From Oscillospiraceae bacterium (GTDB taxonomy: Bacteria > Bacillota > Clostridia > UBA1381): a stretch of DNA of 32,205 nucleotides. Shown in pieces: positions 1-32,205 of this stretch. A program made the translations under genes and the position numbers. Within the stretch, counting starts at the first letter, position 1. Each line of letters opens with the position of its first letter. The notes under the pieces are model-generated. The model did no database searches. It saw only the letters and a list, made by a program, of their open reading frames with translations, and was not told the origin of the DNA. Location of the stretch: positions 1-32,205 of the forward strand of contig JAFLUB010000033.1 in NCBI GenBank assembly GCA_022509025.1, given 5' to 3'.

Positions 1-65
1 AAAAATGTTAAAAAACATTGTTATAAAACATAATTTTTTAAAAATTAATAATATTTATTATTTAT

Positions 66-275
66 ATGTGTCTATTATTTGCACAAATGATAATTGAATG
101 GTATAGAGTAAAAAGTGGTTTGTTTGGGACATGTATGGTAGAAGCAAAAAAGTTAATAAACTATATAAATAAATCAAAACAAAATGATAATTACGATAAA
201 GGTACGAAAATATTTTTATCAGAAAGAGAATATGCTGAAACAAAAGTTCTAGAAGCAATTGCTATGGGGATTTAG
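66..275 (+). CDS. Small hypothetical protein, first gene of a coupled pair
   Basis: I do not recognise this 69-residue protein. An in-frame stop at 39-41 means the gene does not run in from the left. No clear Shine-Dalgarno precedes the ATG at 66; in-frame ATGs at 87 and 135 are alternatives, the latter giving a hydrophilic Lys/Glu-rich helical protein. Its stop (TAG, 273-275) overlaps the GTG start of the next gene, so the two are probably translationally coupled. Base composition is very AT-rich, as in the rest of the first 4.5 kb, which suggests transferred DNA. No function can be assigned. Confidence 0.45.
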   Translation: MCLLFAQMIIEWYRVKSGLFGTCMVEAKKLINYINKSKQNDNYDKGTKIFLSEREYAETKVLEAIAMGI

Positions 276-685
276 TGATGGGTAATAATACAATAGATAA
301 AATAACAAGATTGTTAGATAAAGCCATTAATTTTTTATTTGTTTATAATCCATTAAATACAGCACTTGGGTTGATTTTCGGCGGTATTTTAATGGGAATG
401 AAGGATTTTTTTGCTAAATATTTTAGTCCTATAGGTGAAGTGTCATGGTATGCGTTTATTCTTTTTGGTGTACTTATTTTTGACATTCCTTGTCTTATTT
501 TTGGTATAAAAACTTCTCCAGAAACAGAAAGAAAAATAAAAGAATTAAATGAAATACAAAAAAGTGGAAATTTTTCGCCAGAGGAAATAAGAAGTCAATG
601 GAGATTATTAGTTTCAGATGTAATAGAAAGAGACACGCCTCATGAGAAACTAGAGAATCCTGAAACACATAAAATAAACGCATAA
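275..685 (+). CDS. Small two-helix membrane protein, hypothetical
   Basis: About 135 residues. Two hydrophobic stretches are visible, at about residues 26-46 (LGLIFGGILMGMKDFF) and 57-76 (WYAFILFGVLIFDIPCLIFG). They are followed by a charged, probably cytoplasmic tail of about 55 residues rich in Glu, Lys and Arg. The GTG at 275 overlaps the upstream stop; an ATG follows at 278 and either may be used. No domain is recognised. A small soluble protein coupled to a two-helix membrane protein recalls cargo gene pairs of integrative elements, and tRNA-end-like sequence lies just downstream. That link is inference. Confidence 0.55.
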   Translation: MMGNNTIDKITRLLDKAINFLFVYNPLNTALGLIFGGILMGMKDFFAKYFSPIGEVSWYAFILFGVLIFDIPCLIFGIKTSPETERKIKELNEIQKSGNFSPEEIRSQWRLLVSDVIERDTPHEKLENPETHKINA

Positions 686-863
686 AAAATACGACTTGTA
701 ATTACAGAGGGGAGTCACAGAAAGTCTGTCCTTTATTTGTCCTTTATTGTTGCGAAAAGTTAGTAAATATGGCGAAAAGATACAAGAATCTAAACACCTA
801 AAAATCACATAATATAGCCAGTTCTAGGCAATTAGGATAAATTGTAAAAAGCTCAATTCACAA

Positions 864-917
864 TTCGAGTCCTTGTACCCCTGTCACGTCGCGCTATGCG
901 GCAGTTTTACGAAGTCC
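864..917 (+). repeat. 54-bp direct repeat, copy 1, with tRNA-Trp 3'-end-like sequence
   Basis: Matches 2471-2524 at 48 of 54 positions. The first 26-29 bases have the spacing of a tRNA 3' end: T-loop TTCGAGT (864-870), T-stem strand CCTTG (871-875), acceptor strand TACCCCT (876-882), then GTCA where GCCA is expected. TACCCCT would pair with the AGGGGTA start common in tRNA-Trp. No tRNA 5' half lies upstream. The remaining 25 bases are flanking sequence shared by both copies. Confidence 0.6.
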
Positions 918-941
918 TTGCTTTTCAAGGACTTCTTTTTT
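911..941 (+). terminator. Rho-independent terminator (within dispersed repeat)
   Basis: Perfect 10-bp stem GAAGTCCTTG / CAAGGACTTC with a 5-nt CTTTT loop, followed by six T (936-941). Confidence 0.75.
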
Positions 942-1044
942 ATGCCGCAGGGTGCTCCTTTTCCGCAAAAAACCGCGTTCACGTCGCCTGTTCGCTTGCA
1001 AGCACGCTCACAACGGCTTTGGTTCACTACCACCTTTTTGCAGG
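911..1044 (+). repeat. Terminator-bearing dispersed repeat, copy 1
   Basis: About 130 bp resembling 29160-29298. Shared blocks are the hairpin plus TTCTTTTTTATGCCGCA, then CCGCAAAAA, a CTTGCAAGC block, and a closing CACCTTTTTGC. Spacing between blocks varies slightly, as in a decayed repeat. It encodes no plausible protein. Confidence 0.6.
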
Positions 1045-1157
1045 TTTGTGTTTCCTCTTTTTTAATTGAGTGATTGCCATTTAGTGTAATCTATTCCCAT
1101 CTTTTTTAATCTATTTGGGCGACTTCCCCATTGACATTTTTGTCATTGTTGCACAGA

Positions 1158-1400
1158 CTATTTTATTTCCTGTTCTAATGATGTAAAAAGTTCATCATCA
1201 AAGAAATCCGATAAGGTAATTTCGAGTCCGTCACAGATTTTCTTGATTGTTGACACGGTAGGGTTTTTGCTTCCAGTATTGATGATGTTATTGATAGTCG
1301 ATTGAGTCATACCTGATATGGTGCTTAGCTTGTTAGGTGTAATATTCCGTTCTCTGCACAGTTTTAGTATTCTTTCCGCAATAGCTTCAACCATAGTCAT
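1158..1400 (-). CDS. XRE-family helix-turn-helix regulator
   Basis: This 80-residue protein is almost entirely one Cro/CI-type HTH domain. Residues 8-65 contain the typical helices: ILKLCRERNITPNKLS, the recognition segment GMTQSTINNIINTGSKNP, and TVSTIKKICDGLEITLSDFF. It would bind DNA as a dimer and act as a local repressor or activator. The start at 1400 has the site AGGAAAGG about 8 nt upstream; a second ATG two codons in is possible. The gene is divergent from the synthetase relic at 1551. A perfect 14-bp palindrome overlapping that promoter's -35 box is the obvious candidate operator, although which gene it regulates is inference. Confidence 0.85.
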   Translation of the reverse strand: MTMVEAIAERILKLCRERNITPNKLSTISGMTQSTINNIINTGSKNPTVSTIKKICDGLEITLSDFFDDELFTSLEQEIK

Positions 1401-1459
1401 ACAATCAGCCTTTCCTAATAATTATAAAAATATTCTATCGTATTAACTGCAAAAAGTTT

Positions 1460-1473
1460 AACTGTATACAGTT
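1460..1473. promoter_or_regulatory. Palindromic candidate operator
   Basis: AACTGTATACAGTT is a perfect 14-bp palindrome between divergent genes. Its right end overlaps the -35 box at 1472-1477, a position suited to repression by the adjacent XRE protein. Confidence 0.5.
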
Positions 1474-1500
1474 GACTTTTTAAGGGATTTATTATAAAAT
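1472..1500 (+). promoter_or_regulatory. Sigma-A-type promoter of the synthetase relic
   Basis: TTGACT (1472-1477), 17-bp spacer, TAAAAT (1495-1500). It precedes the ATG at 1551 by about 50 nt. Confidence 0.6.
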
Positions 1501-1550
1501 GTGTAATGATTAAGATTATTTACATTTTAGATAATAGGGGGAAATGTACT

Positions 1551-2233
1551 ATGTCAAAAGAAAAGAGATTGACAGGTTATCCGTCAGTAGATAAGCCGTG
1601 GCTACAATTTTATCCGGAAATACTCTTTAATGAAAGAAAACGATACGATAAAATCATGGATAAACTGAAAGATGTATGGCATGATAATGAGACGATTATT
1701 GAGTATTATGGCACAGAAATTACAACAAACGACTTTTTTGACAGAATAGAAGATATTGCCAAAGCGCTTTGCGCATTGGGTACCAAGACAAAGAATTAAC
1801 AGAAACCGTTTTAAAAGTTCATCCTGACGGAAAAACTTGGTTGCATACAGGTGATATTGGGTTTATGAACGATAAAGGTCTACTGTTTGTTTTAGGACGA
1901 GAAGGTATTCATATTTTCCCAGATAAAAGGGTGTTTCCTCTTGGTATAGAAAACAAAATTTTGACTGTTAAAGAAATACGGGAGGCAATTATTGTTTCGG
2001 GTAAGGATAAAGAACACGACGGGTTTGAGAAACCATATCTTTTTGTTATAAAAGAACCGTCTTGTTCTATAGACCAAGTCAAGGAACAGTTAAATTGTGT
2101 GATAGAGAGCCAATTATTGCCTGAAGAAAAGCCAGAAAAAATATTTTTTATTGATAAAAAACCAATACTTAAGTTTAAAACAGATAGAAAATGGTTGCAA
2201 AGAAAATATAATTTGAATTTTATAAACTCTTAG
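1551..2233 (+). pseudogene. AMP-dependent synthetase/acyl-CoA ligase relic, central part deleted
   Basis: Two pieces of one adenylating enzyme lie in different frames. The first (1551-1799) begins MSKEKRLTGYPSVDKPWLQF and continues through EYYGTEITTNDFFDRIEDIAKAL, the usual N-terminus of acyl-CoA synthetase-like ligases. The second (open from about 1769 to 2233) resumes with GYQDKELTETVLKVH and HTGDIGFMNDKGLLFVLGR, the hinge and C-terminal lid region. Roughly 300 residues between them are missing, including the Ser/Thr/Gly-rich AMP-binding loop. The join lies at GGGTACC near 1779-1785, readable as ALGT in one frame and GYQ in the other, as expected for a deletion through a short homology. A good promoter and site (AGGGGGA at 1536-1542) remain. 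An active enzyme is not possible. Confidence 0.8.
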
Positions 2234-2448
2234 TAATTCTTTAATATAAAAACTTGGACACTGTGCTATCTTGGCATAGTGTTTTTTTACATTCGGCAAA
2301 TAAGGCAAGTGAGTGAAAAATAGACAGAGTTAAGGGGGTGTTCGACATTGTTGTCCGAAACTGTCGGTCGCTGACTGGTCGCTTTTTTCGGAGTATGATT
2401 TCCGCCTTTTGTTGCGGTTACTCAATTTCTCGGACGTTTGCTCAAGTG

Positions 2449-2493
2449 CTCCAAAACCGCGTGCCCAAGGTTCGAGTCATTGTACACATGCCA
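2449..2493 (+). pseudogene. tRNA-Trp(CCA)-like 3' half, relic
   Basis: Read as a tRNA, the segment gives: anticodon loop CTCCAAA (CCA, Trp), stem strand ACCGC, 5-nt variable loop GTGCC, T-stem CAAGG, T-loop TTCGAGT, T-stem CATTG with one mismatch, acceptor strand TACACAT, discriminator G, and CCA at 2491-2493. The 5' half does not pair with it, so it cannot be a functional tRNA. Such relics are typical integrase target sites. Confidence 0.5.
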
Positions 2494-2524
2494 CGTCGCA
2501 CCATGCGGCAGTTTTACGAAGTCC
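2471..2524 (+). repeat. 54-bp direct repeat, copy 2
   Basis: Partner of 864-917 (six mismatches in 54). It runs from the T-loop of the tRNA relic through its CCA end and about 30 bases of shared flank ending GTTTTACGAAGTCC. It joins directly to the REP half-unit that opens the 190-bp repeat. Confidence 0.6.
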
Positions 2525-2528
2525 TAAT

Positions 2529-2723
2529 GTGTCAAGGGGACGGTTCTCTTGACACCTATGCTTATGCTATCGTTAAGGATATACAGAAAATGAAGTAGGA
2601 GAAGGTTTTAAAGCCTTCTTCTGCTTTTTTTCGCTCTTTTCCATGCAATGCCACCACATGTCTCAAGGTAGAATTGTAAGGAGTTATCAGGGTAAAACGA
2701 CGTGTGGTGTGAGGTGGCATTTT
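2529..2723 (+). repeat. 190-bp structured dispersed repeat, copy R1
   Basis: Aligns with 3983-4173 along its length and with 6671-6724 over its 3' part. In order it contains: the REP half-unit TGTCAAGGGGACGGTTCT; ATACAGAAAATGAAGTAGGA; a terminator-like GAGAAGG/CCTTCTTC hairpin with T run (about 2599-2630); and a long inverted repeat with outer arms GCCACC (from 2650) and GGTGGC (ending 2719), enclosing AAGGAGTTATC. Confidence 0.75.
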
Positions 2724-2753
2724 CTGTGTAAAATGAATATTTGAAAATTACAG

Positions 2754-2782
2754 TTGACTTGATTCATATACAAGAGTATAAT
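2754..2782 (+). promoter_or_regulatory. Strong sigma-A promoter of the endonuclease cassette
   Basis: TTGACT (2754-2759), 17 bp, TATAAT (2777-2782). The 11-mer ACAGTTGACTT at its -35 also occurs at the 1472 promoter. Downstream, ACCCGAC (about 2793) and GTCGGGT (about 2823) can pair as a leader hairpin. Confidence 0.7.
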
Positions 2783-2857
2783 AATAACAGAACCCGACAC
2801 GCCTCTCAACGATGCGGACCACGTCGGGTCATTTAATTTATACGGAAGTGAAGAAAT

Positions 2858-2980
2858 ATGTGTAAAAAAGAATATCAGCTGCCTTTGGATATAGATGATC
2901 AGGTTGAGAATTTAAAAGATTTAGGAATTATCATATCAGATGAAAATGATGTTAGGGATTTTTTGAATGACGTAATGTAA
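2858..2980 (+). CDS. Short 40-residue protein, possible Abi-like N-terminal remnant
   Basis: An ORF of 40 codons follows a GGAAGTGAAG site. Its sequence begins MCKKEYQLPLDIDDQVENLK and continues DLGIIISDENDVRDFLNDVM. The pattern (a 'QVENLK..GIII.DE' run followed by 'FL..V') resembles the first 40 residues of Abi_2-type abortive-infection proteins, which normally continue for about 250 more residues. Here it stops at TAA (2978-2980). It is either a truncated remnant or a stand-alone small protein. It lies 56 nt before the endonuclease start and shares its promoter, so it could be a leader or partner of that gene. Confidence 0.4.
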   Translation: MCKKEYQLPLDIDDQVENLKDLGIIISDENDVRDFLNDVM

Positions 2981-3036
2981 TAAAAATGTGCAATAATTAA
3001 AAAATAGATTTTTTGAGTTTATGGAGGTTAATCGTT

Positions 3037-3969
3037 ATGGTAAATAGGTTTGAATATCTTGTACATACCCTTTCTCGTACAAAGAGAAAAAATTATGAAA
3101 ACTATGTTGTAAATCGCATTTGGAATCTATTGAACGATACTGAGCTAAAGCCTGTCACCCAGCAGTATGTGAAAAGACCAGAGGGTGGTTATGCTTACAT
3201 TGATTTATATTTTCCTCAGTTGAATATAGGAATAGAATGCGATGAATTACATCATCTTTCTCAGGCTGAAGCAGATGAATTAAGATTCCAGGATATAAAC
3301 GGGGCTATATGCGGGTATAAGGAAATTCGTATCCCTATTTTTAATAATGATAAGCCCATTTTGGATAAAGATGGTAAGGAAACAGGTAAATATGAATACC
3401 TTTCACTTGAGGAAATCAATAAATCTATTGATGAAGCTGTTAAAAAAATCCAAGACAAAAAAGCCGAAATGAAAAATTTTAAGCCTTGGAGTGATGAGCC
3501 TGATGTCAACAAGGCTTTAGAAAGGGGAAAAATTACAGTAAAAGATGATTATATTTTTGATCAACTTGATGTACGGCATTTTTTCGGGAGAGAAAATACT
3601 TCTCAGCTAAGCTATTATAAAATAAAGGATAATGGAGATCATTTATGGATTCCAAATTTAGCGATAGAGAAAGATGGCAGGTACGCTGCCCCAAGGAAAG
3701 GTCTTGAATATTTGAATATTCTTTCTAAAGATGGAAAGACAATTTATGAATCTATTAAAGACGAAGAAGGCATCAAAATAGTAAAAAAAGGAGAACCTTT
3801 TAGGAGAATTGTATTCACCAAGTATAAAGATTCTGTATTAAATATTACATTTATGAAATTTGCTGGGGTTTTTCAACGGGACGCTGAAATAATATATCTC
3901 GATGTTGATGGAAGACCTGCACCTTTTTGTGTTCATCACTTTGTTGATGATGAGGTTTACCCAGATTAA
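3037..3969 (+). CDS. Probable modification-dependent endonuclease (PvuRts1I/AbaSI-like)
   Basis: 310 residues. The N-terminal half looks like a Vsr/PD-(D/E)xK nuclease: D56 in YIDLYFPQLNIGIE, then E67, D69, E70 and H72-H73 in the IECDELHH motif, followed by a helix with RFQDI. The C-terminal part (about 190-310) has the look of an SRA-like base-flipping domain, with LWIPNLAI, RIVFTKYKDS and KFAGVFQRD. This order and total length match the PvuRts1I/AbaSI family, which cuts DNA carrying hydroxymethylated or glucosylated cytosine and so targets modified phage genomes. The ATG at 3037 has GGAGG 9 nt upstream; an upstream TTG at 3013 includes that site and is rejected. The gene is alone in a cassette between two 190-bp repeats. 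The family call is from memory of motifs. Confidence 0.65.
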   Translation: MVNRFEYLVHTLSRTKRKNYENYVVNRIWNLLNDTELKPVTQQYVKRPEGGYAYIDLYFPQLNIGIECDELHHLSQAEADELRFQDINGAICGYKEIRIPIFNNDKPILDKDGKETGKYEYLSLEEINKSIDEAVKKIQDKKAEMKNFKPWSDEPDVNKALERGKITVKDDYIFDQLDVRHFFGRENTSQLSYYKIKDNGDHLWIPNLAIEKDGRYAAPRKGLEYLNILSKDGKTIYESIKDEEGIKIVKKGEPFRRIVFTKYKDSVLNITFMKFAGVFQRDAEIIYLDVDGRPAPFCVHHFVDDEVYPD

Positions 3970-3982
3970 TTCAATGGCGAGA

Positions 3983-4173
3983 TGTCAGGGAGACGGTTCT
4001 CTTGACAATAGGCTTATGCTGTTGGTAAGGGTATACAGAAAATGAAGTAGGAGAAGGTTTTAATGCCTTCTTCTCTTTTTTTCGATTTTTCATACAATGC
4101 CGCCACGTGATACAAGGTAGAATCGCAAGGAGTTATCAGGACAAACCGCCGTGTGGCGTGAGGCGGCGTTTTT
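3983..4173 (+). repeat. 190-bp structured dispersed repeat, copy R2
   Basis: Direct-orientation partner of 2529-2723. It keeps the REP half-unit (TGTCAGGGAGACGGTTCTC), the GAAGG/CCTTC terminator-like hairpin, and the long inverted repeat. The outer arms are here GCCGCC and GGCGGC rather than GCCACC and GGTGGC, so pairing is preserved by changes on both sides. It ends in GGCGGCGTTTTT, which could terminate the endonuclease transcript. Confidence 0.75.
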
Positions 4174-4180
4174 GGGAAAC

Positions 4181-4210
4181 TTGACTTTTTTCTGCTGATT
4201 GATGTACAAT
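4181..4210 (+). promoter_or_regulatory. Promoter without a downstream gene (candidate ncRNA start)
   Basis: TTGACT (4181-4186), 18 bp, TACAAT (4205-4210), immediately after repeat R2. No reading frame follows before 4595. Confidence 0.45.
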
Positions 4211-4273
4211 GTTTACATCACTTAGCGGCTTTATGCGTAGGGGTAATTGTTTCAAATTTAGTTGGTTGGTATA

Positions 4274-4332
4274 CATGACTACTAAACTTTTACACTGAAC
4301 CTACCGTCGGCAAATCGCCGTCAAGTAGTCAT
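4274..4332 (+). other. Long inverted repeat, possible structured RNA
   Basis: ATGACTACT near 4274 pairs with AGTAGTCAT ending near 4332. An internal GGC(AAATC)GCC hairpin lies next to the right arm. The segment lies 65 nt downstream of the orphan promoter at 4181. Its nature is unknown; it could also be the worn end of a mobile element. Confidence 0.35.
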
Positions 4333-4418
4333 TGTTGGAATATAGGTCTTTACACATAATAGAAAAAGTAGAAGAAACAGCTACTTTTATTTACAGATAA
4401 ATGTTACATATGAAAGCG

Positions 4419-4447
4419 TTGACTTTTTCAATAGGACTTTGTATAAT
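4419..4447 (+). promoter_or_regulatory. Sigma-A promoter of the EAL gene
   Basis: TTGACT (4419-4424), 17 bp, TATAAT (4442-4447), about 150 nt before the start. A small GCGC-GATAT-GCGC hairpin lies just upstream of the GGGGG ribosome binding site (4580-4584). Confidence 0.7.
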
Positions 4448-4594
4448 ATATGATTGAGGGCAGGCGTTCTGCTTGCTCGTGTAAGTCTGAATTTGTAAAC
4501 AAGGCAAAAAATTGATGAAACTAAAAATGTTTTGATACTAAAAATCGATGAAAAATAATGAGCGCGATATGCGCTATTTGGGGGAATACAAACA

Positions 4595-6499
4595 ATGAAC
4601 ATTAGCGTACAATGTTGCAGTATCGTATTGCTGCTATGGATTGTTTACATGTATAATCGCAGCCGACAGTTGCCGCTGAAATCAAACAAGGCTTTTCAAA
4701 ACAGCCTGTATATGACGCTGGCCGGTATGCTGCTTGATGTGGCATCTAACTTAGGAATTGCATACAGTGATTTATTGCCGGCCGGTGTTCCGGAGTTCCT
4801 TTGCAAAACGCATGTGGTCTCTCTGCTGCTGGTTGCCATGATGGCCGTGGTCTATGTGTTTACCAGCGTGATGTATCATCTGCCTTCCTATAAGCGGACG
4901 ATGTGTGGCATCGGCATCATTAGCGCAATTGAGATCGGTCTGATTTACCTCCTGCCCATCGGCGTTCACTATGACCAAGTAAATAATCTGCCCTGGATCG
5001 ACGGACCCAGCACCATCGTGGCTTATGCCGGCGTGTGCATATTCATAATATTCAACCTGATCCAGATTCACCATTACAGGAAACATATTTATAACAGACA
5101 GCGCTCCAGTGTGGTCGTCTGGATGTTCATGTGGCTTGCGGCTGCTATGCTCCAGTATTTTAACGAAACGATCATGGTGGTAGGCTTTGCCACCGCGCTG
5201 AGTATTGTGCTGGTATTTATCCAGTTCGAGAACCCGGAGCTGTATCTGGATAGAACCACCGGACTGTTTAACGTCTTTGCCTATAAGCGCTATGTGGAGC
5301 AGCTCTACCGTGAGGGAAAAGAATTCTCTGTGGTGGGCATCAGCTTCGCTGAAACTCCATGGCAGGATAATCTTCAGCCGGACAACAGCGTCGAGGAATC
5401 CCAGCAGCTTTACAATGCCTTTTTGAAGATTCCGGGCGCCTATGTGTTTAAGATTCAGGACAATGAAATCATGCTGGTTTTCCCAAAGGTGGAGTCGGCA
5501 AAATACGCCTGGGGCATTGTGACCTCTCAGCGGCATATGCCGAATATTGACGCTCTGCCCAGCCGTCCCTCGATTTATTACGTACCTGACCCTCGCTGTG
5601 TCAATTCCCCAAGAGAGATACTGGAGCTTCTTCGGTATGTCAGCATGCGGAAGAGCAGCTTCAAGGATGATCTTTTCCACATAATCGACAGCGCCATGAT
5701 GGAGCAGATTCTTGCTGAACGCGCCACGGCGCAGATGATCAGGGACGCTCTGGATGAGGATCGTGTGGTGGTCTATTATCAGCCTATCTACTCCGTGGAG
5801 CAAAAATGCTTTACAAGCGCTGAGGCCTTGGTGCGCATCATAGATCAGGATGGCAAGCTTGTACCTCCGGGTGCTTTCATACAGATAGCGGAGGACAATG
5901 GCCTGATCATTGAGCTCGGTAAGCGGGTGCTTGAGAAGACATGCCGGTTTTATCAGAGCAAGGGACTGGACAGCTATGGGATTGAGTACATAGAAGTGAA
6001 TCTGTCCGTGGCGCAGTGTACGGATGCCAGGCTGTCGGAGGATTATATCGGCATCATAGAGAACTCCTGCATCGAGCCTTGCCGTATAAATCTGGAGATT
6101 ACAGAATCGACCTCCGCGCAAAATAAGCAAACGCTGATTTCGCATATGGAGAAGATGATCAGCTGCGGCGTAAATTTCTCGCTGGATGATTTTGGCTCAG
6201 GAGCATCGAATCTCAACTATATCGTGGATATGCCGGTGGAGATCGTCAAGTTCGACAGAGAGATGATTCAAGCATATTTTTCCAGCGGCAAGGCAAAATA
6301 TGTGATGAACGCGGCCATGCACATGATTCATGGGATGGGATTGAAGATTGTGGCGGAAGGCATTGAGACGGAAGAGCAGTATCGTAAGATGGAAGAGATT
6401 AAAATCAACTATATTCAAGGCTTTTACTTCTCCAAGCCGCTGCCGGAACAGGAGTTTTTGGCATTTCTGTGCCGGACAAATGTGGGGATGTCTGTCTGA
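4595..6499 (+). CDS. Membrane cyclic-di-GMP phosphodiesterase, degenerate GGDEF plus EAL
   Basis: 634 residues. The first 215 form about seven membrane helices, a likely sensor. Residues about 220-370 resemble a GGDEF fold (opening DRTTGLFNVFAYKRYV) but have no GGD/EEF active-site motif, so no cyclase activity is expected. The EAL domain (about 380-625) is intact: QPIY (396), EAL at 410-412 in SAEALVRI, EVNLSV, LEITES, DDFGSG (531-536), EIVKFD, VAEGIE and IQGFYFSKPLP. It should hydrolyse c-di-GMP to pGpG and thereby affect motility or surface attachment. It is monocistronic, with its own promoter. Its composition is more GC-rich and CTG/GGC-rich than the sequence on either side, suggesting a different origin. 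Confidence 0.9.
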   Translation: MNISVQCCSIVLLLWIVYMYNRSRQLPLKSNKAFQNSLYMTLAGMLLDVASNLGIAYSDLLPAGVPEFLCKTHVVSLLLVAMMAVVYVFTSVMYHLPSYKRTMCGIGIISAIEIGLIYLLPIGVHYDQVNNLPWIDGPSTIVAYAGVCIFIIFNLIQIHHYRKHIYNRQRSSVVVWMFMWLAAAMLQYFNETIMVVGFATALSIVLVFIQFENPELYLDRTTGLFNVFAYKRYVEQLYREGKEFSVVGISFAETPWQDNLQPDNSVEESQQLYNAFLKIPGAYVFKIQDNEIMLVFPKVESAKYAWGIVTSQRHMPNIDALPSRPSIYYVPDPRCVNSPREILELLRYVSMRKSSFKDDLFHIIDSAMMEQILAERATAQMIRDALDEDRVVVYYQPIYSVEQKCFTSAEALVRIIDQDGKLVPPGAFIQIAEDNGLIIELGKRVLEKTCRFYQSKGLDSYGIEYIEVNLSVAQCTDARLSEDYIGIIENSCIEPCRINLEITESTSAQNKQTLISHMEKMISCGVNFSLDDFGSGASNLNYIVDMPVEIVKFDREMIQAYFSSGKAKYVMNAAMHMIHGMGLKIVAEGIETEEQYRKMEEIKINYIQGFYFSKPLPEQEFLAFLCRTNVGMSV

Positions 6500-6670
6500 T
6501 TGTATAATCCCAATAACATATGGATAAAGTTTTTTCGTGGGATATAAGAGAGCGTGATTTTGTAGATTTTTATCACATGATGTAGAAAACTTTATTATAT
6601 TTATGATAAGCCTATAAATAAACTACCTAAGGTTTTTGCCTCTAAAGAAACAGTCAAATACTTGTATGCT

Positions 6671-6724
6671 GTAGAATCGTAAGGAGTTATCGGAGTAAAC
6701 CGCTGTGTGGGGTGAGGTGGCTTT
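6671..6724 (+). repeat. 190-bp dispersed repeat, 3' fragment R3
   Basis: Carries only the last third of the repeat: GTAGAATCGTAAGGAGTTAT, then GTAAACCGCTGTGTGG and GTGAGGTGGC. The left arm of the outer stem is missing. Confidence 0.65.
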
Positions 6725-6771
6725 ATAAAATGCGCGCTTTCATTAACGATTAGTGAATAAACAGATTTATA

Positions 6772-6800
6772 TTGTCTTTCCCGGGTTATGCTGGTATAAT
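6772..6800 (+). promoter_or_regulatory. Promoter of the GH31-GH43 operon
   Basis: TTGTCT (6772-6777), 17 bp, TATAAT (6795-6800). Confidence 0.7.
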
Positions 6801-6813
6801 TTTCATAGAGGTG

Positions 6814-6840
6814 TATCGAATGACCGAAGTGAATTCGATA
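6814..6840. promoter_or_regulatory. Inverted repeat, candidate operator for sugar operon
   Basis: TATCGAAT (6814-6821) and ATTCGATA (6833-6840) are perfect inverted arms 11 bp apart. They begin about 14 nt downstream of the -10 box, a position where a repressor could block transcription. Confidence 0.45.
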
Positions 6841-6901
6841 GCCATATTGTCAAAGGAAACTGTGAGGAAGAAGACCGTTAGCGGCGCAGAAGGATGAGAT
6901 T

Positions 6902-8860
6902 ATGGGCTTTAAAATAGAAAACAATGAAATATATTTTACACGTCAGAGTGAAATGGTGCGTCTGTCGGTATGCGGTAAAAACTGTATACGCTTTCAGGCG
7001 TCGCCAAACTGCAGCATAGAAGAGCAGAACTGGACGCTTATACCGCAGAAGGCTGATGCAAAGGCACGTATTGAGGATAATCGCGCTATTCTTGAAACAG
7101 GCGATATGCGCGCGGAAATTCACAATAACGGAAAAGTCGTTTATTATTACCGCGGCAGAAAAATAATTGAGGAAAAACCGGAGCTTACATTCGGTGCGCA
7201 GATAAGAAATTACAGAAATATAGCAGGCAATCTCTGGAAGGCGCGCGTTACCTTTTTGCCGAATGAAAACGAACGCTTTTACGGTCTCGGGCATGAGGCG
7301 ACGGACTGCTTTGATTTAAAGGGTTCAGTAATAGATTTGCGGCATGTAAATACGAAATGCGCGATTCCGTTTGTGTATTCATCGCTTGGTTACGGATTCT
7401 TATGGAATATGCCGTCAACCGGACGATGTGAATTGGCAAATAACCGTACACGTTGGACAAGCGATTGCACGAAACAGATTGACTATGTTGTAATAGGCGG
7501 AACACCGCGCGAGGTTAGCTCTGCACTGGCGGATTTGACAGGTCACGCACCCGTTATGCCACACTGGGCGACAGGTTTCTGGCAGAGCCGGTTAAGGTAC
7601 GAAACCCAGGACGAGGTATTAAGCGTTGCAAGGCGGTATAAGGAACTCGGTATACCGTTGTCGGTAATCGTAATTGACTATTTCCATTGGACGGAGCAGG
7701 GCGATTACAAATTTGACCCGAAATACTGGCCGAACCCGAAAGCGATGGCGGACGAGCTGCATGAAATGGGTATAAAGCTGATGGTGTCGATGTGGCCGAC
7801 AATAAATGAAAAGAGTGAAAATTACCGTGAAATGCTCGATAATAATATGCTCATAAGAACGGTGAACGGAACAAACAAGCTCTTCGATTTCTACGGTCCG
7901 CAAGCCTTGATTGACCCGACAAATCAAGAAGCAAGAAAATTTATTTGGAATAAGCTAAAGACGAATTACATAGACAACGGCGTGGACGCGCTTTGGTTTG
8001 ACGAGGCGGAGCCGGAAATCCACCCCGAGCATTTTGACAATCTCATCATGTCTGCGGGCAGGGGAGATGAGGTCGGACTTATATATCCTTACTACTATTC
8101 CAGGCTCGCGCATGACGGCATGAAGGAAAGTGGCAGAGACGATATAGTGACACTTGCGCGCTGCGCGTATACCGGCGCGCAGAAGTTCGGAACGCTTGTA
8201 TGGTCCGGCGATATTCTGTCCACATTTGAAAGTCTTAAAGCGCAGGTGAAGTCCGGTCTTAACATGGCGATGTGCGGCATACCGTGGTGGACTACAGACA
8301 TTGGCGGATTTTACGGCGGCGACACCACCTCAGAATATTTCCGTGAGCTGATAGTGCGGTGGTTCCAATACGGCGTGTTCTGCCCCGTAACAAGACTGCA
8401 CGGCAGCCGCGAAGGTCACGACAGAACGCGCGATATAATTGAACCGACAGGCGGCGGAAACGAGCTGTGGAGCTTCGGCGGTGAGGTGTTCGAGATTTTA
8501 ACGGGGCTTGTGGAGCTTCGTGAAAGATTGCGTCCGTACGTTGAAAAGCATATGAAAATCGCTTCGGAAAACGGCGCGCCTGTAATGCGCCCGATGTTCT
8601 TTGATTATCCTGACGATGAGGAATGTTATAAAACAGGCGAGCAGTATATGTTCGGCGATGACATTCTCTTTGCGCCGATTGTGAATCAGGGACAGACGGA
8701 AAAAGAAGTGTATCTTCCCGAAGGAGACTGGATTTTTGCGAGGGATAAAAGACCCTTTGAGGGTGGACGTAAATACAGCGTGAAAGCGGCGATTGATGAA
8801 ATTATAGTATTTGTAAGGAAAGGCGCGCCGGTTCTGGAAATATTCGGGGATATCATGTGA
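6902..8860 (+). CDS. GH31 glycoside hydrolase, probable alpha-xylosidase
   Basis: 652 residues without a signal peptide, so cytoplasmic. The GH31 TIM barrel is clear: GFWQSRLRYETQDEV, the DYFHWTEQGDYKFDP loop, nucleophile D367 in LWFDEAEPE, acid/base D437 in VWSGDI, and the DIGGFYGG and RWFQYGVFCPVTRLHG segments. A beta-sandwich lies on each side. The DYFHW loop and WFDEAEPE favour alpha-xylosidase (removing xylose from xyloglucan oligosaccharides) over alpha-glucosidase, but subfamily assignment needs a phylogeny. AAGGATGAG stands just before the ATG. GH43 follows after 67 nt with no terminator, so the two form an operon acting on hemicellulose side chains. Codon use is rich in ATA and AGA, unlike the upstream EAL gene. 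Confidence 0.9.
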   Translation: MGFKIENNEIYFTRQSEMVRLSVCGKNCIRFQASPNCSIEEQNWTLIPQKADAKARIEDNRAILETGDMRAEIHNNGKVVYYYRGRKIIEEKPELTFGAQIRNYRNIAGNLWKARVTFLPNENERFYGLGHEATDCFDLKGSVIDLRHVNTKCAIPFVYSSLGYGFLWNMPSTGRCELANNRTRWTSDCTKQIDYVVIGGTPREVSSALADLTGHAPVMPHWATGFWQSRLRYETQDEVLSVARRYKELGIPLSVIVIDYFHWTEQGDYKFDPKYWPNPKAMADELHEMGIKLMVSMWPTINEKSENYREMLDNNMLIRTVNGTNKLFDFYGPQALIDPTNQEARKFIWNKLKTNYIDNGVDALWFDEAEPEIHPEHFDNLIMSAGRGDEVGLIYPYYYSRLAHDGMKESGRDDIVTLARCAYTGAQKFGTLVWSGDILSTFESLKAQVKSGLNMAMCGIPWWTTDIGGFYGGDTTSEYFRELIVRWFQYGVFCPVTRLHGSREGHDRTRDIIEPTGGGNELWSFGGEVFEILTGLVELRERLRPYVEKHMKIASENGAPVMRPMFFDYPDDEECYKTGEQYMFGDDILFAPIVNQGQTEKEVYLPEGDWIFARDKRPFEGGRKYSVKAAIDEIIVFVRKGAPVLEIFGDIM

Positions 8861-8927
8861 GGTTGATATTTACGGCGCGTTATTACTTGGAGGTAAAAAC
8901 ATATTTATGTAAAAGAGGTAGATAATT

Positions 8928-10445
8928 ATGAAATACTGTAATCCTGTAATACGAGGATTCAATCCTGACCCAAGCGTATGCCGCGTCGGAAATGACTATT
9001 ATCTTGTAACAAGCACATTTGAATATTATCCCGGAATACCGATATACCACAGCACCGACCTCATAAACTGGGAGCATATATCAAACGCTGTAACGCGGCC
9101 CTCCCAGCTTCCTCTTGTGGAGGCAGAAGCGTCAGGCGGAATATGGGCGCCGACAATCCGCTTTAATGACGGTATGTTTTATATAACCGCTACTTTCAGC
9201 AGTAGGGGTAATTTTATTATTTCCGCATCTGACCCTCGCGGAGAGTGGTCGGATGCCATATGGACAGATATGGACGGAATTGACCCGTCAATAATTTTCG
9301 ACAACGGAAAAATGTATTACTGTGCGAACGACTGCGGCAGCCGCAGTAAATTGTATAAAACGGAGGGCATATCGCTTGCCGAGATGAATCCTGAAACGGG
9401 TAAGGTTATCGGTGAGATAAAGCGCATATGGGATGGTACGGGCGAAGGCTGGCTTGAATCTCCGCATATTTATCATATAGACGATTGGTATTACATACTC
9501 GCCGCTGAGGGGGGTACGGGAATAAAGCACATTGAGGTTGCCGCGAGAAGTCATAGCATATGGGGACCGTATGAAGCGTGTCCGTATAATCCTATCCTCA
9601 CTAACCGTAATGATATAACAAAACAGGCTGCGTGCGCAGGTCACGCTGATTTGGTCGAAACGCCTGACGGCGGCTGGTACATGACACATCTTGCAACAAG
9701 ACCGTATGTATCGGGCGGCACTCCACTTGGTCGTGAAACCTTCCTCACTCCTGTAACATGGTGTAACGGATGGCCTGTTGCCGCGGAAAACAAAATGGCA
9801 CGGATTGAAAATAATGCGGATATAAATGCGGAGCAAACCGGAAATGCCGGCTTTGAATGTGATTTCAAGACCGGGGAATGGGAACCTCAATGGTTGTTTG
9901 TAAGAGATAGAGATGAGAAATACATAAAACGTGAAAACGGTCTGCTTACTCTTTATCCCTCCTCTGCAAAGATAACAGATACGCGTGGTGTTCCGTCAAT
10001 GGCGGCAGTACGTCAAGTAGATTTTGTATGCGAAATAGAAACAGAGCTTGATTTTATTCCGTGTGAAAACGGTGATGAGGCGGGCGCGGCTGTCTATCTG
10101 TCACCGAAAAATATTTATAGAATTGCAAAGAAACGGGATAATGGCGTAAATTATATAATTACTGAAAAACGCGCGGGTGATTTTATTCAGGAGATATACC
10201 GCGAGGAAGTAACAGATGGCAGAATAAGATTTAAAATAAATGCAGACAAAGAAAAATACAAATTCTTTTATTCGGTAAATGACGGAGAGTTCATATATGC
10301 CGGTGACGCGTCAGCGAAGTTTATGACAACTGACATTGCTGACCGCTGCTTTACGGGAACAGTAACAGGTGTGTATACTCAGTCTGAGAAAAGTACGTCG
10401 GCAAAAACTCTTGTTTACCGGTATACTGCCGGAATAGAGGGATAA
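8928..10445 (+). CDS. GH43 glycoside hydrolase, beta-xylosidase/alpha-L-arabinofuranosidase type
   Basis: 505 residues, no signal peptide, start set by AGAGGTAG about 7 nt upstream. The five-bladed propeller occupies about residues 1-300. Catalytic residues are visible: general base D14 in GFNPDPS, the pKa-tuning aspartate D119 in DGIDPS, and general acid E177 in WLESPHIY. Residues about 315-500 form a beta-sandwich C-terminal domain typical of the longer GH43 enzymes (EWEPQWLFVRDRD onward). It would release xylose or arabinose from short xylo- or arabino-oligosaccharides in the cytoplasm. Co-transcription with the GH31 enzyme suggests joint debranching of xyloglucan or arabinoxylan fragments. 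Which of the two sugars it prefers cannot be read from sequence alone. Confidence 0.92.
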   Translation: MKYCNPVIRGFNPDPSVCRVGNDYYLVTSTFEYYPGIPIYHSTDLINWEHISNAVTRPSQLPLVEAEASGGIWAPTIRFNDGMFYITATFSSRGNFIISASDPRGEWSDAIWTDMDGIDPSIIFDNGKMYYCANDCGSRSKLYKTEGISLAEMNPETGKVIGEIKRIWDGTGEGWLESPHIYHIDDWYYILAAEGGTGIKHIEVAARSHSIWGPYEACPYNPILTNRNDITKQAACAGHADLVETPDGGWYMTHLATRPYVSGGTPLGRETFLTPVTWCNGWPVAAENKMARIENNADINAEQTGNAGFECDFKTGEWEPQWLFVRDRDEKYIKRENGLLTLYPSSAKITDTRGVPSMAAVRQVDFVCEIETELDFIPCENGDEAGAAVYLSPKNIYRIAKKRDNGVNYIITEKRAGDFIQEIYREEVTDGRIRFKINADKEKYKFFYSVNDGEFIYAGDASAKFMTTDIADRCFTGTVTGVYTQSEKSTSAKTLVYRYTAGIEG

Positions 10446-10476
10446 GCCCCTAAATGTATAAGGAAGGCTACATGAT

Positions 10477-10551
10477 ATGATTGATAATAAGGGATTGAAA
10501 AAGCTGATTGTTCCTCTGTGTTTTCTTCACAAAAACTTATTTGATATGTGA
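10477..10551 (+). pseudogene. N-terminal stump of a MATE-type transporter
   Basis: A good site (AAGGAAGG, 10460-10467) precedes an ATG opening a 24-codon frame beginning MIDNKGLKKLIVPL, after which the sequence ceases to look like a membrane protein and stops. That opening is typical of MATE exporters, where it leads directly into the first helix. It appears to be a gene cut off after its first 14-15 codons. The match is short, so confidence is limited. Confidence 0.4.
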
Positions 10552-10676
10552 ATTGAAATCTTTGCCGTACAATCAGTTTTCATTGCGATAACGAAACACA
10601 CACGTTTGTGAAGATAAACGATTTCCTGTATAAAGAACAATAATTATATATCAACAAATGCAGAGGGACTAATAAT

Positions 10677-10749
10677 ACACAGGGGACGGTTCTATTGTGT
10701 TAGTTTGGCAAGCCAATCAATTAACACAGGAGACCCGTCCCTTTGTGTT
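10677..10749. repeat. REP-like palindromic element 1 (GGGGACGGTTCT family)
   Basis: Arms ACACAGGGGACGG (10677-10689) and CCGTCCCTTTGTGT (10735-10748), with inner pairing GTGTTA/TAACAC and TTGGC-AAG-CCAA. This layout, a GGGGACGG core flanked by self-complementary tags, is that of REP elements moved by RAYT/Y1 transposases in Clostridia. No transposase is present here. Confidence 0.75.
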
Positions 10750-10769
10750 CCCTTTGTATTCCCGGAAGC

Positions 10770-10797
10770 TTGACACATATGATGGAATTGATATAAT
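10770..10797 (+). promoter_or_regulatory. Promoter of the GH36 gene
   Basis: TTGACA (10770-10775), 16 bp, TATAAT (10792-10797). It lies inside the upstream extension of the open frame, so translation must begin downstream of it. Confidence 0.75.
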
Positions 10798-10849
10798 AGA
10801 TATTAATAAATATAAAAAGCCTGTGAACAGAAAGGTTATGGTGATTATT

Positions 10850-13030
10850 ATGCCGATAAAAACAGATACATTAACGAACAGTTTCCGTATTCTCACAAAG
10901 AACACGGAGTATCAGATAAAGGCTGATGAATACGGCGTTCTGAAGCGCGTGTGGTATGGAAGGCGTGTGGACTGTGACATGGAATACATGCTTGACTATC
11001 CAAACACAGGCTTTTCGGTAAACCCTTATGATGCGGCTCATAACAGGAATTATTCACTTAATACCCTGCCTCTCGAATATCCTTGTGACGGCGCTGGCGA
11101 TTTCCGCGTACCGGCTTTAAGCGTTATCCGCCGTGACGGTTCGCGCGCTTTGGACTTGCGGTATACAGGGTTTAAAGTTTTGGACGGTAAGTATTCAATT
11201 CCCGGACTTCCGGCGGTGTATGCGGAAAAAGACGAAGCGCAGACCATAGAAATATATTTGGCGGACGGCGATATAACGGTAACGCTCAGATACGGAGTGT
11301 TGCCCAAATATGATATAATAACGCGCAGCGCGGTTATATCCAACAAAGGAAAGTCGGCTGTACGTCTTGAAAATGCGATGAGCATGTGCCTTGATATTCC
11401 TTACGGCGAGTGGGACTGGATACACTTCGAGGGCAGACACGCAATGGAAAGAATACCCGAGAGGGCGCCGCTTATTCACGGCGTTCAGGAAAGCTCAAGC
11501 AAAAGAGGCGCATCGAGCCATCAGCAGAATCCGTCTGTGATTTTATGTGATAAAACCTGCTCCGAAACAAGCGGTGAATGCTACGGCGCGGCGCTTATGT
11601 ACAGCGGCAGCTTTAAAACACAGATTGAATATGATCAGGTAAATCAGGCAAGGCTTGTCATGGGTATAAATCCCGATTTATTCTCATGGGAACTGAAGCC
11701 GGGTGATGATTTCCATACACCCGAGGCTATAATGACCTACAGCGCGGAAGGTTTCAGTAAGCTGTCGCATAACTTCCACAGAGTTATAAGAAACAACGTA
11801 TGCCGCGGCAGGTACAAGACAGCAAAGCGTCCTGTGCTGCTCAATAACTGGGAGGCTACGTATTTTAACTTTGACGACGAAAAGCTTTTAGAGATTGCTA
11901 AAAAGGCGGCGGAACTTGGCGCGGATATGTTCGTCATGGACGACGGCTGGTTCGGTAAGCGCGACTCTGACACGTCGGGTTTAGGCGACTGGATTGTGAA
12001 TGAAAATAAATTAAAGGGCGGACTGAAACCGCTTGTGGATAAAGTCAGAAAAATGGGGCTGAAATTCGGAATATGGATTGAGCCGGAGATGGTTTCGGAG
12101 GACAGCGATTTATTCAGAGCGCACCCGGAATGGGTGATAAGAATACCCGGCAGAAATCCGGCGCTTTGCCGTTCTCAGCTTGTGCTTGATATGACAAGAA
12201 ATGATGTGCGCGACTATCTGTATAACGCGATAAGCGCGATACTTAACAGCGCGGATATTTCATATATCAAATGGGATATGAACCGCAGCATATGTGATTG
12301 GTATTCCGATACGCTGACAAGCGTTAACATGGGCGAGATGCCGCACAGATATGTTTTAGGATTATACGAGCTGCTTGAAAAAATCACGTCCGATTTCCCT
12401 GATGTCCTTATCGAGGGCTGCAGCGGAGGCGGAGGACGATTTGACGCGGGGATTCTTTACTACTGTCCGCAGATATGGTGCAGCGATAATACGGACGCTT
12501 ACGACAGAACGAAAATCCAATACGGCACATCGTTCATTTATCCTTTATCCGCGGTCGGCTCTCATGTGTCGGCGTCGCCCAATCATCAGACGGGCAGAGT
12601 ATCTTCGATAGAGGCGCGCGCGGTGACGGCTATGGCGGGAAGCTTCGGTTATGAGCTTGATTTAAACAAGCTCACAGACGAAGAAAAGGAAGAAGTAAAA
12701 AATCAGATAACGCGGTTTAAGGGATATGACGATTTAATTCATAACGGCACGTATCACAGATTATCTGATCCGCTTAGAGACAAGTTCGCACTATGGCAGT
12801 ATGTGGCAGAGGATAAATCGGAAATTCTCGTTCATGGAATGATATTCCGACAGGAGCCTAATATGCTCAGATACGCGGTGCGTTTGAGAGGGCTTAGCGA
12901 GGAAAGGTTATACAGGCTTGAAACGGACGGAAAGGTATACACCGGTAAAGCCCTGATGAACGGCGGTATTCTTCTTCCGCATACATGGGGCGATTACGCG
13001 CCTGTGGAGCTGCACTTTACGGAGGTGTAA
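10850..13030 (+). CDS. GH36 alpha-galactosidase
   Basis: 726 residues with no signal peptide. Landmarks are NWEATYFNFDDEKL, FVMDDGWFG, KFGIWIEPEMVSE, nucleophile D476 in YIKWDMNRS, EGCSGGGGRFD, and acid/base D546 in WCSDNTDA. In Geobacillus AgaA the equivalent aspartates are 478 and 548 in a protein of similar length, which supports the chosen start. That start (ATG 10850, with GGTGA just upstream) is also the first well placed after the promoter at 10770; an ATG at 10838 is possible. The enzyme removes terminal alpha-galactose from raffinose-family sugars and galactosylated hemicellulose fragments and probably forms a tetramer. It is separately promoted, but lies in line with the GH31-GH43 operon. 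Confidence 0.95.
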   Translation: MPIKTDTLTNSFRILTKNTEYQIKADEYGVLKRVWYGRRVDCDMEYMLDYPNTGFSVNPYDAAHNRNYSLNTLPLEYPCDGAGDFRVPALSVIRRDGSRALDLRYTGFKVLDGKYSIPGLPAVYAEKDEAQTIEIYLADGDITVTLRYGVLPKYDIITRSAVISNKGKSAVRLENAMSMCLDIPYGEWDWIHFEGRHAMERIPERAPLIHGVQESSSKRGASSHQQNPSVILCDKTCSETSGECYGAALMYSGSFKTQIEYDQVNQARLVMGINPDLFSWELKPGDDFHTPEAIMTYSAEGFSKLSHNFHRVIRNNVCRGRYKTAKRPVLLNNWEATYFNFDDEKLLEIAKKAAELGADMFVMDDGWFGKRDSDTSGLGDWIVNENKLKGGLKPLVDKVRKMGLKFGIWIEPEMVSEDSDLFRAHPEWVIRIPGRNPALCRSQLVLDMTRNDVRDYLYNAISAILNSADISYIKWDMNRSICDWYSDTLTSVNMGEMPHRYVLGLYELLEKITSDFPDVLIEGCSGGGGRFDAGILYYCPQIWCSDNTDAYDRTKIQYGTSFIYPLSAVGSHVSASPNHQTGRVSSIEARAVTAMAGSFGYELDLNKLTDEEKEEVKNQITRFKGYDDLIHNGTYHRLSDPLRDKFALWQYVAEDKSEILVHGMIFRQEPNMLRYAVRLRGLSEERLYRLETDGKVYTGKALMNGGILLPHTWGDYAPVELHFTEV

Positions 13031-13057
13031 ATAATTTGTGAATTTGTCAAAAAAGAC

Positions 13058-13087
13058 TTGACTTACAGCATAGTTTGGCTGCATAAT
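13058..13087 (+). promoter_or_regulatory. Promoter of the small membrane protein gene
   Basis: TTGACT (13058-13063), 18 bp, CATAAT (13082-13087). Confidence 0.55.
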
Positions 13088-13155
13088 GTAATATAGTAAA
13101 CGGTTTGCGTTAAATAGAGCAGCCGGGAAATCAACTTTATCAGGAGGAATGTGAT

Positions 13156-13527
13156 ATGGCATGTTTTGTAGTGCCGGCTGCGGAGGCAGTCGTGACAACG
13201 GTTGCAAAAAAGAAAATCGATAAGAAAGGCTCAGATGCGGCGGGGAACAGAAATCCGTTTATTAAAAAGCTGGGCTGGCTTAATAATATGCTCTGGGGCG
13301 GCAGCGCGCTTCTCGCGTTTGAACACGTATGGCATGGCGAGATTGTGCCTTATTTTCCATTCCTGACAAACGCGGCATCGCCTCAGACAGCTATGATGAT
13401 GCTTAAAGAAATGGCAGTGTCAGGCGTTATGATGGCGGCGGTTGTCACAGCGGTATGGGCAGGTATAGTGGCTGTTACCCATTCGATGGAAAAGAAATTG
13501 CTTCAGACAAAGACTGTATTGGGTTGA
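13156..13527 (+). CDS. Conserved clostridial-type two-helix membrane protein
   Basis: 123 residues. AGGAGG ends 9 nt before the ATG. The sequence begins MACFVVPAAEAVVTTVAKKK, has a basic stretch, then a membrane segment at about 47-65 (NNMLWGGSALLAFEHVWHGE) and a second at about 90-112 (GVMMAAVVTAVWAGIVAVTH). I have an impression of a small uncharacterised family in Clostridia with the same opening and the same FEHVWHGE segment, but I know no function for it. Its own promoter and a strong terminator behind it indicate a single-gene unit. The His and Glu residues at the membrane border (FEHVWHGE) could bind a metal or cofactor; that is speculation. Confidence 0.7.
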   Translation: MACFVVPAAEAVVTTVAKKKIDKKGSDAAGNRNPFIKKLGWLNNMLWGGSALLAFEHVWHGEIVPYFPFLTNAASPQTAMMMLKEMAVSGVMMAAVVTAVWAGIVAVTHSMEKKLLQTKTVLG

Positions 13528-13546
13528 GCCTTATCAAGAACTTACA

Positions 13547-13578
13547 AAAAGTGAACCTGTTTCATCAGGTTCACTTTT
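13547..13578. terminator. Bidirectional rho-independent terminator
   Basis: 13-bp perfect stem AAAAGTGAACCTG / CAGGTTCACTTTT with a 6-nt loop. It serves the small membrane protein gene and, with the REP element behind it, the convergent stalk-protein operon. Confidence 0.8.
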
Positions 13579-13600
13579 GCAGCTTTTGGGATAGTACATG

Positions 13601-13660
13601 AACACAGGGAGACGGTTCTATCATGTCAAACGACACAACAGAATCGTCCCCCTGTGCTTT
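13601..13660. repeat. REP-like palindromic element 2
   Basis: Arms CACAGGGAGACGGTTCT (13603-13619) and AGAATCGTCCCCCTGTG (13640-13656), with a T run just beyond. It lies between convergent genes and may add to termination. Confidence 0.75.
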
Positions 13661-13672
13661 TTTGTATTATTT

Positions 13673-15058
13673 TTAATCATTAAAAATTGACGGGTCTTTA
13701 CTATGCTTATAGAGTGACCAGTATTTTTTGCCGTCAATCTCTTTAAGCTTCAGAACAGCGTAAAAATGTTCCGGCACGGACATGAACCCGGCACTGTCAT
13801 AAGAGACGTTAAAATACTCTCCGTCGTAATCGATATTTGTCACAGTGGTTTCATTAGTCCAGCCCACTCCGCCGATAAACATATAATAATATCCGTCGTG
13901 CAGGTATATGTTCTCATCGGAAGAAAGTCTGTTACTTTCCATTTTTATAATATCATCTTCAGTACAATTGAAGATGTTTTCCAAAATCCAAACCACCTCG
14001 TCACGGCTGATTCTGATATAGCTGTCAAACCGTCCCTGAGGGTCTGATTTGTTTCCCTGCCAATTCTCCTGAGGCGCGTCAAACGGGTACAATTTTAAAT
14101 CCGCGCAGCGCGGCTCGCCTAATATGTTATCAAAAATACTTCTGTCTCCGGCAAGCGGATTACCGGAATCATATTCTACCGATTTCCATGCTTTATCCGC
14201 GCGGTACATATCCAGACATATGATAAAATCATTTAACGCGCTGATGTCCTGCGCGGTATACGGCGTATCTCCCGCAGCTTTTGCAGTTATTATAACCGTT
14301 CTTGTCTTATCATCCCAATCAACAGCGCAGTCCGCGCATTCTGAAATCGCGCGCACAGGAACAAGTATTCTGCCGTTACGGTTAACCGGCGGCGTGTCAC
14401 ACTCGTATGTACCGCCGCTATAAGTGATTATGTTATTATCTACAGTGACGGTTATTGTATTAGAGCCGTTTGACGCGACCGCGGTTTGCGTGTCTCCGTT
14501 CCAGTCAAGCGTGTATCCCAGAGCTTCAAAGATGGCGCGTATCGGAACCATGGTACGGTTATTTATCATAATCGGGGGCTGGTCGAAGTTCAGAGTTGAG
14601 CCGTTAAGCGTTACATATATGGGTTCTGAAACAGTACCCTGTGACGTATAATATTCGTTTAGCCAAAGTCCGTCAGAGGCGTATATTTTAAGATTAATCA
14701 CATTGTCCGAAAATGTAAGCTCATAGCTTATAGGGCTGGTCTTTTTCGAAGTATCGCCAAACGCGGTAGTGCCTTTTGCTGTCGCGGTATAGGGAGATGT
14801 GAAGGTCGCAGGCTCCGCCGTGTAAACTGTCGCGTGGCCTGAATGCGGGGCTTCAAAATCAAAGAGAACATATTCATCTGTGATTTCATGGATTTTTAGT
14901 CCATATCCCATCCATGTCCTTCCTTCAGGTTCCATCTGAATGAAATATTCACCCTCAAACCCGGACAAATACGGATTAGTCTGAGCGTTTGCGATTACGG
15001 GTATAAATATCGCTGATATTATGACTACCAGCAATGAGCCGATAATTCTTTTTTTCAT
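13673..15058 (-). CDS. Secreted stalk-domain (copper amine oxidase N-like) protein
   Basis: 461 residues. A signal peptide (MKKRIIGSLLVVIISAIFIPVIANA) has its predicted cleavage after residue 25. Residues about 30-140 form an unassigned beta-rich module. Residues about 148-260 are a pair of stalk repeats with the typical signature (PPIMINNRTMVPIRAIFEALG, DWNGDTQTAV, GRILVPVRAISE, VDWDDKTRTVIITA). Residues 265-461 are unassigned. Stalk domains fold as small beta units in clostridial cell-surface proteins and have no copper or oxidase role of their own. AAGGAGGAG precedes the start. It lies 14 nt downstream of the similarly built gene at 15073-17388, so the two are one operon. A secreted or surface role is likely; the activity is unknown. 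Confidence 0.85.
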   Translation of the reverse strand: MKKRIIGSLLVVIISAIFIPVIANAQTNPYLSGFEGEYFIQMEPEGRTWMGYGLKIHEITDEYVLFDFEAPHSGHATVYTAEPATFTSPYTATAKGTTAFGDTSKKTSPISYELTFSDNVINLKIYASDGLWLNEYYTSQGTVSEPIYVTLNGSTLNFDQPPIMINNRTMVPIRAIFEALGYTLDWNGDTQTAVASNGSNTITVTVDNNIITYSGGTYECDTPPVNRNGRILVPVRAISECADCAVDWDDKTRTVIITAKAAGDTPYTAQDISALNDFIICLDMYRADKAWKSVEYDSGNPLAGDRSIFDNILGEPRCADLKLYPFDAPQENWQGNKSDPQGRFDSYIRISRDEVVWILENIFNCTEDDIIKMESNRLSSDENIYLHDGYYYMFIGGVGWTNETTVTNIDYDGEYFNVSYDSAGFMSVPEHFYAVLKLKEIDGKKYWSLYKHSKDPSIFND

Positions 15059-15072
15059 TTTTCTCCTCCTTC

Positions 15073-17388
15073 TCAGCCGCCCATCCAGAATACAGCCTCA
15101 CAGATTTTCATGCCTTCCTGATATTTGGGGATAGGAATCCAGTCCTCTCTGCCGTCCAATGTACGGACATAAATATTTCCGTTCTCATCGTCATATAAAA
15201 TGGTGAAATAATCGCCTTTCTTGAGGAATGCATAGCTCTTATCGCAGCGGACGTAAATTTCGTCTTTAGTATCCACGGTTTTGTTCTGTGAAGTCCAATG
15301 ATTCAGCAGCAGACGCATATTTACTTCGTAATAATCCTGAACGTCCTGTACAAATTTGTTGCCTGATAACCGGTATGTTTTTTTCAATCCCCACATACCG
15401 CATGTTGCAGCACGGTACTGTTCGCCCAGGGACAGGCTGCCGTCATCATTCATGGTAATTCCGTCATAGCTCAGATTTTTCTTTCCGCCGCCGATTATCG
15501 GCTCTATCTGATATGCGGAGGTACCGTTATACTCAAACGCGGTTACATAAATTATCATATTTTCCCATTGTTCCGTGAACAGTATTTCAATATTATCATC
15601 ATCAGGATTCATATCAGCAAAATAAATTTCATGCGTATCGAAGCCGCCGTTTGTTTTCATTACTGTACCGTTTATTGTGTATTCATGGTCGGAAAATCCT
15701 ATGTTCTTCGATGTTATATGATATTCCCTGCCTTGGAATGTGGCGGTGGTATTAACAACTACATCATATTCATCGCTTGCAAAAACCTTCAGTAGTTCCG
15801 GCTTGTTTGCCACATGGATATAACCGCTGAAATTATCGGCAATATACTTATCTTTATCCTGTGACATAATATCATTTACGCTTTTTTCGTCGCCTATCAC
15901 GATAAGACCGTTATAATAATCAACATTCTTTCCGATTGCCTCGGCAAACGCGCGCAGCGGTACCATTGTCCTGTTCTCAATCACCTGCGCCGGCACGTCA
16001 ATATTCTTTTTTTCGCCGTTTACTGTTATATATGGCTTGTCAATATAAATTTTTACCTCGTTATTACCGACCGTTATCGCGGCAATTCCGTTTTTGCCGT
16101 CCCAGTCAAGCTTACCGTCAAACGCTTCGGTTATAAATCTGACGGGAACAAGTGTGCTGCCGTCTATGATTACGGGAACAACGCTGTGATTATCAGCGTC
16201 AATGTATCTGATTTCGCTATTTCTGTAAGCGGCGTAGCTGCCGACATATAATGTTAAAAGACTGCTTTTCTCATCATGAATCGGAGCCGCGGTCGGACTG
16301 ACATCTGCAACAGTCTCTGAAGTTTTTATTATAACTGTTTTTGTTTCGCCGTTCCATGTGACCTCAGCGTCAAATGCCTCGGCAACAACTCTTACAGGCA
16401 CATACGTTGTGTCGCCAAATATACCCGGGGACACATCAATTTCTATTGTCTTTCCGTTCACGTACATAATATTCCTGCCCATCTTAAGCTGAACGGTAAG
16501 CTTATCATTCTTTGCGATTACCTCCTGCGAGTCTTTGTACCATGTGACAGTCGCGCCGAGAGCCTCAAAGATTGCCCGCATAGGAACAAGAATACGTCCG
16601 TCCAGCATAATCGGGTTATTGTCAAAGCTCATTATATCTCCGTTTAATTCGACCTTTATCGGCTCGTCCTCAGGCAGGTCGTCCGCCGGCTCCTGCGCTT
16701 CGGGCGCGATATAGGGCGCGGTCCAGTCCCACAAATTTCCGCTGCTGTAATGAGTGTTCGAGAAATACGTTCCGATACCTATGTATTCATAGCCTTCGGG
16801 ATATTGCGGTTCTTTATAGCTGTCGCTTTCCTGGCGGAGCAGCGCAGTGGATTTCAAAATCCCGCTGTTTTTATCAAATGTAAGCTCGGAAAATGTTCTG
16901 GACGGGTAATCAAGCGCGCCGTAGTTACAGGCGTCATTCGTGATGAATGAAACCTGACCTGTGCTGATATTACGCGCCGCAAACTGCCAGCGGTCAGCCG
17001 TGAAATCGCCAGCTTTCCGTTCCTTGTACGCGGGCAGCAACCCCAGATGATATTCCGTATCAATTGTGCCCTGCACTACAGCGCCGTTTTTTATATAATA
17101 GATTTCCTCATATTCGGGCGATGTGCTGTATTCACCTTCAAAACGTCTGCATTGAGTGTGATACAACTCCGGCACTCCGTCAAAGTCAATATCCTGTAAT
17201 GTGAAGAACAGATTATCTGGATTTTCATAATCCGGATAAGCAAGCCTTCTCTGACCGACGTCATATTCACTCCTGATTTCTTCTATTTTGTCGGCATACA
17301 ATGCTTCCCAATCATTCGCCGCATATGCCGGAATGCAGGGAACAATCACTGACGCGGCTATTAAAAGACAGGTAATTCGTTTTTTCAT
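15073..17388 (-). CDS. Large secreted protein with several stalk repeats and SH3-like end
   Basis: 771 residues. The signal peptide (MKKRITCLLIAASVIVPCIPAYAA) is followed by a module of about 220 residues containing a FTLQDIDFDGVPELY segment, which resembles a calcium-binding FG-GAP-like loop. Stalk repeats occupy about 243-350 (NNPIMLDGRILVPMRAIFEA and TTYVPVRVVAEAFDAEVTW) and about 373-500 (DGSTLVPVRFITEAFDGKL, ENRTMVPLRAFAEAIGK). The last part (about 500-771) is unassigned, except that the end (EIYVRCDKSYAFLKKGD through REDWIPI) looks SH3-like and may bind peptidoglycan. Site AAAGGAG precedes the start. It is the first gene of the operon with 13673-15058. Both appear to be extracellular scaffolding or binding proteins; the substrate is unknown. 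Confidence 0.85.
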   Translation of the reverse strand: MKKRITCLLIAASVIVPCIPAYAANDWEALYADKIEEIRSEYDVGQRRLAYPDYENPDNLFFTLQDIDFDGVPELYHTQCRRFEGEYSTSPEYEEIYYIKNGAVVQGTIDTEYHLGLLPAYKERKAGDFTADRWQFAARNISTGQVSFITNDACNYGALDYPSRTFSELTFDKNSGILKSTALLRQESDSYKEPQYPEGYEYIGIGTYFSNTHYSSGNLWDWTAPYIAPEAQEPADDLPEDEPIKVELNGDIMSFDNNPIMLDGRILVPMRAIFEALGATVTWYKDSQEVIAKNDKLTVQLKMGRNIMYVNGKTIEIDVSPGIFGDTTYVPVRVVAEAFDAEVTWNGETKTVIIKTSETVADVSPTAAPIHDEKSSLLTLYVGSYAAYRNSEIRYIDADNHSVVPVIIDGSTLVPVRFITEAFDGKLDWDGKNGIAAITVGNNEVKIYIDKPYITVNGEKKNIDVPAQVIENRTMVPLRAFAEAIGKNVDYYNGLIVIGDEKSVNDIMSQDKDKYIADNFSGYIHVANKPELLKVFASDEYDVVVNTTATFQGREYHITSKNIGFSDHEYTINGTVMKTNGGFDTHEIYFADMNPDDDNIEILFTEQWENMIIYVTAFEYNGTSAYQIEPIIGGGKKNLSYDGITMNDDGSLSLGEQYRAATCGMWGLKKTYRLSGNKFVQDVQDYYEVNMRLLLNHWTSQNKTVDTKDEIYVRCDKSYAFLKKGDYFTILYDDENGNIYVRTLDGREDWIPIPKYQEGMKICEAVFWMGG

Positions 17389-17450
17389 ATTAACAGTCTC
17401 CTTTCAATTATTTATGCTGATTTTCAGATTAAACATCGTAGGTTTTGTGA

Positions 17451-17489
17451 TATTTACAATAATACCACAATTTTATGATATTGTAAATA
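17451..17489. promoter_or_regulatory. Inverted repeat between divergent operons
   Basis: TATTTACAATA (17451-17461) and TATTGTAAATA (17479-17489) are perfect 11-bp inverted arms separated by 17 bp. They lie about 65 bp upstream of the minus-strand stalk operon. A regulator binding site is likely, its ligand unknown. Confidence 0.5.
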
Positions 17490-17517
17490 CGCTGTGATTT
17501 ATCTGTGAAATGAATCA

Positions 17518-17546
17518 TTGACGAACGGAAGGAAGTAAGCTATAAT
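17518..17546 (+). promoter_or_regulatory. Strong sigma-A promoter reading into the hairpin array
   Basis: TTGACG (17518-17523), 17 bp, TATAAT (17541-17546). The -10 and following bases (TATAATAACCTTAGGGTGT) recur exactly at 17639-17657. Confidence 0.65.
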
Positions 17547-17657
17547 AACCTTAGGGTGTTACCAAAGGCAGAGCCTTTGACACCCTTAAGAACATTGAAT
17601 CATAACGCTGCGCACACGTTGCGTGCTTGCAGTTATGATATAATAACCTTAGGGTGT
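17541..17657 (+). repeat. 19-bp direct repeat with hairpins between
   Basis: TATAATAACCTTAGGGTGT occurs at 17541-17559 and 17639-17657, 98 bp apart. After the first copy, CTTAGGGTGT pairs with ACACCCTTAAG around an inner CAAAGGC-AGA-GCCTTTG hairpin. Between the copies, ATCATAAC pairs with GTTATGAT. Confidence 0.7.
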
Positions 17658-17660
17658 GTA

Positions 17661-17955
17661 GTATTCGCACAGCGAATACGCAAGTATACGAGTCAAGCAA
17701 ACGCCAGGATAAGCAACTTCACGAAGTGAAGTTTGCGACACTATACGAGCGCGCCGGTGTGACGTCATGAAGCGAAGCGGAGTGACAAGGCAACGAAGTT
17801 GCCGCAACAAGGAGGCGCATAGGCGATGTATAGTCTGACCGAAGGTCAGCCAAAAGAATACAGAGTATCGAAGTATACTTATCACGCAGCAAAATATTTT
17901 CCAGTTTGCGACAATGCGGAGCATTGTGACGAAGTATACCGGCACGGAGTGCCGG
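17661..17955 (+). repeat. Array of triloop hairpins, dispersed repeat copy 1
   Basis: Perfect stems around three-base loops: GTATTCGC-ACA-GCGAATAC (17661-17679), AACTTCAC-GAA-GTGAAGTT (17715-17733), GGCAAC-GAA-GTTGCC (17789-17803), CTGACC-GAA-GGTCAG (17835-17849), ACAATGC-GGA-GCATTGT (17911-17927) and CCGGCAC-GGA-GTGCCGG (17939-17955). The block from GCGACACTATACGAGCGCGC to GGCGATGTATAG (about 17735-17832) is nearly identical to about 28967-29063. Confidence 0.8.
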
Positions 17956-18108
17956 AAAATAGGTAAGGAGTATTGCGGACACGCACACGCAGACAAATTA
18001 AAATTTGTCAGTTAGCGGTATTGGTTGCCGCTCATTGCCTATGCACATCCGCACACGCAGATAAATTTCAATTTTCGGGTAAGCTGACTGACGGTTGGAG
18101 GAAGTAAT

Positions 18109-19479
18109 ATGAAAAAATTCATATTCTTTATTTTGAGTATATCAATTATGCTGTTGATACAGGTGACGGTGTCTGCTGAGTACATTGTGAAGCTGAAGTC
18201 CGATATACGGCTTATGAACGCTGAAGAGGAGATAAAAGGCTTAACCTTAGCCGTGCCTGCGCTGGGACTGTACACGGCGGACAATATTACGGATATAGAC
18301 CCGGCTCTTATTGAATTTGCGGAAGAAAACACAGAGGTTGTGTTATTCGATTCGTACGATTACAGCCATGCTTCAGAGCGTTGGGAGCATACCTTGACCG
18401 GCGTCAGGAGTATGTGGGATACCGGCGTATACGGCAGCGGTGTGCGCGTGGGTGTTATAGACTCGGGCTGTAACAGCCACGAGGCGCTATCCGGTAATCT
18501 GCAAACCGGCGCAAATTTTATAGATGAAAGCGGTGACACCATCGACAACATAGGACATGGCACATCCGTCTGCGGCGTGATTGCCGCGCGCTATGAATCC
18601 GGCAGCGCTATCGGCGCGGCGCATAAAACAGAGATTATACCTATAAAATTTATTGACGTTAATAAGAACGGAAAAACAATCGGCGGAACGATTATGAGCC
18701 TCGCAAAATCAATGATATCGGCGGTTGATGATTTTCAGTGTGATATTATAAACATGAGCTGCGGCTCGGCATCAGGCTCTGCGGCGCTTAAAGAGGCTGT
18801 GGACTATGCCGCTTCAAAAGGAGTTATAATGGTCGCAGCCGCGGGGAATGACGGAAATACACAGTACAACTATCCCGCCGCTTATGAAAACGTGATAGGA
18901 GTGGGTTCCGTAGGCGCGGAAAAGAAAAGGTCGTCATTTTCAAATGTAAACGACAGCGTGTTTGTTACGGCGCCGGGGGAAAAGGTGAATGTTCTTGCCG
19001 GTACCGATAAATACGGTCAGAACAGCGGCACATCATTTTCCGCGCCGTATGTGAGCGGAGTTATCGCGCTTATGCGTGAAATCAGACCGGAAATCACACT
19101 ATCGGAGGTCAGGAATATTATCTCAGAAACCGCCGAGGATTTAGGCAGTAACGGCTATGACAATTATTTCGGGCACGGGCTTATCCGCGCTGACGCTATC
19201 GCGGATTATATGCTCGGCGAAAGTGATTATTTCACGTCCGGTATTGATTTATGCCCCGAAGATGATTTTTATGAGATACGGCTAAGAGTCCGCGACGGTG
19301 TGAAAACTCCGGTATGTCTTTTTGCCGGATATGAGGAAGGGAAGCTTGGACAGATAAGCGCAGATAAACAGTATATAGATGATAATATTTTTATGGTGCG
19401 CATGAAAAAAACAGACGGGGAAGAGGTTAAAGGTATCATATGGGAGTCCTTTGATACCATGAAGCCGATTGAATTCTGA
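18109..19479 (+). CDS. Secreted subtilisin-like serine protease (S8)
   Basis: 456 residues. A signal peptide (about 1-24, ending VTVSA) is followed by a propeptide-like region to about residue 95, and then the peptidase domain. The full triad is present: D118 in GVIDSGCN, H150 in GHGTSVCG, and S309 in GTSFSAPYVSG. The oxyanion-hole Asn is in AAAGNDGN. A tail of about 85 residues after the catalytic domain is beta-rich and unassigned. TTGGAGGAAG precedes the ATG. The protease is exported and should degrade proteins or process surface proteins; its neighbours on both sides are secreted stalk-domain proteins, which are possible substrates. No anchor (LPXTG, SLH) is seen, so it is probably released. 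Confidence 0.93.
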   Translation: MKKFIFFILSISIMLLIQVTVSAEYIVKLKSDIRLMNAEEEIKGLTLAVPALGLYTADNITDIDPALIEFAEENTEVVLFDSYDYSHASERWEHTLTGVRSMWDTGVYGSGVRVGVIDSGCNSHEALSGNLQTGANFIDESGDTIDNIGHGTSVCGVIAARYESGSAIGAAHKTEIIPIKFIDVNKNGKTIGGTIMSLAKSMISAVDDFQCDIINMSCGSASGSAALKEAVDYAASKGVIMVAAAGNDGNTQYNYPAAYENVIGVGSVGAEKKRSSFSNVNDSVFVTAPGEKVNVLAGTDKYGQNSGTSFSAPYVSGVIALMREIRPEITLSEVRNIISETAEDLGSNGYDNYFGHGLIRADAIADYMLGESDYFTSGIDLCPEDDFYEIRLRVRDGVKTPVCLFAGYEEGKLGQISADKQYIDDNIFMVRMKKTDGEEVKGIIWESFDTMKPIEF

Positions 19480-19509
19480 TTTCTGCCGTGACATCTATTT
19501 AACGCTTCA

Positions 19510-19569
19510 TGACAGGGGGGCAGTTCTCCTGTCACAGGCATATGACAGAGAGAACCGTCCCCGCTGTCA
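19510..19569. repeat. REP-like palindromic element 3
   Basis: Outer arms TGACAGGGGGGCAGTTCTC (19510-19528) and GAGAACCGTCCCCGCTGTCA (19550-19569). Inner tags CTGTCA and TGACAG repeat the outer tag, so each half is TGACAG-core-CTGTCA. It separates the protease from the next gene. Confidence 0.75.
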
Positions 19570-19614
19570 CAGTGTTTTACTTACACTATAAATCTTAAGA
19601 ACAGGAGAAAAGTT

Positions 19615-22158
19615 ATGCAAAAAAGAATTTTCGTACTACTGTTGACGACTATAATGATTACTATGATGTCTTCAATACAGGTCAATGCCGCTTATGTGGG
19701 GGAAAATGAAATATCCTCACTGGGCGCCTGCGTTATGGATTACGAAACGGGCGAGATACTTTATGAATACAATGGTAACACCCCGCGCGTACCAGCGAGT
19801 ATGACGAAAATAATGAATATATACTGTGTGTATGAGGCGCTCAAAAACGGAGAGATAAGTCTTGACACTGTTGTGCCGATTAGTCAGAGTGTGTATGACA
19901 AATCGCGCGATCCGCTGTATCAGAGCGTTTTGCCGCTCTACTATGACGAAACGTACACTGTGGATGAAATGATAGACGCTGCGGTTGTGTATTCCGCTTC
20001 GGGTGCGGCGGTCGCGCTCGGAGAGCTTGTCGGAGGGGGCAGCGAGGCGGCATTTGTGGAGCGTATGAATAAAATGGTCGCCCGAATGGGTATTGACGCG
20101 TATTACTACGACAGCTGCGGTATTGCCGATAATGAGATTTCGCCGATAGGTATGGCTACTCTTGCGCGAAACATAATCAAAGACTATCCCGACATACTTA
20201 AAAGAAGCGCAAAAGACTCAATCAATTTTCACGGCAATACATACAAAACGACAAATCATTTGCTTGACACTTACTATTATCCGGGCGCTGACGGACTCAA
20301 AACCGGAACGACAACAGCGGCGGGGTATTGCTTCTGCGGTACAGCTGTACGCAACGGACGCAGAATAATTTCAGTTACAATGAGGTCCTCTTCCACAGGA
20401 CAGAGGTTTATTGATACCGCCGCGCTTCTCGACTACGGCTTTTCGGTGGTGAATGACAGAGAAAGAAATATTTATTACACCGATATGCGCACTTTTGTAA
20501 ACGGCAAAGAGGTTCCGACGTTCGCTTATAACGGTACCGATTTTCATGCCGTGGTTATCGCAGAGGATTTAGTCAACTACGGATTTGACGTGACATATGA
20601 CGAGAAAAACAGAAGCCTGAATATCAGATACAACAAGGACAAGCAGATAAATCCCATGTCTATTGGCAAATACAGAGGAAAAAATAATCAGAAACTACGC
20701 TCAATAGTGGACAGTGATATCAAGGTTGTGATTGATGACGGAATAACCCGTCACACACTATCGGATATATATGATGTAGACGGATATGTGTGCATATCGG
20801 TTGACGAATTTCAGCCCATATACGATTTCTCATGGAATCAGACTGAAAATGCGGCGCATATAAATGTGAAGGATAAAACACCGGTTACTACTCGCGCGCC
20901 GGAATCCGACAAAGAACAGATGAGCAAAGCGGAGCTTGAAGCCGCTCTGACCTCCAAAAGCGCGTACATAATGGACTATGAAACCGGAGATGAAATATAC
21001 GCTCTTGATGCCGACACGCAGAAGCCTGTCGCTTCAATTGCGAAAATGATGTCGGTATACGTCCTGCTTGACGCGGTGAAGAGGGGTGAAATAAGTCTTG
21101 ACACAAAAGTACCTATAAGCAAAAATGTGTATAAATTGTCGAGAGACGAAAATTACAAGATGATGGTAAATCTTGAGTATGACGAGGAATACACGCTTGA
21201 TGAAATGATTGATATGATTGTTATCGACTCGGCGGCGGCATGCGTGACAGCCGCGGCGGAATTGTTATGCGGCAATGAGTGCGATTTTGCAAAGCGCATG
21301 AATGCAAAGGCGAAGGAAATCGGTATAGACTCCGTATTCCACAACGGCACGGGAGTATGTCAGAACCCTGACACGGACGATGAGGAAAATCTTATGTCGG
21401 CAAAAGAAGTCGCTATAATGACGCGGCGCATGATACAGGATTATCCCGAGGTGCTGGAGAGAACAAAATGCGCGTCGGTGGAATTTCACGGGAACACGTA
21501 CTACAACCTGAACAAGCTGTTCACCGACTACTATTACGAGGGCGCGGACGGGTTCAAAAACGGAATGACTGACGCGTCCGGCTACTGCATGTGCGGTACA
21601 GCGGAAATAGACGGTAAGCGCGTTATAACGGTCACGCTGCCGTCAAACTCCAACGAGGCGCGGTTTACCGACACGATAGCTATGTTTGACTATGGATTCT
21701 CTAAGCTCGGCATCGACACATCAGGCGCGGCGGCAGGTAAGAATGAGCCGGTATTTAATGATTCGGATGAAATAAAAATCAACATTGACGGGAATTATGA
21801 GATGGTTTTCCCTGACCAGCAGCCGGTGATATTAAACGGCAGGGCTATGGTTCCTATAAGGGCGCTTATGGAGACGCTCGAAAAAAAGGTCGAGTGGAAC
21901 GCTGAGAAAATGCAGACAGTTATAAGCGATGATACAACAAAGGTTTATCTCACAACAGGCAGCAATGTGATGATTAAGGAGGTTAAAAATCCTCTTAGCG
22001 GTAAAGTTACAACTGAGGAAATCACGCTCGATGCTGCTCCCGTGGAGATAGTGAACAGAACGTGTCTGCCGGTAAGAGCGGTCGTTGAGGCGTTCGGCGC
22101 GGCGGTAATATGGGAGCAGGAGACAAGCACGATACTCATTATTGCAGGCGTGTGCTGA
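19615..22158 (+). CDS. Secreted protein with two tandem S11 D,D-carboxypeptidase domains and stalk domains
   Basis: 847 residues; signal peptide about 1-25 (ending IQVNA). Domain 1 (about 30-280) has SxxK at S62-K65 (SMTK) and KTG at 229-231, but the middle SxN motif reads SAS. Then comes a stalk-like module (about 285-425). Domain 2 (about 435-700) keeps SxxK at S474-K477 (SIAK), but KTG has become KNG (648-650) and SxN reads SAA. The C-terminus (about 715-847) is another stalk pair. S11 enzymes such as PBP5/DacF trim the terminal D-Ala from peptidoglycan stem peptides and normally carry one catalytic domain in about 400 residues. This is a duplication, with domain 2 probably weak or purely peptidoglycan-binding. 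AGGAGAAA precedes the start; the MATE gene follows after 31 nt. Confidence 0.85.
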   Translation: MQKRIFVLLLTTIMITMMSSIQVNAAYVGENEISSLGACVMDYETGEILYEYNGNTPRVPASMTKIMNIYCVYEALKNGEISLDTVVPISQSVYDKSRDPLYQSVLPLYYDETYTVDEMIDAAVVYSASGAAVALGELVGGGSEAAFVERMNKMVARMGIDAYYYDSCGIADNEISPIGMATLARNIIKDYPDILKRSAKDSINFHGNTYKTTNHLLDTYYYPGADGLKTGTTTAAGYCFCGTAVRNGRRIISVTMRSSSTGQRFIDTAALLDYGFSVVNDRERNIYYTDMRTFVNGKEVPTFAYNGTDFHAVVIAEDLVNYGFDVTYDEKNRSLNIRYNKDKQINPMSIGKYRGKNNQKLRSIVDSDIKVVIDDGITRHTLSDIYDVDGYVCISVDEFQPIYDFSWNQTENAAHINVKDKTPVTTRAPESDKEQMSKAELEAALTSKSAYIMDYETGDEIYALDADTQKPVASIAKMMSVYVLLDAVKRGEISLDTKVPISKNVYKLSRDENYKMMVNLEYDEEYTLDEMIDMIVIDSAAACVTAAAELLCGNECDFAKRMNAKAKEIGIDSVFHNGTGVCQNPDTDDEENLMSAKEVAIMTRRMIQDYPEVLERTKCASVEFHGNTYYNLNKLFTDYYYEGADGFKNGMTDASGYCMCGTAEIDGKRVITVTLPSNSNEARFTDTIAMFDYGFSKLGIDTSGAAAGKNEPVFNDSDEIKINIDGNYEMVFPDQQPVILNGRAMVPIRALMETLEKKVEWNAEKMQTVISDDTTKVYLTTGSNVMIKEVKNPLSGKVTTEEITLDAAPVEIVNRTCLPVRAVVEAFGAAVIWEQETSTILIIAGVC

Positions 22159-22189
22159 TTGGTGATAAAATAAATGATGGTGAACACAT

Positions 22190-23557
22190 ATGTCAGAAAT
22201 TCGTACAACTGAAGAATTATTGGAAAAAACGTCTATCCGCCGGCTCGTTCTGCGCTTAGGCGTGCCGGCGATGTTCGCTCAGTTTTTTAATATCCTTTAT
22301 AATGTCGTAGACCGCGTTTTTGTCGGTAACATACCGGACGCGGGAGCGGTTTCTCTCGCGAGTATAGGGGTATGCGCGCCCGCGCTGACGGCTGTTTCTG
22401 CCTTTGCTTTTATGGTCGGAATAGGCGGCGCTTCATATATGAGCATCAGCTTAGGTGAGAAAAACAGAAAACGGGCAAAGGAAACCATAGGAAACGCGTT
22501 TCTTATGCTCATTATCATATCCGTATTTTTAACGGCGGTTTTACTTTTAAACCGTGAAAAAATACTATACATGCTCGGATGCAGCGAGAATATGTACCCG
22601 TATGCCGAAGCGTATTTTACTGTCTACACCTTGGGAACTGTTGCGGCTCTTATCGGCGGCGGATTAAATCAGTTTATCTTAGCCCAAGGGTATGCGAAAC
22701 AGGGCATGATTTCCGTTATAATCGGCGCTATGACAAACGTGATACTTGACCCGATACTGATTTTTAAATTCAATATGGGTATTAAAGGCGCGGCATGGGG
22801 TACCGTGATTTCTCAATGCCTTATGGCGCTCTATGTATTATGGTTCTTATGCGGCAGGAAAGTTCCGATACGTCTGCATTTTTGCAGGGTGGATATAAAA
22901 ATAGTGATAAAAATTCTGTCAATAGGATTTATGTCGTTTATGATTACCATACTCGATAATTTTATCATAATCTTACTGAACACCGCGCTCAGGAAATACG
23001 GCTCTGAAACCAATGGAGACGCGCTTATTACCTGCGCCGCGGTTGTTCAGAGCTTTATGACTATTGTGTTCTGTCCCGCTCAGGGAATTACCACCGGCTG
23101 CGCGACTGTTTTCAGCTTCCATTACGGCGCGAAAAATTATCCGAAAATACGTCAGACATTTTTATATGTGTTTATATTATGCGGAGTATATATAGGGGCG
23201 ATGGGGATTGCGGTACAGTTATTTTCCGAAAGGTTTGCCGGATTTTTCCTGCAGGATAGTGAGCTTATCAGTATGGCGGCTTCATGTCTTAGAATGTACA
23301 CGCTGGCTCTGTTGGGCGTCGCGGTGCAGTATGCTCTCGTGGACGGGCTGACCGCGATGGGAAAAGTGAAATACGCTCTTCCGCTTTCGTTATTCAGAAA
23401 AATTGTCTATATGGCATGCATTTTCGTTTTGCCGTTGTTTTTGGATATAAAGCATATTTTCTATGCCGGAACTATATCAGACGCAATTGGCGCTTCGTTC
23501 AGCATTCTGGTATTTTTGCTTGTTATTAATTCAAGACTTAGGCGCGAGATGGAATGA
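22190..23557 (+). CDS. MATE-family multidrug/toxin efflux protein
   Basis: 455 residues with about twelve membrane helices. The N-terminus (TSIRRLVLRLGVPAMFAQFF, then YNVVDRVFVGNIPDAGAVSL) and the middle (GQGYAKQGM-like AQGYAKQGM and NVILDPILIFKFNMGIKGAA) are typical of the bacterial MepA/NorM-like branch. It should export cationic compounds using a Na+ or H+ gradient. The site GATGGTGA stands 6-7 nt before the ATG. The 31-nt gap to the carboxypeptidase-like gene and absence of a terminator suggest co-transcription; a functional link to the cell wall is possible but not shown. It appears intact, in contrast to the MATE stump at 10477. Confidence 0.93.
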   Translation: MSEIRTTEELLEKTSIRRLVLRLGVPAMFAQFFNILYNVVDRVFVGNIPDAGAVSLASIGVCAPALTAVSAFAFMVGIGGASYMSISLGEKNRKRAKETIGNAFLMLIIISVFLTAVLLLNREKILYMLGCSENMYPYAEAYFTVYTLGTVAALIGGGLNQFILAQGYAKQGMISVIIGAMTNVILDPILIFKFNMGIKGAAWGTVISQCLMALYVLWFLCGRKVPIRLHFCRVDIKIVIKILSIGFMSFMITILDNFIIILLNTALRKYGSETNGDALITCAAVVQSFMTIVFCPAQGITTGCATVFSFHYGAKNYPKIRQTFLYVFILCGVYIGAMGIAVQLFSERFAGFFLQDSELISMAASCLRMYTLALLGVAVQYALVDGLTAMGKVKYALPLSLFRKIVYMACIFVLPLFLDIKHIFYAGTISDAIGASFSILVFLLVINSRLRREME

Positions 23558-23600
23558 GAATTGTCGTAATTGAATCATCCGCCACGCTACGCGTGGTTCC

Positions 23601-23637
23601 CCTCCCTCCAAACATTCTTTGGATTGCTGCAGGGAGG
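23601..23637 (+). repeat. CCTCCC/GGGAGG hairpin element, copy 1
   Basis: CCTCCC (23601-23606) pairs with GGGAGG (23632-23637), enclosing TCCAAA-CATTC-TTTGGA. It recurs inverted at 32141-32177, with GCAGGGAGGCT and its complement conserved. Confidence 0.65.
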
Positions 23638-23663
23638 CTTACACCCGCCATCAGTATACCGCC

Positions 23664-23704
23664 AAACTGCACTAAATTTCATGTGGGATTTTGTGCAGTT
23701 TTTT
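23664..23704 (+). terminator. Terminator after the MATE gene
   Basis: AAACTGCAC (23664-23672) pairs with GTGCAGTTT (23693-23701) and runs into TTTT; the loop is 20 nt. Confidence 0.55.
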
Positions 23705-23774
23705 GATTTGCAAAATACCGTTATCCCTTGCGGAATTCGGGATTTTGTTATAAAATATAAATAGGTATATTATC

Positions 23775-23798
23775 GCCGCAAGTCGGCAGAAGGAGAGA
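23775..23798 (+). repeat. Duplicated leader/ribosome-binding segment, copy 1
   Basis: 24 bases, GCCGCAAGTCGGC followed by AGAAGGAGAGA, are identical to 23985-24008. GCCG and CGGC pair as a small hairpin just before the Shine-Dalgarno. Confidence 0.85.
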
Positions 23799-23802
23799 TA
23801 AC

Positions 23803-23844
23803 GTGAAAAATAAACGGCGCATCTCACCATTTTTCGGAACTTGA
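23803..23844 (+). pseudogene. 13-codon frame behind the duplicated leader
   Basis: GTG start after AGGAGAGA, giving MKNKRRISPFFGT and a stop. The first residues mimic MKSKRIIS of the PL11 lyase at 24013. It is either the stump of a duplicated secreted-protein gene or a short leader peptide. Confidence 0.4.
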
Positions 23845-23858
23845 AGTATAAGAACCCG

Positions 23859-23891
23859 ACCCGCTAACGCAATTATAAATTGCGAGCGGGT
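23859..23891. other. Strong hairpin in the intergenic region
   Basis: ACCCGCT (23859-23865) pairs with AGCGGGT (23885-23891) around a perfect GCAATT-ATA-AATTGC (23869-23883) inner hairpin. Confidence 0.6.
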
Positions 23892-23984
23892 ACCCCGGAA
23901 CCTTGTTGTTCCACAATAGGCATACGTCAGCGTTCCTCAAAACGGCAATCTGCTTGTTTCTTTTCCACGTTATAATTTATTATT

Positions 23985-24008
23985 GCCGCAAGTCGGCAGA
24001 AGGAGAGA
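23985..24008 (+). repeat. Leader/ribosome-binding segment, copy 2 (functional)
   Basis: Identical to 23775-23798. Here the AGGAGAGAGG stands 2-3 nt before the ATG at 24013; TATAAT at 23971-23976 could be its -10, though no good -35 is seen. Confidence 0.8.
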
Positions 24009-24012
24009 GGAT

Positions 24013-27000
24013 ATGAAAAGTAAAAGAATTATTTCGGCAGCGCTGAGTGCTGCGGTAGCAGTTTCCGCGTTTGCGGGATTTAGCGCGACAGCTTCGGCGG
24101 CTGAAGCGAAAACGCCGCAGTATCAGGAATATCCGCGGCAGATGGAAAAACTTAACCGCGGTCTTATAGCGGTTAAGACAGAAAAGGACACTCGTGAGCA
24201 GACGGTGAACGGTGTTGTTCTGTCATGGCGTTTGTTGGGTGACGAGAGTCTCAGCAATCAGGCGTTTAAAATCTACAGGGACGGAGAGCTAATACACACC
24301 ACAGGTCCTCATGACGCTACATACTATGTGGATACGGCAGGAGGATCGTCGAATAAATACAAGGTATTAAGAGCCGACGCGACGGCGGAGGAGATTGCGG
24401 CTGAGCCGGAGGTTACTCCGACTGAAACATTCTCTTATGCAAAGCCGAGTGAGGTGGGCAACGGAAACAGCCTCAGACATTCATTTACATATGTTGATAT
24501 CCCTATATCCATGCCGACAGATATTGCGCATGCGAATACAACGGCTCTGTCAGATTATAAAAGAGACGGTGACGCGGGCGGTTCGAATGATGCAAGCTTA
24601 GGCGACCTTGACGGTGACGGCGATTACGAAATCGTATTGAAGTGGGATCCAAAGGATTCCAGAGACTCAAACGGTACTACGGTAACAGGTCACTGTGTTA
24701 TAGACGCTTATGAAATAGATCCAAACAATACAGGCTACAAGTGGCGTATTGACTTAGGCAACAATATAACCGCAGGAGCTCACTATACGCAGTTTATGGT
24801 ATATGACTTTGACGGCGACGGAAAATCAGAGGTCGCAATGGTAACGGCGCGCGGCTCCTATTCGATTGACGTAAACGGAGAAAAGCACTATGTAACAGAA
24901 GTCGGAGATACCGATGAAATCAGAAAAGCGGATAACAACAAAACAGAACTTACAAAAGGTAAAAACATGGGCCCTGAATACTACACAATATTCAGCGGCG
25001 AAACAGGCAGACCGCTGATAACTACGGACGCTATTCCTTTGGGCGCGACTAACGGTTCTGACTGGGGAGATGGACAGCTGAACCGTTCAGCAAGATATCT
25101 CGCGGCTGTGGCGTATCTTGACGGCGTACACCCAAGCTATATCGCAATCCGCGGTATGTATAACAGGTCTGTAATCCGCGCGTACAACTGGGACGGTAAG
25201 GACCTGACGCTTGTCTGGGAGCATGACAGCGGTAAAACGAAGGACCCGACAAAGATGTACGGACAGGGTAACCACAACCTTTCAATCGCTGATATTGATA
25301 ATGACGGCAGAGACGAGATAGTATACGGCTCCGCTTGTCTTGATGATGACGGAGTGACTGTTTTGGGTAACACGCTGCTCGGTCACGGCGACGCTATGCA
25401 TACAAGTGATTTCAATAATGACGGTAAGCAGGAGGTATTCTCCGTTAAGGAGGATGAAGAGGGCTGGAAACGCGGCACTGACTTCCGAAATGCGCTGACA
25501 GGCGAGCCTATCTGGAGTAAGTCTGTAACAGGCGATAACGGCAGAGGCGTAATGGGTAATATAGATGACGCGTATGCGGCAGAGCACCCTGAAGCGCTTG
25601 CGCTCGGATGGGCTAATAAACATAATGAGGCATTCGATTTTAACGGTAACGCGGTAGGTCCAAAGCCGTCAGGCGCAGGCAAGGGCGATTTCTGTAACTT
25701 CCTCGTATACTGGGACGGTGATTTGGCAAGCGAGCTTCTTGATGCGAATATTATACAGAAATATGACGCGGCAAACGGCTGGACAAAGAGATTTTACGGT
25801 CCGAGTGACGGTTATACATTGAGCGGTAATACAAATAACGGTACAAAACGTAATTATTCAATCGTTGCAGACCTTTGGGGTGACTGGCGTGAAGAGATTA
25901 TCATGCCGATTACAGACGCAAACGGTAAGGATACACATCTGAGAATATTTACTTCAATAGTACCGACAGACTATCGCTTAACAACTCTGATGCATGACTG
26001 TCAGTACAGAGAGGCAATCGCATGGCAGAACGTAAGTTACAATCAGCCGCCGCACACAAGCTACTACATAGGCTCGGCTGCGCTTGCGACTGACGAAAGC
26101 GGAAAAACACTCAATTACCTCGCTCCGGCAGTGCCGTTCACAAAGGTAACATATGACAAGCCAAGTGAAGTGGCTGTAACAGGTCTCGAGCTTTCAACTG
26201 ATAAAACAAAGGTTGAAAAGGGTAAAACAGTTTATGTCAGAGCAGAAGTAAAGCCGTTGATTGCTTCGACAAAATCAGTTACATGGACATCGTCAGACGA
26301 GAAAATTGCGACTGTTTCAAACGGTATAATCACAGGTAAGTCTGAGGGTAAGGCTACAATTACCGCGACTACCGTTGACGGCGGATTTACCGCTTCATGC
26401 GAAGTTACTGTTTATGCTAATCACGTGACAAGTGTAAGTGTCAGCCCCGAAAAGTTAGAGCTTGGTACGGGTATGACAAAGCAGGTAAAGGCAAGCGTTG
26501 AGCCAAGTAATGCTACAGACCCGAGTGTTACATGGACTTCGGGTGATGAGAGTGTTGTAACAGTTGATGATAAGGGTAACGTTACAGCTGTTGCAAACGG
26601 CGCGACATATGTTATGGCTAAAACAAATGATGGCAGAAAGAAAGCGTATTGCTACGTTGTTGTTTATGGGCTTGCCGAAGAGGACGCGACCGGCGACGCG
26701 CTGTTTGTGTCAAGCAACACTGACTCGGAAACTAAAGTTACTGCAAGCAAGGACAGTGAAAACAGAGACAGCGTAGTCGTTAAGCAGACTAAGGCAACTG
26801 AACCGGTTGAGTTCCATAAGGATTTTGAGTCGGCTCCTGAAGTGCAGACTCTTGCTGAAGGTCCGAGCCGCGCAGTGCTCAAGTTCCACTTCACAACAGG
26901 CGGTGCTAAAGCTGATCTTGGCGATTATATCTGGAAAAAGGGACACGGATATACCTCTGAACTGAAGTTCTTGGATATGGATGGAAATAATATTTTAAAT

Positions 27001-28689
27001 ATTCTTGAAGAACACACAACATCTGGAGTGGCAACCAAGTATATCGCGGGAAGCGGCGACAAGCAGAATGCAAGCACATGGACTAAGATTGTGGATCAGA
27101 AGAACGGAAATACGGCATTTAACAGAAGCCAGATAAGATGGGATGTCAAGGCGGAATTCGATTACGGTAATGATACGGCTACAGTAACTTTGGCGGGCTG
27201 CGATAGCTCATGGGTAACTGACGAAACATGGCAGTATACAGTCGCGCTGAACGGAGCAAGATTTAAAACATTACAGTATGATACAAAGGATATTACTGAC
27301 TGGGTTTCACAGGATCCGAAGCTGGAGGCTCTGACCTATACGCGCGTTTCTGTAACAGGTCCTGTTCCGACATTTATTCCGGAAATCACACCGGGTCCGG
27401 ACGATATATCTGATAATCTGAAAATCAAGAGTATTGACGGAAAGACTGTAAACGTAGAATACGGCGTGGCAGCAGAGCATGAAAATGCTATGTTAATCGG
27501 CGCGTTATATAACGAGGGCGCTCTTGTGGAAGTAAAATCAAAGAAGCTTGAAGAACCGTCCGGTACAGAGGCTGACGACAGCATAGAGTTCACAAACGAC
27601 GTCGAAAACTATGACCTTAAGGTATTCCTTTGGGATTCACTTGAAGGTATGGTTCCTCTATATGCCGCAGCGTCAGCTAAGGCTAAGGTAGTTCCGACTC
27701 AGGAGCCGATAGAATCGACTGAGCCGACTGAGCCGACTGAATCGACTGAACCAACAGAATCAACAGAGCCAAAGGAAACAACAGAGCCGACCCCGACAGT
27801 TGAACCGACTCCGACACCGATTCCGACACCAACGCCAACACCGACTCCGACGCCGACTCCGGTTCCGACACTTGACCCGGATGTGACATATGAAACTGTA
27901 TTCGAGTCAACGGAGAATTTCCTCATGGAGGATGACGCGGAGAACAATAAATGGATAAGATCAGCTGACAGCGACAGCGATGCATACCTGGAGGAAACAT
28001 CTGCAGACATAGGCGGAAACGCAACAGCTAAAATGCATCTTGCAAACAAGGCTGTTCAGTATGTGCTTGATGATGAGGATGTTATATCAGAGGGTCAATT
28101 TAAGCTGACATATGATATGTATATCGATAAAGAAATAAATTCGTCAAAATACGGCAGACATTTCAGAACATATCTTGATAATGCGGCGCATCCGTTTGAC
28201 GCTGCGACAGGTATAGCGAGTGCTTACGGTACTGATGGCGCATTCTTCCATATGATGGATTTAGAGAACATAACATATACTACGGCTACAGCAGACTTAC
28301 TTGGGGCAACTCAGGATAATGCGGATTCTCTTGTTGAGCCGGCAGCTAAAAAGCTTTCTGATACAACTCTTGCCAGCGCTAAGTGGTATCGCGTGGTAAT
28401 CGAGGGCGATCTCGACAAGAATGTTGTGTATGTAAGCTTCTACGCTCACGGTGATTCATACAATGCAGAGCTTGACATTAAAGATGCAGAGCCTGTTATC
28501 TATACAAACGGTTACTTCACTGAGGGACGCGATAAGAAAATTAAACAGATTAAGTTTATGCGCACGCAAGGCGGAGATATTTACTACGACAATATCAGGC
28601 TTGAAAAGGCTACGACAGCTCCGGCGGGAGGAACTGACACTGATACAGACTCCGGTGAGGATAGCAATACAGGTACAGAAACAGAATAA
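24013..28689 (+). CDS. Secreted rhamnogalacturonan lyase (PL11) with Big2 domains
   Basis: 1558 residues. Signal peptide about 1-27 (ending ATASA). Residues about 35-700 match family PL11 (YesW-like): the N-terminal QMEKLNRGLIAVK and GVVLSWRLLGDE strands, then an eight-bladed propeller with calcium-type loops (GDLDGDGDYEIVLKWD, DFDGDGKSEVAM, DIDNDGRDEIVYG, DFNNDGKQEVF) and WGDWREEIIMP and YREAIAWQNVSYNQPPHTSYY near its end. Two Big2 Ig-like domains follow (about 719-800 and 802-886), an unassigned module to about 1130, a further small beta segment, a Thr/Pro/Glu linker (about 1226-1290) and a terminal beta-sandwich, probably carbohydrate-binding. It cleaves the rhamnogalacturonan-I backbone of pectin by beta-elimination. 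The ATG at 24013 is chosen; a frame extension to 23983 would include the ribosome site. No sorting signal or SLH domain is seen. The modules beyond the propeller make it far longer than YesW, which is about 620 residues. Confidence 0.93.
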   Translation: MKSKRIISAALSAAVAVSAFAGFSATASAAEAKTPQYQEYPRQMEKLNRGLIAVKTEKDTREQTVNGVVLSWRLLGDESLSNQAFKIYRDGELIHTTGPHDATYYVDTAGGSSNKYKVLRADATAEEIAAEPEVTPTETFSYAKPSEVGNGNSLRHSFTYVDIPISMPTDIAHANTTALSDYKRDGDAGGSNDASLGDLDGDGDYEIVLKWDPKDSRDSNGTTVTGHCVIDAYEIDPNNTGYKWRIDLGNNITAGAHYTQFMVYDFDGDGKSEVAMVTARGSYSIDVNGEKHYVTEVGDTDEIRKADNNKTELTKGKNMGPEYYTIFSGETGRPLITTDAIPLGATNGSDWGDGQLNRSARYLAAVAYLDGVHPSYIAIRGMYNRSVIRAYNWDGKDLTLVWEHDSGKTKDPTKMYGQGNHNLSIADIDNDGRDEIVYGSACLDDDGVTVLGNTLLGHGDAMHTSDFNNDGKQEVFSVKEDEEGWKRGTDFRNALTGEPIWSKSVTGDNGRGVMGNIDDAYAAEHPEALALGWANKHNEAFDFNGNAVGPKPSGAGKGDFCNFLVYWDGDLASELLDANIIQKYDAANGWTKRFYGPSDGYTLSGNTNNGTKRNYSIVADLWGDWREEIIMPITDANGKDTHLRIFTSIVPTDYRLTTLMHDCQYREAIAWQNVSYNQPPHTSYYIGSAALATDESGKTLNYLAPAVPFTKVTYDKPSEVAVTGLELSTDKTKVEKGKTVYVRAEVKPLIASTKSVTWTSSDEKIATVSNGIITGKSEGKATITATTVDGGFTASCEVTVYANHVTSVSVSPEKLELGTGMTKQVKASVEPSNATDPSVTWTSGDESVVTVDDKGNVTAVANGATYVMAKTNDGRKKAYCYVVVYGLAEEDATGDALFVSSNTDSETKVTASKDSENRDSVVVKQTKATEPVEFHKDFESAPEVQTLAEGPSRAVLKFHFTTGGAKADLGDYIWKKGHGYTSELKFLDMDGNNILNILEEHTTSGVATKYIAGSGDKQNASTWTKIVDQKNGNTAFNRSQIRWDVKAEFDYGNDTATVTLAGCDSSWVTDETWQYTVALNGARFKTLQYDTKDITDWVSQDPKLEALTYTRVSVTGPVPTFIPEITPGPDDISDNLKIKSIDGKTVNVEYGVAAEHENAMLIGALYNEGALVEVKSKKLEEPSGTEADDSIEFTNDVENYDLKVFLWDSLEGMVPLYAAASAKAKVVPTQEPIESTEPTEPTESTEPTESTEPKETTEPTPTVEPTPTPIPTPTPTPTPTPTPVPTLDPDVTYETVFESTENFLMEDDAENNKWIRSADSDSDAYLEETSADIGGNATAKMHLANKAVQYVLDDEDVISEGQFKLTYDMYIDKEINSSKYGRHFRTYLDNAAHPFDAATGIASAYGTDGAFFHMMDLENITYTTATADLLGATQDNADSLVEPAAKKLSDTTLASAKWYRVVIEGDLDKNVVYVSFYAHGDSYNAELDIKDAEPVIYTNGYFTEGRDKKIKQIKFMRTQGGDIYYDNIRLEKATTAPAGGTDTDTDSGEDSNTGTETE

Positions 28690-28707
28690 TCAGACAGAAA
28701 TATAAAT

Positions 28708-28750
28708 AAGAGCCGTATCAAAACCAACCGGTTTTGATACGGCTCTTTTA
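28708..28750 (+). terminator. Terminator of the PL11 gene
   Basis: 18-bp perfect stem, AAGAGCCGTATCAAAACC with GGTTTTGATACGGCTCTT, loop AACC, then TTTA. It works on both strands in principle. Confidence 0.9.
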
Positions 28751-28777
28751 TAATCGGCAAGTTTATGAGAGTGCGGA

Positions 28778-28796
28778 AAATTGAAATTTGTTGGTG
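28778..28796 (+). repeat. 19-bp direct repeat, left copy
   Basis: AAATTGAAATTTGTTGGTG is identical to 32080-32098. The pair brackets the tRNA, both toxin-antitoxin-like pairs and the repressor pair. Confidence 0.7.
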
Positions 28797-28811
28797 TTTA
28801 AAAGAATTCGC

Positions 28812-28840
28812 TTGCAAATAAAGGCTGAATGTGGTATACT
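28812..28840 (+). promoter_or_regulatory. Promoter of tRNA-Ala
   Basis: TTGCAA (28812-28817), 17 bp, TATACT (28835-28840), 18 nt before the tRNA. Confidence 0.75.
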
Positions 28841-28857
28841 TTTTATTAGAATATTAT

Positions 28858-28933
28858 GGGGGTGTAGCTCAGATGGGAGAGCGGTTGCTTCGCATGTAAC
28901 AGGCCAGGGGTTCGAATCCCCTCATCTCCACCA
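28858..28933 (+). tRNA. tRNA-Ala (anticodon CGC)
   Basis: A complete cloverleaf of 76 nt. Acceptor GGGGGTG pairs with CATCTCC, including the G3-U70 wobble that marks alanine tRNAs. D-arm GCTC...GAGC; anticodon stem GTTGC/GTAAC with loop TTCGCAT (anticodon CGC, reading GCG); T-arm AGGGG-TTCGAAT-CCCCT; discriminator A and encoded CCA at 28931-28933. Confidence 0.95.
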
Positions 28934-28944
28934 AAGCCGCTTTC

Positions 28945-29136
28945 GCGACGAAGTCGCAGTCAGCGGCGACACCATACGAGCGCGCCGGTGTGACGTCATG
29001 AAGCGAAGCGGAGTGACAAGGCAACGAAGTTGCCGCAACAAGGAGGCGCATAGGCGATGTATGGTCAGCCCGGAGGGCTGGAAAAGCATGCGGCAATGCG
29101 AAGCATTGTGACGAAGTATACCGGCACGGAGTGCCG
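28945..29136 (+). repeat. Array of triloop hairpins, dispersed repeat copy 2
   Basis: GCGAC-GAA-GTCGC (28945-28957), GGCAAC-GAA-GTTGCC (29020-29034), CAGCCC-GGA-GGGCTG (29066-29080), CAATGC-GAA-GCATTG (29094-29108), CGGCAC-GGA-GTGCCG (29122-29136). Against copy 1 the core is nearly identical, the CAATGC loop is GAA instead of GGA, and CTGACC-GAA-GGTCAG is replaced by another perfect stem. Confidence 0.8.
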
Positions 29137-29159
29137 AAATTTTATAATATAAAATGTTA

Positions 29160-29298
29160 GAAGTCCTTGCTATTCGCAAAGGATTCTTTTTTATGCCGCA
29201 TGCTACTCCTTTACCGCAAAAAGGCACACTCACATCGGCTAACGGCTTGCAAGCGCGCCGTCTTAACGCCGATTTGCTCGCTATCACCTTTTTGCGGG
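29160..29298 (+). repeat. Terminator-bearing dispersed repeat, copy 2
   Basis: Partner of 911-1044. GAAGTCCTTGC pairs imperfectly with GCAAAGGATTC and runs into TTTTTTATGCCGCA. The distal blocks CTTGCAAGC and CACCTTTTTGC are kept. Confidence 0.6.
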
Positions 29299-29347
29299 AT
29301 AAGCGGCTGACATATTTCACGTTATTCCATGGATGACGTGATTTTTA

Positions 29348-29376
29348 TTGACTTAGTTATTTTTATGTGATAGTAT
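29348..29376 (+). promoter_or_regulatory. Promoter of the MNT-HEPN pair
   Basis: TTGACT (29348-29353), 17 bp, TAGTAT (29371-29376). Confidence 0.55.
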
Positions 29377-29401
29377 ATTGATAGAAAGGACGGTGATTTG
29401 A

Positions 29402-29743
29402 ATGTGTAGTAAAGATTTGCTTAATGAGCTATTACAAGAATTAACAGTGTATGCAAAAGATATATTTGGTGAAAAACTGAAAAAGGTTATTTTATATGGT
29501 TCATTTGCGCGCGGAGATTATGATGATGAATCCGATATAGATGTAATGCTTATGGTAGATTTATCTCCTGAGGAATTGAATTTATACAGAAAACAGATTA
29601 ATTATTTCTGTTCTGATTTGAATGTTGCAAATTGCGTATTCATATCACCCATATTACAAAGCGTACCATTGTTTGATGAATGGAAGGATACACTTCCGTT
29701 CTATCAGAATATTGTCCGGGAAGGTGTCAGTGTTTATGGATGA
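29402..29743 (+). CDS. MNT-type minimal nucleotidyltransferase antitoxin
   Basis: 113 residues. The polymerase-beta-like motif is clear: G33-S34 in LYGSFARGD, then D45 and D47 in ESDIDVML. Proteins of this size next to a HEPN gene are antitoxins of the MNT-HEPN type; in the studied MntA-HepT pair the nucleotidyltransferase adenylylates and silences its HEPN partner. The site GGACGGTGA precedes the ATG. Its stop overlaps the HEPN start by 8 bases, which indicates translational coupling. Confidence 0.88.
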   Translation: MCSKDLLNELLQELTVYAKDIFGEKLKKVILYGSFARGDYDDESDIDVMLMVDLSPEELNLYRKQINYFCSDLNVANCVFISPILQSVPLFDEWKDTLPFYQNIVREGVSVYG

Positions 29744-30137
29744 GCATAGAATAATTTTAGCCCGGTACAGATTAGAAAAAGCGTTGAATTGTATTGAGGT
29801 TTCCAAGCTAAATCTTGATAACGATTTTCTGTCTGATAGCGTCAACCGTTCATATTATGCAATATTTTATGCGGCGCGCGCAATTATGGCATTAGATGGT
29901 ATTGACAGAAAGAAACATTCCGGAGTTATATCATACTTTCAGGAGAGTTATATAAAAACCGGAATTTTTACCAAAGAACTTTCAAATATTATTCAGGATG
30001 CATTTAACATACGCCAAATAACAGACTATCAGGATTTTTTCGTTATGGGATACGATGATGCTGTGGAGCAGTTAAAATGTGCGGAAAAATTTTGTAGTGA
30101 AATTAAAATATATATTGAAAAATTTATAGGAATGTAG
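29736..30137 (+). CDS. HEPN-domain protein, partner of MNT (probable toxin)
   Basis: 133 residues. The HEPN four-helix fold is marked by NRSYYAIFYAARAIMAL (37-53), then RKKHSGVISYF (58-68), YIKTG and IRQITDYQDFF (92-102). The start is at 29736, overlapping the MNT stop; the longer frame upstream lies over the MNT gene. HEPN toxins are usually RNases with an R-x4-6-H motif. I do not find a clean one here: R93 is followed by a Tyr at +5 rather than His. It belongs to the KKHSG-type HEPN subgroup, whose biochemistry is less studied. Toxin activity is therefore inferred from context. Confidence 0.82.
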   Translation: MDEHRIILARYRLEKALNCIEVSKLNLDNDFLSDSVNRSYYAIFYAARAIMALDGIDRKKHSGVISYFQESYIKTGIFTKELSNIIQDAFNIRQITDYQDFFVMGYDDAVEQLKCAEKFCSEIKIYIEKFIGM

Positions 30138-30290
30138 ATATCCTTTTTGCATTCATTATGAATGTAAGTCTGCTTAGCATGACGTTTGCACATATACAAT
30201 CGTCTATAATGTCCAACCTGTCCAACTGATTTTTATAGATAGATACCCATACAGTAATATTTTTTCATACCTTGAAAATTTATTTTTCTA

Positions 30291-30319
30291 TTGCAACTGT
30301 TAAATTTGTTTGTTATAAT
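30291..30319 (+). promoter_or_regulatory. Promoter of the DUF4160 pair
   Basis: TTGCAA (30291-30296), 17 bp, TATAAT (30314-30319). It lies within the upstream extension of the first frame, so the start at 30356 is favoured. Confidence 0.75.
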
Positions 30320-30355
30320 GTTGATAATAAAACTATCAGGAAAGGATTATGTTAT

Positions 30356-30634
30356 ATGATGTATCCGTTTATGACATTGCCGGATAATACTGAAATTACT
30401 CATTCCGAAATCCGGTGCACAGACCAGAATCGTGAAACAGTGCGTGTTTACATCGAAACCCCTGTATATAACGGCTTTAAATCTGCCGAATGCTATTTGC
30501 CTGATTATACATGGACATTCAATGGATATGACGAAGAAGAAATTAGATATTTAAAAGATTTGATTCAGTCTGTATCTCATGTGATAATCGGGCTTGCCCG
30601 GGACGGAGGTTTTCCCAATGCCGCAAATTTTTAA
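30356..30634 (+). CDS. Small acidic protein coupled to DUF4160 (putative antitoxin)
   Basis: 92 residues, not of a family I can name. It begins MMYPFMTLPDNTEITHSE, has a strand-rich centre (VRVYIETPVYNGFKSAECYL, then PDYTWTFNGYDEEEIRYL) and ends in a helix. AGGAAAGG lies about 10 nt before ATG 30356 (a second ATG follows directly). It overlaps the DUF4160 gene by 17 bases. DUF4160 genes usually accompany a small partner, commonly DUF2442; this one is different in sequence but holds the same place. A toxin-antitoxin role is inference from gene order. Confidence 0.65.
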   Translation: MMYPFMTLPDNTEITHSEIRCTDQNRETVRVYIETPVYNGFKSAECYLPDYTWTFNGYDEEEIRYLKDLIQSVSHVIIGLARDGGFPNAANF

Positions 30635-30896
30635 TATATTCGGTTATATTGTTTATTTTTGGTCAAATGAGAACAATCCGCTGGAGCCTGTTCATGTTCA
30701 TGTATCGAAAGGAATACCGTCGGCGCACGCCACAAAAATATGGATAACGCAAACCGGTCACTGCCTGCTGTGCAATAATAACTCTAAAATACCAAATAAG
30801 ATACTAAAGTATATTATGGAGATTATTGAGGCACGTCATGCTGAAATAATAAATAAATGGTACGATAATTTCGGAGAAATCAAGTACTACTGCTGA
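30618..30896 (+). CDS. DUF4160-family protein (putative toxin-antitoxin component)
   Basis: 92 residues. The family signature is visible at the N-terminus: MPQIFNIFGYIVYFWSNE followed by PVHVHVSKG, then the HATKIWI strand and a C-terminal helix IEARHAEIINKWYDNF. The start at 30618 follows GGACGGAGG and overlaps the upstream frame. DUF4160 proteins are short, spread through mobile parts of bacterial genomes, and regarded as probable toxin-antitoxin members without demonstrated activity. The closely spaced His residues of HVHV could bind metal. Confidence 0.82.
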   Translation: MPQIFNIFGYIVYFWSNENNPLEPVHVHVSKGIPSAHATKIWITQTGHCLLCNNNSKIPNKILKYIMEIIEARHAEIINKWYDNFGEIKYYC

Positions 30897-30990
30897 TATC
30901 AATTCACCGGTGGTCAAACCGCAATTTGGGATAGAAAGCGGACATGAAACCTGACAAGTTTAAAGGGCTGAAATGGCTAAGATAATACGA

Positions 30991-31039
30991 AAAAACTTAC
31001 CCAACGGAGTACTATTGTACACCGTTGGGTAAGTTTTTT
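30991..31039. terminator. Bidirectional terminator between convergent genes
   Basis: AAAAACTTACCCAACGG (30991-31007) pairs with CCGTTGGGTAAGTTTTT (31022-31038); inner GTAC/GTAC can pair too. Confidence 0.88.
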
Positions 31040-31044
31040 ATTGC

Positions 31045-31731
31045 TTAAAACTCGACCTTACATTCCATAATCTTACCGACAACTTCAACTTTATCCTTCT
31101 TCAAGTCATATATCTGCGTCTGATGCTCAGCGTTATACGACTGCGGCATGAGCATTACAATATTTTTCTCTTGCTTGAACCGCTTTACGGTCGCATTCTC
31201 ATTATTCACTCTCACCACCGCTATTTCACCGTTCTCTACCGTCGGCTGTCTGCGCACAATCAGAAGACTTCCGTCCGGTATATTCGCGGCGGTCATACTG
31301 TCGCCGGATACTCTCAGGGCAAAATATTCCGCGCCGCCGTTTAAATCGGTATACGTGTATCCTTCTATATGCTCATCAGCGTATAAAGGCAGCCCGGCAG
31401 CAATATATCCGAGAATCGGTATCGTATGCATTTTCGGATTATACGGAACGGCGTTCTCGGGAAGATTTTCCTGATTTAAAGAATCAAGAACTGTCCCATT
31501 ACCTTGCAGGACAACAGAACTGTCCCCTTGTTCCGCATATCCCATCAGATAACCCGGAGTGGTATCAAGCGCGTCCGCAAACGATTTAATCTTCGACTGT
31601 GTTATATCATTTATTCCCATTTCAATCTTATTAATAGTTGACCGTGATTTATATCCCAGCTTATGTGCAAGCTCCTCTTGCGACATTCCGAGTTCCTCGC
31701 GGCGTTTCTTTATTCTCTTATACAACTCCAT
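31045..31731 (-). CDS. S24/LexA-like self-cleaving repressor (CI-type)
   Basis: 228 residues. The N-terminal HTH_3 domain covers residues 3-63 (ELGMSQEELAHKLGYKSRST, then INKIEMGINDITQSKI). A linker follows to about 100. The C-terminal S24 peptidase has the cleavage site A112-G113 in GYIAAGLP, catalytic S145 in GDSMTAANIPDGS and K183 in ATVKRF. Such proteins repress lytic or transfer genes and cleave themselves when RecA is activated by DNA damage. GGAGG stands 6 nt before ATG 31731. It faces a small HTH gene at 31852, as in phage and ICE immunity regions. The linker (about 67-87) is encoded by REP-like DNA. Confidence 0.9.
   Translation of the reverse strand: MELYKRIKKRREELGMSQEELAHKLGYKSRSTINKIEMGINDITQSKIKSFADALDTTPGYLMGYAEQGDSSVVLQGNGTVLDSLNQENLPENAVPYNPKMHTIPILGYIAAGLPLYADEHIEGYTYTDLNGGAEYFALRVSGDSMTAANIPDGSLLIVRRQPTVENGEIAVVRVNNENATVKRFKQEKNIVMLMPQSYNAEHQTQIYDLKKDKVEVVGKIMECKVEF
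31485..31531 (-). repeat. REP-like sequence inside the repressor coding region
   Basis: On the minus strand, ACAAGGGGACAGTTCTGTTGT (complement of 31511-31531) has the GGGGACGGTTCT core with one change, flanked by ACAA/TTGT tags like the intergenic elements. A second partial core, GGGACAGTTCTTG, follows (31485-31496). They encode the linker segments EQGDSSVVLQG and GTVLDS. Confidence 0.55.
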
Positions 31732-31811
31732 GTTAATCCTCCATTCCACTGCCATACGGCGGCACAAAGCATAACAAATATAAATATTTCTTTATACTAA
31801 TATATCATGAT

Positions 31812-31828
31812 GTAGATAAATAATCAAC
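31812..31828. promoter_or_regulatory. Candidate repressor operator, copy 1
   Basis: GTAGATAAATAATCAAC, between the divergent repressor and small HTH gene, matches 15 of 17 bases of the perfect palindrome at 32058-32074. Both are followed by AAAG. Confidence 0.5.
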
Positions 31829-31851
31829 AAAGAGACAGAACGGAGGAAAGC

Positions 31852-32061
31852 ATGACAAACACATTGGAACTGGAAGCGTCAATAAAACGTGCGGGAATTT
31901 CAAAGCGCGAGCTCGCTAAAAGATTAAAAATATCGGAAATGGCTTTATACAACAAAATTCACAACATTGCTGAATTTAAAGCAAGCGAAATTGAAGAGAG
32001 CAGAAAAGCATTAAATTTAAGCTGCTCTCAGAGAGATATAATTTTTTTGGTTTATAGGTAG
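31852..32061 (+). CDS. Small Cro-like helix-turn-helix protein
   Basis: 69 residues. The HTH is at about 12-50: RAGISKRELAKRLKISEMAL followed by YNKIHNIAEFKASEIEESRK. GGAGG lies 6 nt before the ATG. It is divergent from the S24 repressor, the position of cro in lambdoid immunity regions, and probably competes for the same operators. No phage structural or integrase genes follow in the window; the sequence beyond it is repeat DNA, so this may be a residual immunity region. A palindrome overlaps its stop codon. Confidence 0.8.
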   Translation: MTNTLELEASIKRAGISKRELAKRLKISEMALYNKIHNIAEFKASEIEESRKALNLSCSQRDIIFLVYR

Positions 32062-32074
32062 ATTAATAATCTAC
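32058..32074. promoter_or_regulatory. Candidate repressor operator, copy 2 (perfect palindrome)
   Basis: GTAGATTAATAATCTAC, a 7-bp perfect inverted repeat around AAT, overlapping the stop of the small HTH gene. It could also form an RNA hairpin. Confidence 0.45.
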
Positions 32075-32079
32075 AAAGT

Positions 32080-32098
32080 AAATTGAAATTTGTTGGTG
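32080..32098 (+). repeat. 19-bp direct repeat, right copy
   Basis: Identical to 28778-28796 (AAATTGAAATTTGTTGGTG). Confidence 0.7.
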
Positions 32099-32140
32099 AA
32101 ATAAATTATAGTTTGACGGTATGTTGATGGCGTGCGTTAG

Positions 32141-32177
32141 CCTCCCTGCAACGCGCCTTTGGCGCTTTGGAGGGAGG
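32141..32177 (-). repeat. CCTCCC/GGGAGG hairpin element, copy 2
   Basis: Inverted relative to 23601-23637. CCTCCC (32141-32146) pairs with GGGAGG (32172-32177); the inner hairpin is GCGCC-TTT-GGCGC (32153-32165). Confidence 0.65.
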
Positions 32178-32205
32178 TGGCATTTTAGAGCGACAGCGAA
32201 AAAAT

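Follow-up and report, generated by a model that had tools for sequence, protein, structure and literature searches.

Self-nesting dispersed repeats of one Clostridia genus, probably non-autonomous mobile elements, with a transcript predicted to form a three-way junction capped by C-GNA-G hairpins

The window, i.e. the whole 32,205-nt stretch of DNA analysed here, is contig C27 of a host assembly comprising 85 contigs and 2,489,293 bases with 87.55% completeness (C, G and L denote contigs, genomes and loci). Two of its intergenic regions carry arrays of short perfect hairpins (Table 1). Copy 1 is situated behind a promoter-like site and ahead of a subtilase gene (Peptidase_S8), and copy 2 starts at about 28936, immediately downstream of a tRNA gene; both placements agree with the preliminary description, which had put the first array in a protease leader behind a promoter and the second after a tRNA. 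The same description had counted eleven perfect hairpins, nearly all with GAA or GGA loops. This count was reproduced, with GAA or GGA in ten loops and ACA in one. Six perfect triloop hairpins were found in copy 1, while copy 2 has four with stems of at least 6 bp (at 29020, 29066, 29094 and 29122) and an additional 5-bp hairpin with GAA loop (28945-28957). In the whole window, 9 hairpins of at least 6 bp possess GAA or GGA loops, against a mean of 0.48 and a maximum of 3 in 50 dinucleotide shuffles. A general genome-wide excess of GAA hairpins was rejected as the explanation: among 27 GAA/TTC loops found in 329,348 bases of genome stretches (3.3 in shuffles), inspection assigned 12 to this repeat family and 3 to a separate tandem unit and left the others unassigned, and as the stretches were chosen partly for holding copies, these numbers give no genome-wide estimate. 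An intrinsic terminator was also rejected, with no terminator-like site in copy 1; a scan called one in copy 2 (hairpin 29122, tail AAATTTTATA), and this call is not trusted. Just 5' of copy 1, positions 17547-17660 hold about one unit of a separate repeat of ~98 bp (a hairpin, GAACATTGAA and TTATGATATAATAACC), which recurs in tandem twice at L024:15800-16250 and three times at L025:7800-8450, each time before an open frame.

Table 1. Coordinates of the features of copies 1 and 2 in the window
Feature	Position	Strand	Remarks
Sigma-70-like promoter TTGACG-17-TATAAT	17518-17546	+	11/12 match; predicted; copy 1 would fall in the subtilase leader
Copy 1, element A, 5' hairpin H1 (GTATTCGC ACA GCGAATAC)	17661-17679	+	Hairpin scan
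Copy 1, element A, left half	17679-17712	+	P1 5' arm GTATAC (17684-17689), AAGCAA junction; 97% identity to positions 1-34 of the A query lacking B
Copy 1, element B inside element A	17713-17884	+	A query skips from position 34 to 42 here
Copy 1, element B, 5' hairpin (AACTTCAC GAA GTGAAGTT)	17715-17733	+	Hairpin scan
Copy 1, element B, core	17739-17835	+	Predicted fold P1 {P2 {P3 {P4, P5}}}; perfect GAA hairpin at 17789-17803
Copy 1, element B, 3' hairpin CTGACC GAA GGTCAG	17835-17849	+	Abuts P1 3' arm
Copy 1, element A, right half	17885-17959	+	A-query positions 42-116; P4 remnant, hairpin P6 (17911-17927, GGA loop), P1 3' arm (17934-17939), 3' hairpin CGGCAC GGA GTGCCG (17940-17954, within the perfect hairpin 17939-17955), then A-rich tail
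tRNA-Ala(CGC)	28858-28933	+	Adjoins copy 2 on its 5' side
Copy 2, element B, 5' hairpin	28936-28967	+	Internal loop TTTC/AGTC, GAA loop
Copy 2, element B, core	28970-29066	+	98% match to copy 1 core
Copy 2, element B, 3' hairpin CAGCCC GGA GGGCTG	29066-29080	+	Two stem pairs compensated
Copy 2, element A, 3' part (P6, P1 3' arm, 3' hairpin)	29089-29139	+	100% to positions 64-114 of the A query lacking B

Alignment of the two copies upheld the earlier statement that they share an almost identical core. The core is 97 bp long, and over core and 3' hairpin together (111 nt) the copies show 7 differences. Six of these make up three exactly compensating pairs, namely T4-A94 to C4-G94, T98-A110 to A98-T110 and A100-T108 to C100-G108 from copy 1 to copy 2; the remaining one changes the central base of a loop. 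The first of the pairs links bases 90 nt apart. The replacement of the stem CTGACC-GAA-GGTCAG by CAGCCC-GGA-GGGCTG and the change of the loop alone, from GGA to GAA, in the CAATGC hairpin were likewise found as described. The 5' hairpin of copy 2 has an internal-loop design which is also present in type I copies of other species.

Further copies of the core, for which a search had been suggested, were found at nine places in the host assembly at E<=2e-20; four more rows of the same search were chance matches of 14-16 bases and were excluded. A sister species has the core at one place. The end of contig C42 and the start of C60 overlap by 80 identical bases and may represent one locus, giving eight or nine core loci. 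Two related elements, A and B, can be told apart. Element A is composed of H1, a P1 arm GTATAC, GAGTCAAGCAAAC, the hairpin TTTTGC-GNA-GCAAAA and GTTTGCG in its 5' half, followed by the hairpin CAATGC-GNA-GCATTG, GACGAA, the second P1 arm GTATAC, the hairpin CGGCAC-GGA-GTGCCG and AAAA in its 3' half, a general layout from which individual copies depart. Separate queries with the 5' and 3' parts brought out four loci that contain A without B (L035, L036, L037 and L040 on contigs C9, C2, C43 and C22). In copy 1, an element B of 172 bp (5' hairpin, core, 3' hairpin and ~35 bp) is enclosed by A, and on C16 B likewise lies inside A with shifted edges (A-query positions 26 and 38). B without A is present on C41, on C67 in part, and twice on C15, where one copy is located in a 16S leader. 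In copy 2, a B precedes the 3' part of A. Reduced forms were also observed: H1 is fused to a remnant of the 3' hairpin at two loci on C34 and also on C6, and C3 has H1 by itself. Copy 1 and the C42 copy share 92 bp of A and the start of B at 99% identity, while their flanks are different. The build is thus modular, with A without B, A with B and B without A all represented, and the elements are short non-coding units in several copies with unrelated flanks, as is typical of MITEs. The two arrays of the window are two copies of one dispersed repeat family, and copy 1 is an element B nested in a related element A. The arrays had been described before as arrays of hairpins, whereas the core has a long-range fold and copy 1 is made of two nested elements. 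Two direct units of ~200 bp ending in TGTCGACAGTCTGAG were noticed ahead of a core copy at L005:900-1500, and also at L029:1900-2900.

RNA folding of the core gave the shape P1 {P2 {P3 {P4, P5}}}, with z scores of -2.97 for copy 1, -4.02 for the host copy in the 16S leader and -1.59 for the core of G003. In the energy fold of copy 1, B is predicted as an extra branch within the closed P1 helix of A; in the C16 copy, B's own P1 is lost in the minimum-energy fold. Among eight aligned cores, whose kinship can inflate measures of pairing and covariation, 96.5% of cells were paired and the covariation score was 0.174 against 0.118 in shuffles, values reached by 0/500 shuffles in both cases. Changes on both sides occurred in 6/31 pairs (reached by 22/500 shuffles), further pair types showed no excess (445/500 reached the value), and structures slid by 1-3 columns scored far lower than the true register. 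When all types were considered, P1 had 10 distinct arm pairs in 27 instances, with 68 Watson-Crick pairs, 1 GU pair and no mismatch among the distinct forms; copies with decayed P1 (e.g. L009 and L052) fall outside this count because the search patterns spelled out the P1 arms. The abutting 3' hairpin had 9 distinct forms in 19 instances (51 Watson-Crick, 1 GU, 2 mismatches). Arms swapped between forms of equal length still pair at 80% for P1 and 71% for the 3' hairpin.

The preliminary description had taken conserved loops with compensated stems as a sign of selection on structure. This stands in so far as single hairpins and long-range helices both covary, so that the folded single strand looks conserved; DNA template switching is another published route to perfect, compensated stems (PMC8794818). 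Compensation is observed, and its origin is RNA selection, DNA template switching or both. In the extreme form of the latter, the fold would be under no selection at all, replication template switching would make and repair the stems, and the repeats would otherwise be inert debris. Template switching can build perfect stems and restore pairing (PMC8794818), the distinct stem forms have few GU pairs, and several pairs change together between copies, all of which fit such an origin. However, P1 has hairpins between its arms, which are ~90 nt apart in the core, and it covaries nevertheless; P2 shows one double change, unpaired motifs, AAGCAA among them, have been kept between A and types I-IV, and copies lie mostly in sense. 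Debris free of selection is accordingly regarded as very unlikely, and covariation of the long-range helix speaks for the folded strand being under selection.

Loops follow a common rule. In 28 copies, perfect triloop hairpins with stems of 5 bp or more were tallied, 90 in all, with A/T-only stems dropped, L002 and L004 counted apart, and L062 and L152 left out. The loop is GNA on the sense strand in 65/90 and TNC in 3/90; 81/90 loops end in A and 88/90 are preceded by C. Exceptions are P5 of type I (TTC, TTT or CTT) and H1 (ACA, ATA, TAT, AAA or GAA). Other recurrent palindromes with GNA and ACT loops were seen in G001 (L180:2150-3000, L174:15050-15400 and L178:17250-17550), i.e. GCTCCCCT..AGGGGAGC, GTCAGC-GTA-GCTGAC and ACCGCC-GAA-GGCGGT. 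A strand-specific loop could belong to an element that acts as single-stranded DNA, like IS200/IS605 or REP, with a Y1 transposase recognising its C-GNA-G hairpins in the lagging-strand template. The C-GNA-G motif, e.g. d(GCGAAGC), is described as an extraordinarily stable DNA mini-hairpin (PMC4686876), which would favor this alternative. On the other side, the core of copy 1 folds weakly as DNA (z -1.26 against shuffles) compared with its folding as RNA, and the GTAG tag of REPs (PMC3733652) overlaps H1 in some A copies and was not seen before B or types I-IV. A single-strand DNA element is therefore considered decidedly unlikely, though somewhat less so than inert debris.

Orientation relative to neighbouring genes was scored at host loci where both neighbours agree or only one is known. 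Sense orientation was found at 10/11 such loci (binomial tail 0.006): copy 2 (tRNA-Ala/NTP_transf_2), L005 (NLPC_P60/SBP_bac_3), L006 (MreB/FabA-like), L007 (DNA_pol_A, i.e. PolA/ZnuA), L008 (16S), L009 (thioredoxin/aminotransferase), L037 (response regulator/histidine kinase), L040 (SLH/dockerin), L042 (integrase/rhamnosidase), and L002 with L004 counted as one locus (S18/sigma factor). The decayed copy L052 is antisense. Copy 1 and L036 with divergent neighbours, L035 and L043 with convergent neighbours, the bare palindrome L041 and the C6 copy (L101) were left out. Genes often run along the direction of replication. For this reason, the sense bias cannot separate an RNA from a lagging-strand DNA.

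Sequences 5' of the arrays in 16S leaders are presumably boxA-like. The boxA-like pattern was found with up to 3 mismatches in 52/70 genomes of the family, and the reversed control gave 0 matches; the GAACATTGAA part of the ~98-bp repeat resembles it as well. Thirty of its loci were inspected, which are part of all places, and several end too early to judge. Triloop hairpins are missing from L074, L083 and L087; L080, L085, L086, L088 and L091 have a single hairpin and then a common downstream sequence; the leader L081 of G006 has two hairpins. A hairpin with a core-like array is present in L084 (G001), L089 (G010), L008 (G000) and L014 (G003), in each genome just 3' of the boxA-like sequence. 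The leader hairpin (TTTACGAAGTAAAC-like) recurs behind the array in G010 and G001. In G003, the leader on contig C413 has a 95-bp insert compared with that on C123, a single base differs in the 89 bp that follow, and no clear target duplication is visible at the 95-bp difference. As G003 is 8% contaminated, its two leaders may stem from two strains.

These positions bear on another explanation, a functional cis-acting RNA kept by the host in the leaders and trailers of rRNA, tRNA and mRNA, for instance as a processing or antitermination site. The place just after the boxA-like sequence in four genomes, the location 3' of a tRNA gene for copy 2 and 5/7 type I loci, the covariation, P1 included, and the sense orientation all speak for it. 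Against it stand the 16S leaders that lack the element, both in other species of the genus (L083 and L087 have no hairpin, L086 just one) and in one of the two leaders of G003, neighbour genes that have no common theme (PolA/ZnuA, MreB/FabA-like, thioredoxin, a two-component system, S18), and copies that nest, truncate and collapse. This explanation is unlikely, though it is placed above the single-strand DNA element.

Some copies possess terminal repeats. L043 has AATTATAG at the left and CTACAATT at the right, with TA outside both ends. Both AATTRTAG (left) and AAACTAYAATT (right) are carried by L043 and, in less complete form, by L041 and L042, while the left end alone was found at L002 and L035 and the right end alone at L005, L037, L052 and L101. 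The AATTGTAG/CTACAATT repeats are thus present in some copies and rarely at both ends, and neither end was found at the copies in 16S leaders. The terminal-end pattern has 33 genomic sites, and its reversed control has 13. TA stands at some ends, and no convincing target duplication with an empty site was seen. The same ends also close other repeats, such as a ~250-bp repeat with GAA/AAA triloops (L102 and L108), and these common ends suggest a set of MITEs that may share one transposase. The right end of the window (32101-32205) is the edge of a ~250-bp MITE-like repeat with AATTGTAG/CTACAATT ends and inner GAA/AAA triloops. A partner of the IS630/mariner kind was rejected: DDE_3 (PF13358), the sole transposase family looked for, was not found in the host assembly at its given completeness.

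Relatives were searched within the genus, family and order. Model R1, built on the core, matched G003 at 5.7e-17 and G010 twice, weakly; with the host included, 3/16 genomes of the genus were matched at E<=0.05 and, under stricter filters, 2/70 of the family at E<=0.01. On the 16S-leader form of G010, the match of R1 is weak and shifted in register (E 0.016 and 0.027 per genome), and in 65 kb of sequence R1 scored type I loci at E 0.02-0.3, at the level of unrelated places. The exact core pattern in GTDB contigs, a search which may omit the host's own record, was present in one record, a Clostridia MAG from goat duodenum, at the same place as in G003. The type III query, the leader array of G010, matched 5/16 genomes of the genus at E<=0.01, with E<1e-6 in G001, G010 and G015 and weak matches in G000 and G014; the G014 match sits in an apparent coding sequence and was taken as chance. 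The matched copies in G001, G010 and G015 are dispersed and have the same order of parts; related forms are thereby present in three more species of the genus. With the type II query, 4/95 genomes of the order gave matches at E<=1e-5; all four belong to this genus, and the match in G011 covers the 5' hairpin only. Matches of the A query outside the host (E 0.001-0.04) were taken as members only if the type II or III query scored the place highly. Seven loci were grouped as type I (L133, L137, L139, L140, L142, L143 and L144), three as type II (L138, L145 and L146) and one as type IV (L152). Within the fetched flank, 5/7 type I loci (L133, L137, L140, L142 and L143) have a tRNA gene on the 5' side of the element and in the same direction. 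In the MAFFT alignments, the outer helix of type I stayed unaligned, which stood in the way of a covariance model joining A, I-IV and B. Because the R1 scores are weak, it is the site, the order of parts and the fold that speak for a common descent of B and types I-IV. Among the genomes searched, the family is confined to one genus.

L192 lacks the stretch between two copies of TGCAGAAAA that is present in L138. Part of the size variation can thus be attributed to deletion between short direct repeats and not to transposition. L152 and L196 (G001, C17) hold a type IV tandem array with units ~153 bp apart, two of them full and a third represented by its 5' part. At L140, L144 and L133 (G001 and G015), the 3' end of a tRNA is followed by a similar block before the element, composed of GTCGCA..GTGCGGCA, a hairpin with a T tract, and then its complement; at L144 the tRNA end is apparently a fragment only.

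Comparison with Rfam 15 at gathering threshold gave no family match for the repeats in the window, where only tRNA and a distant abiF RNA were matched, and 19 loci gave tRNA and 16S rRNA alone. At E<=5, the only result was a sub-threshold microRNA match at 17552-17589. A known RNA family of Rfam 15 was therefore rejected, no match lying above any gathering threshold. Within 2793-3969, the abiF match (39.6 bits, gathering 37) precedes an open frame carrying PvuRts1I-like and SRA domains (PF21598 and PF18491) instead of an AbiF gene. Copy 1 had no match among plasmids and phages, nor the core pattern among viral contigs, and on these negative searches a plasmid, phage or viral origin was rejected. 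Titles and abstract openings among the papers listed in literature searches contained no description of this family, which is not proof of its being unpublished.

Taken together, these are dispersed, self-nesting repeats of one Clostridia genus, likely non-autonomous and mobile, whose transcript is predicted to be a three-way junction capped by C-GNA-G hairpins. A non-autonomous mobile element was among the options named in the preliminary description and is the best of them, whereas nesting, the long-range fold and the 16S rRNA leaders had all been missed there. Unrelated flanks, the presence and absence of B inside A, and the two different leaders of G003 suggest movement. The copies would move as DNA by means of an enzyme supplied in trans. 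Their modelled fold may let a transcript carry the insert without misfolding, and copies would therefore survive in leaders, in rRNA leaders and behind tRNAs, mostly in sense; being self-contained, the fold would do little harm within transcripts, even inside another copy. Template switching at the strongly folding C-GNA-G hairpins might help to keep the stems perfect, a guess that concerns the hairpins, and deletions between short direct repeats also shape the elements. A bolder and doubtful reading would see a self-nesting, RNA-insulated parasite, in which each unit is a complete three-way-junction fold and takes up another as a branch while the C-GNA-G loops act as snap-back points that rewrite stems in one step. 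As such uptake would break neither fold, entry even into 16S rRNA leaders would be possible, and with one-step rewriting the sequence would drift fast while the fold stays fixed. Near-identical copies with compensated differences offer a natural test between selection and one-step DNA template switching. Some 16S leaders are occupied and others are not, even in one assembly, raising the question of how large an insert pre-rRNA will bear. With the fold and the model, element B can be annotated.

The earlier statement that no described element has this design was too strong. BOX of Streptococcus pneumoniae (PMC3049150) comprises small modular intergenic repeats that are predicted to be RNA-structured, occur in few related species and are thought to be parasitic; its inner module is optional and leaves the outer fold unchanged. 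The present elements resemble BOX in design, being modular with optional inner modules and a predicted structured transcript; they differ in that a whole element lies inside another, C-GNA-G loops are shared by the hairpins and 16S rRNA leaders are occupied. Like the Correia/NEMIS, ERIC and RUP MITEs (PMC2229807, PMC10969869), they are gene-free units of 100-300 bp with a predicted structured transcript, and some copies have short terminal inverted repeats flanked by TA, whereas many copies here have no terminal repeats. With REP and tagged palindromic repeats (PMC3733652) they share extragenic perfect palindromes, often in transcribed intergenic regions, but the unit here is much longer, has several helices and carries no consistent GTAG/CGTC tag. 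RNA hairpins made by template switching (PMC8794818) are similar in perfect stems and multi-base compensatory replacement; those came from reconstructed histories of RNA genes, whereas the present case is a repeat dispersed in many parallel copies whose loop motif recurs. By analogy, the elements appear to work like BOX and other bacterial MITEs, membership in any named family not being claimed, and what is striking about them is the nesting of whole elements, the recurrent loop on changing stems and the presence in rRNA leaders.
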